This document shows, in pieces, positions 1 through 64,000 of a stretch of 64,000 nt of DNA. The stretch's first letter is position 1, and every line of letters begins with the position of its first letter. Made by a program: the position numbers and the translations under genes. The notes beneath the pieces are model-generated. The model saw only the letters and a program-made list of their open reading frames with translations. It was not told the DNA's origin and did not search any database. The stretch is from positions 3,454,664 through 3,518,663 of the forward strand of contig CP030158.1 of NCBI GenBank assembly GCA_003285105.1, given 5' to 3'. This DNA is from Roseithermus sacchariphilus (GTDB lineage: Bacteria; Bacteroidota; Rhodothermia; Rhodothermales; MEBIC09517).

Positions 1-684
1 ATACAGGCTGGCGGCGCCATAGCCGTACAGGTCGTAGTCCACATCTCGCTTGAAGCGGTACCAGACACGGCCTCCGAAGTTGGTCACCGTGCCCAGAAAA
101 CCGAGAAGGGCCTCGGCAGTCAGCGTTTCGCTGACCTGCATCGTGCCGCTGAGCCCGTAGGCCGGCCAGGACGACGTAACGCCCAGCCCGAAGCGGCCTC
201 CCTGCAGCCCCACGGTCGTGGCGTCCAGGCTGTCGGCCGCCGCCCGAGGGGAGGCGGTGCGGAGGGAGACCTCGTGGGCTGGAGCGCTGACCGGGCGAAA
301 CGCCGCTGATTCCGTCCTCGGCGTGCTGTGGTGCTGCGCCTGGAGGCCGGGGACGGTCAACAGCATCAGGCCGCCCAGCACCATCGGAGACAGCAGCGGG
401 GCCGGGGGTGGGGTCAGGTACCGGCGAGCACCCAGCGCAATGGCCCACAGCACCGCCAGTTGAGCCGTCAGCTGGAGCCAGTGAATGTGGGGCGCCATCC
501 CGAGATGCTCCCCCAGTACCCCGAGGCGGCTGGACCATTGCGGCCCGGTCAGCAGAAAGGCGTACTCGGTGCCGTTGAACGTCGCATACGGGGGAAAGAG
601 CAGCATGAAGACGGTCAACACCCCGGCGACGTAGGAGAAGAAGCGGGCGGTGCGGGTCGGTGAGGAGGGCATGGCAGCAGACAT
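1..684 (-). CDS. Partial membrane / outer-membrane-like protein (runs off left edge)
   Basis: An open minus-strand frame of at least 228 codons runs from ATG at 684 off the left end without a stop. I do not recognise the family. The first ~140 residues hold two hydrophobic segments (around residues 10-32 and 75-95). A third hydrophobic stretch, about residues 103-122, ends in GLQAQ and looks like a lipid-face or signal-peptide cleavage region. After it the sequence changes to a polar, Gly/aromatic-alternating pattern (for example GGRFGLGVTSSW and FGGRVWYRF) like an outer-membrane beta barrel. Two genes could have been fused, or this may be one protein with an inner-membrane N-terminus. A second in-frame ATG at 670 is an alternative start; neither has a strong Shine-Dalgarno. 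It is divergent from the amidohydrolase at 901. Confidence 0.55.
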   Translation of the reverse strand, partial: MSAAMPSSPTRTARFFSYVAGVLTVFMLLFPPYATFNGTEYAFLLTGPQWSSRLGVLGEHLGMAPHIHWLQLTAQLAVLWAIALGARRYLTPPPAPLLSPMVLGGLMLLTVPGLQAQHHSTPRTESAAFRPVSAPAHEVSLRTASPRAAADSLDATTVGLQGGRFGLGVTSSWPAYGLSGTMQVSETLTAEALLGFLGTVTNFGGRVWYRFKRDVDYDLYGYGAASLY

Positions 685-900
685 GGCGGTGTTCCGGCTG
701 GTTGTGAAATCGGCCCGGATGGGGCCACCTGTCTGCATTGCGTAAGAAGCGCGCCGAAATCGTCATCCTACCCCCGTTTTTTTGGGGGAGGGCGAGAACA
801 GCAGGCCCAGCAAGGCCCCCGTCCGGTTGCGCGAGGCGGCCGGAACGTGCATACTGTGTTCGTCATCCAGGCCCATCACGATCTGTCAGGAGGGAATGCT

Positions 901-2238
901 ATGCTGCGGAATGGCGTGTTCATGTTCATGTGCCTCACCCTGGTGGCGGGGCTCTTCGCTCGGAGCGGGGCTGCGCAGGACCGCCCGATCGCTTTCGTCG
1001 GCGTCAACGTGCTCCCGATGGATGCCGAGCGCGTGCTGGAAGGGTACACCGTCGTCGTCGAGGGCGAGCGCATCGCCGCCGTCGGGCCGCAGGCGACGAC
1101 GGCCGTGCCGGAGGGGGCGCTGCGCATCGACGGGGCGGGGCGGTATCTGATGCCGGGGCTGGCGGAGATGCACGGGCACATCCCGCCACCCACCGCGGAC
1201 CCGGCGTACGTCGAGAACGTCCTGTTCCTCTACGTCGCCAACGGGATCACGACCGTCCGCGGGATGCTCGGGCACGAGGGGCAACTGGACCTGCGGGCAC
1301 GGGCCAACCGCGGGGACGTCCTCGCTCCGACGCTCTATCTGGCCGGCCCCGGCTTCAGCGGTCAGGCGGTCGACTCGCCGGAGCACGCCGCGGCGATGGT
1401 GCGGCGGCAGAAGGCCGAGGGCTGGGATCTGCTGAAGATCTTCCCCGGGCTGTCCCGGGAGGAGTACGATGCCGTGGCGCGTACCGCCCACACGGTCGGG
1501 ATCCGCTTCGCCGGGCACGTGCCGGCCGACGTCGGGGTCCTGCACGCGCTGGAGATGAAGCAGGAGACGATCGACCACATCGACGGCTACATCGAGCACC
1601 TGGGCGGCCAGGCCGGGCCCGTCGATGAAGCCGCCCTGGCCGACCTGGTCTACCGCACCCGGGAAGCCGGTACCTGGATCGTGCCGACGATGGTGCTCTG
1701 GGAAACCCTCCAGGGGACGGCCGACCTGGAGGCGCTCCGGGCCTTCGAGGAACTGCGCTACATGCCTCCCGATCTGGTGGCGTCCTGGACGCGCAGCTTC
1801 GAGCAACGGGTGGGCAGCGACCGGTTCGACCCCGTCGCCGCCCGCCACGTGATCGACAACCGCATGCGGCTGCTTCGTGCGCTGCATGAAGGCGGCGTGC
1901 GGATCCTCCTGGGCACCGACGCCCCGCAGCAGTTCAGCGTACCGGGGTTCTCGCTGCATCGGGAGGTGGTGCGCATGGCCGAGGCCGGGATGTCGCCCTA
2001 CGAGATCCTGGTGACGGGCACCCGCAACGTCGGGGAATACTTCCGGGATCGGGATGCCTTCGGCTTGGTCGTGCCCGGGATGCGGGCGGATCTGGTGCTG
2101 CTGGAGGCGAACCCGCTGGAGGACGTGCGCCACCTCCGCCGGCGGGCGGGGGTCATGGTCCGGGGGCGCTGGTTGCCGGAATCCGCCATCCAGGAGCGCC
2201 TCGCGCAGATCGCCGCGTCCTATGCCGGGGACGGATGA
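901..2238 (+). CDS. Secreted metal-dependent amidohydrolase
   Basis: 445-residue amidohydrolase-superfamily protein, probably exported. The start at 901 is chosen because AGGAGG lies at 888-893, seven to eight bases upstream. It gives a signal peptide (hydrophobic MCLTLVAGLF, cleavage near SGAAQ) directly before the beta-sandwich segment. Metal-site motifs are in the usual order: HGH (EMHGHIP), a lysine in LLKIFPG that could be carboxylated, His in FAGHV, His in IDHIDGY, and Asp in LLGTDAP. The C-terminal RADLVLLEANPL strand is typical of imidazolonepropionase/prolidase-like members of the superfamily. The substrate cannot be read from sequence; dipeptidase-like or cyclic-amide activity on scavenged compounds is plausible. 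It converges on gluQ with only 21 bases between the stops. Confidence 0.85.
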   Translation: MLRNGVFMFMCLTLVAGLFARSGAAQDRPIAFVGVNVLPMDAERVLEGYTVVVEGERIAAVGPQATTAVPEGALRIDGAGRYLMPGLAEMHGHIPPPTADPAYVENVLFLYVANGITTVRGMLGHEGQLDLRARANRGDVLAPTLYLAGPGFSGQAVDSPEHAAAMVRRQKAEGWDLLKIFPGLSREEYDAVARTAHTVGIRFAGHVPADVGVLHALEMKQETIDHIDGYIEHLGGQAGPVDEAALADLVYRTREAGTWIVPTMVLWETLQGTADLEALRAFEELRYMPPDLVASWTRSFEQRVGSDRFDPVAARHVIDNRMRLLRALHEGGVRILLGTDAPQQFSVPGFSLHREVVRMAEAGMSPYEILVTGTRNVGEYFRDRDAFGLVVPGMRADLVLLEANPLEDVRHLRRRAGVMVRGRWLPESAIQERLAQIAASYAGDG

Positions 2239-2259
2239 GCGTGCGCGACGGTCTGCGCG

Positions 2260-3297
2260 TCACCGCAACCGCTCCGCGAGGTCGGGCGGGAGCACCCAGG
2301 GGCTTCGGGACACGCGATCCCAGCTAAAGCAGGGGATGAGGTCGGCGGCGGAAAGGGGCTCCGGAGAAGGGATCAGGCCGAGCGACCAGGCCAGATACCC
2401 GACGAGGCGTTCCGGGCGGACACCGGCGGCGCGCAGGGCGGCCAGGGTGAGGCCTTCGTCCCGCTTCGAGAGCTTTTCGCCGTGCTCGTTCAACACCAGC
2501 GGGACGTGCGCGTAGGCGGGCGGGGTTCCCCCCAGCGCCTCGATCAGCTGGATCTGCCGGGCCGTGGAGGCCAGCAGATCGGCCCCGCGGACGACCTCGG
2601 TGATGCCCATGTGGAGGTCATCCACCACCACGGCGAGCTGGTAGGCGTAGAGGCCGTCCCGGCGTTTCAGCACGAAGTCGCCGACCGCGGTGTCGACGGC
2701 CTCGGTGATGCGGCCCTGCACCCGGTCGTGGAAGGTGACGGGGGTGTCGTCGACACGGAAGCGCAGGGCGGCTTCGGCCGGTGCCGTGCCGGTGCGGAAG
2801 GCGTCGTACCAGTCCGGCGGAAGCCGCCGGGGGCGCCAGGCCTTCGGGTAGGGCGGCAACCCCTCCCGGCCGTGCGGAGCCGACGCCAGGGCCTGCAGGT
2901 CCCGCCGGGAGCGGCGGCAGGGGAACAGCCGCCCCTGTTCGGCCAGCCGCTCCAGCGCCGCCTCGTAGTACGCCCCACGCTCCGACTGCACGTACGGCGC
3001 GTACGGCCCGCCCATCGACGGCCCTTCGTCCCAGTCCAGCCCGAGCCAGCGCAGATCCCGTTCCGCGGCCTCGGCCGCACCCGGGAGGCGGCGGGGCGGG
3101 TCGAGGTCCTCCAGCCGCCACACGAACCGCCCCTGCCGGTGGCGGACGGACAGCCAGGCCACGAGCGCCGTGCGGGCGTTGCCCACGTGCAGCCACCCGG
3201 TGGGGGACGGGGCATACCGACCGCGCACCGGCGGCACGGGCCCGCCCGGGCGGCCGGCGGCAGGGGGAGATGGATCGGCGGCAGGAGGGGACGTCAC
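2260..3297 (-). CDS. gluQ: Glutamyl-Q tRNA(Asp) synthetase
   Basis: Class I aminoacyl-tRNA synthetase catalytic core without an anticodon-binding domain. It is known to attach glutamate to the queuosine of tRNA-Asp. The HIGH-type motif appears as APSPTGWLHVGNART near the N-terminus and the KMSKS loop as EKLSKRDEG near residue 290. About 345 residues, close to the GluQ family length and much shorter than GltX. The putative zinc site is degraded: only one cysteine (LFPCRRSR) remains where many GluQ enzymes have a Cys-X-Cys pair. Start is uncertain. A GTG at 3297 leaves a ~30-residue Pro-rich leader, and no ATG sits close to the conserved domain. It is divergent from the HTH gene at 3467, so the promoters of both lie in 3298-3466. 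Confidence 0.85.
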   Translation of the reverse strand: MTSPPAADPSPPAAGRPGGPVPPVRGRYAPSPTGWLHVGNARTALVAWLSVRHRQGRFVWRLEDLDPPRRLPGAAEAAERDLRWLGLDWDEGPSMGGPYAPYVQSERGAYYEAALERLAEQGRLFPCRRSRRDLQALASAPHGREGLPPYPKAWRPRRLPPDWYDAFRTGTAPAEAALRFRVDDTPVTFHDRVQGRITEAVDTAVGDFVLKRRDGLYAYQLAVVVDDLHMGITEVVRGADLLASTARQIQLIEALGGTPPAYAHVPLVLNEHGEKLSKRDEGLTLAALRAAGVRPERLVGYLAWSLGLIPSPEPLSAADLIPCFSWDRVSRSPWVLPPDLAERLR

Positions 3298-3466
3298 GGG
3301 CACCTCGGGTGGGTGGGGCGGACACGCATCGGGCCGGGAGGGGGGGTGTCCACGATGGGAAACATAGGTTGGAACGTGCCGATTCAGTACCTTGCCACCG
3401 TTCCGTCCGGTTCCGGCCCGGTAGCCGGTGGTCCGCTCGCACCGACGAATGCAACGAGCCTTTCCC

Positions 3467-4459
3467 ATGCCCGCAGACGCGTCCGCCCCCGGTTCCCTGT
3501 TCGCGCAGGATATGCGCGCCATCCGTGAGCAGCAAGGCGTTACCATCGAGGCCATCCACGAGGAAACCAAGATTCCCATCGGCCTCATCGAAGCCTTCGA
3601 AGAGAGCGCGCTGTTCGATCACCCCCAGTTCAACATCGTCTATCTGCGTTCCTTCGTGCGCACGTACGCGGAGATGGTGGGGATCGACCCGCAGGAAGCC
3701 GTGGAGGCGCTGGACCGGGCGCGAGAGGGACGCTACGCCCGGGAACTGGCCATTACCCACCTCGGGCTGGCGGCGGAGGACGTCGCCCCCCCGCCCGAGC
3801 CGCCGCCCGAGCCGCCGGTCGAGCCGCGGGCTGAGCCGGAACCGCCGCGGTCCGTCCGCCCGCCGACGCCTCCGCCGGCGGCGGCGGGATCCGGTGCGCC
3901 GCCGGCCCCGACGCCGCCGTCTCCTGCACCGGCGCCCGCGGCGACCCCGGCCCATCCCGCTGCCTCGGCGTCCGACGTCGCAGCCGTCTGGTGGAAGAAC
4001 CCCCGCATTCTGTGGGCGCTGGTGGTCGCACTCGTCGTGGTGGCGGCCGTGCTGGTTGCCCTCGTGCTGGGGCGCCGGGAGCCCGCGCCCGAACCGGCCC
4101 TCGGGCCTTCCCCGGATTCGAGCCGGGCCGTCGTCGCCGACACCCTGGCCGTCGAGGTGCCGCCGCCGCGGGTGGTGCTGGGCGACACGTTCGTCGTGCT
4201 CGTGCGCGCGGCCCGGGATCGCCTGGACCCCATCCGCGTGAAGGTCGATCGCGATCTGCGGCGGCCCTACTGGATCGAGCAGGACAGCGCGCGGGCCTTC
4301 GCCGTCACCGAGCAGATCATCCTGGAAGAACAGCTCGACGACATCGAGGTGGCCGTGGACGGGATGCCCTATCCGGCCGACCGGCGCGATGCACGCGGGC
4401 GGCTGGTCCTCTCGCGCGCGGCCCTGCAGGCGTATCTGGACTCGCTGCATCAGCGGTGA
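3467..4459 (+). CDS. RodZ-like helix-turn-helix membrane protein
   Basis: 330-residue protein. Residues ~10-75 form a Cro/CI-like HTH_25 domain (LFAQDMRAIREQQGVTIEAI, then KIPIGLIEAFEE and VYLRSFVRTYAEMVGID) as in RodZ. Residues ~105-170 are a Pro/Ala/Glu-rich linker. One transmembrane helix follows (LWALVVALVVVAAVLVALVL, about residues 180-200), and then a DUF4115-like C-terminal domain. RodZ proteins connect MreB to the cell-wall elongation machinery; whether this one does so is an inference, as no mreB is in the window. An alternative in-frame ATG lies at 3449; I chose 3467 because it immediately precedes the domain. ligA follows 122 bases downstream on the same strand. Confidence 0.75.
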   Translation: MPADASAPGSLFAQDMRAIREQQGVTIEAIHEETKIPIGLIEAFEESALFDHPQFNIVYLRSFVRTYAEMVGIDPQEAVEALDRAREGRYARELAITHLGLAAEDVAPPPEPPPEPPVEPRAEPEPPRSVRPPTPPPAAAGSGAPPAPTPPSPAPAPAATPAHPAASASDVAAVWWKNPRILWALVVALVVVAAVLVALVLGRREPAPEPALGPSPDSSRAVVADTLAVEVPPPRVVLGDTFVVLVRAARDRLDPIRVKVDRDLRRPYWIEQDSARAFAVTEQIILEEQLDDIEVAVDGMPYPADRRDARGRLVLSRAALQAYLDSLHQR

Positions 4460-4479
4460 CGCCTCCGCCGGGGCGGTAG

Positions 4480-6702
<2,223 letters not shown>

Positions 6703-6765
6703 TTCCACCGCCGATCCCGGTGCCGGGACCGGCCCTCGTACCTGCATCCATTTCAAGAGAGATCC

Positions 6766-8295
6766 ATGCTCACGGCGCTCGATTATGCCGTTATTGCAAT
6801 TTACGTAATAGCCATCACGGCGTTCGGCATACGCGCCGGTGGGCGGCAGCGCTCGACGGCGGACTACTTCCTCGGCAGCCGCGACCTGCCCTGGTGGGCG
6901 GTCTGCTTCTCGGTGGTCGCCACGGAAACGAGCACGCTGACGGTGATCGGCGTGCCGGCGGTGGCCTTCGGAGGCACGCTGACGTTTCTGCAGATCACCT
7001 TCGGGTATCTGCTGGGCCGCATCATCGTCAGCCTCGTCTTTCTGCCGAAGTATTTCCACGGGAAGATGTCGACGGCCTATGCCTTCCTGGGCGAGCGCTA
7101 CGGCGACGGCCTGCGTGCCACGGCGTCGGTGACGTTCCTCGTGACGCGGCTCCTGGCCGACGGCGTGCGGCTCTTCGCCACCGCGATCCCGCTCAAGGTC
7201 ATCGCCAACTCGGCCGGCCTCGATGCAGGCTACGTCGAGATCATCGCCTTCATCGGCGTCGTGACGATCCTCTACACGTTGATCGGGGGGATCAAAGCCG
7301 TCGTGTGGATGGACGTGGTGCAGATGCTGGTGTACGTGGGCGGTGCCGTGCTGGCGCTGGTAGTGTTGCTCGTGGAGGTGCCGGACGGGTGGTGGGCGAC
7401 GGCCGAGGCCGCCGGGAAGACGATGCTCTTCGATCTGGGCCGGGGGGAGTCGCTGTCGGAGTGGTTCACCGAGCCGTACGTGCTGTTCACCGCCGTCGTG
7501 GGAGGCGCCATCTTCTCGATGGCCTCCCACGGCACGGATCAACTGATCGTGCAGCGGCTGCTCACCTGCCGCACGCTGCGGGACAGCCAGAAGGCGCTGA
7601 TCACGAGCGGGGTGCTGGTCATGGCGCAGTTCGCGCTGTTCTTGCTCGTGGGCCTGCTGCTCTGGAGCTACTACCAGGGGGCCTCGCTCGAGGCGCTCGG
7701 TCTGACGCGAGGGGATGAGATCTTCCCGAAGTTCATCATCGAAGGGTTGCCGGCCGGCATCTCCGGGCTGATCCTCGCCGGCATCATCGCCGCGGCGATG
7801 AGCACGCTGTCGTCTTCGCTGAACTCGCTGGCGTCGTCGACGATGATGGACCTCTACGAGCGGTTCAGCGGTCGGAGCCTGCCGCCGGACCGGGCCCTCC
7901 GCACGGCCCGGTTGCTGACGTTCTTCTGGGGCCTCGTCTTCATCGGGTTCGCCACGCTCTTTCGGGATCAGAACAACCCCGTGGTGGAGCTGGGGCTGTC
8001 CATCGCCTCCTTCACCTACGGCGGTCTGCTGGGGGTTTTTCTGCTGGGCCTGCTCATTCGGCGGACGAATCAGCGGGATGCGCTGATCGCCTTCGTGGTG
8101 ACCATCGCGGTGATGGTCGTGGTGATCTTCGGGCTGTGGTACGAGCCCGGGAGCGGGTGGACGTTCGTGTTCCGGCCGAGCGATGCGGTCATCAGCGCGC
8201 GGGGGCTGCGCTCCGTGGGATGGCCCTGGTACACGGTCATGGGCGCCGCCATCACGCTGGCCGTCGGATCCTTGCTGAGCCTGCGGCATAGGTAG
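6766..8295 (+). CDS. Sodium:solute symporter (SSS family)
   Basis: 509-residue polytopic membrane protein with about 13 hydrophobic segments, typical of the SSS/SSF family that couples solute uptake to Na+ entry. Recognisable family features are the N-terminal STADYFLGSRDLPWWAV motif after TM1, the unwound TM region with GRIIVSLVFLPKYF, and the conserved IYTLIGGIKAVVWMDVVQ-like loop (here LYTLIGGIKAVVWMD). Similar transporters carry sugars, proline, sialic acid or iodide, so the substrate is not assigned. Start at ATG 6766 follows AAGAGAG. It lies 63 bases after ligA and is followed by pgpH on the same strand. The first TM helix contains the second copy of the dispersed 12-mer. Confidence 0.9.
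   Translation: MLTALDYAVIAIYVIAITAFGIRAGGRQRSTADYFLGSRDLPWWAVCFSVVATETSTLTVIGVPAVAFGGTLTFLQITFGYLLGRIIVSLVFLPKYFHGKMSTAYAFLGERYGDGLRATASVTFLVTRLLADGVRLFATAIPLKVIANSAGLDAGYVEIIAFIGVVTILYTLIGGIKAVVWMDVVQMLVYVGGAVLALVVLLVEVPDGWWATAEAAGKTMLFDLGRGESLSEWFTEPYVLFTAVVGGAIFSMASHGTDQLIVQRLLTCRTLRDSQKALITSGVLVMAQFALFLLVGLLLWSYYQGASLEALGLTRGDEIFPKFIIEGLPAGISGLILAGIIAAAMSTLSSSLNSLASSTMMDLYERFSGRSLPPDRALRTARLLTFFWGLVFIGFATLFRDQNNPVVELGLSIASFTYGGLLGVFLLGLLIRRTNQRDALIAFVVTIAVMVVVIFGLWYEPGSGWTFVFRPSDAVISARGLRSVGWPWYTVMGAAITLAVGSLLSLRHR
6788..6799 (+). repeat. Dispersed 12-mer CCGTTATTGCAA, copy 2 (codons 8-12 of the symporter)
   Basis: Exact 12-mer, 22 bases inside the symporter gene, encoding A-V-I-A in the first membrane helix. 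The following bases (TTTACGTAATA) are also AT-rich. Confidence 0.95.
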
Positions 8296-8387
8296 CGGTT
8301 GACGTCCCACCCCGCCGGCGCTTCCGCCATTCCCGGTCTCCGTCCGGCGAGTCCCCCGGGGACGAACACGGCATACGGTACCAGTTC

Positions 8388-11033
8388 ATGGGCTTTCTGG
8401 AACAGATCGGTTTCACCCGCCGCAAGCCGCGGCCCGTCGGTCAACGCCTGGAGCGAGGGTTCGAAGATGAGAAGCGGGCGCGCCGGCAGAATGTGCTGGT
8501 CAAAGCCGCCATCTTCCTGGCCCTGGTCGTGATCACCGTCGCCGCCTTCCCGCGGGATGACATCTACGACTACACGGTGGAGGTCGGGCGCGTGTGGCAG
8601 CGGGAGACGGTGGTGGCTCCGTTCGACTACGCCATCCGCAAGCAACCCGAGCAACTGGCCGAGGAGCGGCGCCAGATCCGCCGCACGACGCCCCCCATCT
8701 TCCGCCGCCTGGCCGACGCTCCCGAGCGGATCGGCACCAACCGCGACCTGGTCGAGCAGCAGCTGGAAGCCATCTTCGAGGCGTACACGTCCTACCGCCT
8801 CCACGCCTCGCGGGGGCGCCTGGAGGAGGCAGCCCGGGACTCGGCGCGGTACATGGAACTGCGCCGGAGCGCCTGGCCCAAGCTCACCGCCGCGCAATGG
8901 CAGCTCCTGCTCAACGACGTGGCCGAGCGGGTCCCCGGCCTGGCGAGCACCAACCGGGAGCCCCGCACCGGTCCGCCCCTCTACGTAGACCTGCTCAACA
9001 AGGCCGCCCTCGTCGGCAACGAGCTGGTGCGCACCGGCGTGCTCAACATCCCTCGTGACAGCATCCAGGCGGATCGTGTGCGGGTCGTCGACGATGCGCA
9101 GAACAGCTACACGGAGTACCCGAAGGACCGCTTCCTCGGCCTGAATGACGCCTACACGGATTCCGCCCCGGCGGCCTTCGCCGAATATTATCCCGGCCGG
9201 CCCGATCTGGTGAGCATCGCCTCGGCGTTCTTCCGCGCCATCTTCGTGCCCACCTTCGAGTTTCAGCGGGAGGCGACGTACGAGGCCTGGCAGGAGGCCG
9301 AGCAGATGATCGAACCCGTCTACGGGAAGGTGCGCGCCGGGCAGGAGATCGTGCGGAACGGGCAGGTGGTGGACGAGCAGACGCGCCAGCTCTTGCTCTC
9401 GCTGGAACAGGCGCTGGAAGAACGAAGCGGGACGATCGTGACCTGGCAACGGATGCTCGGACAGCTGTTGCTGACGCTCCTCACGTACTTCCTCTTCTTC
9501 CTCTATCTCTATCTCCTGCGCCGCCAGATCTTCGACGACAACCGCCAGATCCTGCTCATCAGCCTGGTGTTTGCCGGCATCGTGGGGCTCTTCGCCCTGG
9601 CGCTGCGTGCGCCGATGGTGGTCATGTACGGCGTTCCGGTGGGGATTGCCTCGGTGCTGCTGACGGTGATCTACGACTCGCGCGTGGGGCTGTTCGGGAC
9701 GCTCACGCTGGCGCTGCTGGGCGCGCACCTGCTGGACTATGACTTCCTCTACGGCTTTTCGACGTTGTTTGCCGGCACCCTGGCGGTCTTCAGCGTGCGG
9801 GACATCAAGAACCGCGGGCAGGTGTTTCTCAGCGCGGGGCTGGTCTTCCTCGGCTACGCCGTGGTGTTCCTCGCCACCTGGCTCTTCAGCGGCACGTCGC
9901 TCGACGTGTTGCTGCGCTACCAGCTCATGGTGCTCGTCGGGTCCTTCCTGATGCTCGCGGCCTATCTGCTGCTGTGGGTCTTCGAGCGGGCTTTCGACAT
10001 CACCACCGACCTGACGCTGCTGGAGCTCTCCAACACCAACCGGCCGCTGCTCAAGGAACTCAGCCTCCGGGCACCGGGCACCTTCAACCATACGTTGCAG
10101 GTGGCGAACCTGGCCGAGGCGGCGGCCGACAGCATCGGCGCCAACGCGCTGCTGGCCCGCGTGGGAGCGCTCTACCACGACATCGGCAAGATGCTCAAGC
10201 CGGAGTATTTCGTGGAGAACCAGCGGCCCGGCCAGAACCCGCACGATGCGCTCAAGCCGCGCATGAGCGCGCTCATCATTGCCAGCCACGTCAAAGAAGG
10301 GCTGGAACTGGGCCGGCAGTACCGGCTGCCCAAGCGGGTGCTGGACTTCATCCCGATGCACCACGGGACGACGCGCATCGAGTATTTCTACCGTAAGGCG
10401 TGCGAGCAGCAGGGAGAGGGCGGGGCCGTGCAGGATGCGGAGTTTCGCTATCCCGGCCCGCGCCCCAACTCCAAGGAAACCGGCATCCTCATGCTGGCCG
10501 ATTCGGTGGAGGCCGCCAGCCGTAGCCTTTCCGAGCCCACCCACAAGCGCCTGGAAACGCTCATCGACATGATCTTCAAGGCGCGCATCGAGGACGGCCA
10601 GCTCAGCGATACCGACCTGACGTTTCGCGACCTCAACCGGATCAAGGAAACGTTTCTCTCGGTGCTGCTGGGCATCTACCACGTGCGGGTCAAATACCCC
10701 GGTCAGCCCGAGGAGAAGCCGGGGGATGCGGCCGAGGAGAAGCCGAAGGATGCAGCCCGGGAGCCGGAGGCAGCGGGTGTGGCCCCGGCTGGTTCGATGG
10801 GATCGTCCGACGGTGAGGACGGCCCGGCGTCCGCGGCTCCGTCCCGCGGGGAGGACGATCTGGGCCTCGACCCGGAGATGGACGGCCGGCGGCTTCGGGT
10901 CCCGAACGGGGAACAGGACGCCCCGGAGGCCCCGGAGGAAGCAGACGGTGCGGCCGAGAACGATGCCGGCGAGGCGCGCGAGGTCAGCTCGGAATCCGCT
11001 CGCGAAGGAGGTCCAGCGAGTCGCGGGCAATGA
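8388..11033 (+). CDS. pgpH: PgpH/7TMR-HD-type cyclic-di-AMP phosphodiesterase
   Basis: 881-residue membrane protein with the architecture of PgpH (YqfF). One N-terminal TM (FLALVVITVAAF, residues ~43-55) is followed by an extracytoplasmic 7TMR-HDED domain (~60-335) and a block of about seven TM helices (~360-535). A cytoplasmic HD domain follows (His in GTFNHTLQ ~566, HD in YHDIGKM ~595, HH in PMHHGTT ~657). PgpH enzymes hydrolyse c-di-AMP; the metal ligands needed for that are all present. Unusual is an Ala/Glu/Pro-rich, highly acidic tail of about 110 residues after the HD domain. The last 50 bases overlap the end of the convergent GntR gene, so the tail may be a late 3' extension. Confidence 0.9.
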   Translation: MGFLEQIGFTRRKPRPVGQRLERGFEDEKRARRQNVLVKAAIFLALVVITVAAFPRDDIYDYTVEVGRVWQRETVVAPFDYAIRKQPEQLAEERRQIRRTTPPIFRRLADAPERIGTNRDLVEQQLEAIFEAYTSYRLHASRGRLEEAARDSARYMELRRSAWPKLTAAQWQLLLNDVAERVPGLASTNREPRTGPPLYVDLLNKAALVGNELVRTGVLNIPRDSIQADRVRVVDDAQNSYTEYPKDRFLGLNDAYTDSAPAAFAEYYPGRPDLVSIASAFFRAIFVPTFEFQREATYEAWQEAEQMIEPVYGKVRAGQEIVRNGQVVDEQTRQLLLSLEQALEERSGTIVTWQRMLGQLLLTLLTYFLFFLYLYLLRRQIFDDNRQILLISLVFAGIVGLFALALRAPMVVMYGVPVGIASVLLTVIYDSRVGLFGTLTLALLGAHLLDYDFLYGFSTLFAGTLAVFSVRDIKNRGQVFLSAGLVFLGYAVVFLATWLFSGTSLDVLLRYQLMVLVGSFLMLAAYLLLWVFERAFDITTDLTLLELSNTNRPLLKELSLRAPGTFNHTLQVANLAEAAADSIGANALLARVGALYHDIGKMLKPEYFVENQRPGQNPHDALKPRMSALIIASHVKEGLELGRQYRLPKRVLDFIPMHHGTTRIEYFYRKACEQQGEGGAVQDAEFRYPGPRPNSKETGILMLADSVEAASRSLSEPTHKRLETLIDMIFKARIEDGQLSDTDLTFRDLNRIKETFLSVLLGIYHVRVKYPGQPEEKPGDAAEEKPKDAAREPEAAGVAPAGSMGSSDGEDGPASAAPSRGEDDLGLDPEMDGRRLRVPNGEQDAPEAPEEADGAAENDAGEAREVSSESAREGGPASRGQ

Positions 11034-11904
11034 CCGGCGTCACGGCCACGGCCTCCCGGGAGGATTCCAGGTGCGCGAGCAGGCTCCGCCGGCACGACGG
11101 GGTGTAGATCAGCGCGTCGGTCTGTTCGAGGAAGGGGTCCAGGTGCCGGCTACCGGCCTCGATGGACGCCGCGATGATCTGCCCCTCGAAGCGCGTCCAG
11201 TAGCGCAGGTCCTGCGTCAGCGGCTGGATGGCGTCCGTGTGGCGGGTGATGAGGCCGAGGGTCTGATGGGGCAGGAGCCGCGTGACCCGTTCGAGGGCGG
11301 GCTGGGCCGGGTAGAGGATGACGCCCAGCACGTCGGCCCGTGGGATCTGCGTCCGGATCGTCTCCAGGTCGGCATACCGGGCGATGACGTAATCGGCGTC
11401 CTGATGGCGGGACACCTCCGCCGGTGTGGCGGCTTCGACCGGCTGTTGCAGCAGCATGGTGAGTTGCCGGGCGCAGAGATCGGCTTCCTCCCGGTACCGC
11501 CCGATGAAGACCAGCTTGGGGCCGAGGCCGGCGGTGCCGAACAGCTCGGTCTGCTCGGCGAAGAGGTACTCGATCTCCGGCTCTTCCAGCCCCAGCCCGA
11601 TCAACCGCTGGAGCGCTTCGTGGAGGACGGCGGCACCGCGCTCCATGCGCTCCGCCTTCCCCAGCGGCGCGCGCTCCTTCACGCGATAGCCGCTGCCGAC
11701 CCGCGCTTCCAGCAGCCCCTGCTGCTCCAGCGTCTGGTACGCCTTGCGCACCGTGTGAAACGACACCTCCAGCTGCGCCGCCAGCGTGCGGGTCGAGGGC
11801 AGCGTGTCGCCGAGCTTGTAGTGCCCGCTCACGATCAAATACCGCAGTTGCTCCACCAACTGGTCGTGGACGGAGCGGTTGGCGGTGCGGTCGATGCTGA
11901 TCAT
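10984..11904 (-). CDS. GntR-family transcriptional regulator
   Basis: 306-residue regulator. Residues 1-75 are a GntR winged helix (SVHDQLVEQLRYLIVSGHY, PSTRTLAAQLEVSFHTVRKAYQTLEQQGLL, GSGYRV). The remaining ~220 residues are not a canonical FadR, HutC or aminotransferase (MocR) domain. They contain alternating beta/alpha segments (PKLVFIGRYREEADL, DYVIARYADLETI, DVLGVILYP, TDALIYTPSCR) resembling a periplasmic-binding-protein/LacI-like effector domain. It is the last gene of the minus-strand cluster beginning at 13637, nine bases after the zinc-ribbon gene, so it probably regulates that cluster. Its 3' end overlaps pgpH by 50 bases on the other strand. Confidence 0.8.
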   Translation of the reverse strand: MISIDRTANRSVHDQLVEQLRYLIVSGHYKLGDTLPSTRTLAAQLEVSFHTVRKAYQTLEQQGLLEARVGSGYRVKERAPLGKAERMERGAAVLHEALQRLIGLGLEEPEIEYLFAEQTELFGTAGLGPKLVFIGRYREEADLCARQLTMLLQQPVEAATPAEVSRHQDADYVIARYADLETIRTQIPRADVLGVILYPAQPALERVTRLLPHQTLGLITRHTDAIQPLTQDLRYWTRFEGQIIAASIEAGSRHLDPFLEQTDALIYTPSCRRSLLAHLESSREAVAVTPVIARDSLDLLRERIPS

Positions 11905-11913
11905 GCGCTCGCG

Positions 11914-12120
11914 TCAGTCGAAGTCGGAGCAGGACATGAAGTAGTGGCAGCGGGGACAGCGGTACTTGCACCCCACGTTGTAGAGCCTCGCGCTGCAATT
12001 CGGGCAGTAATCCCAGTAGGGGCCGGGGGCGGTGCGTGCCTGTGAAACGGCCTCCGGCGCCGCCATCGACGGCGTGGAGGGGGCCTCTCGGCGGGGCTCT
12101 TCGGAGCGGGACGGGGTCAT
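11914..12120 (-). CDS. Small zinc-ribbon protein
   Basis: 68-residue protein of unknown function. The N-terminal half is Pro/Ala-rich and probably unstructured. The C-terminal ~33 residues form a four-cysteine zinc ribbon (YCPNCSARLY and YRCPRCHYFMSCSDFD). Its ATG overlaps the TGA of the membrane-protein gene upstream (ATGA), which supports it being real and translated with its neighbours. The pattern resembles ribbons in small accessory proteins, but no partner can be named. Confidence 0.7.
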   Translation of the reverse strand: MTPSRSEEPRREAPSTPSMAAPEAVSQARTAPGPYWDYCPNCSARLYNVGCKYRCPRCHYFMSCSDFD

Positions 12121-12596
12121 GACGGCAGGCTCCGTTGGCGGTGCAGCAGGCGTTGCAGGGCGTCCAGCAGCGCATCCGGTGCGGGCCAGTCCTCATCGGC
12201 CAGCTCGACCATGCGGTCGCCGACGCCCAAGATAATCGACGTCCGCGTCTTTCGCAGGTCGTACAGCGGCTGTTCGACGACGGGCGCGTCCGGGCGCGTG
12301 CAGGCATAGACCGACCGCAGCCCCACGCCGGACTCGCCCACGTGCACCTCACCGACGACGGTCCGCAGGTGGAGGCTCGTCCACACGAAGGCCGCGAGCA
12401 CCGCCCCGGCGAAGCCCACGAACAGGTAGGGCAACAGCGGGAGCCCTTCGAGCGCCGCCACGAGCCCGACCACCATCACCGGCAGGCTACACGTGGCCAG
12501 CGGTGTCACCAGTGCCCGCGCGAACACCAGCGACCAGGGCGCCGTGCCGGGATGGTGGCGGCTCCGAAAGACGGTGGCGGGCGGCATGGACGACAC
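12117..12596 (-). CDS. Hypothetical two-TM membrane protein
   Basis: 159-residue protein. Two hydrophobic helices span residues ~25-85 (LATCSLPVMVVGLVAALEG and FVGFAGAVLAAFVWTSL). They are followed by a soluble, PH-like beta-rich segment (VVGEVHVGESGVGLRSVYAC, TRTSIILGVGDRMVELADED) that resembles small bacterial photosystem/PH-like membrane proteins. No assigned family. It lies 9 bases after the oxidoreductase gene and overlaps the zinc-ribbon gene by 4, indicating one transcript. Confidence 0.65.
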   Translation of the reverse strand: MSSMPPATVFRSRHHPGTAPWSLVFARALVTPLATCSLPVMVVGLVAALEGLPLLPYLFVGFAGAVLAAFVWTSLHLRTVVGEVHVGESGVGLRSVYACTRPDAPVVEQPLYDLRKTRTSIILGVGDRMVELADEDWPAPDALLDALQRLLHRQRSLPS

Positions 12597-12605
12597 CGGC
12601 CGCCC

Positions 12606-13637
12606 CTACGACGCCAGCGGGCGGGTGGCGAAGGCGCGTGGTACCGCGAGGTCTTTCATCGTCTTCAGGCCCGGCGTGGCCTCCAGCACCCGCGGCACCG
12701 TGTTCACCAGCATGGCCACCGTCGCCGTATCGCCGAAGATGCCGCCTTCCACGACCAGCGAGATCGGCGGCGTCCCCTCCACGTACACGGCATCCTTCGG
12801 GTCCTTTGCCCCGACGTACATCTTCAGGTCCAGCGACAGGACGGCCTGGCCGTCGGCATAGGCGGTGATGGCATGGTGAATGCCGGCCACCTGCCCGGCG
12901 CGGACCGTCAGGAAGGGCGTCTTTACGTCCTCGTCGGCCATCATCGGCTCCAGCGTCTCCTGCAGATCGTCGATCGGCCAGCCCAGGCCGTCGGCGATGA
13001 GCAGCGCCGATTCCCGCAGGCCGATGTGGCCGAAGGTGCCCGTCTGCTTCCGCTCGGCGAACGCCTCGGCCGTGATGCCGGCACCCACCTTCTGCTGCAG
13101 CGGCAGGCGCCGTCCGCCCGCGTCGACGACCCGCTCGACGCGGATCGTGCGCACGTCCGTGCACACGCCGGTGGCCATGAGGGCCAGCGTGTCCATCGCA
13201 TAGCCCGGGTTCACGCCCGTGCCCACGATCACGACGCCGTGCTCGCGGGCCACCTCGTCCAGGCGACGTGCGATCTCCGGATGCCGGTCGTACGGATAGG
13301 CGAGCTCCTCGGTGGAGGAGACGACGTGGACGCCCTGCCGGGCACACAGCACCAACTGCTCGTACATCGTGCTCAGGAACGAGGAGGTCGTGTGCAGGGC
13401 GACGGCAGGCTTCCGCTCCTGCAGGACGCACTCGGCGTCGGCCTCGACGGTGATGCCGGTGGGGGCCTCCAGCCCCAGCAACTCGCCGAGGTCTTTGCCC
13501 ACCTTGTTGGGGTCGATGTCGATGGCACCGACGAGTTCGATGTGGCCGGTGTCCTGTTTGGCCAGCACGGCGCGGGCCGTTTCGAGGCCGATCGGGCCGA
13601 GTCCGTACTGGACGACGCGAATGGGAGCGGTACTCAT
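12606..13637 (-). CDS. DapB-like NAD(P)-dependent oxidoreductase (2,4-diaminopentanoate dehydrogenase-like)
   Basis: 343 residues. A Rossmann NAD(P)-binding motif opens the protein (VVQYGLGPIGLETARAVL), followed by the DapB-type N-terminal domain (ALHTTSSFLSTMYEQL, VVSSTEELAYP). The length and the central GTGVNPGYAMDTLALMATGVC and VGAGITAEAFAERK motifs match the family around 2,4-diaminopentanoate dehydrogenase, an enzyme of ornithine fermentation. In aerobes, family members are often of unknown substrate, so the enzyme may act on another amino acid or amine. The neighbourhood with pruA (next gene upstream, separated by a terminator) fits amino-acid catabolism. First gene of a cluster with the membrane protein, zinc ribbon and GntR regulator. 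Confidence 0.7.
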   Translation of the reverse strand: MSTAPIRVVQYGLGPIGLETARAVLAKQDTGHIELVGAIDIDPNKVGKDLGELLGLEAPTGITVEADAECVLQERKPAVALHTTSSFLSTMYEQLVLCARQGVHVVSSTEELAYPYDRHPEIARRLDEVAREHGVVIVGTGVNPGYAMDTLALMATGVCTDVRTIRVERVVDAGGRRLPLQQKVGAGITAEAFAERKQTGTFGHIGLRESALLIADGLGWPIDDLQETLEPMMADEDVKTPFLTVRAGQVAGIHHAITAYADGQAVLSLDLKMYVGAKDPKDAVYVEGTPPISLVVEGGIFGDTATVAMLVNTVPRVLEATPGLKTMKDLAVPRAFATRPLAS

Positions 13638-13721
13638 GAACGTCTGGAATGGTCGAGAAGGGTCGGAAAAGCGCCCGAAAACAAACCACCCGCTCTGCTA
13701 CATGCAAGCCGAACCGGTATG

Positions 13722-13750
13722 AAAAAAGGGGCAAGCGTGTCGCTTGCCCC
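13722..13750 (-). terminator. Rho-independent terminator of pruA
   Basis: Perfect 10-bp stem GGGGCAAGCG / CGCTTGCCCC with a 3-base loop, followed on the minus strand by six T. It lies 37 bases beyond the pruA stop and separates pruA from the oxidoreductase cluster. Confidence 0.93.
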
Positions 13751-13786
13751 TGGTCGGCCCGGTGGGAGGGACGCCGGTTGAAAGCA

Positions 13787-15448
13787 TCAGGACGGCTCCG
13801 CATCTTCGGCATCGGCCGGGTCGGGCTGGAGGAACGGGTAGCCGAAGTGACGGGGCGGGTTGAAGGTTTCCTTGATGGAGCGGGCCGAGATCCATCGCAC
13901 CAGGTTCAGGTACGACCCCGCCTTGTCGTTCGTCCCCGACTTGCGCGCCCCGCCGAAGGGCTGCTGCCCCACGACGGCCCCCGTCGGCTTGTCGTTGATG
14001 TAGAAGTTGCCGGCGGCATCGACGAGGCGGTCGGTCATGTGCGCGATGGCGTCGCGGTCGCGGGCAAAGATGGCCCCGGTCAGGGCGTAGGGCGACGTGT
14101 CGTTGACCAGCACGAGCGTTTCTTCGAGGCGGGCATCGGGGTAGACGTAGACCGTGACGACCGGGCCGAAGATTTCCTCCTGCATGGTGCGCGTCAGCGG
14201 GTCGTCGGTCAGGATGACGGTGGGTTCGATGAAGTAGCCTTCTTCGTCGCTGTAGCCGCCGCCGTCCAGGATCTGGCAGTGCGCGTCGGCCCGTGCCGCC
14301 TCGATGTAGCCGGTGATCTTCTCGAAGGCCCGGCGGTCGATGACGGCGTTGATGAAGTGGGAGAAATCCTCGACCGGCCCCATGCGCACTTCACTCAACT
14401 GATCGAGCAGCGATGTGCGCACCTCGGGCCAGAGGCTCTCCGGCACATAGACGCGCGAGGCGGCGGAGCACTTCTGCCCCTGATATTCGAAGCTACCCCG
14501 CACGATGGCGGTTGCGACGGCCACGGGATCGGCCGAGGGGTGGACCATGATGAAGTCCTTGCCCCCGGTTTCGCCCACGATGCGCGGGTAGCTGCGGTAG
14601 GCGTCGAGGTGGCGGCCGATCGTGCGCCACATGTGCTGGAACGTAGCCGTCGATCCGGTGAAGTGCAGCCCGCTGAAATGCGGCGAGGCAAAGGCCGGGT
14701 CGCCGACGGGCGGTCCATCGCCGGGGACGAAGTTGATGACGCCCGGCGGCAGGCCGGCTTCTTCGAGCAGCTTGTAGATGAAGTAGGCCGAAAAAGCGGC
14801 GGTGTTGGACGGCTTCCAGATCACCGTATTGCCCATCAGCGCAGGCGCCGCCGGGAGGTTGCCCTGGATCGAGGTGAAGTTGAACGGCGTCACGGCGAAG
14901 ACGAACCCTTCCAGCGGGCGATACTCCATGCGGTTCCAGACGCCGGGAGGGGAGAAGGGCTGATCTTCGTAGATCTGCTGCATGTAGAAGGCATTGAACC
15001 GGAAGAAGTCGATCAACTCGCAGGCGCTGTCGATCTCGGCCTGGTACGGGTTTTTGCTCTGGCCGAGCATGGTGGCGGCGTTGAGCGTGTCCCGCCAGGG
15101 GCCGGCGAGGAGGTCGGCGGCACGCAGGAAGATGGCGGCGCGATCCGTCCAGGGCATGCGCATCCAGTCGTGCCGGGCCTCCAGGCAGGCCTTGACGGCC
15201 TGTTCGACTTCCGGGGCGGCGCACTGGTGCAGGGTGGCGAGCACGCGCCGGTGTTCGTGGGGGGCGCGAACTGGGACGGTGTTCCCGGTGCGGAACTCGC
15301 GGCCGCCGATGATGGCCGGGATCTCGATGGATTCCTCGCGCAAGCGAAACAGTTCGGCACGCAGCGACGCCCGTTCGGGCGTGCCGGGGGCATAGCTGTG
15401 GACGGGTTCGTTGACGGGGACCGGCAGGCGTGGGCGGCTATTGTTCAT
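13787..15448 (-). CDS. pruA: L-glutamate gamma-semialdehyde (1-pyrroline-5-carboxylate) dehydrogenase
   Basis: 553-residue aldehyde dehydrogenase of the stand-alone PruA type common in Bacteroidota. It oxidises glutamate semialdehyde to glutamate in proline degradation. Visible landmarks are the coenzyme segment FAVTPFNFTSIQGN and PALMGNTVIWKPS, the Gly-rich FTGSTATFQH, the general-base region RIVGETGGKDF, and the catalytic cysteine in YQGQKCSAASR. The C-terminus has QQPFGGARKSGTNDK and IKETFNPP. Full length. No proline dehydrogenase gene is adjacent. A strong terminator follows, and the upstream side is divergent with the LolC/E-like gene. Confidence 0.95.
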   Translation of the reverse strand: MNNSRPRLPVPVNEPVHSYAPGTPERASLRAELFRLREESIEIPAIIGGREFRTGNTVPVRAPHEHRRVLATLHQCAAPEVEQAVKACLEARHDWMRMPWTDRAAIFLRAADLLAGPWRDTLNAATMLGQSKNPYQAEIDSACELIDFFRFNAFYMQQIYEDQPFSPPGVWNRMEYRPLEGFVFAVTPFNFTSIQGNLPAAPALMGNTVIWKPSNTAAFSAYFIYKLLEEAGLPPGVINFVPGDGPPVGDPAFASPHFSGLHFTGSTATFQHMWRTIGRHLDAYRSYPRIVGETGGKDFIMVHPSADPVAVATAIVRGSFEYQGQKCSAASRVYVPESLWPEVRTSLLDQLSEVRMGPVEDFSHFINAVIDRRAFEKITGYIEAARADAHCQILDGGGYSDEEGYFIEPTVILTDDPLTRTMQEEIFGPVVTVYVYPDARLEETLVLVNDTSPYALTGAIFARDRDAIAHMTDRLVDAAGNFYINDKPTGAVVGQQPFGGARKSGTNDKAGSYLNLVRWISARSIKETFNPPRHFGYPFLQPDPADAEDAEPS

Positions 15449-15459
15449 GGCTGATAAAA

Positions 15460-15471
15460 CCGTTATTGCAA
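15460..15471 (+). repeat. Dispersed 12-mer CCGTTATTGCAA, copy 3 (intergenic, upstream of pruA)
   Basis: Exact 12-mer in the divergent gap between pruA and the LolC/E-like gene, 12 bases upstream of the pruA ATG. It is followed by an A-rich run. Confidence 0.95.
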
Positions 15472-15614
15472 AGAAAAAACACAGTACAGAATCGATACCC
15501 TGAGCAGGAAGCGTAGTTTCGCAGCGCGACGCAGCGACGCCCGGGAAACAAAGCCCGGACGCCGGGTATCAAGCCCCCCGACCGCCGGGAGGTCCGACCG
15601 TTCGCGTACACCCC

Positions 15615-16868
15615 ATGCCACACCGCTTCGAACGTTTCATGGCCCATCGCTATCTGCGAGGCAGCGATGGCGTGCGCGCCGGTAGCGGGTTTCTGCGGTT
15701 CGTGATGTACGTGGCCATCGGCGGCGTCGCGCTGGGCGTAGCGGCGCTGCTGCTGGCCCTGTCCATCGTACGCGGGTTCAGTCGGGAGATCGAGGCCAAG
15801 ATCGTCGGGTTCGGCGCACACGTGCAGGTGGAAAACATGCAGGATGCGCCGCTGGGCCAGGCCAACGTGCTGATGTACGAGCTGGCACAGTTTCCCGAGG
15901 TGGCGCACGTCGCGCCGGTCGTTACTGAATTCGCCCTGATTCGTCGATCCGCGACGGATATCGACGGGGTGGCCGTCTGGGGCACGGATCAGATGCCGGC
16001 GTATCTGAGCGACCATCTGGTGGCCGGCTCCTACCGCTTCGATCCCGACGCGCAGGGACGGCAGGGCCTGGTCATCGGTCGCACGCTGGCCGATCTGCTC
16101 GGCGTCTCGGTGGGAGATGGCGTCACGGTCTTTTCCATGCGCCACGCCGGCGGTTTCGAGTTGCCCTCGCCGACCCTGATGCGTCCGTGGGTAAAAGCCT
16201 TCCACGTGGCCGGCATCTACGAAACGTCGCTGTCGAACTTCGACGAGATCTACGCCTTCACCGACATCCGCACCGCCCGGACACTGTTCGACTATGCCCC
16301 GACGGAGGTGTCGCGTCTGGATCTGACGCTGCACGATGTCAGCCAGGCCGACTCGGTGGCGCTGCGCATCGAGGATCGCTACGGCTTCCCGGTCATGGCG
16401 CGAACCATCTATCAGGTGTACAGCGGTCTGTTCGCGTGGGTCCGGCTCCAGCAGGGCATCATCCCGCTCATCATCGGCATCATCATCCTCGTGGCCGCCT
16501 TCAACATCGTGGGCACGCTGCTGATGATCATCCTGGAGCACACGCAGTCCATCGGCATTCTGGCGAGCATGGGCGCACCGGCGCGCATGCTGCGACGCAT
16601 CTACCTGTATCTGGGGCTTCTCGTCGGCGTCATCGGGATCGGCATCGGAGAGGTGCTGGCGCTGGCGCTCGCCTGGCTCCAGCTCGAATTTGCCCTGATC
16701 CCGTTGCCGGCCGAGGCGTATTACATGAACACCGCTCCGGTGGCTCTCAATCCCATGGATTTCATCATCGTTGCGGTGATGACCTTGCTGCTCTGCGTCG
16801 GCGCTTCCTATCTACCGGCACGGGCTGCCGCCCGCATCCCGCCGATCCGTGCCATCCACTTTCGCTGA
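15615..16868 (+). CDS. LolC/LolE-family ABC permease (lipoprotein release or MacB-like)
   Basis: 417-residue FtsX-like permease. The first TM is near residue 32 (FVMYVAIGGVALGVAALLLAL), then a large periplasmic MacB-PCD domain (~55-265), and then three TM helices (GIIPLIIGIIILVAAFNIVG, LYLGLLVGVIGIGIGEVLAL, and FIIVAVMTLLLCVGASYLP). The N-terminal AHRYLRG motif and the C-terminal PARAAARIPPIRAIHFR match LolC/LolE, which with LolD extracts outer-membrane lipoproteins from the inner membrane. No lolD ATPase is adjacent, so it must use one encoded elsewhere. An internal ATG at 15639 (MAHRYLRG) could be the true start. moaD begins two bases after its stop. Confidence 0.85.
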   Translation: MPHRFERFMAHRYLRGSDGVRAGSGFLRFVMYVAIGGVALGVAALLLALSIVRGFSREIEAKIVGFGAHVQVENMQDAPLGQANVLMYELAQFPEVAHVAPVVTEFALIRRSATDIDGVAVWGTDQMPAYLSDHLVAGSYRFDPDAQGRQGLVIGRTLADLLGVSVGDGVTVFSMRHAGGFELPSPTLMRPWVKAFHVAGIYETSLSNFDEIYAFTDIRTARTLFDYAPTEVSRLDLTLHDVSQADSVALRIEDRYGFPVMARTIYQVYSGLFAWVRLQQGIIPLIIGIIILVAAFNIVGTLLMIILEHTQSIGILASMGAPARMLRRIYLYLGLLVGVIGIGIGEVLALALAWLQLEFALIPLPAEAYYMNTAPVALNPMDFIIVAVMTLLLCVGASYLPARAAARIPPIRAIHFR

Positions 16869-16869
16869 A

Positions 16870-17133
16870 ATGAACGAATCGCATCCCGTAGTCTTCACCG
16901 TTCTGCTGTTCAGCATCCTGCGTGAGAAGGTCGGGCGCGCCGCCGTGGACGTGGCGGTGCCGGCTCCGGCTACGGGGTCGGCGCTGCTGGATGCCCTGGA
17001 GGCGGCCCATCCCGCCGTGGCGCCCTACCGTCCGGTGATCCGCCTGGCGGTCAACCAGACCTACGTCCCGGAGTCCGTTCGCCTGACGGAGGGCGACGAG
17101 GTGGCGTTGATCACACCTGTGAGTGGAGGATGA
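16870..17133 (+). CDS. moaD: Molybdopterin synthase sulfur carrier subunit
   Basis: 87-residue ubiquitin-fold protein of the MoaD/ThiS family ending in the required Gly-Gly (ITPVSGG), which is thiocarboxylated to deliver sulfur to MoaE in molybdenum cofactor synthesis. The internal VNQTYV and LTEGDEVALI strands are typical. The gene overlaps moaE by four bases (ATGA), implying coupled translation of the two subunits. Confidence 0.93.
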   Translation: MNESHPVVFTVLLFSILREKVGRAAVDVAVPAPATGSALLDALEAAHPAVAPYRPVIRLAVNQTYVPESVRLTEGDEVALITPVSGG

Positions 17134-17609
17134 ACCCTGCCATGCCGCATTACCCCCCATCCGATCCCTGCTGGATCGCGCTCTTGCATGAACCGCTGGA
17201 CGTGGCGGCGGCCGACGCGTATCTACGCGACGCACGCTGCGGCGGCCTGAACCTGTTCGTGGGCACGACGCGGCAATGGACGGGCACCCGGGAGACCGTG
17301 GAGTTGGCGTACGAGTGCTATGAGCCGATGGCGATCAAGGAGATGCAGCGGCTGGTCGACGAGGCGAAGGCGCGGTGGCCGATCGAGCGGGTCTGCGTGC
17401 TCCACCGGCTGGGCGTCGTGCCGGTGGCCGAGGCCAGCGTGGTCGTCGGCGTGGCGACGCCTCACCGGGCGGCGGCCTTCGAGGCCTGCCGGTTTCTGAT
17501 CGACGAGCTCAAAGTGCAGGTGCCCATCTGGAAGCGAGAGCACTACACGGACGGAACCACCGAGTGGGTGCAGGGAGCACAGCCGCCGCGCGTCGAGGGG
17601 GAGGGCTAG
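17130..17609 (+). CDS. moaE: Molybdopterin synthase catalytic subunit
   Basis: 159 residues, normal MoaE length. It converts cyclic pyranopterin monophosphate to molybdopterin with MoaD. Conserved motifs are GGLNLFVGTTRQWTG, LAYECYEPMA, VGVATPHRAAAFEACRFLIDELK, and the active-site lysines in KVQVPIWKREHYTDG. It overlaps moaD at its start and converges with purC, whose stop lies within its last four bases. The rest of the moa pathway is not in the window. Confidence 0.95.
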   Translation: MNPAMPHYPPSDPCWIALLHEPLDVAAADAYLRDARCGGLNLFVGTTRQWTGTRETVELAYECYEPMAIKEMQRLVDEAKARWPIERVCVLHRLGVVPVAEASVVVGVATPHRAAAFEACRFLIDELKVQVPIWKREHYTDGTTEWVQGAQPPRVEGEG

Positions 17610-18589
17610 CTTCGCTCCGTCCCGGCGGCGGCGTACCACGTCGTCACGGCCTCGCGGATGCGGCGCTTCGGATCGGGGTGCGTGTCCGGCACGAACGCCT
17701 GCCCCGTGACGGCCTCGTACAGCTCGATGTAACGGCGGGCCACTTCGATGCGGAAATCATCCGGCAGGTCGGGAAGCACTTGCCCTTCCTGGCCCATGAA
17801 CCCCTGTTCCATGAGCCATTCCCGCACGAATTCCTTGGACAGCTGACGCTGGGGCTTCCCGGCACGGAGCCGTTCCTCGTACGTATCCGCGTAGTAATAG
17901 CGCGATGAATCCGGGGTGTGAACCTCGTCGATGAGTACATACTCCCCGTCGGGTCGGCGGCCGAATTCGTACTTGGTATCCACGAGCAGCAGCCCCCGGC
18001 TTGTCGCCAGCGCGGTCCCCCGTTCGAAGAGTCGCAGCGCCCGCTCTGCCAGCCGGTCGAACGTCTCCGCATCGAGCAGCCCGCGTTGCAGGATCTCCTC
18101 CCGGCTGATGTCCTCATCGTGGCCCTCGGCGGCTTTCGTGGCGGGGGTGAGGATCGGGGAGGGGAGGCGGCTGCTCTCCCGGAGCCCGTCGGGCAATGGC
18201 TGACCGCACAGCGTCCGGCGCCCGGAGCGGTACACCCGCCAGGCGTGCCCCGCCAGGTACCCCCGCACGACGAACTCGATGGGCACCGGCGTGCACGCCG
18301 TCGCGATGGTCACGTTCGGGTCGGGCACGGCGACGACGTGGTTGGGCATCACGTCCTCGGTCTGCTCGAAGAAGTAGGCGGCCAGCTGGTTGAGCACCTG
18401 CCCTTTGAAGGGGATCGTCTGCCGCAGGATGTGATCGAACGCCGAGATGCGGTCCGTGGTGATGAGGATGAGATGGTCGCCGTGGCGATAGGTGTCCCGC
18501 ACCTTGCCGCCGTACCGGGGCCCGAGTTCCGGGAAGTCGGTCGTCTCCAGGGTGCGGTCCAGTTGAGCACGCAAGAGGGCTTCGTCCAT
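17606..18589 (-). CDS. purC: Phosphoribosylaminoimidazole-succinocarboxamide (SAICAR) synthase
   Basis: 327-residue SAICAR synthase of the longer (~300 aa) class, catalysing ATP-dependent joining of CAIR and aspartate in purine synthesis. Motifs: GKVRDTYRHGDHLILITTDRI (the nucleotide-binding start region), FVVRGYLAGHAWRVY, GLLLVDTKYEFG, and the metal/substrate loop LIDEVHTPDSSRYYYAD. Complete. The LacI gene ends 13 bases upstream, but the two may be independently controlled. Confidence 0.95.
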   Translation of the reverse strand: MDEALLRAQLDRTLETTDFPELGPRYGGKVRDTYRHGDHLILITTDRISAFDHILRQTIPFKGQVLNQLAAYFFEQTEDVMPNHVVAVPDPNVTIATACTPVPIEFVVRGYLAGHAWRVYRSGRRTLCGQPLPDGLRESSRLPSPILTPATKAAEGHDEDISREEILQRGLLDAETFDRLAERALRLFERGTALATSRGLLLVDTKYEFGRRPDGEYVLIDEVHTPDSSRYYYADTYEERLRAGKPQRQLSKEFVREWLMEQGFMGQEGQVLPDLPDDFRIEVARRYIELYEAVTGQAFVPDTHPDPKRRIREAVTTWYAAAGTERS

Positions 18590-18602
18590 GCGTGGGCGCC
18601 GG

Positions 18603-19634
18603 TTAGCGGGTGAAGGAACTGGATTCGCGGACGCACAGCTTCGGCTGGATCAGCACCGAGTTGGGCCAGTCGGACGTATCGCCGGACAGCCGTCGCAGCA
18701 GCAATTCCGTGGCTTCCTGGCCGACCTCATCCATGCTCTGGTCGACGCTGGAGAGGCCGATGTAGCGGCTCGTCTTGATGTCGTCGTAGCCGACGAGCGC
18801 GACATCCTCGGGGACCCGCTTGCCGGCATCCCGCAGCGCCTTCCAGGCGCCGATGGCCTGCACGTCGCTGCTGGCAAATACGGCCGTGACGTCCGGCGCG
18901 GTTTCCAGCAGTTCCTGCATCGCCTCGTACCCGGCCTCCTCGCTGAAGCCGCCGTGCTTGGTCGTCTTGCCGTGTACGACGATCGACTCGTCGAAGTCGA
19001 GCCCGCCGGCTTTGAGGGCTTCGCGGTATCCCTTCAGCCGTCCCGCCTGGAAGTCGCTCTCGGTGTAAGCGCGGATCATCGCAATGCGCGTGTGGCCCTG
19101 GCGGACCAGATGCTCCACCGCCACGCGCGCCCCGGAGACGTCATCCCAGTAGTAGGAGTCGAACTCGTCGTTCTGGTACCCGACGAGGACGACGGGGGCA
19201 TAGAGGGCCTTCAACTCGGCGATGATCTTGTCGTCCAGCGGCATCCCCGCCAGCAGCAGCCCGTCTACCGTCCCGCGCTTCAGGAAGCTGAGTAGCCGTC
19301 CGTAGGGGTCCCGCGACCCGAGGTCGCAGAGCAGCAGGTCGATGTCTTCGGTCCGGTCCCGCAGGCAGTTACGGACGCCTTTGAGCAGTTCGTTGTGGAA
19401 GGGCGTCGTGAACGTCGGCAGGGCGATGGCGAGCAGGTGCGTCTTCTTTTGCGCCAGCGTCTTCGCCATCCGGTGCGGGCGAAATTGCAGCTTCTCGATG
19501 GCCTTCAGCACCTTCTCGCGGGTCAGATCCGAAACGTCCTGCGAGTTGTTGAGCACGCGCGACACCGTGGAGATCGCGACGCCGGCGTACTCAGCGACGT
19601 CGTAGATGGTGGCTTTGGCTTTCTCGGGGGGCAT
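18603..19634 (-). CDS. LacI-family transcriptional regulator
   Basis: 343 residues. The N-terminal LacI HTH is complete (TIYDVAEYAGVAISTVSRVLN, then LNNSQDVSDLTREKVLKAI), with a hinge FRPHRMAKTLAQKKTH. A periplasmic-binding-like effector domain follows (LLAIALPTFTTPFHNELLKG through DVTAVFASSDVQAIGAWKAL and DVALVGYDDIKTSRYIGLSSVDQ). The start ATG at 19634 follows a GGAGGATG-type ribosome site. Such regulators usually sense a sugar. The MalK-like transporter ATPase at 20634 is the most plausible local target, though no clear palindromic operator was found by eye. Confidence 0.93.
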   Translation of the reverse strand: MPPEKAKATIYDVAEYAGVAISTVSRVLNNSQDVSDLTREKVLKAIEKLQFRPHRMAKTLAQKKTHLLAIALPTFTTPFHNELLKGVRNCLRDRTEDIDLLLCDLGSRDPYGRLLSFLKRGTVDGLLLAGMPLDDKIIAELKALYAPVVLVGYQNDEFDSYYWDDVSGARVAVEHLVRQGHTRIAMIRAYTESDFQAGRLKGYREALKAGGLDFDESIVVHGKTTKHGGFSEEAGYEAMQELLETAPDVTAVFASSDVQAIGAWKALRDAGKRVPEDVALVGYDDIKTSRYIGLSSVDQSMDEVGQEATELLLRRLSGDTSDWPNSVLIQPKLCVRESSSFTR

Positions 19635-19702
19635 GGTGCATCCTCCTGCTGGTGACGTACTCGGGCGGCAACACGGTTCAAGGGTCAGACCGCCGAGCAG
19701 GT

Positions 19703-20545
19703 TCAGAAAAACGCCGGAACGTCTGCCGGACCTTGCTCATGACTCCGTTTCAACGATTCGGCAACATAGCCTTTCGCCTGTTGAATCGCTTCGACCATCG
19801 GTTTTTTTTCTGTCAATTCCTTGAGTAGAACCATGCCGAGAAGGCTGGAGGATCCATGCAGGTCCGGCAGGTCGAAATACGGGGCTTCGAACAGGGCAAA
19901 CTCCGATCCGTCGTAGAACAGGTCAGCGGTGTGGTCGGGCTGTGCCTGAGGGTCGTCGAAGAAGCGGGACGGTAGCCGTCCGCAGCGGAGCAACACGTTT
20001 CGAGCGCCGAGGCGCTGCAAGCGTTGCACCGCCACCTGGGCATCGTCCAGCGATTCGATCGCCATGCCGGCAATCAGGGCAGCGTCGTGGCGCCGGACCA
20101 TGACGAGGTCGGGCCGGTCCAGGTGTGTTTTCAGGGCGTCGAGGCCTTGCTGGTTGATGATGTCCTCCCCGCTGGGGCCGCTCAGGGTGAGGTCCAGCAC
20201 CACCGGGCCGGCGGGCTGGTCGGCAAGCCGTCGAAAGAGGCGTTCCACGGCGGCCGCGTCGCTGACGATGCCGATCATCACGCCCGTCGGGCTAGCATGC
20301 GCCAGCGCGTGCTGTATCTGCGCATCGACGGTATCCGAGGGGACCGGGAGCACGTCGGTGACGTGGCCGTGGCTGGCCACGATGAGCGCCGTGCACACCG
20401 TGACGGCCTGGCCCTGGACGGCGTGGGCGGCCAGCACGTCGGCGGCCAAGCCCCGGCTGATGCCCGTATATAAGGCATGGATGGCGAGAGGGCGAAACCC
20501 TCTCGCCGGTGTGGCATGGCCGTTGGTGTACTCTCGATGCGGCAT
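19703..20545 (-). CDS. ThiD-like (phospho)hydroxymethylpyrimidine kinase homologue, divergent
   Basis: 280 residues with the overall ribokinase-fold order of ThiD (HMP/HMP-P kinase): an alpha/beta segment [20 protein letters not shown], a central [16 protein letters not shown], and a later [12 protein letters not shown] strand. However, the N-terminal GSDxSGGAG substrate motif is replaced by [11 protein letters not shown]. The anion-hole GTGCTLS motif near the C-terminus is replaced by HGSSSLLG, lacking the Gly-Thr-Gly-Cys. Activity on HMP is therefore doubtful; it could be a ThiD-derived kinase of another substrate or a non-catalytic member. No TPP riboswitch is visible upstream. It is divergent from the ABC ATPase gene. 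Confidence 0.6.
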
Positions 20546-20633
20546 CGTATGGGCGAAAGATAAGGTTTCGTGCGTGGCATCGGGCCATTATCTTGGGCAG
20601 GCCGTTCATGCAAGCAGCCTGTCGCCTCTACCC

Positions 20634-21764
<1,131 letters not shown>

Positions 21765-21936
21765 GGTCTGGCTTTCGCGGTTGTGGTAAATAAGCAGCAA
21801 AATTTATTATATAATATATTATTGTTAATGGATTAATGGCTAAGTTATGATGGTAAAAATTAGCAAGGTGCTTCTCATTGTCCTGCATGAAATAACACTT
21901 CCAGGACCTCGACTTCTTGCTCTCGCCAGATGCAGT
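21765..21936. other. AT-rich non-coding stretch bordering the accessory patch
   Basis: Between the ABC ATPase stop and the decayed toxin gene. Positions 21786-21890 are dominated by A/T (runs such as TTTATTATATAATATATT), in sharp contrast with the ~66% GC flanks. No gene, tRNA or clear terminator hairpin is seen. It may be the left junction of acquired DNA or simply a promoter/terminator-rich spacer. Confidence 0.6.
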
Positions 21937-22247
21937 TCATCCCCCGCGTACGACCAAGGAGATGCAGTCGAGCAGGGGATCCAGGAACGTGATGCCTTCC
22001 ACGGTGACTCCCTCCGGGAAGTCCTCACTCAGGACGACAGGGATTTGACTGAGCCGGGCTGCCGCCCAGATCTGCGCGTCGTAATGCGGGAAGCTGTGGT
22101 CTCGAACGCCCCGGACAGCCTCCAGTACGATGGCCGGGGTGGCGGTATGACGGGAAATGTCTGCTCGTAGAGCTCGATCTGCTGGTAGACCTCTGCCGGC
22201 GGGAGCGGTGGGTCTAGCTTTTTCGTGTCGAAGAGGTACTGCAGCAT
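21937..22247 (-). pseudogene. Decayed PIN-domain toxin (VapC-like)
   Basis: Two frames must be joined to recover a PIN protein. The first part starts MLQYLFDT (the N-terminal PIN Asp strand) but jumps straight to a KLDPPLPPAEVYQQIELYEQ segment, so the N-terminal half of the domain is deleted. Near 22138 a one-base shift moves the frame to TPAIVLEAVRGVRDHSFPHYDAQIWAAARL and then PVVLSEDFPEGV, which carries the conserved C-terminal PIN aspartates (YDAQIWA and LSEDF). It ends in a TGA at 21937. Both an internal deletion and a frameshift mean it is non-functional. It sits downstream of the decayed antitoxin, in the usual order. Confidence 0.8.
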
Positions 22248-22253
22248 CACCCG

Positions 22254-22536
22254 TTAGCGCCTCGCACCTCGCTGCCAGCGGTCTTCGCGCTCGGCGTAGA
22301 GCGCGTCACGGTCGAAGCGGTAGCCGGCGGGCAGGCGGTGCTCTTCAGCAAGGCGGCGGGTATTGTCGAGGAGCCGACTGAGCGCCTCTCGGCGATGGGC
22401 GCGCGCCGAGGACCTCGCGCAACATTTCATCGAGAGCCTGGCGGACCAGTTCGGCTTCGGAGACGCCGAGGGCTTTGGCCTGGCGCTTGAGGGCGCGGTC
22501 TTGCTGCTCGGTGATGTAGAGTTGCTTCCGAACCAT
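22254..22536 (-). pseudogene. Frameshifted ribbon-helix-helix antitoxin
   Basis: Starts with a good RHH domain (MVRKQLYITEQQDRALKRQ, ALGVSEAELVRQALDEML). After EVLGAR, around 22390-22405, the original frame is lost and ends early. Another frame continues HRREALSRLLDNTRRLAEEH and YRFDRDALYAEREDRW to a TAA at 22254, seven bases before the toxin ATG. This restored C-terminus (the toxin-binding tail) and its spacing show that an intact antitoxin gene was broken by a small indel. DNA binding could survive in the truncated product. Confidence 0.78.
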
Positions 22537-22545
22537 GAGAAAGTT

Positions 22546-22561
22546 TATACATCATATACAT
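22546..22561. promoter_or_regulatory. Probable antitoxin operator (direct repeat)
   Basis: Two copies of TATACAT separated by 2 bases, ten bases upstream of the antitoxin ATG, in an AT-rich patch. RHH antitoxins typically autoregulate through such short paired sites next to their start. Inferred from position and repeat only. Confidence 0.5.
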
Positions 22562-22651
22562 TGCACGGGTAGGAGATCAACGATCGCCCGCGTCTAGCAG
22601 TTCTTGGTATGGGTAGCGTGAGCGCTTGCAAAGGGGATGCGGACGGCGTAT

Positions 22652-22674
22652 TTTTCTTACGTTCGATAAGAAAA
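22652..22674. promoter_or_regulatory. Inverted repeat upstream of the HNH gene
   Basis: Perfect 8-bp inverted repeat TTTTCTTA / TAAGAAAA around a 7-base loop, 38 bases before the HNH start. It could be an operator, a recombinase core site or a weak terminator; the sequence does not decide. Confidence 0.45.
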
Positions 22675-22711
22675 GTTATCATACTTTCGCTACCTGGCAA
22701 AACTGCAAATC

Positions 22712-23260
22712 ATGTTTCCTCAGCCTGACCTGGAGACCCTCCGCCGGCAGCTCTTCGCCCGCATCGGCCGGCGCGCCGGCGAAGAATGGCGACCGGTGGT
22801 GACGCCGGACTTCACCTCCCCGCATTACATGGTCTCCAGCCACGGCCGCGTCGTTTCGTTGCCGCGCTTCCGCGAAGGCCCCCACGGCCCGCGCATCTGG
22901 AAGGGTCGGCTCCTGAAAGCATCGGCGCAGCCCTCCGGTCATCGCCGCGTCACGATCATGCACGAAGCGAAGCCGCACCAGGTTCACGTGCACCGGCTCG
23001 TGCTGTGGGCTTTCGTCGGCCCCGAACCGCCGGAAGCCCACGTCCGGCACCTCGACGGCGATCCCGGCAATAATGCCCTGGAGAACCTCGCCTATGTGTC
23101 GCCGTGGCACCAGACGCACCAGTCAGCCGGAGTTTCCTTCCTGCCGATCACGCTTGATCTTCGCCGGCGTATGGAAGCCGCCGCCCGCGGCGACGAGGAC
23201 GCCCGCACCCTCGTGCAGGATCTGCTGAACCACCTCTCCTCAGCCACTACCCATTCATAA
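22712..23260 (+). CDS. NUMOD4/HNH-type homing endonuclease-like protein
   Basis: 182 residues. The N-terminal part has a NUMOD4-like segment (EEWRPVVTP, YMVSSHGRVVSLPR, WKGRLLKAS). It is followed by an HNH_3-type nuclease core: VHVHRLVLWAFVG, then the His and Asn positions of HLDGDPGNNALENLAYVSP, with the catalytic His in VRHLDG kept. The C-terminal ~40 residues may be a DNA-contacting tail. Such free-standing enzymes are commonly mobile and cut a specific site. It starts 1-2 bases upstream of a typical recombinase partner (integrase ATG at 23262, immediately after its stop), suggesting a two-gene mobile unit. Confidence 0.78.
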   Translation: MFPQPDLETLRRQLFARIGRRAGEEWRPVVTPDFTSPHYMVSSHGRVVSLPRFREGPHGPRIWKGRLLKASAQPSGHRRVTIMHEAKPHQVHVHRLVLWAFVGPEPPEAHVRHLDGDPGNNALENLAYVSPWHQTHQSAGVSFLPITLDLRRRMEAAARGDEDARTLVQDLLNHLSSATTHS

Positions 23261-23261
23261 C

Positions 23262-24239
23262 ATGGAAAAGCCCGTGCCCACTCATCCAGTCTTTCAGGGC
23301 TCCTTGGTGGCACCGTCCCTTTCGGGGCCGCAGACGAATCTGCTCCTGGCCTATCTGCACCGCTTCGATCGAGAGCAAACGAAGCGGGCCTACTGGAATG
23401 ACCTGACCCAGTTCTTCGGGACGGACCATGTTGACCTGTCGCTGGCTCGTCAGGCGACGTTTCTGCACGTCAACGAGCACATTGCCCAGATGGAGCGTGC
23501 CAACATGAAGGCCAGCACCATCAAGCGGCGCATTGCAGCCATCCGGGGGTTTTATGACTGGCTGGTGGCGCTGGAGTTGATAGAACGCAACCCGGCCAGC
23601 AAGCAGCTCCTTCGCCGTGTGCGGTCTGCCCGCCAGCAGGATCGCACCATCTTTTTTCTGACCGCCGAGCAGGCGGCCGCGCTGGTCGAGGCGGCCGGCG
23701 AGGCGCCCGGTGACACCGGGGTGCGCGATCGCGCGCTGGTGCTGACGTTGCTCCATTGCGTCCTCCGGCGGAGTGAGGCAGCGGCGATGGATGTGGAGCA
23801 CATCCGCCCGCTGGGGGCACACTGGATTCTGGAGATCCCGCAGGCCAAGGGGGGCGCGGATCAATACGTCAAGATGCCGGAGCACGTCGTGGAGGTCATC
23901 GAGGATACGAAACGACATTACGGCATCGCTACCGGGGCACTCTGGCGTTCCCTGAGCAACAATGGCCGCGGCAATCGCCTCTCGCCGCACTCCATCTACC
24001 GCATCGTCCGGCGAGCAGCGGAACGAGCCGGGCTGCCGGAGATCGGGGCGCATACGCTCCGGCATACCGGGTGCACACTCGCCATCGAAGCCGGGGCCTC
24101 GCTGCAACAGGTGCAGACGCATGCCCGCCACAAGAACATCGAGACGACGATGACCTATGTCCACCAGCGGGACCGGCTTCGAGACAGCGCGGCCGATTAC
24201 ATCCAGCTCCCGTCAAGTTCCCAGCCTCCCTCGACGTGA
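23262..24239 (+). CDS. Tyrosine recombinase / phage-type integrase (XerC/D-like)
   Basis: 325 residues. The N-terminal SAM-like core-binding domain is at ~25-115 (LLAYLHRFDREQTKRAYWND, STIKRRIAAIRGFYDWLVAL). The catalytic domain is at ~140-320 with the Arg in LHCVLRRSEAAAMDVEHI, a Lys in the PQAKGGADQYVKMPE hairpin, HxxR in AHTLRHTGCTLAIEAG, the second His in THARHKNIETTMTYVH, and the nucleophile Tyr in MTYVH. All catalytic positions are present, so it should be active. It could be a Xer-like chromosomal recombinase, but the HNH neighbour, the decayed TA pair and the AT-rich flank favour an integrase of a small mobile element. Confidence 0.9.
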   Translation: MEKPVPTHPVFQGSLVAPSLSGPQTNLLLAYLHRFDREQTKRAYWNDLTQFFGTDHVDLSLARQATFLHVNEHIAQMERANMKASTIKRRIAAIRGFYDWLVALELIERNPASKQLLRRVRSARQQDRTIFFLTAEQAAALVEAAGEAPGDTGVRDRALVLTLLHCVLRRSEAAAMDVEHIRPLGAHWILEIPQAKGGADQYVKMPEHVVEVIEDTKRHYGIATGALWRSLSNNGRGNRLSPHSIYRIVRRAAERAGLPEIGAHTLRHTGCTLAIEAGASLQQVQTHARHKNIETTMTYVHQRDRLRDSAADYIQLPSSSQPPST

Positions 24240-24351
24240 CGGGATGCACGGCGTTTTGTCCAGAACGTCATGCATGGACACACCGCCGCAAAGAACCGTC
24301 GGGGCTGTAAGCGAGTAGCCTGCACCGATTTCGCGTCTACTCACGGAGGCT

Positions 24352-25896
24352 ATGGCAACGGATTACGACGTCATCATCGTCGGGGCGGGTCACAATGCCC
24401 TCATCACCGCCGCGTACGTCGCCCAGGCAGGTTATCGGGTCGGGGTGTTCGAGCGGCGGGATATGGTCGGCGGTGCCGTATCGACCCGGGAGGTGGTGCC
24501 GGGTTACCGGTTCGATCTGGGCGGCAGCGCTCACATCCTCATCCGGCTGACGCCCATCGTCGAGGAACTGCGGCTGGATCGGTTCGGGCTGGAATACATC
24601 GACCTGGATCCGCTTTTTTTCGTGCCGTTCCGGGATGGGGACCACTTTTTCATCTATCGCGACGTCGATCGGACCGTCGAGCATCTGGAGGCGAAGTATC
24701 CCGGCGAAGGCGAGGCGTACGCGCGCTTCGTCGCCGACTGGAGCGGGTTTGCGCGGACGGTTCGGGACACGTTTCTGCGGACCCCGAGCCCGTTTGAACT
24801 GGGCAAAGCCTTCGCGTTCAACCCGGAGCGCGGAGCGGCGCCCTGGACGGACTCGCTACAGCAGATCCTCCAGCCCTACGGGGACGTAGCCGCGCGGTAC
24901 TTCCGGGAGGAGAAACTCCGGGCCGCGCTGGTGTGGATGGCCGCACAATCCGGGCCGCCGCCCACCGAACCCCTCACAGCCCCGTTTCTGCTCTGGCACC
25001 CGCTGTACCACGAAGGCGGCATCGCCCGCCCGCGCGGTGGATCCGGGATGCTGACACAGGCGCTTCGGCGACACATCGAGGCGCACGGCGGTCAGGTCCA
25101 CGTGCAGGCGCCGGTCGATGCGATTCTGGTGGAGCAGCGGCGGGCGACGGGGATCCGCGCGCTCGGGCAGGTCTACACGGCGCGGGCCGTGGTGGCCGGG
25201 ACGCATGCGCTGGAGACGTTTGGCCGGCTCCTGCCCGAGGCGTACCGACCGCCGGAGAGCCGCCACATGCGCGTGGGCAACGGCTTCGGCGCGATCTTGC
25301 GGCTGGCTCTGAGCGAGCCGGTGCGTTATACCGCGGCGCCGGGGCACGAGGCCCGGGTGGGCCTCCAGTTGCTGTGCGAGGACGTCGGCCAGATCCACGC
25401 GGCGTACGGGGATTTCCTGCGCGGGGAGCCCTCCGCCGATCCGCCCATCGTGGCAATGACGTTCAGCGCGGTGGATCCGACGCTGGCCCCTCCGGGCGGC
25501 GAGGTGCTGTGGCTCTGGTTTCAGTACGCTCCATACGCCCTCGCCGGGGGACGACGCTGGGACGACATCGAAGACGCCGTAGCGGATCGGGTGCTGGAGA
25601 CGTTCGAACGCTATGCACCGGGGACCCGCGACCGAGTCGTCGGCCGCCTGATCCAGCATCCACGCTGGCTGGAACGCGAACTGGGGCTGTACCGGGGGAA
25701 CGTGATGCACCTGGAGATGAGCATCGACCAGATGTTCGCCGCCCGGCCCTTCATCGGGATGAGCAACTATGCCACCCACTTGAAGGGGCTCTACCTGACC
25801 GGTGCCAGCACCCATCCCGGAGGGGGTATCATGGGCGCATCGGGGCGGAATGCGGCGCGTGTCCTCCTCCACGATCTCAGCCGGAAGCGTCTGTGA
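24352..25896 (+). CDS. CrtO-like carotenoid ketolase / phytoene desaturase-family oxidoreductase
   Basis: 514-residue FAD-dependent protein. The dinucleotide-binding GxGxxG is at the N-terminus ([20 protein letters not shown]), with [16 protein letters not shown] and a C-terminal FAD segment ([25 protein letters not shown]). The [22 protein letters not shown] and [19 protein letters not shown] blocks match CrtO-type beta-carotene 4-ketolases and related CruO enzymes more than CrtI phytoene desaturases. A carotenoid role is supported by the directly overlapping lycopene cyclase gene. A clear ribosome site GGAGG precedes ATG 24352. The exact reaction (ketolation versus desaturation or isomerisation) is not settled by sequence. 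Confidence 0.8.
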
Positions 25897-26639
25897 CCTA
25901 CCTCGCCTTCCTCCTCGTTTATCTCGTCCCCCCTATCGTTCTGCTCGCGGTGACGCAGCCTCGCCCGCTGGCGGGGATCGGCGGCTGGCGTGGGCGCTGG
26001 TCGATCCCGCTCGTCTGTGCCATTGCGATGCTCTACACCACGCCCTGGGACAATTACCTGGTGTACCGGGAGGTCTGGTGGTACGGAGCAGACCGGGTGC
26101 TGGCTACCATCGGGCATGTGCCCGTTGAGGAATACCTCTTTTTCCTGCTCCAGCCGATCATGACCGGGCTGTTGCTGTACCACTTCGTGGCTCGAAGCTC
26201 CCGCGTCGAGCGGCTGGCACCGGCACCCGGAACGGTCGTCGCCGGCACCCTTTTCTACCTGCTGATGACGGGAGTGGGTGTGTACCTGCTGCTGGCAGGA
26301 GGTGACCAGGGGCTCTACATGGGGCTCATCCTGGCCTGGGCCGGTCCGCCGCTGGCAGGGCTGTGGTACTACGGTGGACCGATCTTTCAGGCGCATCGCC
26401 GGAGCTTTGCATGGACGGTTGCGCTGGCGACCCTCTACCTGTGGGTGGCGGATCGCACGGCCATCGACCGCGGAATCTGGGACATTTCCGATCGGTACTC
26501 GTTCGACATCGACCCCTTCGGCCTGCCGGTGGAGGAAGCGACCTTCTTTCTGGTAACTAATCTGCTCGTGGTTCAGGGGGTGTTGCTGTTTCTCTTCGGT
26601 CATCTTCTGCCATCCCGAACGCTCCGTTCGCCCTCATGA
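25893..26639 (+). CDS. Lycopene cyclase (fused CrtYc-CrtYd type)
   Basis: 248-residue membrane protein with two repeated lycopene-cyclase domains (residues ~5-95 and ~130-245). Each has the PWDNYLVY / [11 protein letters not shown]-type motif followed by [11 protein letters not shown] and [16 protein letters not shown]. In actinobacteria these are two subunits (CrtYc, CrtYd); here they are fused as in archaea, fungi and Salinibacter-type bacteria. It cyclises lycopene to beta-carotene in the membrane. The GTG start (25893) overlaps the TGA of the crtO-like gene as GTGA, and its own stop overlaps miaA as ATGA, so the three are translationally coupled. Confidence 0.92.
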
Positions 26640-27535
26640 AGCATGCCTCTGTGCTCATACTGGCGGGTCCTACGGCGGTGGGCAAGACCGAGCTGAGCCT
26701 CCAGTTGGCCGAGCAGATGTCGGCGGAGATCGTGTCGGCGGACAGCCGGCAGGTCTATCGACGGCTGGATATCGGGACCGCCAAACCCACGCCAGAGGAG
26801 CTGGCGCGGGTTCGGCATCACTTCATCGACGAACTGGACCTGGAGGAGCCCTTTTCCGCCGGGCGCTTTGCGGAGGCGGCCTGGGAGCGCATCCGTGAGA
26901 TCCATGCGCGGGGTCGTGCCGCGCTCGTCGTAGGAGGCTCGACGCTGTACCTCTACGCGTTGCAGTACGGCCTGGCGGAGATCCCGACGGTATCGGCCGG
27001 GACGCGGGCGGCCATCGAGGAGCGGCTGGGCCGCGAAGGTGCTGAGGCCCTGTACCGGGAGCTGCAATCCGTGGACCCGGAGGCCGCCGCTACGATGGAT
27101 CCGACGAAAACGCAACGGCTCGTCCGCGCGCTGGAAGTGTATCATGAGACGGGTGAGCCCATCTCGTCCTTCCAGCGCAAGACCATCAGGCCACCCTTTA
27201 ACTTCCGTACCGTGGTGCTCACGCGCGACCGTGCAGCGTTGTACGAGCGCATCAACCGGCGAGTGGATCTCATGCTGGATGCCGGTCTTCTCGATGAGGT
27301 GGCCGGGCTGCTGGAGGCCGGCTTCGACCCGTCGGTCAACCCGCTGCGCACCATCGGCTATCAGGAGCCGATTCGTTTTCTGCAGGGCGAGATCTCACGG
27401 GAAGAAATGGTTCGCCTGATCAAGCGGAACACCCGCCGCTATGCCAAGCGGCAGTTGACGTGGTACCGGCGGTTTTCGGACGTTCGCTGGGTGGATGTGT
27501 TATCTGTTCAAGATTTAAATGTATTATTGCAATAA
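26636..27535 (+). CDS. miaA: tRNA dimethylallyltransferase
   Basis: 299 residues, standard MiaA length. It transfers a dimethylallyl group to A37 of tRNAs reading U-starting codons. P-loop AGPTAVGKTELSLQL, the conserved SADSRQVYRRLDIGTAKPT, the HHFIDELDLEEPFSAG box, LVVGGSTLYLYAL, TQRLVRALEVYHETGEPIS and C-terminal TRRYAKRQLTWYRR are all present. Its last codons and TAA form part of the palindromic copy of the dispersed 12-mer. It shares dimethylallyl diphosphate with the carotenoid pathway encoded upstream, a possible reason for the co-transcription. Confidence 0.96.
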   Translation: MKHASVLILAGPTAVGKTELSLQLAEQMSAEIVSADSRQVYRRLDIGTAKPTPEELARVRHHFIDELDLEEPFSAGRFAEAAWERIREIHARGRAALVVGGSTLYLYALQYGLAEIPTVSAGTRAAIEERLGREGAEALYRELQSVDPEAAATMDPTKTQRLVRALEVYHETGEPISSFQRKTIRPPFNFRTVVLTRDRAALYERINRRVDLMLDAGLLDEVAGLLEAGFDPSVNPLRTIGYQEPIRFLQGEISREEMVRLIKRNTRRYAKRQLTWYRRFSDVRWVDVLSVQDLNVLLQ

Positions 27536-29389
27536 CGGCTCTTTTCGCAGCACGTACAGCGCCTGTTTATGAGGGAACAGACCGAAGCGCTGTACCTCTA
27601 CGCTTACGGGATGCGTCCCGGCACATCGCCGAATCATCGCCAGCCAGGCCCCCACGGTTCGGTGATGCAGGTACGCTTCCTGGTCACGCATGGCCCCTCC
27701 TGAGCGCACCCGGTTCGCCCAGCGGTCGAGCCGGCGGAGTACCCGACGATCGGTTTCGCTCTCGTAGACGGATTCCCAGATGAGCACGGCGCCGCGCGTG
27801 ACGCGCAGGGCCTCTCGAAGCACGGTTTCCGGTCGTTCGGTGTGATGCAGAACGAACAGCAGCAGGGTCACGTCGAAGGTATCGTCGGCAAACGGCAGGA
27901 CGTGCCCGTCATAGCGGACGTGCGGCAACGCCGTGCGGTTGAGGTCGATCACATCGGCTAGGATCACCTCGGCTCCATGCCGCTCTTGCAGGATCGCTCC
28001 GACGTAGCCTTCCCCTGCCCCGAGATCGAGTACGCGCCGGGATCGGGTCGCCGTCGGACCCGGGAGGTGTCTCCTCAGTCTTTCGTATTTGCGCTGTGCC
28101 CGGTTTGTTTGCAGTCCTTGCAATAACGGATCTTTATACTGGATCCATCCCGCGACCGCACCGCCGCCCCAGCTCAGCCACACGAACAGGCGGTAGAGGG
28201 TATCACCGTCCAGATCCTCCGGGTACAACAGATACGTCCCCACCGAAGCCAGCGCGAGGACGTACCAGCCCCACGGAGGCCGTCGGTACCAGGCCAGCAA
28301 CGGGAGTACCGCCAGCAGATACCACGGATGCACGGTGGTCGCCAGCAGCAGGTAGCCCCCCATCAGGTAGAGCATTGCACGGTGCAGCGGCCAGCGTCGC
28401 TTTCCGTCGAGTGCATACACCACCGGCACCAGCAGCAAAAACAGCAGCCGGAACGCCGGGCCGATCTGCTTGCTCCAGTCCTCCCCCGTCCACCACCACA
28501 TCATCCCCTTGACGGCATAATACGGCCCCGCATTGAATTCGAAATAGCGCACGTAGAGATCCAGCGATTCGGCCAGGTGCGCGGGGACGCGGGGATCCGC
28601 GTACGGAAGCCACACCAGCAGGCTGACGACGCCGGCCGGCCAGACGGACGCCCACCCGAATCGCCGCCACAGCAGGGGCAGCAACAGCACCGGGTAGAGC
28701 TTCACCCACCCCGCCAGCGTGAGGGTCACCGCCGCCGCGACCGGCCGGTGCCGGGCGACGAACCACAGCGCGGCCAGGAGCAACCCCACCATCGCCGCCT
28801 CGGTGTGGGCCTGCCCGGCCACCTCGACGAGCACGAGCGGATGCCAGGCATACAGCAACACGCCGCGCGCCTCGACCAACCGCCCTAGCAGCCACACGCC
28901 CACCAGCTCCAGCAGCACGAACAGCCCTTTGATGACGCAGTAGGCGACCTCCCACCCCATCGGCATGAACCAGCCTCCCACCCGAAACAGCAGCTGCGAA
29001 ACCGGCGGGTAGACGCTGTAAAACGAGGCTGAGTTCAGCCCGTCGTACAGCGGTGACGCCTGAAAGCCAGCCAGAGCGGCTTCGTCAGGCCGGTACAGGT
29101 ACGGGTTGATCCCTTGCGTCTGGATCCAGCCGTCCCAGACGTAGCGAAACGCGTCGTCCGACAGCCCCGGAAGCAGCCAGAAAAAGGCCAGCCGCAGCAG
29201 CACCGCCCCGAGGAGCACATCCCGCAGCCGCAGCGAATGTCGGAACCACAGGACCACGTGCAGGCCTCCGGCAACCAGCGTGGCGACCACGAACAGAGGC
29301 CACCAGGTTCGATCACCGGCCGACACCGCCATGACCCCGACGGCGACCAGATACCCCGCCAGCCATCCGAACGTCGCGCGTGTCGGCAT
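27524..29389 (-). CDS. Polyprenyl-linked glycosyltransferase fused to a SAM methyltransferase
   Basis: 621 residues with two unrelated halves. Residues ~1-400 are a polytopic GT-C-like membrane enzyme: about ten TM helices and a DDAFRYVWDGWIQTQGINPY motif (tandem Asp in the first loop, as in mannosyltransferases of the MptA/MptB and PIG-M type), plus SVYPPVSQL and HPLVLVEVAGQAHTEAA. Residues ~415-621 are a class I methyltransferase: RRVLDLGAGEGYVGAIL (SAM motif I), VILADVIDLNR, PFADDTFDVTLLLFVLHHTERPE, then a catalytic-fold tail. Both halves are complete. Start at ATG 29389 follows AAAGGCGGG. It overlaps miaA by 12 bases at the 3' end. Probably modifies a lipid-linked sugar or glycan; substrate unknown. 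Confidence 0.75.
   Translation of the reverse strand: MPTRATFGWLAGYLVAVGVMAVSAGDRTWWPLFVVATLVAGGLHVVLWFRHSLRLRDVLLGAVLLRLAFFWLLPGLSDDAFRYVWDGWIQTQGINPYLYRPDEAALAGFQASPLYDGLNSASFYSVYPPVSQLLFRVGGWFMPMGWEVAYCVIKGLFVLLELVGVWLLGRLVEARGVLLYAWHPLVLVEVAGQAHTEAAMVGLLLAALWFVARHRPVAAAVTLTLAGWVKLYPVLLLPLLWRRFGWASVWPAGVVSLLVWLPYADPRVPAHLAESLDLYVRYFEFNAGPYYAVKGMMWWWTGEDWSKQIGPAFRLLFLLLVPVVYALDGKRRWPLHRAMLYLMGGYLLLATTVHPWYLLAVLPLLAWYRRPPWGWYVLALASVGTYLLYPEDLDGDTLYRLFVWLSWGGGAVAGWIQYKDPLLQGLQTNRAQRKYERLRRHLPGPTATRSRRVLDLGAGEGYVGAILQERHGAEVILADVIDLNRTALPHVRYDGHVLPFADDTFDVTLLLFVLHHTERPETVLREALRVTRGAVLIWESVYESETDRRVLRRLDRWANRVRSGGAMRDQEAYLHHRTVGAWLAMIRRCAGTHPVSVEVQRFGLFPHKQALYVLRKEPLLQ
27527..27538 (-). repeat. 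Dispersed 12-mer, copy 4 (at the miaA stop)
   Basis: Exact CCGTTATTGCAA on the minus strand. Here the site extends into the palindrome TTATTGCAATAA, which contains the miaA TAA stop and the last codons of the convergent fusion gene. Confidence 0.95.
28118..28129 (-). repeat. Dispersed 12-mer, copy 5 (inside the fusion gene)
   Basis: Exact CCGTTATTGCAA on the minus strand. It is read in frame as P-L-L-Q, in the linker between the glycosyltransferase and methyltransferase halves. Confidence 0.95.
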
Positions 29390-29400
29390 CCCGCCTTTCG

Positions 29401-29835
29401 TCACGCGTCCGGTACCGTCCGGTGGAACACCATACGCACGCACCGCCCCTCGTCCTCGAAATGCACTTCATCGGCCATGGCATGCATCAGAAAAATGCCG
29501 CGGCCGCCTTCGTCCAGCAGATGATCCTGCGCGATGGGGTTTTTGAGCTTCCCCGGGTCGAACCCCGATCCCTCATCGCGGACCCGAAGGTCGATCTGGC
29601 GGTCCATCACCCGGAGGTCCACCTGCACCATCTTGTCCGGATCGGTCTGGTTGCCGTGCTCGATGGCGTTGGTCACCGCCTCGCTCGTCAGCAGCACGAT
29701 ACGGTAGACGGCCTCGTCGTCCACGTACGGCCGAATGAACGCCTCCGTCTCGTCGATCACCTGATCCAGCAGCGTGACGTCACTCGGCAATTCGAGATGG
29801 AGGCGGCGATGGGCGTCACTGACCACTTTTTTCAT
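29401..29835 (-). CDS. RsbW-like anti-sigma factor / histidine-kinase-like ATPase
   Basis: About 144 residues, a stand-alone HATPase_c_2 (GHKL) domain: N box LTSEAVTNAIEHGNQ, G1 box VRDEGSGFDP, G2 box LLDEGGRGIFLMHAMAD. This class (RsbW/SpoIIAB-like serine kinases) binds sigma factors or phosphorylates STAS antagonists; neither partner is in the window. ATG at 29835 (MKKVVSDAH) is chosen over a TTG start at 29880 because it begins the domain. It is 45 bases downstream of the subtilase gene and probably co-transcribed with the fusion gene that follows 11 bases later. Confidence 0.85.
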   Translation of the reverse strand: MKKVVSDAHRRLHLELPSDVTLLDQVIDETEAFIRPYVDDEAVYRIVLLTSEAVTNAIEHGNQTDPDKMVQVDLRVMDRQIDLRVRDEGSGFDPGKLKNPIAQDHLLDEGGRGIFLMHAMADEVHFEDEGRCVRMVFHRTVPDA

Positions 29836-29880
29836 GCGATCGGGCGGACTGAGCCGAAAGAGGATGAGCACCGGGGCCAA

Positions 29881-32800
29881 TTACCGAATCACCGCAACCT
29901 TCCGCAAGACGGCCGCACCGTCCGGGGCTTCCACCCGGACCAGGTAGATCCCCGAGGGCACCGGCTGCCCGGCTTCGTCGCGCAGATCCCACCAGAGGCC
30001 TCCGTTCCCGTCGGACTCGGTCAGGCGGCGGACGAGGACGCCCTGAGCGGAGAGCACCTGCACGCCGGCCTCGGCCGTCAGCCCGGCGACCATGACGCGC
30101 GCGTCGTGCCGGCGCACGTCTACCGGATTGGGATACAGATACACCTGATCGAGGTCGTCCGCCGGCCCGACGAGCAAGGCGGTCTGCCCTTCCGCCGCCA
30201 GCAGCGCCCCGCTGGCCCCGCGCATGTAGGTCACTACGAGCGCCGTCTCGCGCCCCGTCGGGCCGATGGCCAGACCGGCAATCTGCACCTCCACTTCGTC
30301 AGGGCGGCTCGGATCGAACCGAACGGCCGCGACGGTCCCGTCCGGGATGACGCGGTAATGGGCAGGATTCCCGGCCACCGCTGGTTCCAGCGCCTCGCTG
30401 AAACGCAATCGGACCCGATCGAGCCCCAGCACCTCCCACGCGACCAGGTGCAATCGCCGATCCAGGGCATCGGGCACCTCCACGAAGACGGCCTCCTGCC
30501 CGACGGGCGTGCCTTCGCGGTCCTTGAGGCCGGTCCAGCGCAGCGTGTCGGACCCGACCAGCGGCTCGGCGAAGCGCAGGACGACCTCACGCCCCTGGCG
30601 GGCCAACAGCACGGCATCCGGCCGTTGCCCCCGATCGAACCGGAACTGCTCGGGGAGGATCGTCGGGGGCATCGCCTCGCTGAAGCGGAGCCGAACAGAG
30701 GCGGGCCGAAACACGGCCACGTCCTGCACGACGGCCGGAGCGTGGGGCCGCACATACCGGGCGGGCGAGAGCGCCGAGGCCGCGCCACCCTGCCAGCCGC
30801 GCAGCACGTAGCGGCTGAGCACGTCGGTCGAGTCGATGAATGCCTCCCCGGAGACGGTCGCCACCGGATCGAGGGGGCCGCCGTCCTGGCCGCGGAAGAC
30901 GGTCACCGAATCGGCTCCGGGGGTCCAGGCGAGGTACACGCGCCGGGCATCCAGGGCATGAGCCGCCACCCACTGCGGCGGGGGATGCGCGGAAGCACCC
31001 GCCGCCATCGCGAACCGGTGCAGGCGTTCATCGGCCCCGGCCACGACGAGGTGCGGCACGCCCGTTCCATCCCAGTCCGCCGCCACCATCGCCATCGAGC
31101 GGATGCCGGGGTCGGCCGTGTACGCATACCGATCACGGCGCCGCCATCCATCCTCCCAGGCAACCATGTAGAGCGCCGGCGGATGCGCCAGCACCAGCTC
31201 GTCCCGCCCGTCGCCGTCGAAGTCGGCCGTCGTCAGGGAGCCGTGGCGAGAAACGTGCCCCCAGACGGTCAGCGAATCGACCAGAACCAGGGTATCGTCG
31301 CCGATGGCATCCCAGACGTAGTAGCGGCCGACCGGGGGTTCCAGGACACCATCGCGCGTGGGCTGCGTCCAGGGCTGCGTGTACGTCACGAACTCCGAGA
31401 GGCCGTCGCCGTCGAAATCGCCAGAGGCCAGGCGACTGCCGGCATTGTAGCGATCGGTTTCGTGGGTCCAGACGACGGCGTAGGCATCGTTGCCGGTGGC
31501 TTCGTACAGGATCCAGTCGCCGTCGCTGTCGCCCACGAGCAGGTTGAGCCGCCCATCACCGTCGGGATCCCCGATGAGCGCTTCGGGCTCCTGGAACTCG
31601 TTGCGGTCGATCTCCCCGGTGCCGACGCCCGTCGGGTTGTCCAGCCGGACGACGTCGGCATACGAGGTGCCGTCGTACTCCAGCACCCGCCATGCCCGGG
31701 TGTTGTGGACCAGCACCTCGCCGCGGCCGTCCTGATCCAGGTCGGTGAGCCGGGCGGCGAAGGCGGATCGTTCGTTGAAGGGATCGGCGAGCCCCGTGGT
31801 GTCGAGGAACGCTTCGCGCCAGGGAAACGCGTCGGGATCGGGTTGTTCGAGCAGCAACGTGGCGCCAACGACCTGCGTGAGCAGCTCGAGCAAGCCGTCG
31901 CCGTCGGAGTCGCCGGCATCGCGGGGGATGACGTTGGCCACGAGCCGCTGAGCCGGCCGGAAGCGGCTGCCGTCCCATTCGTAGGTCGCCAGCGTGTCGC
32001 CGATCCAGCCGTCCTGGTAGCGGTTGAGCGTCAGCTCCAGGAGGCCGTCCCGGTCGAAGTCCGTGGCACGGGGCAACAGGAAGCCGTGGGGCACGTCGAG
32101 CGGGGTCCGCGTCATCCAGCCCGCGTGGAAGGCCGTCGGCGGGATGAACACCTCTCGCTCCAGGTCGGTCGTCAGCCCGGCGGCGCTGGTGACGACGAGC
32201 CGGACGCGGGCCGTTCCCCCGCGGCGGGTGGGATCGACCCAGTAGGCCCCGAGCCGCCGCGAGCGACGGTCGGAGGCGGCCGTGTAGGTCTGCCCGCCCA
32301 GCGTCACCTCCATCCGCAGCAAGGCGAGGTCGTCCACCGCCACGTCGGCGATGAGGCCATAGGCATCGGCGATGAGGCCGGCGTCGAGGATACGCACCTC
32401 GACGTGCGGGGGCGTGCGGTCCAGAAACACGCGATGCCGCGCCTCGACGGCCCGACCGCTACGCAGCCGGGTGGACAGCCGCAGCAGGTACGTGCCCTCG
32501 GCGTAGTCGTCGGTGTGCCAGAGCGCCAGGGTATCGGCCAGCACCTGCCGCTCCAGCACCTCACCGAGCGGCTCCCACACCGGCTCCTCACCCGGCACCT
32601 CCGGGGCGATGAAAACCTGCGCCGAGCGGAAGCCGGCATCCAGCGCGGTGCCGACGACGGCCACGACCCCACCGGATACGCCCGCCTCGTGCGCCGGCGC
32701 GAGCAACTCGGTGCGGCCGGGCAGCACCCGTTGCACCGCGGCCGCCACGTCCAGCCGACCCGCGGCCGTGCGGTGGTCCCATCCGGGGAGATCGAGGTCA

Positions 32801-34110
32801 GCGGCGGTGCCGGTGAGGATGCTGCGGACGGACGCCGGGCTGAGGTCGGGCTGGATGGTTTTCAGGAGCGCCGCGGCGGCCGCCACCATCGGAGCCGCCA
32901 TCGACGAACCACTCCGGCGGCCATAAAGCAGGGCGGGCGCCTCGGCCGGAGGGAGCAGCGTGGTGTAGATCGCCGTCCCCGGCGCCCCCAGGTCGATGCC
33001 GACGCCGTAGGTCCCTCGCCCGGCGATGCCCGTGCCCTCGGCATTCAACCAGGCCGTAGAGATGACCTCGGGGTAGTCGGACGGATAATGCGGGCGATCC
33101 CCGCCGACGTTCCCGGCCGAGGCCACCACCACGGTGCCCTGCTCGACGGCGTAGCGGATGCTCTCGTGCATCAGCGGCGAGTAGTAGACGTCCCCGAAGG
33201 ACAGGTTCAAGACGTCCAGCCCCAGTTGCGCGGCGTAGACGATGGCCGCCGCTACGTCGTCGTCCTCCGCGAGCCCGTCCGCCCCGAAGGCGCGCAGCGG
33301 GACGATCCGGCAGCCCGGGGCCACCCCCGCCCCGCCGACGCCGTTGTCTCGGGCCGCGGCCAGCACCCCCGCTACGATCGTCCCGTGCCCGCGCCCACCG
33401 CCCGGAGCCGGATCATCCGACGGGTCGGGGTCCGGGCCGGTGTAATCCCCCGGCTCCACCGCGGCCGTCCGATCCACGAAATCATACCCGCGGAGGTCGT
33501 CCACGTAGCCGTTCCCGTCGTCGTCGAGGCCGTTGAGGTCTTCGGGGTCGAAGCGGCCGTTGCCGTTGAGGTCCTCGCCGGGATGGATCCATAGCTGCGA
33601 GGCCAGATCCGGATGATCGAGGAAGACGCCGGTATCGACCAGCCCGATCCGCACCTCCGGCCGCCCGGTCGTAATGGCCCAGGCTTCCGGCACCCGGATC
33701 ACTGCGAAGTGATCGAGGCTGTCCAGATGCGGATCAGGGGCGGCGGACGGAACGAGCGCGTCCAGGCGGTAGCGGTGGTTATACTGCGCGTAGGCGACCT
33801 CGGGTACGGCGGTCCAGCGCGCCAGCACCTCCCGCGCCGTGGTGGAGTCGGGCAGGGTGAGGCGATAGACGTGCATCGTCCAGTCGGGCCGCGGAGTGGC
33901 GCCGGACCGGTTGGCGAACAGCGGTTGCACCGCCGAGACGCCGTCGGCCAGGCCGGGCCGCGCGGCGGCCAGCGTCGCCGGACCGCCCTGCAGGGCCGTG
34001 TTCAGCCCGGCCTCCTCGTGCAAGCGCACGATCACGTCTACCTGCGCCCGCGCGGTGTGGGACAGACACGCCGCGGTCAGCAACGAAAGCCATTTGCAAT
34101 AACGGATCAT
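29881..34110 (-). CDS. Large secreted subtilase with FG-GAP/VCBS repeats and T9SS sorting domain
   Basis: 1409 residues. Signal peptide MIRYCKWLSLLTAACLSHTARAQ (residues 1-23) and a propeptide, then an S8 peptidase domain with catalytic Asp ~159 (IGLVDTGVFLDH), His ~242 (GRGHGTIVAG) and Ser ~403 (SGSSMAAPMVAAAAALL). The centre has at least six calcium-binding FG-GAP/VCBS-like repeats (DSDGDGLLELL, DLDQDGRGEVLV, DPDGDGRLNLLVG, DFDGDGLSEF, DFDGDGRDELVL). The C-terminal ~85 residues (YLYPNPVDVR, SGIYLVRVEAPDG, VLRKVAVIR) fit the type A sorting domain of the type IX secretion system. This predicts export to the surface or medium. Its ATG overlaps the GT4 stop (ATGA). Confidence 0.9.
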   Translation of the reverse strand: MIRYCKWLSLLTAACLSHTARAQVDVIVRLHEEAGLNTALQGGPATLAAARPGLADGVSAVQPLFANRSGATPRPDWTMHVYRLTLPDSTTAREVLARWTAVPEVAYAQYNHRYRLDALVPSAAPDPHLDSLDHFAVIRVPEAWAITTGRPEVRIGLVDTGVFLDHPDLASQLWIHPGEDLNGNGRFDPEDLNGLDDDGNGYVDDLRGYDFVDRTAAVEPGDYTGPDPDPSDDPAPGGGRGHGTIVAGVLAAARDNGVGGAGVAPGCRIVPLRAFGADGLAEDDDVAAAIVYAAQLGLDVLNLSFGDVYYSPLMHESIRYAVEQGTVVVASAGNVGGDRPHYPSDYPEVISTAWLNAEGTGIAGRGTYGVGIDLGAPGTAIYTTLLPPAEAPALLYGRRSGSSMAAPMVAAAAALLKTIQPDLSPASVRSILTGTAADLDLPGWDHRTAAGRLDVAAAVQRVLPGRTELLAPAHEAGVSGGVVAVVGTALDAGFRSAQVFIAPEVPGEEPVWEPLGEVLERQVLADTLALWHTDDYAEGTYLLRLSTRLRSGRAVEARHRVFLDRTPPHVEVRILDAGLIADAYGLIADVAVDDLALLRMEVTLGGQTYTAASDRRSRRLGAYWVDPTRRGGTARVRLVVTSAAGLTTDLEREVFIPPTAFHAGWMTRTPLDVPHGFLLPRATDFDRDGLLELTLNRYQDGWIGDTLATYEWDGSRFRPAQRLVANVIPRDAGDSDGDGLLELLTQVVGATLLLEQPDPDAFPWREAFLDTTGLADPFNERSAFAARLTDLDQDGRGEVLVHNTRAWRVLEYDGTSYADVVRLDNPTGVGTGEIDRNEFQEPEALIGDPDGDGRLNLLVGDSDGDWILYEATGNDAYAVVWTHETDRYNAGSRLASGDFDGDGLSEFVTYTQPWTQPTRDGVLEPPVGRYYVWDAIGDDTLVLVDSLTVWGHVSRHGSLTTADFDGDGRDELVLAHPPALYMVAWEDGWRRRDRYAYTADPGIRSMAMVAADWDGTGVPHLVVAGADERLHRFAMAAGASAHPPPQWVAAHALDARRVYLAWTPGADSVTVFRGQDGGPLDPVATVSGEAFIDSTDVLSRYVLRGWQGGAASALSPARYVRPHAPAVVQDVAVFRPASVRLRFSEAMPPTILPEQFRFDRGQRPDAVLLARQGREVVLRFAEPLVGSDTLRWTGLKDREGTPVGQEAVFVEVPDALDRRLHLVAWEVLGLDRVRLRFSEALEPAVAGNPAHYRVIPDGTVAAVRFDPSRPDEVEVQIAGLAIGPTGRETALVVTYMRGASGALLAAEGQTALLVGPADDLDQVYLYPNPVDVRRHDARVMVAGLTAEAGVQVLSAQGVLVRRLTESDGNGGLWWDLRDEAGQPVPSGIYLVRVEAPDGAAVLRKVAVIR
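34094..34105 (-). repeat. Dispersed 12-mer, copy 6 (codons 2-6 of the subtilase)
   Basis: Exact CCGTTATTGCAA on the minus strand, five bases inside the gene. It is read as (I)-R-Y-C-K, the third possible reading frame of the motif. Confidence 0.95.
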
Positions 34111-35393
34111 TCGTCCTCCACGCACGCCTCCAGCACCTGCGCCAGCCCCCCGGCCAGCCGCCGCCGGTCGTAGCGGACGACGGCGTCCTCCACCGGCTCC
34201 GGCAAGCGCCCGGCCTCCCAGGCCGCCACGACCTCTGCCAGCACCGCCGCGATGGCACCCTCGTCATCCGGCGGCGCGATCCACCCGGCTCCGTACGCCC
34301 GCACCGTCCGCGCCGCCTCCCCCTCCGGCACCAGCGCCAGAATGGGTTTGCGCGCGCCGACGTACTCGTACAACTTGCTCGTTGAGATCCCCTCCGCCCC
34401 CGGCCGCCGCCCGATCGTCATCCAGAGCACGTCGGCCGCCTGCAGGTGCGCGATCACCTCCGCGTGAGGGCGATAGCCTTCCCAGCGGATCACCGCCTCC
34501 AGCCCGAGGCGCTCCGCGAGCCGACGCGAAGCCTCCGGCACCAGCCCGACAAACGTCAGCCGGATGCGGTCGCGCAGCACGGGCCGTTCGGCCAGCAACC
34601 GGGCCCACGCCCGCAGGAAGAAGTCCGGGGTCTGCACGTCGTAAAACACGCCGCTGTGGACGAAGTGCAGCACGTCCCGTTGCGCGGGAGCGGAGGATGG
34701 CGCCGCCGCGAAGTCCGCCGGATCGTAGCCCTGCGGCAGCACCAGCACGTCCTCGTCCCGGATCGCACCGCGGTTCCGCCGGGCCAGGGCGTCGCGGATG
34801 TGGGGATTGATAGCCAGCACGCGCCGGCTGGTCTGCATGACCCATCGCTCCAGGCGCCGGTGTGCGGCGCGGTGCCACGGCGTCGGGTAGACGTGGCGCG
34901 GGTTGCCCACCCAGTCGTCCCGGAAATCCGTCACGAGGGGCCGACCGAACCGGCGGCTGAGCAGCGCGGCGACCAGGTGTGCGGTATACGGCGGGGCGCT
35001 CGAAAAGACGGCATCGAACCCGTGTTCCCGCCCCAGCGCCCGGCCCCGGCTCCAGGCGAACGGGAGCCACCCGAGCTTGTTATCCGGCACGAACAGCCAC
35101 TGGCTGAGGGTGGCCAGCCTCCGGCGGGCAGGCTCGCGCGGGAGCGACACGGTCGCCCGTCGCCCGAACAGCTGCGTCGGATCCAGCGAGGCGGTGCGGT
35201 GGATGGGTACCCCGGCGGCCTCCACCTCGGCCAGCAGCGACGGATCGAAGGCGAAATAGCCGCCGGGCTCGACGGTGAGGACGGTGGGGGCCCAGCCGAA
35301 CTCGGGCAGATACCGCACGAACTTCGCCGTGCGCTGGACGCCGCTCAGGCCCATCGGGGGGAAATAGTAGGCAACGACCAGAACACGCCGCAT
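34107..35393 (-). CDS. GT4-family glycosyltransferase
   Basis: 428 residues, GT-B fold. The N-terminal domain begins VLVVAYYFPPMGLSGVQRTAKF, typical of GT4 enzymes acting on polysaccharide or lipopolysaccharide precursors. The C-terminal donor domain has VEPEASRRLAERLG-like and HLQAADVLWMTIGRRPGAEGISTSKLYEYVGARKPILAL, the ExxxxxxxE region. Inverting or retaining specificity and the donor are not assigned. It lies between the M24 peptidase and the subtilase. Its TGA overlaps the subtilase ATG, so the protease and glycosyltransferase are translated together, possibly for surface glycan or glycoprotein assembly. Confidence 0.87.
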   Translation of the reverse strand: MRRVLVVAYYFPPMGLSGVQRTAKFVRYLPEFGWAPTVLTVEPGGYFAFDPSLLAEVEAAGVPIHRTASLDPTQLFGRRATVSLPREPARRRLATLSQWLFVPDNKLGWLPFAWSRGRALGREHGFDAVFSSAPPYTAHLVAALLSRRFGRPLVTDFRDDWVGNPRHVYPTPWHRAAHRRLERWVMQTSRRVLAINPHIRDALARRNRGAIRDEDVLVLPQGYDPADFAAAPSSAPAQRDVLHFVHSGVFYDVQTPDFFLRAWARLLAERPVLRDRIRLTFVGLVPEASRRLAERLGLEAVIRWEGYRPHAEVIAHLQAADVLWMTIGRRPGAEGISTSKLYEYVGARKPILALVPEGEAARTVRAYGAGWIAPPDDEGAIAAVLAEVVAAWEAGRLPEPVEDAVVRYDRRRLAGGLAQVLEACVEDE

Positions 35394-35435
35394 CGGACCT
35401 GGGAAGGCTGTCGCGGAGGAAAGGAGCGGCGATGC

Positions 35436-36503
35436 TCAGAGCACGAGCAGGTCTTTGGGAGACGCCGTGAGGTTCTCGTGTCCCTCGTCCCGCAGCACGA
35501 TAATGTCTTCGATCCGCACGCCGAAGCGCTCCGGCAGGTAGATACCCGGCTCGATCGTCACGGTCGCGCCGGCGGGCAGGACGTCGTCGACGTGGTAGGA
35601 GAGCCGGGGCCATTCGTGGATCTGGAGGCCGACGCCGTGCCCGAGGCCGTGCGAGAAGTACTCCCCGTAGCCGCCGGCTTCGATGCGGTCCCGCGCCACG
35701 GCATCGAGGGCGCGGGACGAGATCCCGGCCCGGGTGGCTTCGATCGCCGCTTCCTGTGCCTGACGCACCAGCGCGTAGACCGCCCGCGCCTCCTCGCCCG
35801 GCTCCCCGATCGCCACGGTGCGCGTCATGTCCGAGGCATAGCCGTCGACGAAGCAGCCGAAGTCCAGCACCACCATCTCCCCGGCGGCCAGGCGCCGATC
35901 GCTCGGGCGGGCGTGGGGCAGCGCCCCGTTGGGGCCGGAGGCCACGATGGGATCGAAGGACATCTTCTCGGCCCCGCGTTGCAGGTGCTGATACACGATC
36001 TCGGCGGCCACCTCCTGCTCGGTCATCCCCGGCCGCAGGACCGCCAGCAGATGCTCGAAGACGGCGTCCGTCACGGCCTGTGCCCGGCGGATTCGGGCCA
36101 CCTCGTCGGCCTCCTTCCTCCCGACCAGCCGCTGCAGCAACCCCGCCACGGGCACCCACTCGACGGCGGGGAAGCGCTCCTGCCAGTCCCTCCACTGCGC
36201 CACGGTGGTGTGGTCGGCCTGGAAGGCGACGCGACGCACCCCGTCCAGAAACGCCCCCTCGGCCACATGACGCAGGATCTCGTAGCCGGGAATGTGCACC
36301 TCGGCCCCACGCACCTGACGGCGTGCCTGCACGGCATACCGGCCGTCGGAAAAAAAGTCGGCGCGGTCATGCTGAACGATCAGGAGGCCGTTGGAGCCGG
36401 TGAATCCACAGGCCCAGCGGATGTCTGGCAGGAACGTCAGCAGGATGGCCTGTACGTCGTGTTCCTGCAGCAGAGGGCGGATCCGCCCGATGCGATCAGT
36501 CAT
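35436..36503 (-). CDS. M24 family Xaa-Pro aminopeptidase / dipeptidase
   Basis: 355 residues. N-terminal creatinase-like domain (~1-130), then the pita-bread catalytic domain with metal ligands in order: VVLDFGCFVDGYASDMTRT (two Asp), HGLGHGVGLQIHEW (His), ATVTIEPGIYLP (Glu) and FGVRIEDIIVL (Glu). It cleaves the bond after N-terminal Xaa-Pro or dipeptides containing Pro. Complete, usual length for PepQ/YpdF-type enzymes. 45 bases after guaB on the same strand. Confidence 0.92.
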   Translation of the reverse strand: MTDRIGRIRPLLQEHDVQAILLTFLPDIRWACGFTGSNGLLIVQHDRADFFSDGRYAVQARRQVRGAEVHIPGYEILRHVAEGAFLDGVRRVAFQADHTTVAQWRDWQERFPAVEWVPVAGLLQRLVGRKEADEVARIRRAQAVTDAVFEHLLAVLRPGMTEQEVAAEIVYQHLQRGAEKMSFDPIVASGPNGALPHARPSDRRLAAGEMVVLDFGCFVDGYASDMTRTVAIGEPGEEARAVYALVRQAQEAAIEATRAGISSRALDAVARDRIEAGGYGEYFSHGLGHGVGLQIHEWPRLSYHVDDVLPAGATVTIEPGIYLPERFGVRIEDIIVLRDEGHENLTASPKDLLVL

Positions 36504-36548
36504 GGCGTCCCGTGCGGTTGAAGGGGCCGTGGAGGATGGGGCGCGGCG

Positions 36549-40023
<3,475 letters not shown>

Positions 40024-40027
<4 letters not shown>

Positions 40028-40716
40028 GGGGCGTCGTCGGTCTGATCGTCGGAGGACGCGGAGGGGTGGGCGGCTCCGTTGGCCGTCTGCGCTTCCATGG
40101 CCTGGAGCTTGAGCCATTCGGCTCGTTCCTTGCTGAAGGCCGGCTCTCCCAGGATCTCCTCGACCTCGCGCAGGCTGGGCAGCGCCTCCAGCCCGTCGAG
40201 CCCGAAGACGTCCAGAAAGCGCGGGGTGGTACCGTAGAGGAGCGGCCGCCCGAGGGAGTCGCTACGCCCTACGACGTCGATCAGCCCTAGTTCCAGCAGC
40301 TTACGCAGGGCATAGTCCGAGTCCACCCCGCGCACGGCGTCGATCTCCGGCTTGGTCGCCGGCTGCCGGTAGGCCAGGATGGCGAGGGTTTCGAGCAGGC
40401 TGCGCGAGAGCCGTTGCGTCCGCCGGGGGTGGAGGTACGCCTGCACGAAGGGGGCCACGTCGGGCATCGTGGCCATGCGATACCCCCCGCCCCACCGGTA
40501 CAGGCGCAGCACCCGTCCTTCGGCCTCGTAGCCCGCATTCAACGCCTCCACCGCCGCCTCCACGGCGGCGGGGTCCACCGCCGCGCCCGTCACCTCGGCG
40601 ATGACGCCGGCCATGGCCTCCGCGCTCAGGGGTTCATCGGCGGTGAAGACGAGCGCTTCCACCGCCTGCTCGATGAGCCGGGCGTCGAGGGGTGCCTCCG
40701 TTGTGCGATCCTCCAT
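40024..40716 (-). CDS. scpB: Segregation and condensation protein B
   Basis: 230 residues. Winged-helix regions show LIEQAVEALVFTADEPLSAEAMAGVI and LSRSLLETLAILAYRQPATKPEIDAVRGVDSDYALRKLLELGLI, the ScpB signature that binds the ScpA core in the SMC-ScpAB condensin. The C-terminal ~40 residues are charged and disordered. The gene overlaps scpA by one base (TGATG). Confidence 0.95.
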
Positions 40717-41459
40717 CAGCCTGCCTCAGGGGTCAGATCCACGGCGTCCGGGGTGTCTACCCGTTCCAGCTCGAAGTCGTCGATCCGGGCGTGCACGACG
40801 AGCGCCACGCGGCGCAGCCGCGCCAGCTCCAGCACGGCCAGGAAGGTAGCAATGACGTAGGACTTGGTTCGCCGCGCTACGAGCTGCCGGAAGGAAATTC
40901 GCTCGACCTTCGCGAGCACGTCCAGCACGGCGTCGATCTGCTCTTCCACCGTGTACTCGATCCGACGGACGGCGTGGACGGGCTCCTCCTCCGGCGCCTC
41001 GGCCAGCACCCGGCGCAGGGCCGACATCAGCTCGAAGAGGGAGCTATCGACCTCCGGTTCGGGGGCCGCCTCGTCTCCGGGCCGGCCGGCGTTCCCTCGC
41101 ACGAAGTGCTGCGCCCGCCGCTCCCGGCAGGCCTCCAGGTGCTGCGCCGCCTCCTTGTACCGCACGTATTCGAGCAGCCGCTCGACCAGCTCGCGCCGCG
41201 GGTCGACCGGCTCGCCGTCTTCGTCCACCTCGGGCTGAGGCAACAGCATCCGGGCCTTGATGTGGATGAGCAGGGCTGCCATGTAGATGAAATCGCCCAC
41301 CCCGTCGAGGTCGATGCGCTCCATCAACCGCACGTACTCCAGAAACTCGTCCGCGATGGTGGCAATCGGGATGTCGTAGATGTCCAGTTCGTCCCGGCGG
41401 ATGAAGAACAGGAGCAGATCCAGCGGCCCCTCGAATTCTTCGAGTCGAATGCGGTACAT
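40716..41459 (-). CDS. scpA: Segregation and condensation protein A
   Basis: 247 residues, the kleisin subunit of the SMC condensin. N-terminal helices YRIRLEEFEGPLDLLLFFIRRDELDIYDIPIATIADEFLEYV bind the SMC coiled-coil neck; this segment starts at the very first residues, as in all ScpA. The C-terminal winged helix (VERISFRQLVARRTKSYVIATFLAVLELARLRRVAL) contacts the SMC head. Complete and joined to scpB. Confidence 0.95.
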   Translation of the reverse strand: MYRIRLEEFEGPLDLLLFFIRRDELDIYDIPIATIADEFLEYVRLMERIDLDGVGDFIYMAALLIHIKARMLLPQPEVDEDGEPVDPRRELVERLLEYVRYKEAAQHLEACRERRAQHFVRGNAGRPGDEAAPEPEVDSSLFELMSALRRVLAEAPEEEPVHAVRRIEYTVEEQIDAVLDVLAKVERISFRQLVARRTKSYVIATFLAVLELARLRRVALVVHARIDDFELERVDTPDAVDLTPEAG

Positions 41460-41513
41460 GATCGACGGGCGGGGCAGGCGAGCGGGGTAGCGGCAGCGGG
41501 TGCGGGGTGGGCG

Positions 41514-42446
41514 CTAGGCAGCAGCGGAGAGCTGCCGGCGAAACCAGTCCACCGTCTGCGCCAGCCCTTCCTCCAGCGTCACCTGCGGCTCCCAGCCCAG
41601 GACGCGGCGGGCCAGGTCGTATCCCAGCACGCTCCGGCGCTGCTCGCCGGGCTTGCCCTCGGCATGGCGCTCCTCGATGGCCGGGTTTGCCAGGTCGCGG
41701 ATCGCGCGGAACAGCGTGACCACGTCCGTCTCCCGCCCCGTGCCGATGTTGAAGATGCCGCTTTCCGGGTGCTTCAGCGCCGCCAGGTTGGCCCGCACGA
41801 CGTCCCCCACGAAGGTGTAATCGCGCGTTTGCAGCCCGTCTCCGTTGATGAAGGGCTGGATGCCCTTGAGCATCCGCTCGGTAAAGATGGCCACCACGCC
41901 CGCCTCGCCGTGGGGGCTCTGCCGGGGACCGTAGATGTTGGCATACCGCAGCACCACGTACGGGATGCCATACGTCTGCTCGTAGAAGTAGAGGTACTTC
42001 TCGGTGACGAGCTTGGTGATGCCGTAGGGCGACAGCGGCCGCAGCGGATGCGCCTCATCCTGCGGGGTGTACTCCGGCTCGCCGTAAATGGCCCCGCCGG
42101 TCGAAGCGAAGACGACCTTCTTGAGCCCGCTCTGGCGTGCCGCTTCCATCAGGTTGAGGAAGCCGATCACGTTCACATCGGCATCGAAGCGAGGATCGGC
42201 CACGGATTTGCGGACGTCCATCTGCGCCGCGTGGTGGACCAGCACCTCGTAGCGCTCGTCGGCCAGCAGCCGGGCCGCCTCCTCCGAGCGGATGTCCAGC
42301 GGATGAAAGACGGCCGCCTCGGGCACGTTCTCTCGCTGCCCGGAGGACAGGTTGTCGAGGATGTGCACCTCGTGGCCTTCTTCGAGCAGGGCGTCGGCCA
42401 CGTGCGAGCCGATGAAGCCGGCCCCTCCGGTGACGAGGATTTTCAT
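41514..42446 (-). CDS. NAD-dependent sugar-nucleotide epimerase/dehydratase
   Basis: 310 residues, extended SDR family. GxxGxxG in ILVTGGAGFIGSHVADALLE, HHAAQMDVRKSVADP, the catalytic SPYGITKLVTEKYL (Tyr-X3-Lys), and LRYANIYGPRQSPHGEAGVVAIF with GLQTRDYTFVGDVVRA are typical of UDP-glucose 4-epimerase-like GalE or UDP-GlcNAc epimerases. It is shorter than canonical GalE (~340) and could make UDP-galactose, UDP-glucuronate or UDP-xylose derivatives. The long upstream in-frame extension is out of family, so 42446 is used. It supplies precursors to the nearby glycosyltransferases. Confidence 0.88.
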   Translation of the reverse strand: MKILVTGGAGFIGSHVADALLEEGHEVHILDNLSSGQRENVPEAAVFHPLDIRSEEAARLLADERYEVLVHHAAQMDVRKSVADPRFDADVNVIGFLNLMEAARQSGLKKVVFASTGGAIYGEPEYTPQDEAHPLRPLSPYGITKLVTEKYLYFYEQTYGIPYVVLRYANIYGPRQSPHGEAGVVAIFTERMLKGIQPFINGDGLQTRDYTFVGDVVRANLAALKHPESGIFNIGTGRETDVVTLFRAIRDLANPAIEERHAEGKPGEQRRSVLGYDLARRVLGWEPQVTLEEGLAQTVDWFRRQLSAAA

Positions 42447-42507
42447 GAGGGTGTGCAGGAGTTCGTGAACGGGTCTGTGAAACGCGGCCGGGCGTGCGGC
42501 CGCGGGG

Positions 42508-43788
42508 TCATTCCTGGGGAAGGAGCACCACGCTGGAGAGACGCTCCGGATGGAACAGATCTTCGGCCACCTGCCGCACGTCCTCGGCCGTAACGGCATC
42601 GACCTCGGCCAGGACGTCATCCAGCGTCACGTAGCGCTCCAGAAACAGCTCCTGGCGTCCGATGCGCATCATGCGGTTGCTCAGGCTCTCCAGCCCCAGC
42701 ATCACCGAGCCCTTGACCTGGTTTTTCGCCTGATTCAGCATCCGCTTGCTCACAGGCGTCTCGGCGAGCCGCGTCAGCTCGCGCTGGATCAGCTTCCGGG
42801 CGCGATCCACCTTGGACGGGTCGGTGCCCATGTACACGCCAAAGTCGCCGGTGTCGGAATGGAGGTTGACGAACGAGTAGACGCTGTAGCAATAGCCGTA
42901 CTTCTCCCGGATGTTCTGGTTGAGCCGGCTCGACATCCCCCCACCCAGGATGGTGTTGAGCACGGAGAGCGTCATCCGCCGGGGGTCGTGGATGTGGTAG
43001 CTGCGCGTGCCCATGACGAGATGGGCCTGCTGGATGGGCCGGCGCTCGGTGTGATGGGCGGGGGTGTAGGGCGGCACGGGCGTGTGAGTCCGTGCACCGG
43101 GCGCGCGGTCGGCATCCCGGAAGGCCACCTCGGCGAGCGCGACCACGTCCTCGTGCCGGACGTTTCCGGCCGCCGCCAGCACGGTGCGGTCCGGGGTGTA
43201 CTGCCGCTCCAGGTAGTCGAACAGCTGATCGCGGGTGAACGACGGCACGGTGTCGGGAAAGCCGATGATGGGCCGGCCCAGGGCGTGCCCGTCATAGATC
43301 AACGCCTCGAAGCGGTCGAAGATGACCTCCTCCGGCGTATCCTCGTACATCTTCATCTCCTCCAGCACCACCCCTTTCTCCTTCTCGATCTCCTTCTCCG
43401 GGAATTCGGGATGGAGGACCAGGTCGACCACCGTGTCGACGGCGCGGGCCAGATGCTCGTCGAGGGCCCGGGCGTAGTAGCAGGTGTACTCCTTGCTGGT
43501 GAAGGCGTTCAGGTACCCCCCGACGGCTTCCATGCGCTGGGCGATCTGGTGCATGCGGCGCCGGGCGGTGCCCTTGAACACCATGTGCTCGATGAAATGG
43601 CTGATGCCGCTCTCCTCGGCCCGTTCGTCCCGGCTGCCGGTGAACACCCAGGCTCCCACGGCGATCGAGCGCATGGCGGGGATCGTCTCCGTCACGACGC
43701 GCACGCCGTTCTTGAGCGTCGTCTTGGTGAAGGCCGGATAGACCGGCTCGATGATCGTGTTCGTCGTCTTTGGCTTCATCGTGTCCAT
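42508..43788 (-). CDS. M16-family zinc metalloprotease (processing-peptidase-like)
   Basis: 426 residues, complete single M16 unit. The inverted zinc motif HFIEH is at residues 64-68 (GISHFIEHMVFKGTARR), with the downstream Glu in VDTVVDLVLHPEFPEKEIEKEKGVVLEEM. The inactive C-terminal domain carries SYHIHDPRRMTLSVLNTILGGGMSSRLNQNIREKYGYCYSVYSFV, the pattern of mitochondrial-processing-peptidase-like bacterial proteins (PqqL/YmxG type). Bacterial homologues digest peptides in the cytoplasm or periplasm; no signal peptide is seen. Follows pnp in the same direction, as in many bacteria. The upstream 284-base gap contains a 21-bp tandem repeat. Confidence 0.93.
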   Translation of the reverse strand: MDTMKPKTTNTIIEPVYPAFTKTTLKNGVRVVTETIPAMRSIAVGAWVFTGSRDERAEESGISHFIEHMVFKGTARRRMHQIAQRMEAVGGYLNAFTSKEYTCYYARALDEHLARAVDTVVDLVLHPEFPEKEIEKEKGVVLEEMKMYEDTPEEVIFDRFEALIYDGHALGRPIIGFPDTVPSFTRDQLFDYLERQYTPDRTVLAAAGNVRHEDVVALAEVAFRDADRAPGARTHTPVPPYTPAHHTERRPIQQAHLVMGTRSYHIHDPRRMTLSVLNTILGGGMSSRLNQNIREKYGYCYSVYSFVNLHSDTGDFGVYMGTDPSKVDRARKLIQRELTRLAETPVSKRMLNQAKNQVKGSVMLGLESLSNRMMRIGRQELFLERYVTLDDVLAEVDAVTAEDVRQVAEDLFHPERLSSVVLLPQE

Positions 43789-43863
43789 GAAAGATACCGC
43801 ATCCGAAGAGCGGGCGGAGGCCCTGCCGGTGGCAGAACGAGGCCTGGCGGGGCCTGGCTACAG

Positions 43864-43967
43864 CCCTCGAAAAGCGAGCTATGGCCCTCGAAAAGCGAGC
43901 TATGGCCCTCGAAAAGCGAGCTATGGCCCTCGAAAAGCGAGCTATGGCCCTCGAAAAGCGAAAGGCG
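43864..43967. repeat. Tandem repeat, 21-bp unit, five copies
   Basis: Identical units start at 43864, 43885, 43906, 43927 and 43948 (the fifth is cut short). Each has the core CTCGAAAAGCGAG, a small hairpin with a 4-bp stem, followed by CTATGGC. It lies between pnp and the M16 protease gene and does not encode a recognisable peptide on the coding strand. Probably slipped-strand expansion. Confidence 0.95.
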
Positions 43968-43991
43968 AGAGCACGGATGCCCCCGCCTTTC
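43960..43991 (-). terminator. Possible pnp transcription terminator
   Basis: Perfect 8-bp stem GAAAGGCG / CGCCTTTC with a 16-base loop, about 80 bases beyond the pnp stop. It is followed on the minus strand by GCTTTTCG. The U-tract is short and the position overlaps the first tandem-repeat unit, so read-through to the protease is likely. Confidence 0.55.
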
Positions 43992-44072
43992 AGCGTCTTC
44001 GTAGGGGACGGGTCGTCTACCCGAAACGCACCGGGGAGATCCGGACCACGCTCCGGCAACCCGGGGCAGGCG

Positions 44073-46364
44073 TCAGTCTTCGCGGCGTCCGCCCCGCTCG
44101 CCCCGGCCGCCCCGCTCGCCACGGCCGCCGCGACCGCCACGGCCACTCCGGCCGCCGCCGCTGCCGCCGCGTCGGCGCTCACCCTCGCTCCGGCGCCCCT
44201 CGCCGTTGGCGCTGCCGCCTTCGGGCCTGGGCAGGAACGGCTTGCGGCTGAGCCGCAGCTTGCCGTCGCTCCGCACCTCGATGAGCTGGACCTTCACCTT
44301 GTCGCCGACCTGGAGGTAATCCTCCACTTTCTCGACGTAGCCGTGGTCCAGTTCTGAGATGTGCAGCAGGCCTTCCTTGCCAGGCAGGATCTCGATGATG
44401 GCCCCGAAGGACTGCAGCGCCCGCACGGTGCCCTCGTAGACCTCGCCGACCTCCGGCACCGTCACGATGGCACGGATCAGCGCGAGGGCGGCTTCGGCCT
44501 TCTCCTGGCTGGTCGCCGCGATGGTGACGTAGCCGAGGCCGTCGCGCTCCTCGATGTTGATGGACGTATCGGTCTCCCGCTGGATGCCCTGGATGACCTT
44601 GCCGCCGGGACCGATCACGGCACCGATGAACTCGGGGTCGATGGTGATCTGGGTCAGGCGCGGTGCGTACCTGGACAGCTCGGGGCGCGGCGCCGCCAGG
44701 GTCTGCTCCATGATGTCCAGGATGTGATGCCGCCCTTCCCGCGCCTGCAACAGCGCCTTCATCATGATCTCGCGCGAGAGCCCGGCGATCTTGATGTCCA
44801 TCTGGCAGGCCGTGATCCCGTCCCGCGTCCCGGTCAGCTTGAAGTCCATGTCGCCGAGGTGGTCCTCCGTGCCGAGGATGTCACTCAGGACCGCCGTGCG
44901 CCGGCCGTCCGAGATCAGCCCCATCGCCACGCCGGCCACCGCTTTGCGGACCGGCACGCCGGCATCCATGAGCGCCAGCGACCCCGAACACACGGACGCC
45001 ATCGACGAGGAGCCGTTGGACTCCAGCACGTCGGCATTGACGCGGATCGTGTAGGGAAACTCGTCGATGCTGGGCAACACGCTCGACAGGGCGCGCTCGG
45101 CCAGGTAGCCGTGCCCGATCTCCCGGCGGCTGGCGCCCCGCAGGAACTTGGCCTCGCCCGTACAGAACGGCGGGAAGTTGTAGTGCAGGTAGAACGTCTT
45201 GTCCGTCGTGTCGAAGATCTGATCGACCGGCTGCACGTCCTTGGCCGTGCCGAGCGTGACGGAGGCGAGCACCTGCGTCTCGCCGCGGGTGAAGATGGCC
45301 GAGCCGTGCACGCGCGGCAGGTAGCCCGTCTCACACCAGATCGGCCGGATCTCGTCGAGGCGGCGACCGTCGAGGCGACGGCCCTCGGCCAGGATCATCT
45401 CCCGCATCACCTCCTTCTCGACGACGGCCACGGCATCCCGGATCTGCTGCGCCGTGAAGCCGTCCTCGGTGGCCGCGGCCAGCGCCCCGGTCTCCGGGTC
45501 GGCCGGGCCGAGGAGCTGCTCGCAGGCGTAATCCTTGATCGCGCTGATCCCCTCGTAAAACGCCTGCTTCTCGTAGGGCCGGCGGATGTGCTCGCTCAGC
45601 CGATCCTGCACCAGCGCCCGGACGCGCTCGACGAGCGCGGCGGGTTCGGTCGTGGTGGTGTATTCGAAGGGCGTGACCTTGCCGTACTTGGCGACGAGTT
45701 CGTGCTGGGCGGCGCAGAGCTTCTTGATCGCCTCGTGGGCGATCTCCAGCGCCTCCAGCATCTCCTCCTCGCTGATCTCCTTCATCTCCCCTTCCACCAT
45801 CACGATGGCGTCGGCCTTGCCGGACACGACGAGGTCGATATCTCCCGCCTCCGTCTGCTCGATCGTGGGGTTGACGATGTATTCCCCGTCGACACGCCCG
45901 ATTCGCACCTGGGCGATGGGGCCGTCGAAGGGGGCGCCGGCCAGCATCAGCGCGGCCGAGGCACCGTTGCCGGCCAGCACGTCGGCGTCGTACCGATCAT
46001 CGGCCGAGATCACGTAGGCGATGATCTGGACTTCGTGGTAGAACCCGTCCGGAAACAGCGGCCGGATGGAGCGGTCCACCAGCCGGGAGGCCAGCACCTC
46101 CTTGTCGGTGGGACGGCCTTCTCGCTTGATGAACCCGCCGGGGATCCGCCCGCCGGCGGAAAACTTCTCCCGGTAGTCGACCGTCAGCGGGAAGAAGCTC
46201 TGCCCCTCCCGGATGTCTTTGGACAGCACGGCGGTGCAGAGCACCATCGTGTCCCCCAGGCGCACGACGACGGAGCCGTTGGCCTGTTTGGCGAGACGTC
46301 CCGTCTCGAATTGCAGTACGCGCCCGGGCGCGAATTCCACTTCATGCAGAATGGCTTGTGACAT
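44073..46364 (-). CDS. pnp: Polyribonucleotide nucleotidyltransferase
   Basis: 763 residues, full-length PNPase for 3'-5' phosphorolysis of mRNA. Two RNase PH domains (1-~240 and ~310-540; RPLFPDGF, GEAKFLRGASRREIGHG), an intervening all-alpha domain, then KH (IDPEFIGAVIGPGGKVIQGIQ) and S1 (VYEGTVRALQSFGAIIEILPG, EGLLHISELDHG) domains. The C-terminal tail (~700-763) is an unusual Gly/Arg-rich RGG-like stretch (GRSGRGGRGGRGERGGRG), expected to bind RNA. RBS GAAGAGG precedes ATG 46364. The order rpsO-pnp is the classical one. Confidence 0.97.
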   Translation of the reverse strand: MSQAILHEVEFAPGRVLQFETGRLAKQANGSVVVRLGDTMVLCTAVLSKDIREGQSFFPLTVDYREKFSAGGRIPGGFIKREGRPTDKEVLASRLVDRSIRPLFPDGFYHEVQIIAYVISADDRYDADVLAGNGASAALMLAGAPFDGPIAQVRIGRVDGEYIVNPTIEQTEAGDIDLVVSGKADAIVMVEGEMKEISEEEMLEALEIAHEAIKKLCAAQHELVAKYGKVTPFEYTTTTEPAALVERVRALVQDRLSEHIRRPYEKQAFYEGISAIKDYACEQLLGPADPETGALAAATEDGFTAQQIRDAVAVVEKEVMREMILAEGRRLDGRRLDEIRPIWCETGYLPRVHGSAIFTRGETQVLASVTLGTAKDVQPVDQIFDTTDKTFYLHYNFPPFCTGEAKFLRGASRREIGHGYLAERALSSVLPSIDEFPYTIRVNADVLESNGSSSMASVCSGSLALMDAGVPVRKAVAGVAMGLISDGRRTAVLSDILGTEDHLGDMDFKLTGTRDGITACQMDIKIAGLSREIMMKALLQAREGRHHILDIMEQTLAAPRPELSRYAPRLTQITIDPEFIGAVIGPGGKVIQGIQRETDTSINIEERDGLGYVTIAATSQEKAEAALALIRAIVTVPEVGEVYEGTVRALQSFGAIIEILPGKEGLLHISELDHGYVEKVEDYLQVGDKVKVQLIEVRSDGKLRLSRKPFLPRPEGGSANGEGRRSEGERRRGGSGGGRSGRGGRGGRGERGGRGERGGRRED

Positions 46365-46525
46365 GTTCCTCTTCGCTACTCACAGCATCCGATGACCTTC
46401 CCGAGACGCCCTCTGGGCCGTCTGTTGGCCGGGAAGCGGGCAAGCCGGCGGCCGGACGATCCGTACCCACCGGCGCAGGAGCCCGTGTCGATCGTGATAG
46501 GTGAAATGAAACGGTTAGCAAATAT

Positions 46526-46562
46526 GGCAGCGGCATCCTCCTCGGAGAGGGATGCCGCTGCC
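46526..46562 (-). terminator. rpsO terminator-like hairpin
   Basis: 12-bp stem GGCAGCGGCATC / GATGCCGCTGCC with a 13-base loop, directly at the rpsO stop (46572). It is followed by ATATTT on the minus strand rather than a long T-run. Such a structure between rpsO and pnp commonly gives partial termination and RNA processing. Confidence 0.75.
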
Positions 46563-46571
46563 ACGTCGTGG

Positions 46572-46838
46572 TTATTTCCGAATGCCCAGTTCGCGGATGA
46601 TGGTGCGATACCGCTCGACGTCCTGCTCCTGCACGTAATTGAGCAGGCGCCGGCGCTTGCCGACCAGCTTGAGCAACCCGCGCCGCGTGGAGTGGTCCTT
46701 CGGATGGGTTTTGAGGTGCTCGGTGAGCTCGTTGATCCGGGCCGAGAAGATGGCGATCTGCACTTCCGGCGTGCCGGTGTCGCGCTCGTGCTTCCCGAAC
46801 TGGGCCACGAGCGCTTCCTTCTGTTCCTTGGTGATCAT
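46572..46838 (-). CDS. rpsO: 30S ribosomal protein S15
   Basis: 88 residues, standard. The four-helix S15 pattern is intact: [47 protein letters not shown], and [14 protein letters not shown]. It binds the 16S rRNA three-way junction early in 30S assembly. RBS AAAGAGGAT precedes the ATG. Last gene of the rimP-to-rpsO run before pnp. Confidence 0.98.
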
Positions 46839-46904
46839 GGATCCTCTTTAGATGCTACGATGCTAAAGGAGACGAAACAACGCCACACGGTGCGGCGCGG
46901 GCCG

Positions 46905-47837
46905 TTAAGATACGGCGTCTAGAACGTCGAGTGAACGCGCGCGATCCCGCGAAAGTTGCTCGACCAGCCCCTCCAACGACGCAAAGCGGCGTTCGTCCCG
47001 GAGCCGCTCGACGAATTCTACGCGAAGTTGCCGGCCGTAGAGGTCGCCCTCGAACTCGAACAGGTGCACTTCGGGGCGCAGCGCGGTTCCGTCGAAGGTG
47101 GGCCGCTGCCCGATGTTCATCATCCCGCCCCGCCAGCTCCCGTCCGGCAGGCGGACGCGGACGGCGTAGACGCCAGTCCGGGGCAGGATCTTGCGCGGAT
47201 GCGTCGGCCGGAGGTTGGCCGTCGGGAAGCCGATGGTGCGGCCCCGACGATCCCCTTCGACGACGAGCCCGTCGAAGCTGTAGCGCCGCCCCAGCAGCGC
47301 CGCCGCGGTGCGGACGTCGCCGGCCTCCAGGGCGCGCCGGATCTCGGTGGAGGACACCACCTCCTGCTCCACGATCTGCGCCGGAATCACGTGCACGGCG
47401 AAGCCCAACCGCCGCCCCAGGTCCTCCAGCAGGGCGTGCCCCCCTTCCCGGTTGTGCCCGAACCCGTGATCGTAGCCGACCACCACCTCCTGCATCCCGA
47501 TCCGGCCGACCAGGATCTGCTCGACGAACTCGGCCGCTCCGAGCCGGGAAAAAGCATGGGTGAAGGGGATCACGATGAACCGATCCAGCCCGAGTTGCTC
47601 GCAGATCTCGGCCCGCTCGTCGATCGTGGTGAGCAGCGGCACGGCCTCGCCCCGGACGACCTCCCGCGGGTGCGGGTCGAAGCTGACGACCACGCTGCGC
47701 CCGGCGTGCGACCGGGCCCGGTCGATGAGATACCGGATGAGCACCTGATGCCCCCGGTGCACCCCGTCGAACGTCCCGACCGTCACGAACGAGGCGGGAT
47801 CGCGGGTGATCTGATCGAGTCCGTACTCCCGCTTCAT
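46905..47837 (-). CDS. ribF: Bifunctional riboflavin kinase / FAD synthetase
   Basis: 310 residues. The N-terminal nucleotidyltransferase domain (FAD synthetase) has VTVGTFDGVHRGHQVLIRYL and VSFDPHPREVV. The C-terminal riboflavin kinase domain has RGRTIGFPTANLRPTHPRKILP (the ATP/flavin loop) and EVHLFEFEGDLYGRQLRVEFVERLRDE. It makes FMN and FAD from riboflavin. The ATG overlaps the truB stop (ATGA). Inclusion in the rimP-pnp operon is common in Bacteroidota and Proteobacteria. Confidence 0.96.
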   Translation of the reverse strand: MKREYGLDQITRDPASFVTVGTFDGVHRGHQVLIRYLIDRARSHAGRSVVVSFDPHPREVVRGEAVPLLTTIDERAEICEQLGLDRFIVIPFTHAFSRLGAAEFVEQILVGRIGMQEVVVGYDHGFGHNREGGHALLEDLGRRLGFAVHVIPAQIVEQEVVSSTEIRRALEAGDVRTAAALLGRRYSFDGLVVEGDRRGRTIGFPTANLRPTHPRKILPRTGVYAVRVRLPDGSWRGGMMNIGQRPTFDGTALRPEVHLFEFEGDLYGRQLRVEFVERLRDERRFASLEGLVEQLSRDRARSLDVLDAVS

Positions 47838-48577
47838 GACGACTCGGCCTCACGCCGGCGGCGGGCTTCTTCCTCCAGCAGCGGGATCGTCCAGGCGTCG
47901 GCCACGCGGTAGGGGCCGATGGCGGTCCGCCGCAGCGCGACCAGATGCGCCCCCACCCCCAGCCGCTCGCCGACGTCGTGCGCCAGGCTGCGGATGTAGG
48001 TTCCTTTGGAGCACGTCACCTCGAACGACACGTCCGGCCCTTCCCATCCTGTCCATTCGAAGCGGTCGATCGTGACGGTCCGCGCCGGCACGTCCACCGT
48101 CTCGCCACGGCGCGCCTTCCGGTAGAGCCGCTCCCCGCCCACCTTGATGGCCGAGTACAGCGGTGGTACCTGCCGGATCTCTCCCAGAAACGCCGGCCGG
48201 ACCGCCTCCAGGTCTGCCCGCGTCAGATGCGTCCAGTCCGCCCGCTCGATGACGTCGGTCTCGGCGTCGTAGGACGGCGTCACTTCGCCCAGGCGCAGGG
48301 TGCCGGTGTAGACCTTCTTCAGCCCCATGACCTGCTCCATGAGCTTTGTCGCCCGCCCGACCAGGCAGATCAGCAACCCCGTCGCCATCGGGTCCAGCGT
48401 GCCGGCGTGGCCGATCTTGCGCACGCCGAGAACCCGGCGGAGCTTTCGGATGACGTCGAACGAACTCCAGCCGGCCGGCTTGTCTATCAGCCACACCGCC
48501 CGCTCCAGGGACGCGGGCCAGGCGGGATAACCGACGATGAGGTCTTCAGGGATGGACACGACAGCAGCAGCTTCCAC
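47834..48577 (-). CDS. truB: tRNA pseudouridine(55) synthase
   Basis: 247 residues, the TruB core without the long C-terminal PUA domain, which is typical of the smaller bacterial form. It makes psi55 in the T-loop of most tRNAs. The catalytic Asp is in HAGTLDPMATGLLICLVG, preceded by IDKPAGWSSFDVIRKLRR, with VPPLYSAIKVGGERLYRKARRGE and CSKGTYIRSLAHDVGERLG downstream. The start may be GTG 48577 or GTG 48559; the conserved domain begins after either, and neither has a strong Shine-Dalgarno. Confidence 0.95.
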   Translation of the reverse strand: MEAAAVVSIPEDLIVGYPAWPASLERAVWLIDKPAGWSSFDVIRKLRRVLGVRKIGHAGTLDPMATGLLICLVGRATKLMEQVMGLKKVYTGTLRLGEVTPSYDAETDVIERADWTHLTRADLEAVRPAFLGEIRQVPPLYSAIKVGGERLYRKARRGETVDVPARTVTIDRFEWTGWEGPDVSFEVTCSKGTYIRSLAHDVGERLGVGAHLVALRRTAIGPYRVADAWTIPLLEEEARRRREAESS

Positions 48578-48606
48578 CGGAACACACCGACCGGGCCGGG
48601 AGCGCG

Positions 48607-48978
48607 TCAGGACTCGCCGCGACGCTCGCGCTCGGCCCGGATGCGTTTGAAGAGATCTTCCATCTTCTGCGCCTCCTCGAGCGTCTCGTCCAGGAAGAAC
48701 CGCAACTCCGGCATCTTGCGCATCTGGTGGCGAATGCGCTGGGCCAGGGCCGCCCGGATCTTCGGGTTGAGCTCGTCCAAGCGTCGCAGCGCCGCCTCGC
48801 GGTGGGCCTTGTCCGCCCCGAACACGCTCACGTACACGTAGGCGATCGAGAGGTCCCGGGTCACACGCACGTGCGTCACCGTGACCATCGGCTGGATCTG
48901 CTCGCTGAACTCGGTATTGAGGAGATCGGCGACGTCGCGCTGGATCAGCTTGGCGATGCGCTCGGTGCGAATACTCAT
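48607..48978 (-). CDS. rbfA: Ribosome-binding factor A
   Basis: 123 residues. Small KH-like 30S maturation factor that acts on the 16S 5' end. Conserved pattern RTERIAKLIQRDVADLLNTEF, VTVTHVRVTRDLSIAYVYVSVFG and RMRKMPELRFFLDETLEEAQKMEDLF-like end (here HQMRKMPELRFFLDETLEEA). Complete. 88 bases after infB, across a heptamer inverted repeat. Confidence 0.96.
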   Translation of the reverse strand: MSIRTERIAKLIQRDVADLLNTEFSEQIQPMVTVTHVRVTRDLSIAYVYVSVFGADKAHREAALRRLDELNPKIRAALAQRIRHQMRKMPELRFFLDETLEEAQKMEDLFKRIRAERERRGES

Positions 48979-48994
48979 GGGTCCGGGGCTTTCC

Positions 48995-49052
48995 GCCGTC
49001 AGCGGTCAGCGATCAGTATCAGGGCCAGAAAGCTGACGGCTGAAAGCTGACC
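48995..49052. repeat. Heptamer-periodic inverted repeat between infB and rbfA
   Basis: GCCGTCAGC (48995-49003) and its complement GCTGACGGC (49032-49040) flank a loop. On each side TCAGC-type words recur every seven bases (GTCAGCG, GTCAGCG, ATCAGTA; mirrored by AGCTGAC, GGCTGAA, AGCTGAC). This makes a strongly foldable element of about 58 bases inside the operon. Confidence 0.85.
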
Positions 49053-49065
49053 ACCGACGGCTCAA

Positions 49066-51939
49066 TTACACTTCCAGCTTGCGTTTCGTCTCGACGATCT
49101 CGTACGCCTCGACGAGGTCTCCCACCTTGATGTCGTTGTAGTTCTCGATGGAAAGACCACACTCGTAGCCGCTCTGCACCTCGCGGACGTCGTCCTTGAA
49201 CCGCTTGAGTGAGCTGATGCGGCCGTCGTAGATCACCACGCCCTCGCGCACCAGGCGAATCCGGTCGTTGCGGTGGATCCGGCCTTCGGTGACGTAGCAT
49301 CCGGCCACCGTGCCCACCTTCGGCACCTTGAAGATCTCCCGGACCTCCACGACGCCAATGGTCTTTTCGGACTCCTCGGGCGAGAGCAGCCCCTCGAGCG
49401 CGTCGCGCACGTCTTCGATGGCGTTGTAGATGACCGAGTAGGTGCGGATCTCGACCTCTTCGCGCTCGGCGGCCTCGCGGGCGCCGGCCACGGGGCGCAC
49501 CTGGAAGCCGATGATGACGGCATCCGACGCCGAGGCCAGCATGACGTCGCTCTCGGTGATGGCGCCCACCCCGCTGTGGATGATGTTGACGGCCACCTCC
49601 TCGGTCGACAGCTTCAGGAGGGCATCGGAGAGGGCCTCCACCGAGCCGCCCACGTCGGCTTTGATGATGAGGTTGAGTTCCTTGAACTCGCCCAGGGCCA
49701 GGCGGCGGCCGATCTCGTCGAGCGTGATGTGCTTGCGCTGCCGCAGCATCTGCTCGCGGTGGATCTGCTGGCGTTTCTGCGCGATGGCCCGCGCCTCGCG
49801 CTCGTCGTCCAGCACGATGAGCTGATCGCCCACCTCGGGGGCGCCGTCGAAGCCGATCACCTGGGCCGGACGGGCCGGGCCCACTTCCTCGATGCGGTTG
49901 TCGCGCTCGTCGAACATCGCCCGGACGCGCCCGCTGTAGATCCCGGCCACGAAGGCATCCCCGACGCGCAGCGTGCCGTTCTGCACCAGCACGGTCGCCA
50001 CGGTCCCGCGGCCCTTCTCCAGCCGGCTCTCGATGACGATGCCGTTGGCGTTGCGGTTCGGGTTGGCCTTGAGCTCCATCAGGTCCGCCTGCAGGAGGAC
50101 CTTGTCCAAGAGGTCATCCACGCCCTGGCCCGTCTTGGCCGAGACGAGCGCCATCTGCACCTCGCCGCCGTAGTCCTCGACGAGGACGCCCTGCTCAGCC
50201 AGTTGCTGCATGACGCGTTGCGGGTTCGCCTCGGGCTTGTCGACCTTGTTGATGGCGACGACAATGGGCACCCCGGCCGCCCGGGCATGGTTGATGGCCT
50301 CGATGGTCTGCGGCATCACCGCATCGTCCGCCGCGACGACCAGGATGACGATGTCCGTGGCCTGCGCACCGCGGGCACGCATGGCCGTGAAGGCCTCGTG
50401 ACCGGGCGTATCCAGGAAGGTGATGTGACGGCCGTCCTCCAGCTCGACGTGGTAGGCGCCGATGTGCTGGGTGATGCCGCCGGCTTCACCGGCCACGACG
50501 TTGGCCCGGCGGATGTAGTCGAGCAGCGACGTCTTCCCGTGGTCGACGTGCCCCATGACGGTGACCACCGGCGCACGCGGCTGCAGGTCGGCCGGGTCGT
50601 CTTCCTCCAGCTCGATGTCTTCGGCCGAAAATTCGGTGATGAACTCCACGTCGTAACCGAACTCGTCGGCCACGATCTGGATGGTGTCGGCATCCAGGCG
50701 CTGGTTGATGGACACCATCATGCCGGCGCTGAAGAGGGTGCTGATGACCTCGTTGACCGGCACGTTCATCAGGTTGGCCAGCTCGCCGGTCGAGACGAAC
50801 TCCGTCACCCGCAGGACTTTCTCCTGCGCCTGCTCCATCTGCCGCTCCCGCTCGCGCTCCAACTCGTGCTGCTCGCGGCGCTGGCGGCGGCGGCGCTGCC
50901 GGACGCGGCTGGCCCCCTGCTCCAGCTCGCGCAGCGTCTCCTGAAGCGTCTGCTCGACGTCGGCTTCGTCGACCTTCGGCCCCCTGCGGCGCTTGCGCTT
51001 CTTGGCGGACTCGCGCGTCTCCCGGTCCTGAATGTCTACCTTCCCCTCGTCCGTAGAGGCAGCCTTGGTCTTGCGCTTGCGCTTGCGGCGGCGGCGGCCC
51101 GGCTCGCTGTCCTCCACCGTCGCCAGGTCGATCTTACCGATGACCTTGGTTCCCCGCAGCTTGTAGCGATCGGCCGTGAGCGTCCCTCCTTCTTCTTCCT
51201 CGTCCTCCTCTTCGTCCTCTTCCGCCGCCCCCACGGCCAGCACGACCGGCCCGGCATCCTCCTCCTCATCGAGCACCTCGCCAGCCTCCTCGGCGTCTTC
51301 GGCGTCGGTGTCTTCGGCGTCGGTGTCGGTGGCGGCCACCTCGGCGGCGACCTCGTCCGGCGTTTCCACCGGCTCCGCCTCGCTGTCTTCTACTTCGGCC
51401 GGAGCCTCCTCCGGTTCAGCGGCGGCCTCGGCGTCGACCGGCGCTTCGGCCGGCGCTTCGGCCTCTACCTCGTCCGGGACCGGGGTTTCCTCCGGTTCGG
51501 CGGCGGCCTCCACGGCCGGCTCCACCGCTTCCGCAGCCTCCTCCCCGGCAACGACGGCAGGCGCCTCGGCCTCAGGCGTCTCGGCCTCGGCGGCGTCCGG
51601 CTCGGCGGCTTCGGCCTCGGCCGGCGCCGCGGTCGGCGCCGCGGCCACGACGTCCTCTTCCTCCTCGGCCTCGTCACGCTCCCGGCCCGTGGCCTCCTGA
51701 CGCGCCTGACGCAGCTCCTTGAGCCGTGCCGCCGCCGCCAGGTCCTCGGCAAACTCCTCCCGCAGGGCCTGGTAGGCTTCCTCCTCCACGATGGAGGCGT
51801 TCAGCCCCTTGCCGCTGACGGCATCGGCGTAGCCGTTTTCCTTCAGGTACTCCAGGATGGAATCCACCGAAAGGTTGAGTTCCTTGGAGACCTTGAAGAG
51901 CCTGACTTTCTTGAATTTCTTGCTTTCCGTCGTCGCCAT
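49066..51939 (-). CDS. infB: Translation initiation factor IF-2
   Basis: 957 residues. The N-terminal IF-2N element ([21 protein letters not shown]) is followed by a ~200-residue acidic, Ala/Glu/Pro-rich linker (roughly 70-270) and a basic patch ([14 protein letters not shown]). Then come the second IF2-N ([17 protein letters not shown]) and the G domain from ~455: G1 [17 protein letters not shown]3 [16 protein letters not shown]4 [11 protein letters not shown]5 VSAKTG. Domains II-IV follow, with the tRNAfMet-binding C1/C2. All GTPase motifs are complete. The linker is unusually long and acidic. Second large gene of the rimP-nusA-infB block. Confidence 0.97.
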
Positions 51940-52009
51940 ATGGGGGTTGGATGGTTCAGTCTACAACCGGCCGCGGAGGCACCACACCGGTACCTCCGTC
52001 GGACGGGTC

Positions 52010-53278
52010 TCAGTATTCCTCTTCGCCTTCCGTATCGAACTCGGCACGGATCTCCTCCAGCACCTTCGCCGCGATCTCCGGGTCGAGCCCGGTGCGGCGC
52101 ACCAGTTCATCACGCGAGAGTTCCAGCACGGCCTTGGCCGTGTCGCAGCCGATCTCTCGCAGATGGCGGATCGTCTCCGGAGAAAAGGCATCGGCAAACT
52201 GCTCGATGTCGATGTCCTCCTCGTCTTCGGGAATCTCCCGGTAGACGTCGATTTCGTAGCCGGTCAGCCGGGAGGCCAGGCGGATGTTGATGCCGCCCCG
52301 GCCGATGGCCTGGCTGACCTCGTCGGCCCGGACGACGACCTTCGCGCGCGGGGGGTCGAGGTCCTCGTTGATGGTCACGCTGAGCGGGTTGGCCGGGGAC
52401 AGCGCCCGTTTGATGAGCTGGTACGGGTCATCGGACCACGGCAGCACGTCGATGTTCTCGTTGCTCAGCTCCCGCACGACGGCATGGATGCGGTTCCCCT
52501 TCAGCCCGATGCAGGCGCCGACGGGGTCGATGCGCTCGTCGTGGCTGACGACGGCCACCTTGGCGCGCTCGCCCGGCTCGCGGACGATCTTCTTGATCTC
52601 GACGATGCCCTCGTCGATCTCCGGGACCTCCAGCTCGAAGAGCCGCTCCATGAACATCGGGTCGGCCCGGCTGATGATGACCTGCGGGTTGTTGCCGGAA
52701 TCCCGGCGCACCTCCTTCACCACGGCCCGCAGCATGTCGCCCTTGCGGTAGCGATCCTTGTAGATCTGCTCCTCACGGGGCAGCACGAGCTCCACGCGGT
52801 TGTGGATGACGAGCACCTCACGCCGACGGATCTGGTAGATCTCCCCGACCACGATCTCTCCAATGATCTCGGAGTAGTCCTGGTAGATGTTCTCTTTCTC
52901 GATGTCGCGGATGCGCTGGCGGAAGGTCTGCCCGGCCGTCATCACGGCCCGACGCCCGAAGTCGGCCAGTTCCACCTCGGTCGCCACCTCGTCGCCCACC
53001 TCCGCGTCCTCGTCGATCAAGAGGGCGTCGCGCAGTTCGATCTGCCGGACGGGGTCCTCGAGGTCATAGTCTTCCACGACCTCGCGGATGTGCAGGATCT
53101 GGATATCACCGTGGTCCGGGTTGAAGATGACCTGGAAGGCCTCGGGATCGTCCGCCCCGTAGCGTTTGCGGATCATGGCACGGAACACGTCCTCCATGAT
53201 CAGCTGCAACGTGTCACGGTCGATGTCTTTCTCCCTCGCGATCTCCGCAAAGGACGAAACCAAGTCCGAGCTTTGCAT
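52010..53278 (-). CDS. nusA: Transcription termination/antitermination protein NusA
   Basis: 422 residues. NusA N-terminal RNAP-binding domain (1-~130), S1 domain (VGEIYQIRRREVLVIHNRVELVLPREEQI), KH1-KH2 region (EVPEIDEGIVEIKKIVREPGERAKVAVVSHDERIDPVGACIGLKGNRI; VVRADEVSQAIGRGGINIRLASRLTGYEID). One acidic C-terminal helix-hairpin-helix domain (REIGCDTAKAVLELSRDELVRRTGLD) follows. Complete. Adjacent upstream rimP and downstream infB give the conserved order. Regulates pausing and termination together with NusB/G/E. Confidence 0.97.
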   Translation of the reverse strand: MQSSDLVSSFAEIAREKDIDRDTLQLIMEDVFRAMIRKRYGADDPEAFQVIFNPDHGDIQILHIREVVEDYDLEDPVRQIELRDALLIDEDAEVGDEVATEVELADFGRRAVMTAGQTFRQRIRDIEKENIYQDYSEIIGEIVVGEIYQIRRREVLVIHNRVELVLPREEQIYKDRYRKGDMLRAVVKEVRRDSGNNPQVIISRADPMFMERLFELEVPEIDEGIVEIKKIVREPGERAKVAVVSHDERIDPVGACIGLKGNRIHAVVRELSNENIDVLPWSDDPYQLIKRALSPANPLSVTINEDLDPPRAKVVVRADEVSQAIGRGGINIRLASRLTGYEIDVYREIPEDEEDIDIEQFADAFSPETIRHLREIGCDTAKAVLELSRDELVRRTGLDPEIAAKVLEEIRAEFDTEGEEEY

Positions 53279-53337
53279 AGGGCCTGTACGATTCTATGGT
53301 GAACCCCGCCGGGCGGGGCGCCAGCAACGGGGCTTGC

Positions 53338-53829
53338 TTACCAGGGCAGCAGCACGTTGGCTCGCGTAATGGCGGAATATGGAATACGGTGGGACGGACC
53401 GCCGTCCTCCTCGATGGTGATGGCGTCTTCATCGGCGGCCACCAGCACGCCCCGGAGTTCCCGGGGGGCGTCCTCGTCCGCCGCCCGGTAATAGACCCCG
53501 AGTGCCCGCCCGATGTTCTTGCGATACTGACGGGGCAGGCTCAACGGGCGGTCCACGCCGGGCGAGGACACGTTGAGGTGGTAGCGGCCTTTGATGAAAT
53601 CTTCGGCATCCAGCAGAAACGACAGCTCGCGGCTGACCTCGGCCAGGGTGTCAACGCCCAGCGCCTCGTCGCTGTCGATGAACACGTCGACGACCCGCGA
53701 GCCGGGGCGGCCGCGCACCTGGAGATCCACCAGGAACAGCGGGCTGCCCTCGACGATCTCCTGCACGAGCGCCCGTACGCGCTCGGCGATCGGGTCGGGT
53801 CCGGCGGTCTGTTCGGTTTCGGGATGCAT
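53338..53829 (-). CDS. rimP: Ribosome maturation factor RimP
   Basis: 163 residues. Family motifs include the Gly-rich RPGSRVVDVFIDSDEALGVDTLAEVSRELSFLLDAED and the strongly conserved YHLNVSSPGVDRPLSLPRQYRKNIGR, followed by the SH3-like C-terminal domain. It is needed for 30S assembly. Start ATG 53829 (MHPETEQT). First gene of the operon; two rho-independent terminators upstream isolate it from nadB. Confidence 0.95.
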   Translation of the reverse strand: MHPETEQTAGPDPIAERVRALVQEIVEGSPLFLVDLQVRGRPGSRVVDVFIDSDEALGVDTLAEVSRELSFLLDAEDFIKGRYHLNVSSPGVDRPLSLPRQYRKNIGRALGVYYRAADEDAPRELRGVLVAADEDAITIEEDGGPSHRIPYSAITRANVLLPW

Positions 53830-53844
53830 GTTCGGGTGCTAGCT

Positions 53845-53876
53845 GAAAAAAACGCCCGTTCCGGTCTGGACGGGCG
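53845..53876 (-). terminator. Second terminator between nadB and rimP
   Basis: 7-bp stem CGCCCGT / ACGGGCG with a 10-base loop and an eight-base T-run on the minus strand, 16 bases upstream of the rimP ATG. Because of its position it could also act as an attenuator for the rimP operon. Confidence 0.85.
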
Positions 53877-53891
53877 CCAACAGGCGTCTAC

Positions 53892-53914
53892 AAAAAAAGG
53901 GGCGTCTCGGCCCC
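53892..53914 (-). terminator. First terminator between nadB and rimP
   Basis: 5-bp stem GGGGC / GCCCC with a 6-base loop and a seven-base T-run on the minus strand, 112 bases after nadB. Confidence 0.75.
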
Positions 53915-54025
53915 CCTACTCGCCACGTCTGCGAATATACGCATCGGCATCGTGCCTATGCAATGCCGCTGGCGCCAGGCCATTGTAACCTGAGCCGGCG
54001 GGCAAGGTTTCCTCCGCCGGCGGCG

Positions 54026-55630
54026 TCAGACCAGCGTGGGCCGTCGTTCGGCGGGATTGGGCTCGGGATAATCCAGCATGTAATGCAGCCCCCGGCTTTC
54101 GCGACGCATCTGCGCGCTGCGGATGATCAGATAGGCCACCGCGATCATGTTACGCAACTCGCACAACCCCGGCGAGACGCGGGCCCGCCGGTAAAAATCC
54201 TCGGTTTCCTCGTACAACAGATGCGTGCGGCGGAAGGCGCGCTCGAGGCGCAACGAGGATCGCACGATGCCGACGTAATCCCACATGACGCGTCGCAGTT
54301 CGTCCCGGTTATGGGAGACGAGCACCCATTCCTGGGGGCGCTGGGTTCCGCTGTCGTCCCAGTCCGGCACGGCCGTCTCGATGGCGTGTTCACGAGCATA
54401 GGCCACCGAAGGCTCGATGGCGCGGTGCCCGAAGACGAGGGCCTCCAGCAGGGAGTTGCTGGCCAGGCGATTCGCACCGTGCAGCCCCGTACAGGCCACT
54501 TCCCCGCAGGCGAACAACCCCTGGATGGACGTCCGCCCCCACGCGTCGGTCTGCACCCCGCCGCACTGGTAATGGGCCGCCGGAACGACCGGGATGGGCT
54601 CACGGGTGATGTCGATGCCGAAGCCGAGGCAGGTCTGGTAGATCGTGGGGAAGTGCTCGCGGACGAACTCCGCCGGGCGGTGGGAGATGTCGAGCAGGAC
54701 GTGCGGTTCGCCGCGCTGCTTCAACTGATCGTCGATGGCGCGCGCCACGATGTCCCGCGGGGCCAGTTCGGCGCGGGGGTCGTAGGCAGGCATGAAGCGC
54801 TCGCCGGCCAGGTTGTAGAGCCGCGCCCCCTCGCCGCGGACCGCCTCGGAGATGAGAAACGAATCGGCGGCCGGCACCGCCAGGGACGTCGGGTGAAACT
54901 GGACGAACTCCATGTTCGCCACGCGCGCCTTGGCGCGGTACGCCATGGCCACCCCGTCGCCCGTGGCAATGGCCGGGTTCGTGGTATGGAGATACACCTG
55001 CCCGGATCCGCCCGTCGCCAGGAGCGTGACCCGCGCCAGGAAGGTCTTCACCACGTCGTTCCGCTCGTCGAGCACGTAGGCCCCGAAGCAGTGGACGTCC
55101 GGACGCAGCCGCGAGACGTGCTGCCCCAGATGGTGCTCGGTGATGAGGTCGATGGCGTAGTGGTACTCGAAGATGGAGATGTTGGGATGCGCCCGCACCC
55201 GGGCCAGCAAGGCCCGCTCCACCTCGCGGCCGGTCGCGTCGGCGGCATGGACGATGCGGTTGCTGGTATGCCCCCCCTCTCGCCCCAGGTGTAACTGCCC
55301 GTTCTGCCGGGTGAACTCGGCCCCGAGCGCCATCAACTCTCGGATGCGCTGCGGCCCTTCCCGCACGACGATCTCGACGATCTCCCGATCGCACAGACCG
55401 GCTCCGGCAACCAGGGTGTCCTCGATGTGCTGCTCGTACGAATCCTCCAGGCTCATCACGGCCGCAATCCCACCCTGCGCGTAGTTGGTGTTGGACTCGG
55501 CCGACTCCTTCTTCGTCACGATGGCGACGGTGCCGTGTTCGGCGACCCGGAGGGCGTAGGACAGCCCCGCCACGCCGCTACCGAGGACCAGAAAGTCGAA
55601 CGTATACCGCTGACCGGACATGGAAAGCAT
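54026..55630 (-). CDS. nadB: L-aspartate oxidase
   Basis: 534 residues. FAD-binding N-terminal motif [21 protein letters not shown]; substrate/FAD region [40 protein letters not shown]; and the C-terminal flavin domain with [48 protein letters not shown]. It oxidises aspartate to iminoaspartate with fumarate or oxygen for NAD synthesis. Full length. An ATG at 55621 is an alternative start. Its 3' end is followed by two terminators, and it lies 32 bases after prfB. Confidence 0.96.
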
Positions 55631-55662
55631 TGAACGGGATGGGCAGACGGGGGCGCGGAGCT

Positions 55663-56782
55663 TCAGGTCGCCACGCCTTTTTCTTGCAGCAGGTACGCCT
55701 TGATGAACGGATCCAGATCACCGTCCATCACGGACTGCACGGACGTCACTTTCAGTTCCGTCCGATGGTCGTTGACCATGGTATAGGGCTGGAACACGTA
55801 GGAGCGGATCTGGCTGCCCCATTCGATCTTCTTCTTCTGCGCTTCCTGCTTGTTCTTCGCCGCCTCCTGGATGGCGCGCTCCAGCGCGTAGATCCGGCTC
55901 TTGAGCATCTGCAACGCCCGTTCGCGGTTCTGCAACTGGCTGCGCTCCTCGGTACACTCCGCCACTACACGCGCCTCCTCCCCGTTCGAGAGCTTGCCGG
56001 TCCAGATGTAGCGCGCCCCCGTTTCGACCTTGTTCACGTTCTGCCCGCCTTTGCCGCCGGAGCGGAACGTCTGCAGCTCCAGGTCGCTCGGGTTGAGTTC
56101 GATGTCGATGGTGTCGTCGATCTCCGGGTAGACGAAGACGCTGGCGAACGACGTATGCCGCCGCCCGCTCGAATCGAACGGAGAGATGCGGACGAGCCGG
56201 TGCACGCCGCTCTCGGCCTTCAGGTAGCCGTAGGCGTAGGGGCCGGCGACGCGCAGCGTCGCGCTCTTGATGCCGGCGACTTCGCCCGGCTGGTATTCCA
56301 GCAGGTGGACGTCGTAGCCGTGCTGCTCGGCCCAGCGCGTGTACATCCGCAGGAGCATCTCCGCCCAGTCCTGGCTCTCCGTGCCGCCGGCGCCCGGGTT
56401 GATGGTCAGGATGGCGTTGCGCTCGTCGTCCGGGCCGCTGAGCATGCTGCGCAGCTCCAGCGCCTCGACCCGCTCGGCCAGCTTGCGCGCCTCGGCCTGG
56501 ATCTCCTCGGCCAGGTCGGCGCCTTCTTCCTCGGCCAGAAGCCGGTACGTCTCGATGTTTTCGGCCCCCTCGGCGATGGCGGCCCATGCGTCGAGCCACT
56601 CCTGCTCCGCCGCGATCTGCTTCTCGACCTGCCGGGCCCGCTCCGGGTTGTTCCAGAAATTCGGGTCCAGCCGTTCCTCTTTCAATTGCTCCAGACGAGC
56701 CGTTCGCTCATCCAGGTCAAAGATAGCCTCCGAGCGTGTGGACACGCTCTAAGAGTTTGTCGACGTCGATGGATTCGTTCAT
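55663..56782 (-). CDS. prfB: Peptide chain release factor 2, made by programmed +1 frameshift
   Basis: Full protein of about 372 residues. Translation starts at ATG 56782 with a 21-codon leader ending ...GGYL, then meets an in-frame TGA at 56719-56717. The context CTT TGA C, with a Shine-Dalgarno-like GGAGG just upstream (56730-56727 region), is the classical RF2 autoregulatory shift; the +1 frame continues [14 protein letters not shown]2 hallmarks are the codon-recognition tripeptide SPF in [16 protein letters not shown] and the catalytic GGQ in [17 protein letters not shown]. The shorter frame from a GTG at 56745 is an artefact of that design. The start codon lies at the end of the dispersed 12-mer. 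Confidence 0.96.
56717..56730 (-). promoter_or_regulatory. RF2 programmed frameshift site
   Basis: GGAGG-like sequence, then TAT CTT TGA C. The TGA at 56719-56717 is bypassed by a +1 slip on CTT when RF2 is scarce, giving autoregulation as in E. coli. The mechanism is established knowledge; the sequence match is exact. Confidence 0.92.
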
Positions 56783-56793
56783 TGCAATAACGG
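56782..56793 (-). repeat. Dispersed 12-mer, copy 7 (at the prfB start)
   Basis: Exact CCGTTATTGCAA on the minus strand. The final A is the first base of the prfB ATG. Confidence 0.95.
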
Positions 56794-56805
56794 TTTTCGT
56801 GCCGC

Positions 56806-58011
56806 CTAGCCGTTTCGCCGACGCTCGACGAAGGCGGTGATCCGGGCGACCGCTTCCTGAATCTGATCGTAGGCCGTCGCATACGAACACCGGACATAGC
56901 CCGTTCCGCTCGGCCCGAAGGCATCGCCCGGCACGACGGCCACGCGCTCTTCACGGAGCAGCTGCTGGGCGAACTCCTCCGAGGTCAACCCCGTCGAGCG
57001 GATGTCCGGGAAGCAGTAGAACGCCCCCTCCGGCTCGAACGTCGGCAACCCGGCCGCCCGGAGGCCGTCGACGATGAGCCGGCGGCGGCGGTCGTAGGCC
57101 TGGCGCATCGCCTCGACGTCGTCCTGGGCCTCGCGGAGGGCGGCGGCGGCCCCCACCTGCCCCATCGTGGGCGCGCTCATGATGATGTACTGATGCAGCT
57201 TGTACATGGCCTGGTAGATGGCCTCCGGCGCGCACGCATAGCCGATGCGCCAGCCCGTCATCGCATAGCCCTTCGAAAAGCCGCCCAGCAGCACCGTGCG
57301 CTCCCACAGCCCGTCGATCGTCGGGACGCAGACGTGCCCGGCCTCATGGGCCGCCCCGTAGACGAGCCGGTCGTAGATCTCGTCCGAGAGCACCAGCAGA
57401 TCGTGGCGGACGACCAGCTCGCCGATCTCCTCCAGCGTCTCCCGCCGCAGCACGGCGCCGGTGGGGTTGTTCGGATATCCGATGAACAACAGCTTCGTCC
57501 GCGGGGTGATGTACGGCTCCAGATCCGCCGCGGTGACCTGGAAATCGTTCTCGACGGAGGTGGGCACGTAGACCACTTTCGCCCCCGCGAAGTGCGCCGC
57601 GGGGCCGTAGGACACGAAGCAGGGCTCGGGGATCAACACCTCGTCGCCGGGGTCGATGAGCGCGAGCATGGCGAGTTGCACGGCCTCGCTCACCCCCACG
57701 GTCACGAGGATCTCCCGGGCCGGATCGTACGTCGCGCCGTACCGGGTCTTCAGCTCTTCGGCGATGGCTTCCCGCAGCTCGATCAGCCCGGCGTTGGCGG
57801 TATACCCCGTCTTCCCGGCCCGCAACGATGCCACCGCGGCGTCGATCACGGGCCGGGGCGAGACGAAATCCGGCTCTCCGATGCCCAGCGAGATCACGTT
57901 GTCCATCGTCGCGGCGATCTCGAAAAAGCGACGAATACCACTGGGGCCGACCTGCTGCACGCGCTGAGACAGGCGCCGGCTGAGATCGACGGTAGGATTG
58001 GCTATCGGCAT
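56806..58011 (-). CDS. Aminotransferase class I/II (aspartate-aminotransferase-like)
   Basis: 401 residues, PLP-dependent. SLGIGEPDFVSPRPVIDAAVASLRAGKTGY, YPNNPTGAV, LLVLSDEIYDRLVY and the PLP lysine in VLLGGFSKGYAMTGWRIGYA identify the class I AspC/ArgD-like fold of the archaeal/thermophilic 'putative aspartate aminotransferase' clade. Substrate likely aspartate or an aromatic amino acid; not resolved. ATG 58011 (MPIANPTVDL) is chosen from several in-frame starts. It lies 23 bases before the prfB start, same direction. Confidence 0.9.
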   Translation of the reverse strand: MPIANPTVDLSRRLSQRVQQVGPSGIRRFFEIAATMDNVISLGIGEPDFVSPRPVIDAAVASLRAGKTGYTANAGLIELREAIAEELKTRYGATYDPAREILVTVGVSEAVQLAMLALIDPGDEVLIPEPCFVSYGPAAHFAGAKVVYVPTSVENDFQVTAADLEPYITPRTKLLFIGYPNNPTGAVLRRETLEEIGELVVRHDLLVLSDEIYDRLVYGAAHEAGHVCVPTIDGLWERTVLLGGFSKGYAMTGWRIGYACAPEAIYQAMYKLHQYIIMSAPTMGQVGAAAALREAQDDVEAMRQAYDRRRRLIVDGLRAAGLPTFEPEGAFYCFPDIRSTGLTSEEFAQQLLREERVAVVPGDAFGPSGTGYVRCSYATAYDQIQEAVARITAFVERRRNG

Positions 58012-58250
58012 GATTTTGCTCACGATGCACACGGTGGAGGGTGCTCCGCCGGGGGCGGAGAGGGGTAGTATAGGACCTCGCGCGGACAATGCATAGCCTC
58101 GGTGCGTGCAGCCCCGTTGAAGTCGACCCTCCCGCGCCGGTATTTTGCCGGGAGGCGGCGAAGCCGGGGACGGGCCTCCTCCCCGGCCGACCGGACCGAT
58201 CCGCTTCGCCCTCGCTCTCGATATCCGATCACCGACCCATAGACACGATC

Positions 58251-59735
58251 ATGCCTCCTCGCTTTCAGAACTACATCGGCGGCACCTGGCAGGATGCGGC
58301 CGGCGGCGCCGTGTTCGAAGACGTCAACCCCGCCCGCACGAGCGACGTCATCGGCTACTTCCCGAAGTCCGGCGCGGCCGACGTCGACCGGGCCGTGCAG
58401 GCGGCCCGTGAGGCGCTGCCGGCGTGGAGCCGCCGGCCCGCCCCGTCCCGTGGCGAGATCCTGCGCCGCATCGGCGACCTGCTGACCGAGCGCAAGGATG
58501 CCATCGCCTTCGAGATGACCCGGGAGATGGGCAAACCGCACTTCGAGACGCGGGGCGACGTCCAGGAGGCCATCGACACGGCGTACTACGCGGCATCGGA
58601 AACCCGGCGGCTGTTCGGGCACACGGTCCCGAGCGAGTTGCCGAACAAGTTCAACATGAGCATCCGCCGGCCGATCGGGGTCTGCGGGATCATCACGGCC
58701 TGGAACTTCCCCGTCGCCGTGCCCACGTGGAAGATCTTCCCGGCGCTGGCGGCGGGCAACACCGTCGTCTTCAAGCCCAGCGAGGACGCCCCCCACAGCG
58801 GCATGCTGCTCGTGCAGGTGCTGATCGACGCGGGCGTGCCGGCCGGGGTCGTGAACCTGGTGCAGGGCGCCGGGGACGCGGGAGCCGCCCTCGTGGAACA
58901 CCCGGGCGTCGATGCCATCTCGTTCACCGGATCGACCGAGACGGGATCCCGGATCGGCGAGACGTGCGGGCGGCTGCACAAGCGCTTCTCGCTGGAGATG
59001 GGCGGCAAGAACCCGATGATCGTGATGGAGGATGCCGACCTCCACCTGGCGCTGGAAGGCGTCCTCTGGGGCGCCTACGGCACGACCGGCCAGCGCTGCA
59101 CGGCCACGAGCCGCCTCATCATCCACGAGGACGTGCATGATGTCTTCGTGGAGATGATCCGCGAGCGGGCCGAGGCCCTCCGGCTCGGGTACGGCAACGA
59201 CGAAGGCGTCGATATGGGCCCGCTCATCAACCAGGACGCCCTCGACAAGGTCACCCGCTACGTGCAGATCGGCAAGGAGGAGGGCGCCACCCTGCTCTTT
59301 GGCGGTACCCGCGCCACCGGCGACGGCCTCGACGAGGGCTTCTTCTTCAAGCCCACGCTCTTCACCGACGTGAAGCCCGGCATGCGCATCGAGCAGGAAG
59401 AGATCTTCGGACCGGTGCTCTCGGTCATCAAGGTGCGCAGCTACGAAGAGGCCGTCGCCGTGGCCAACGGCGTTCGCTACGGCCTCTCGTCGTCCATCTA
59501 CACGCGCGACGTGGCGCGGGCCTTCCAGGCGATGCACGACATCGAAGCCGGCATCACCTACGTCAACGGCCCGACCATCGGCGCCGAGGCACACATGCCC
59601 TTCGGCGGGGTCAAGCAGACGGGCAACGGCCACCGCGAGGGCGGCTGGGAGGTCTTCGACTTCTACACCGAGACGAAGACCGTCTACGTCGACTACTCGG
59701 GCAAGCTCCAGAAGGCCCAGATCGACAACACCTGA
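58251..59735 (+). CDS. Aldehyde dehydrogenase
   Basis: 494 residues, complete ALDH superfamily member. Coenzyme site ITAWNFPVAVPTWKIFPALAAGNTVVFKPSE, SFTGSTETGSRIGE, general-base Glu in SLEMGGKNPMIVMEDADL, catalytic Cys283 in GQRCTATSRLI, and the EEIFGPVLSVI and PFGGVKQTGNGHREGG ends. Closest in style to enzymes oxidising succinate, alpha-ketoglutarate or aminoadipate semialdehydes; specificity not assignable. No nearby partner gene. Start at ATG 58251 (MPPRFQNYIGG). Confidence 0.9.
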   Translation: MPPRFQNYIGGTWQDAAGGAVFEDVNPARTSDVIGYFPKSGAADVDRAVQAAREALPAWSRRPAPSRGEILRRIGDLLTERKDAIAFEMTREMGKPHFETRGDVQEAIDTAYYAASETRRLFGHTVPSELPNKFNMSIRRPIGVCGIITAWNFPVAVPTWKIFPALAAGNTVVFKPSEDAPHSGMLLVQVLIDAGVPAGVVNLVQGAGDAGAALVEHPGVDAISFTGSTETGSRIGETCGRLHKRFSLEMGGKNPMIVMEDADLHLALEGVLWGAYGTTGQRCTATSRLIIHEDVHDVFVEMIRERAEALRLGYGNDEGVDMGPLINQDALDKVTRYVQIGKEEGATLLFGGTRATGDGLDEGFFFKPTLFTDVKPGMRIEQEEIFGPVLSVIKVRSYEEAVAVANGVRYGLSSSIYTRDVARAFQAMHDIEAGITYVNGPTIGAEAHMPFGGVKQTGNGHREGGWEVFDFYTETKTVYVDYSGKLQKAQIDNT

Positions 59736-59750
59736 CCGCGGCCGTTGCAT

Positions 59751-59776
59751 GGCCGGGACGGCCGTCCGCCCCGGCC
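59751..59776. terminator. Bidirectional hairpin between convergent genes
   Basis: 7-bp stem GGCCGGG / CCCGGCC with a 12-base loop, between the stops of the aldehyde dehydrogenase and HD-domain genes. No T-run follows, so it would be a weak or Rho-assisted terminator. Confidence 0.5.
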
Positions 59777-59791
59777 TCAGCGACCCTGGCC

Positions 59792-60637
59792 TCAGCGCAG
59801 GTAGAACCGGGGCGGCTGCTCTCCAACGAGGGCGCAGACCTCGACGTACGGCATGATCGGAGAGGCCTTGACCTTGGTCATGAGCACCTCCTCGATCTGG
59901 TAGAGCCCCGTCACGTCCTGCATGCTGACGGCGATGCGCACCGGCTTCGCCTCGCCACGGGTCAGATCCACCCGCTGGATGGAGCTGGCCGAGTAGCGGT
60001 GCATGTCCCCTACGGCCGGGTCCTTGCTGATGAGTTGCGGGATGCGCGAGCGCCCGCTGGCCATGTCCGTCCCATCGGCCACCATCACGATGCCGGCCTC
60101 GATGGAGTGCACGCGCACGGCCGCCATGTGGCCGACGATGACTTCGTGCGCCAGCGCACGCAGAAACACGCGCCGCGGATCTCCGGGCGGATAGAGCGCG
60201 GCCAGATACGCCTGAATGAAGCCGTCGGCCAGGCCGATCGAATGCCATTCGTGCTCCTGCCGGGCCACCCCCATGCCGACGTCGTGGAGGAAGCATCCCA
60301 GCGCGACGGCCACCTGCGCATCCTCGTACGTACCCACCTCCTCCGCTTCGATCGACATCGGCAGGCCGTCTTCGTGGAGCAGCCGCATGATCTTCAGCGC
60401 ATTGTAGGTGGTGATGCGCGCGTGGACCGGGCCGTGGTCGTTGTAGCCCAGCCGCCGCACGGATACCGTGTTGGCGTAGCTGTGATACAGATGGATCTCC
60501 TCGTCCACCAGAAGCCGGGCCAGCAGGTCGTGCACCTTTCCGGTGGTCCGGCTCAGTAGCGCTTCGTTCAGGCCCTGCTCCTTGGGGCTGACGGCCTTCC
60601 AACTGGGGTAGACGGATTCAGAACGTGCGGTTTCCAT
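59792..60637 (-). CDS. HD-domain phosphohydrolase
   Basis: 281 residues. The metal-binding HD superfamily pattern is present: YNDHGPVHARITTYNALKI (His), LGCFLHDVGMGVARQEHEWHS (HD plus His-x2-His-like), LAHEVIVGHMAAVRVHSIEAGIVMVADGTD (Asp). Around residues 180-225 is a possible nucleotide or metal loop. Such proteins hydrolyse nucleotides or phosphate esters; the substrate is unknown. The C-terminal 70 residues (VRIAVSMQDVTGLYQIEEVLMTKV) form a beta-rich extension. Start ATG 60637 preferred over the longer 60667 frame. It lies downstream of the rpsA terminator and may have its own promoter. Confidence 0.8.
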   Translation of the reverse strand: METARSESVYPSWKAVSPKEQGLNEALLSRTTGKVHDLLARLLVDEEIHLYHSYANTVSVRRLGYNDHGPVHARITTYNALKIMRLLHEDGLPMSIEAEEVGTYEDAQVAVALGCFLHDVGMGVARQEHEWHSIGLADGFIQAYLAALYPPGDPRRVFLRALAHEVIVGHMAAVRVHSIEAGIVMVADGTDMASGRSRIPQLISKDPAVGDMHRYSASSIQRVDLTRGEAKPVRIAVSMQDVTGLYQIEEVLMTKVKASPIMPYVEVCALVGEQPPRFYLR

Positions 60638-60650
60638 GGGGGTGTGTAGA

Positions 60651-60687
60651 AAGAAAGGGGGCGGCACCGGAATCGGAGCCGCCCCCT
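60651..60687 (-). terminator. Rho-independent terminator of rpsA
   Basis: 10-bp stem AGGGGGCGGC / GCCGCCCCCT with a 12-base loop and a TTTCTTT tail on the minus strand. It lies 29 bases past the rpsA stop. Confidence 0.92.
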
Positions 60688-60715
60688 GGTGGTCGTCATC
60701 AACCGTGTGACGGCC

Positions 60716-63121
60716 TCAGGCCGTTTTCTCGTCCTCTTCGTCCGCGGCCTCATCGGCGGCTTCCTCGGCCTCGGCCAGGGCCTCTTCGGCCTCCTCTGCC
60801 GCGGCCTCGGTCGCTTCGATCTCCGCAACGGACTCGCCGGACTCCGTCGCCGACACGGGCTTCTCGCCTTCGGCTTCGGAGGCGGTCTCCTCCGTCTCGG
60901 CCTGCACGGCTTCGGCCTCGGCTGCTTCCAGCTGGGCTTTCAGATCGGCCAGACCGCTCAGCTCGCCGAGCGTCGTCGGGCCGGTCGTCGCTTTCTGCTG
61001 GAATTCGCTGATTTCACGGCGCTGGCGGGCCTCCTCCTCGCGGCGCTCACGCTGCTCGCGCGTGCGCTCGGCGTGGGCGGCCGCCCGCTCCTTGGCCGTC
61101 TCGCTCAGGATGATCTCCTTCTGGTTCACATCGAAGCGAATGACCCGGACGCCGATCGTCCCCCCTTCCTCGTAGAAGTCCTGGAAGTTGTGGGAGTGCT
61201 TCAGCTCCGAGGCCGGAATGAAGGCTTCCACCTCCATCGGGAGCTCCACGACCAGGCCTTTGTCGGCCACCTTCTTGATACGGACCTCGTGATCCGTACC
61301 GACGGAGTAGACGTTGGCGAGGTCGTTCCAGGGGTTCGTCTGGATCTGCTTGTGACCCAGCGAGATCCGGCGCTCCTTCTCGTCGATGTTCAGGATGACC
61401 ACGTCCATGTCCTGGCCTTTCTTGGCCACCTCGCTGGGGTGGCGGATCTTCTTCGTCCAGGACAGGTCGCTGATGTGCACCAGGCCGTCGATGCCCGGCT
61501 CGATCTCCACGAAGACGCCAAAGTTGGTGATGTTGCGCACCTTGCCGCGCAGCACCGTCCCGGGCGGGTAGCGGTCGCTGATGCCGACCCACGGATCGGG
61601 CTCCAGCTGCTTCATGCCCAGGGAGATCTTCTTCCCTTCGTGGTCGATGTTGAGGATCTTGACCGGCACGATCTGCCCCAGCGCCACCTTCTGGCTCGGG
61701 TGCTTGATGTGCTCGGTCCAGCTCATCTCGGAGATGTGGACGAGCCCCTCGATGCCCTTCTCCAGCTCGACGAACGCGCCGTAGTCGGTGATCGAGACGA
61801 CTTTGCCCTCGACGACGTCGCCCTCGTGGAACTTCTCGCCGATGTTCTCCCACGGATGCGGCTGGAGCTGCTTGAGGCCAAGCGAGATGCGCTGGCGCTC
61901 CTTGTCGTAGTCCAGCACCACCACGTTGAGCTTCTCGTCCAGGTCGACCAGCTCGCTCGGGTGCGAGACGCGGCCCCAGGACAGGTCCGTGATGTGGAGC
62001 AGACCGTCGACGCCGCCCAGGTCGATGAAGACGCCGAAGTCGGTGATGTTCTTGACGGTGCCTTCGAGCACCTGGCCGGGCTCCATCGTCGAGAGGATCT
62101 TCTCGCGCTGCGCCTGCAGCTCCTTCTCGATGAGGGCTTTGTGCGAGACGACGATGTTCTCGTTGGCCGGGTTCAGCTTGACGATCTTGAACTCCATGCG
62201 CTTGTCCAGGTACGCGTCGAAGTCGCGCACCGGCCGCACGTCGATCTGCGAGCCCGGCAGGAAGGCCTCGACCTGGCCGACGTCCAGTTCGACGATCATG
62301 CCGCCTTTGATCCGGCGCACGATCGTGCCTTCGATCACTTCCTCGTTCTCGAAGATCTCCTCGATCCGCTGCCAGCGGCGCACCTTGTCGGCCTTCGTCT
62401 TGGAGATGACCGGCTGGCCCTGGCGGTCTTCGAAGTATTCGAGATAGACTTCGACTTCATCGCCCGGGGCGAGCTCGCGGTCGAACTCGTTCTTCGAGAC
62501 GATACCGTCGCTCTTGAACCCGAAGTCGACGACCACCTCTTTCTCGCCGACGCTCACGACGCGGCCTTTGACGATCTCCTGCTCGGAGACTTCGGTGAGG
62601 GTCTGGTCGATCAGCGCACGCAGTTCGTCGTAGCTCTGGGCGGCCTCTTCCTCTTCGGCTTCGGCCTCGGCGAGTTCTTCGAGCGTGACGACGCGGCCGG
62701 TGATCTCGCCGGTGTAACCGATGCGCCCGGCCAGTTCATCGACGGAGTCGATGGACACCGGCACATCCTCATCGGGCTGGCCCGTGACGCCCGCGTCTTC
62801 CGCGGCCGGCACGGACAGCTCTTCGGCGGCCGCCTCGACGGCTTCTTCGATCATCCGGGAGGCGCCGTCGCCTTCGACCTCGGCGGCCGGCTCGGCCTCG
62901 GCAGCCTCTGCCTCGGCGGACTCGGCCTCGGCGGACTCTGCCGATTCAGTTGTGGCTTCAGCCTCGGCGGCCTCCGTCGCTTCGGGGGTTTCCACGGCTT
63001 CAGCCGGCGCCTCCGTCACGTCGGTCGGTGCCTCGGCGGCTTCCGTGGCGGCTTCCGTGGCCGTCTGGGTTTCTCCGGAGGTCTCCGGAGCGTCCTGGGG
63101 TTTCTGCTGGTCTTCAGCCAT
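60716..63121 (-). CDS. rpsA: 30S ribosomal protein S1
   Basis: 801 residues, much longer than the usual ~560. Six S1 repeats are visible from ~170 onward (IVKGRVVSVGEKEVVVDFGFKSDG; VIEGTIVRRIKGGMIVELDVGQVEAFLPGSQID; VLEGTVKNITDFGVFIDLGGVDGLLHITDLSWG; VVEGKVVSITDYGAFVELEKGIEGLVHISEMSW; VLRGKVRNITNFGVFVEIEPGIDGLVHISDLSW; and HEVRIKKVADKGLVVELPMEVEAFIPASELKH). The N-terminal ~165 residues and the C-terminal ~100 are Glu/Ala-rich, low complexity. ATG 63121 (MAEDQQKPQD) follows GGAG; a longer upstream frame is not conserved. cmk is the next gene upstream, a common arrangement. Confidence 0.95.
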   Translation of the reverse strand: MAEDQQKPQDAPETSGETQTATEAATEAAEAPTDVTEAPAEAVETPEATEAAEAEATTESAESAEAESAEAEAAEAEPAAEVEGDGASRMIEEAVEAAAEELSVPAAEDAGVTGQPDEDVPVSIDSVDELAGRIGYTGEITGRVVTLEELAEAEAEEEEAAQSYDELRALIDQTLTEVSEQEIVKGRVVSVGEKEVVVDFGFKSDGIVSKNEFDRELAPGDEVEVYLEYFEDRQGQPVISKTKADKVRRWQRIEEIFENEEVIEGTIVRRIKGGMIVELDVGQVEAFLPGSQIDVRPVRDFDAYLDKRMEFKIVKLNPANENIVVSHKALIEKELQAQREKILSTMEPGQVLEGTVKNITDFGVFIDLGGVDGLLHITDLSWGRVSHPSELVDLDEKLNVVVLDYDKERQRISLGLKQLQPHPWENIGEKFHEGDVVEGKVVSITDYGAFVELEKGIEGLVHISEMSWTEHIKHPSQKVALGQIVPVKILNIDHEGKKISLGMKQLEPDPWVGISDRYPPGTVLRGKVRNITNFGVFVEIEPGIDGLVHISDLSWTKKIRHPSEVAKKGQDMDVVILNIDEKERRISLGHKQIQTNPWNDLANVYSVGTDHEVRIKKVADKGLVVELPMEVEAFIPASELKHSHNFQDFYEEGGTIGVRVIRFDVNQKEIILSETAKERAAAHAERTREQRERREEEARQRREISEFQQKATTGPTTLGELSGLADLKAQLEAAEAEAVQAETEETASEAEGEKPVSATESGESVAEIEATEAAAEEAEEALAEAEEAADEAADEEDEKTA

Positions 63122-63296
63122 ACGATTCTCCGGGCCTGTTGCACACGGGTACACGGTGGAACCACGGGGAGCTGCAACGTTGCCCTTGCTCTGGGTTACG
63201 TGCCTGCGCCGGAAAGCTCCCGATCCGGCCACACGGGCACGTCTAGGGTGAAACATACACGAACCGACCGGGCGGGGTCAGCGCCGCGGTCGAACT

Positions 63297-64000
63297 TTAT
63301 TTAACCGGAGTCGAAAGGTTGCGTTCCGCCGCGAGGCGCAACACCGCCTCCACCTGCTCGTCGATGGAGAGGCCGGACGTATCCAGGAGGACGGCATCGT
63401 CGGCCTTGCGAAGGGGAGCGACGGCGCGGCTCTGGTCGCGGGCGTCCCGGTCCTGCAACTCGGCCCGCACCTCGGCGAGGGACCGGTCCTGGCCTCGCGC
63501 GAGCCCCTCCTGGCGGCGCCGCCGGGCCCGCACGTCCAGATCGGCCACCAGGAAGACCTTCACGTCCGCCTCCGGGAACACCACCGTGCCGATGTCGCGC
63601 CCGTCGAGCACCACGCCGCGGCCCTGTTCGAGCTGGCGACGGGCGATCTGTCGCTGGGCCTCCACGAGTCGCTGCCTCACGGCGGGCAGCACGGCGGCGC
63701 GGCTGGCCAGCGCGCTCACGGCCGGCTCCCGGATGGCCTCGCTCACGTCCCGGCCGTTCAGCAGCGTGCGCATCCCGCCCTCGGCGGGCACGGCGCCCAC
63801 GTCCAGCGTCTCCAGAAACGCGGCCGGTGCCGCCTCTGGATCTTCGTATCCCGCTTCCAGGAAACCCAGGGCCACGGCCCGGTACATGGCGCCGGTGTCG
63901 AGGTACAGATACCCCAGACGCTCGGCCACGCGGCGGGCCGTCGTGCTCTTACCGGAGCCCGCGGGTCCGTCGATGGCGATAATGAGGGCGCTGGAAGAAG
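63297..64000 (-). CDS. cmk: Cytidylate kinase (start outside window)
   Basis: Partial at the right edge. From position 64000 the minus-strand frame reads SSSALIIAIDGPAGSGKSTTARRVAERLGYLYLDTGAMYR, so the P-loop GPAGSGKST lies inside the window and only the first few residues are missing. Downstream are the NMP-binding DVSEAIREPAVSALASRAAVLPAVRQRLVEAQRQ and GVVLDGRDIGTVVFPEADVKVFLVADLDVRARRR motifs of bacterial Cmk. It phosphorylates CMP and dCMP. The 175-base gap to rpsA has no obvious hairpin, so co-transcription is possible. Confidence 0.94.
   Translation of the reverse strand, partial: SSSALIIAIDGPAGSGKSTTARRVAERLGYLYLDTGAMYRAVALGFLEAGYEDPEAAPAAFLETLDVGAVPAEGGMRTLLNGRDVSEAIREPAVSALASRAAVLPAVRQRLVEAQRQIARRQLEQGRGVVLDGRDIGTVVFPEADVKVFLVADLDVRARRRRQEGLARGQDRSLAEVRAELQDRDARDQSRAVAPLRKADDAVLLDTSGLSIDEQVEAVLRLAAERNLSTPVK

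Follow-up and report, generated by a model that had tools for sequence, protein, structure and literature searches.

PimE is a mannosyltransferase of mycobacteria that depends on polyprenyl-phosphate-mannose. It has 12 membrane helices and its two termini are cytoplasmic; D58 is the catalytic aspartate, and the enzyme is inactive once the lysine K195 is lost (PMC12041525). ALG3, GPI mannosyltransferase I (PIG-M type) and ALG6 are eukaryotic enzymes, and the titles of their structure entries name dolichyl-phosphate sugars. We know of no methyltransferase domain in these matched entries. RebM and AtmM are O-methyltransferases of glycosylated natural products that carry out sugar 4-O-methylation; the AtmM entry is named as a D-glucose O-methyltransferase.

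In the window, by which we mean the whole stretch of 64,000 nucleotides of Roseithermus sacchariphilus DNA analysed here, a single gene encodes a protein that resembles both kinds of enzyme (Table 1). Its N-terminal half has the fold of a GT-C glycosyltransferase. PimE matches this half with a Z score of 17.9 over 331 residues (17% identity over the fold alignment) and its 12 membrane helices have counterparts in the fusion protein, which differs from PimE by two extra N-terminal helices and a C-terminal methyltransferase. The best fold matches of this half, ALG3, GPI mannosyltransferase I and ALG6, share 11-14% identity with it. The C-terminal half has the class I fold of RebM and AtmM (Z 17.9 and 16.8 over 173-179 residues), which in contrast are single-domain proteins in the matched entries.

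We found no Pfam or NCBIfam model spanning both halves among the families matched in our profile searches, in keeping with the sequence-only reading, which had placed the combination in no standard family. Nor did we find a description of such a fusion in the open-licence PMC literature, judged from titles and abstract openings. As far as our searches went, the architecture is undescribed, and it is related to known enzymes.

Table 1. Coordinates of the fusion gene, its parts and its neighbours in the window
Feature	Position	Strand	Remarks
GT-C glycosyltransferase / class I methyltransferase fusion gene	27524..29389	-	621 aa (639 aa with GTG at 29443)
GT-C domain, residues 1-426	28111..29389	-	14 membrane helices (model); residues invariant across 54 aligned rows
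Last membrane helix, one helix running on into basic linker, residues 395-441	28063..28207	-	Structure model
Class I SAM methyltransferase domain, about residues 443-621	27524..28061	-	Pfam, fold matches, model
Upstream neighbour, RsbW-like HATPase_c_2 protein	29401..29880	-	Family in 36 of 80 compared loci
Convergent downstream neighbour MiaA	26636..27535	+	Family in 35 of 80 compared loci
Linker copy of 18-nt direct repeat (KDPLLQ)	28118..28135	-	
C-terminal copy of 18-nt direct repeat (KEPLLQ, then stop)	27527..27544	-	

The fusion gene and its distribution

The maximal open frame covers 27524-29443 on the minus strand, 639 codons counted from the first GTG. The ATG at 29389 is the likelier start: a plausible ribosome site, GACGAAAGGCGGG, stands before it, and the upstream gene has already terminated at 29401. 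Residue numbers below follow the resulting 621-aa form unless the 639-aa form is stated. A separate translation start for the C-terminal half, which could have undone the idea of a fusion, has no support in the sequence: no ATG occurs from residue 360 to residue 480, and the sole alternative start codon within the linker is TTG 423.

We surveyed 60 genomes of the order, that of the window among them. Both halves were found in one frame in 36 of the 60 genomes (in five of the 36 as two match pieces within one frame), and only the GT half was matched in eight. The fusion match was divided between two contigs in G022, and G007 carried two overlapping frames. The match was fragmentary in G050 and weak or partial in G005, G045 and G053; seven genomes of one family (f3) gave weak methyltransferase matches only, and in this survey nothing was matched in G018, G052 and G058. 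One genome of the order, G006, has a free-standing methyltransferase relative that overlaps the gene for a DUF6080 protein.

A scan of named genomes, from which the best 80 of at least 573 confirmed candidates were kept, yielded 79 loci. By profile search 56 of these were fused and 23 were GT-only, proportions that are not those of nature as the best matches were kept; one of the 23, L097, is interrupted by a contig end and its assignment is uncertain. In a sample from the phylum of L064, Gemmatimonadota, five of 150 genomes matched over both halves, the genome of L064 itself included and one of them (G158) with a TGA inside the match. The records are mostly MAGs, so organism names, including Planctomycetota, Pseudomonadota and Chlorobiota, may be wrong. 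Since single-frame homologues occur in many independent genomes, the fusion that the sequence-only reading had described is real and is not a sequencing artefact. That reading had also suggested looking for species in which the two halves are separate adjacent genes. Around the 23 GT-only named loci no separate methyltransferase above 25 bits was found, in flanks that reached at most 10 kb and were often shorter, and whole Salinivenus-like genomes gave just weak generic methyltransferase matches.

The two domains

An AlphaFold model of the protein, built on 54 alignment rows, had a mean pLDDT of 95.6 and a pTM of 0.90. The N-terminal half of the model matched yeast ALG3 (Z 24.2), GPI mannosyltransferase I (22.9) and PIG-U (20.8), and at lower scores ALG6 (19.9), PimE (17.9) and ArnT (17.0). 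With Z scores of 17-24 over 257-340 residues to ALG3, GPI mannosyltransferase I, ALG6, PimE and ArnT, this half has the GT-C membrane fold. The membrane domain thus proved mannosyltransferase-like, as had been read from the letters, with 14 helices in the model in place of the ten first counted. In Pfam the N-terminal half of the window's protein gave a sub-threshold PIG-U match only; GT87 (PF09594) was matched at E ≤ 0.01 by 14 of 18 homologues and not by the window's own protein.

Invariant across the 54 aligned rows are D79, K230 and H354-P355-W356-Y357. The essential K195 of PimE aligns with K230 in a short profile match that is weak but significant (E 0.0075). D79 is located in the first long loop of the GT-C domain, and its profile alignment with PimE D58 (-2.2 bits) was not significant. 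By analogy with these enzymes, the GT-C domain probably uses a sugar from polyprenyl-phosphate, most likely mannose or another hexose.

The C-terminal half is a complete class I SAM methyltransferase domain, as claimed earlier: it has a Rossmann-type fold, a SAM motif and a Methyltransf_11 match above the cut-off (residues 472-550 of the 639-aa form, 1.5e-10, 42 bits against 21.2). In the 621-aa numbering this core occupies residues 454-532. Across 18 diverse homologues neither the SAM-site motif LDxGxxxGxxG nor an HH motif varies. Many class I methyltransferases matched the fold at Z 16-18, RebM first, and since many of them score nearly equally, within 1-2 Z units of RebM and AtmM, it does not follow that a substrate is shared with these two.

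Membrane sides

SAM is found in the cytoplasm and is required by the methyltransferase. The fold alignment with PimE starts at residue 46 of the fusion protein, which leaves two more N-terminal helices, so both ends of the fusion protein should again lie inside. In the model, the last membrane span and the start of the linker form one unbroken helix, 395-441. Loop charges agreed with this orientation: K/R came to 16.1 inside and 8.5 outside, D/E came to 2.7 inside and 13.7 outside, and with the linker omitted the net charge was higher inside in 54 of 54 rows, a count that serves as a consistency test as we set the loop limits from the model and PimE. From PimE homology and loop charges, the methyltransferase is most likely cytoplasmic and the glycosyltransferase site periplasmic. 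With the sites on opposite faces, one molecule would meet both only by crossing the membrane in between.

Evolution of the two halves

We built a quick tree of the GT domain from 84 rows and rooted it on 16 Bacteroidota GT-only rows, a root of our own choosing. The remaining 68 rows are set apart from these 16 by a branch with an SH-aLRT support of 99, and the fused and GT-only states need four changes on the rooted tree. Nested among the fused rows are nine GT-only rows of Salinibacteraceae type (supports 96-99); the other GT-only rows within the 68-row side are L092 and L097. A single clade of all GT-only rows was marginally rejected (p-AU 0.037), in a test in which the group was named after the tree had been seen and L092 and L097 were omitted. 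The tree suggests one old fusion event, with the clearest loss in Salinivenus-like genomes, where a GT-only gene appears to have been left at the same locus. At five named loci of this nested GT-only type (L057, L058, L066, L068, L071) an S8 protease lies directly upstream in four and a convergent MiaA directly downstream in four, and the same flanks also surround many fused genes. Because this synteny agrees with the nesting in the tree, the methyltransferase was probably lost in place in this lineage.

With L079, L089 and a short row removed from the 57 fused rows, the identities of the GT and methyltransferase halves co-vary in the other 54 (Spearman 0.67, against a maximum of 0.28 in 999 permutations). 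We found dN/dS values of 0.09-0.28 for both halves in six of eight pairs, those with estimable dS; both halves are under purifying selection.

GT2 genes and free-standing methyltransferases

In 11 of 17 loci (L093-L109) the GT-only homologue has a polyprenyl-phosphate-sugar-synthase-like GT2 upstream of it, at most 1.6 kb away; two fused genes, L032 and L045, have one at a distance of 2.4-2.7 kb. The one member scanned against NCBIfam resembles AglJ and dolichyl-phosphate hexose transferases at scores below the cut-offs. The GT-only homologues of Bacteroidota that stand downstream of this GT2 include L094, L098, L100 (Pontibacter), L095, L099, L101, L104 and L109, and in the non-Pontibacter loci checked a second GT2 of about 490 aa stands between the two. 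In the window the synthase-like GT2 is not adjacent to the fusion; it lies elsewhere in the genome (64% identity). We set co-occurrence with this GT2 aside as evidence of linkage because it is uninformative: 59 of the 60 genomes of the order have the gene, with or without the fusion.

The highest-scoring free-standing methyltransferases taken from the 150-genome sample (L119-L124), encoded separately in Gemmatimonadota MAGs, score 74-90 bits against the profile of the fused domain. One GT2 family, with members 40-69% identical, adjoins five of the six best free-standing matches in the 150-genome sample (G170, G173, G136, G113, G179, G096), on the same strand in four of the five, and lies 5.8 kb from the sixth. 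With GT2 queries derived from five of the six loci themselves, that family was found at similar strength around none of 20 weaker methyltransferase matches, four of which have some GT2-like match; we picked these 20 ourselves at E 3.5e-11 to 1.7e-6, with several in that range omitted, and some of the stretches around them are interrupted by contig ends. The link has exceptions: two of the 20, L125 and L127, fall in the GT2-linked clade, and the GT2 family was not found in the stretch covered. In the methyltransferase tree L128, one of the weak matches, sits on a long branch within the fused clade. The GT2-linked free-standing methyltransferases did not come out of this tree as a resolved sister group to the fused domain.

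A PMT_2-type protein is found near two of the six best matches. In Gemmatimonadota MAGs a pair recurs in which a GT2 of 390-410 aa with membrane helices directly precedes a small free-standing methyltransferase (L119 2539-7775; L121 4734-8382; L123 4071-5884; L124 5258-7071), with large multi-helix membrane proteins nearby.

Proposed role and alternatives

The reading that we prefer, at a probability of about 0.45, is that the protein is a membrane enzyme of lipid-linked sugar metabolism in which cytoplasmic sugar methylation and periplasmic sugar transfer belong to one pathway. The methyltransferase domain most likely sits in the cytoplasm on the continuation of the last membrane helix. It may O-methylate a lipid-linked sugar on the cytoplasmic leaflet, the target being perhaps a polyprenyl-phosphate-sugar donor from a GT2 synthase or a glycolipid acceptor. 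The methylated lipid-linked molecule might then be flipped across the membrane and used outside by the GT-C domain, which probably adds a sugar from polyprenyl-phosphate to a membrane acceptor on the periplasmic side. Such a fusion would keep successive steps of the pathway together across the membrane. The substrates and the order of the steps are what we infer. In favour of this reading we counted the conserved fusion, the fold matches, K230, the topology, the co-variation and the GT2 neighbours; against it, the occurrence of the synthase-like GT2 does not track the fusion, and the fold of the methyltransferase half is about as close to many unrelated methyltransferases. Salinivenus-like genomes do without the methyltransferase, so the GT step does not require methylation.

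A narrower version, which we consider doubtful, is that the cytoplasmic domain puts a methyl mark on a polyprenyl-phosphate-linked sugar and that, after the flip, the protein's own GT-C site transfers the marked sugar. If true, a single gene would ensure that methylated sugar reaches the cell envelope.

The co-variation of the halves and the GT2 genes beside free-standing relatives argue against the alternative that survives best, namely that the substrate of the methyltransferase is cytosolic or a lipid and lies outside the GT pathway, for instance a quinone precursor or the head group of a phospholipid, with the fusion as a membrane tether or a means of fixing the enzyme ratio. This is a somewhat unlikely explanation that still deserves weight: the best family matches of the domain are generic, models for menaquinone and other methyltransferases stay below NCBIfam cut-offs, and phosphoethanolamine methyltransferases are among its fold matches. 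It is distinctly unlikely that the domain is mainly structural or regulatory, a SAM sensor or a chaperone of the membrane domain. One long helix does couple both domains in the model and the glycosyltransferase works without a methyltransferase in Salinivenus-like genomes, but the LDxGxxxGxxG and HH motifs are invariant over the diverse homologues and the domain is under purifying selection.

The sequence-only reading had a sugar transferred and the product, or its carrier, methylated afterwards, and this is not supported as written by active sites predicted on opposite faces. The same prediction makes it highly improbable that the attached methyltransferase acts in a direct relay on the GT product at the same membrane face, even though both domains share one chain; methylation of a carrier-linked sugar ahead of transfer is possible. 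An artefact of sequencing or assembly, by a frameshift or missing stop joining two genes, can be dismissed: nothing of the kind was found for the window's genome, the frame break in G007 lies within the membrane domain and not at the domain junction, and single-frame fusions recur in many independent genomes.

In this conserved architecture a SAM enzyme and a glycosyltransferase that depends on lipid-linked sugars are predicted to face opposite sides of the membrane within a single protein. Should their link prove functional, it would indicate where Rhodothermales and other phyla make methylated envelope sugars. A natural comparison is available in Salinivenus-like genomes, where the glycosyltransferase has stayed at that locus and the methyltransferase is missing; Salinivenus lutea is GT-only, and the cultivated Longimonas halophila carries the fusion.

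Neighbouring genes, the repeat and the gene ends

A large subtilisin-like (S8) protease with FG-GAP repeats is encoded at 29881-34125 (minus strand) and is a neighbour of the fusion in 17 other loci; its C-terminal domain, of T9SS type, scores 23.2 bits, right at the cut-off of 23. Beyond miaA, 24352-26639 (plus strand) encodes a CrtO/CrtI-like carotenoid oxidoreductase (below NCBIfam cut-offs) beside a membrane protein that we take to be lycopene-cyclase-like. Members of the two families are also found past MiaA in 9-11 other loci. We do not favour carotenoid glycosylation as the role of the fusion, as another gene, cruC, has been put forward, likewise as a proposal, for that step in Rhodothermus marinus (PMC5822342).

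At 36549-39248 (minus strand) lies an IMP dehydrogenase of 899 aa, compared with a median of 511 aa in relatives, whose IMPDH match is split in two. With Hom_end_hint at residues 334-390 and LAGLIDADG_3 at 587-619, the insert looks like an intein with a homing endonuclease, absent from most relatives compared.

The linker was said to bear a repeat, and an 18-nt direct repeat was confirmed there, with its second copy at the C-terminus. The copies are identical at 17 of 18 positions, in frame and spaced 591 nt (197 codons) apart. Because 42 of 2000 codon shuffles contain a comparable repeat (39 of the 42 in frame), it is only mildly unexpected. No such pair was seen among the alignment rows of the relatives listed; L005, for example, has a C-terminal KPLLQKN and a linker without a copy. 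The repeat was set aside as a cause of methyltransferase gain or loss, as it was seen in a single genome and occurs at that rate in shuffles.

The last 12 nt of miaA overlap the end of the fusion gene. This 3' overlap of opposite strands (27524-27535) is a 12-nt palindrome, TTATTGCAATAA, so that MiaA and the fusion protein both end in LLQ followed by TAA.
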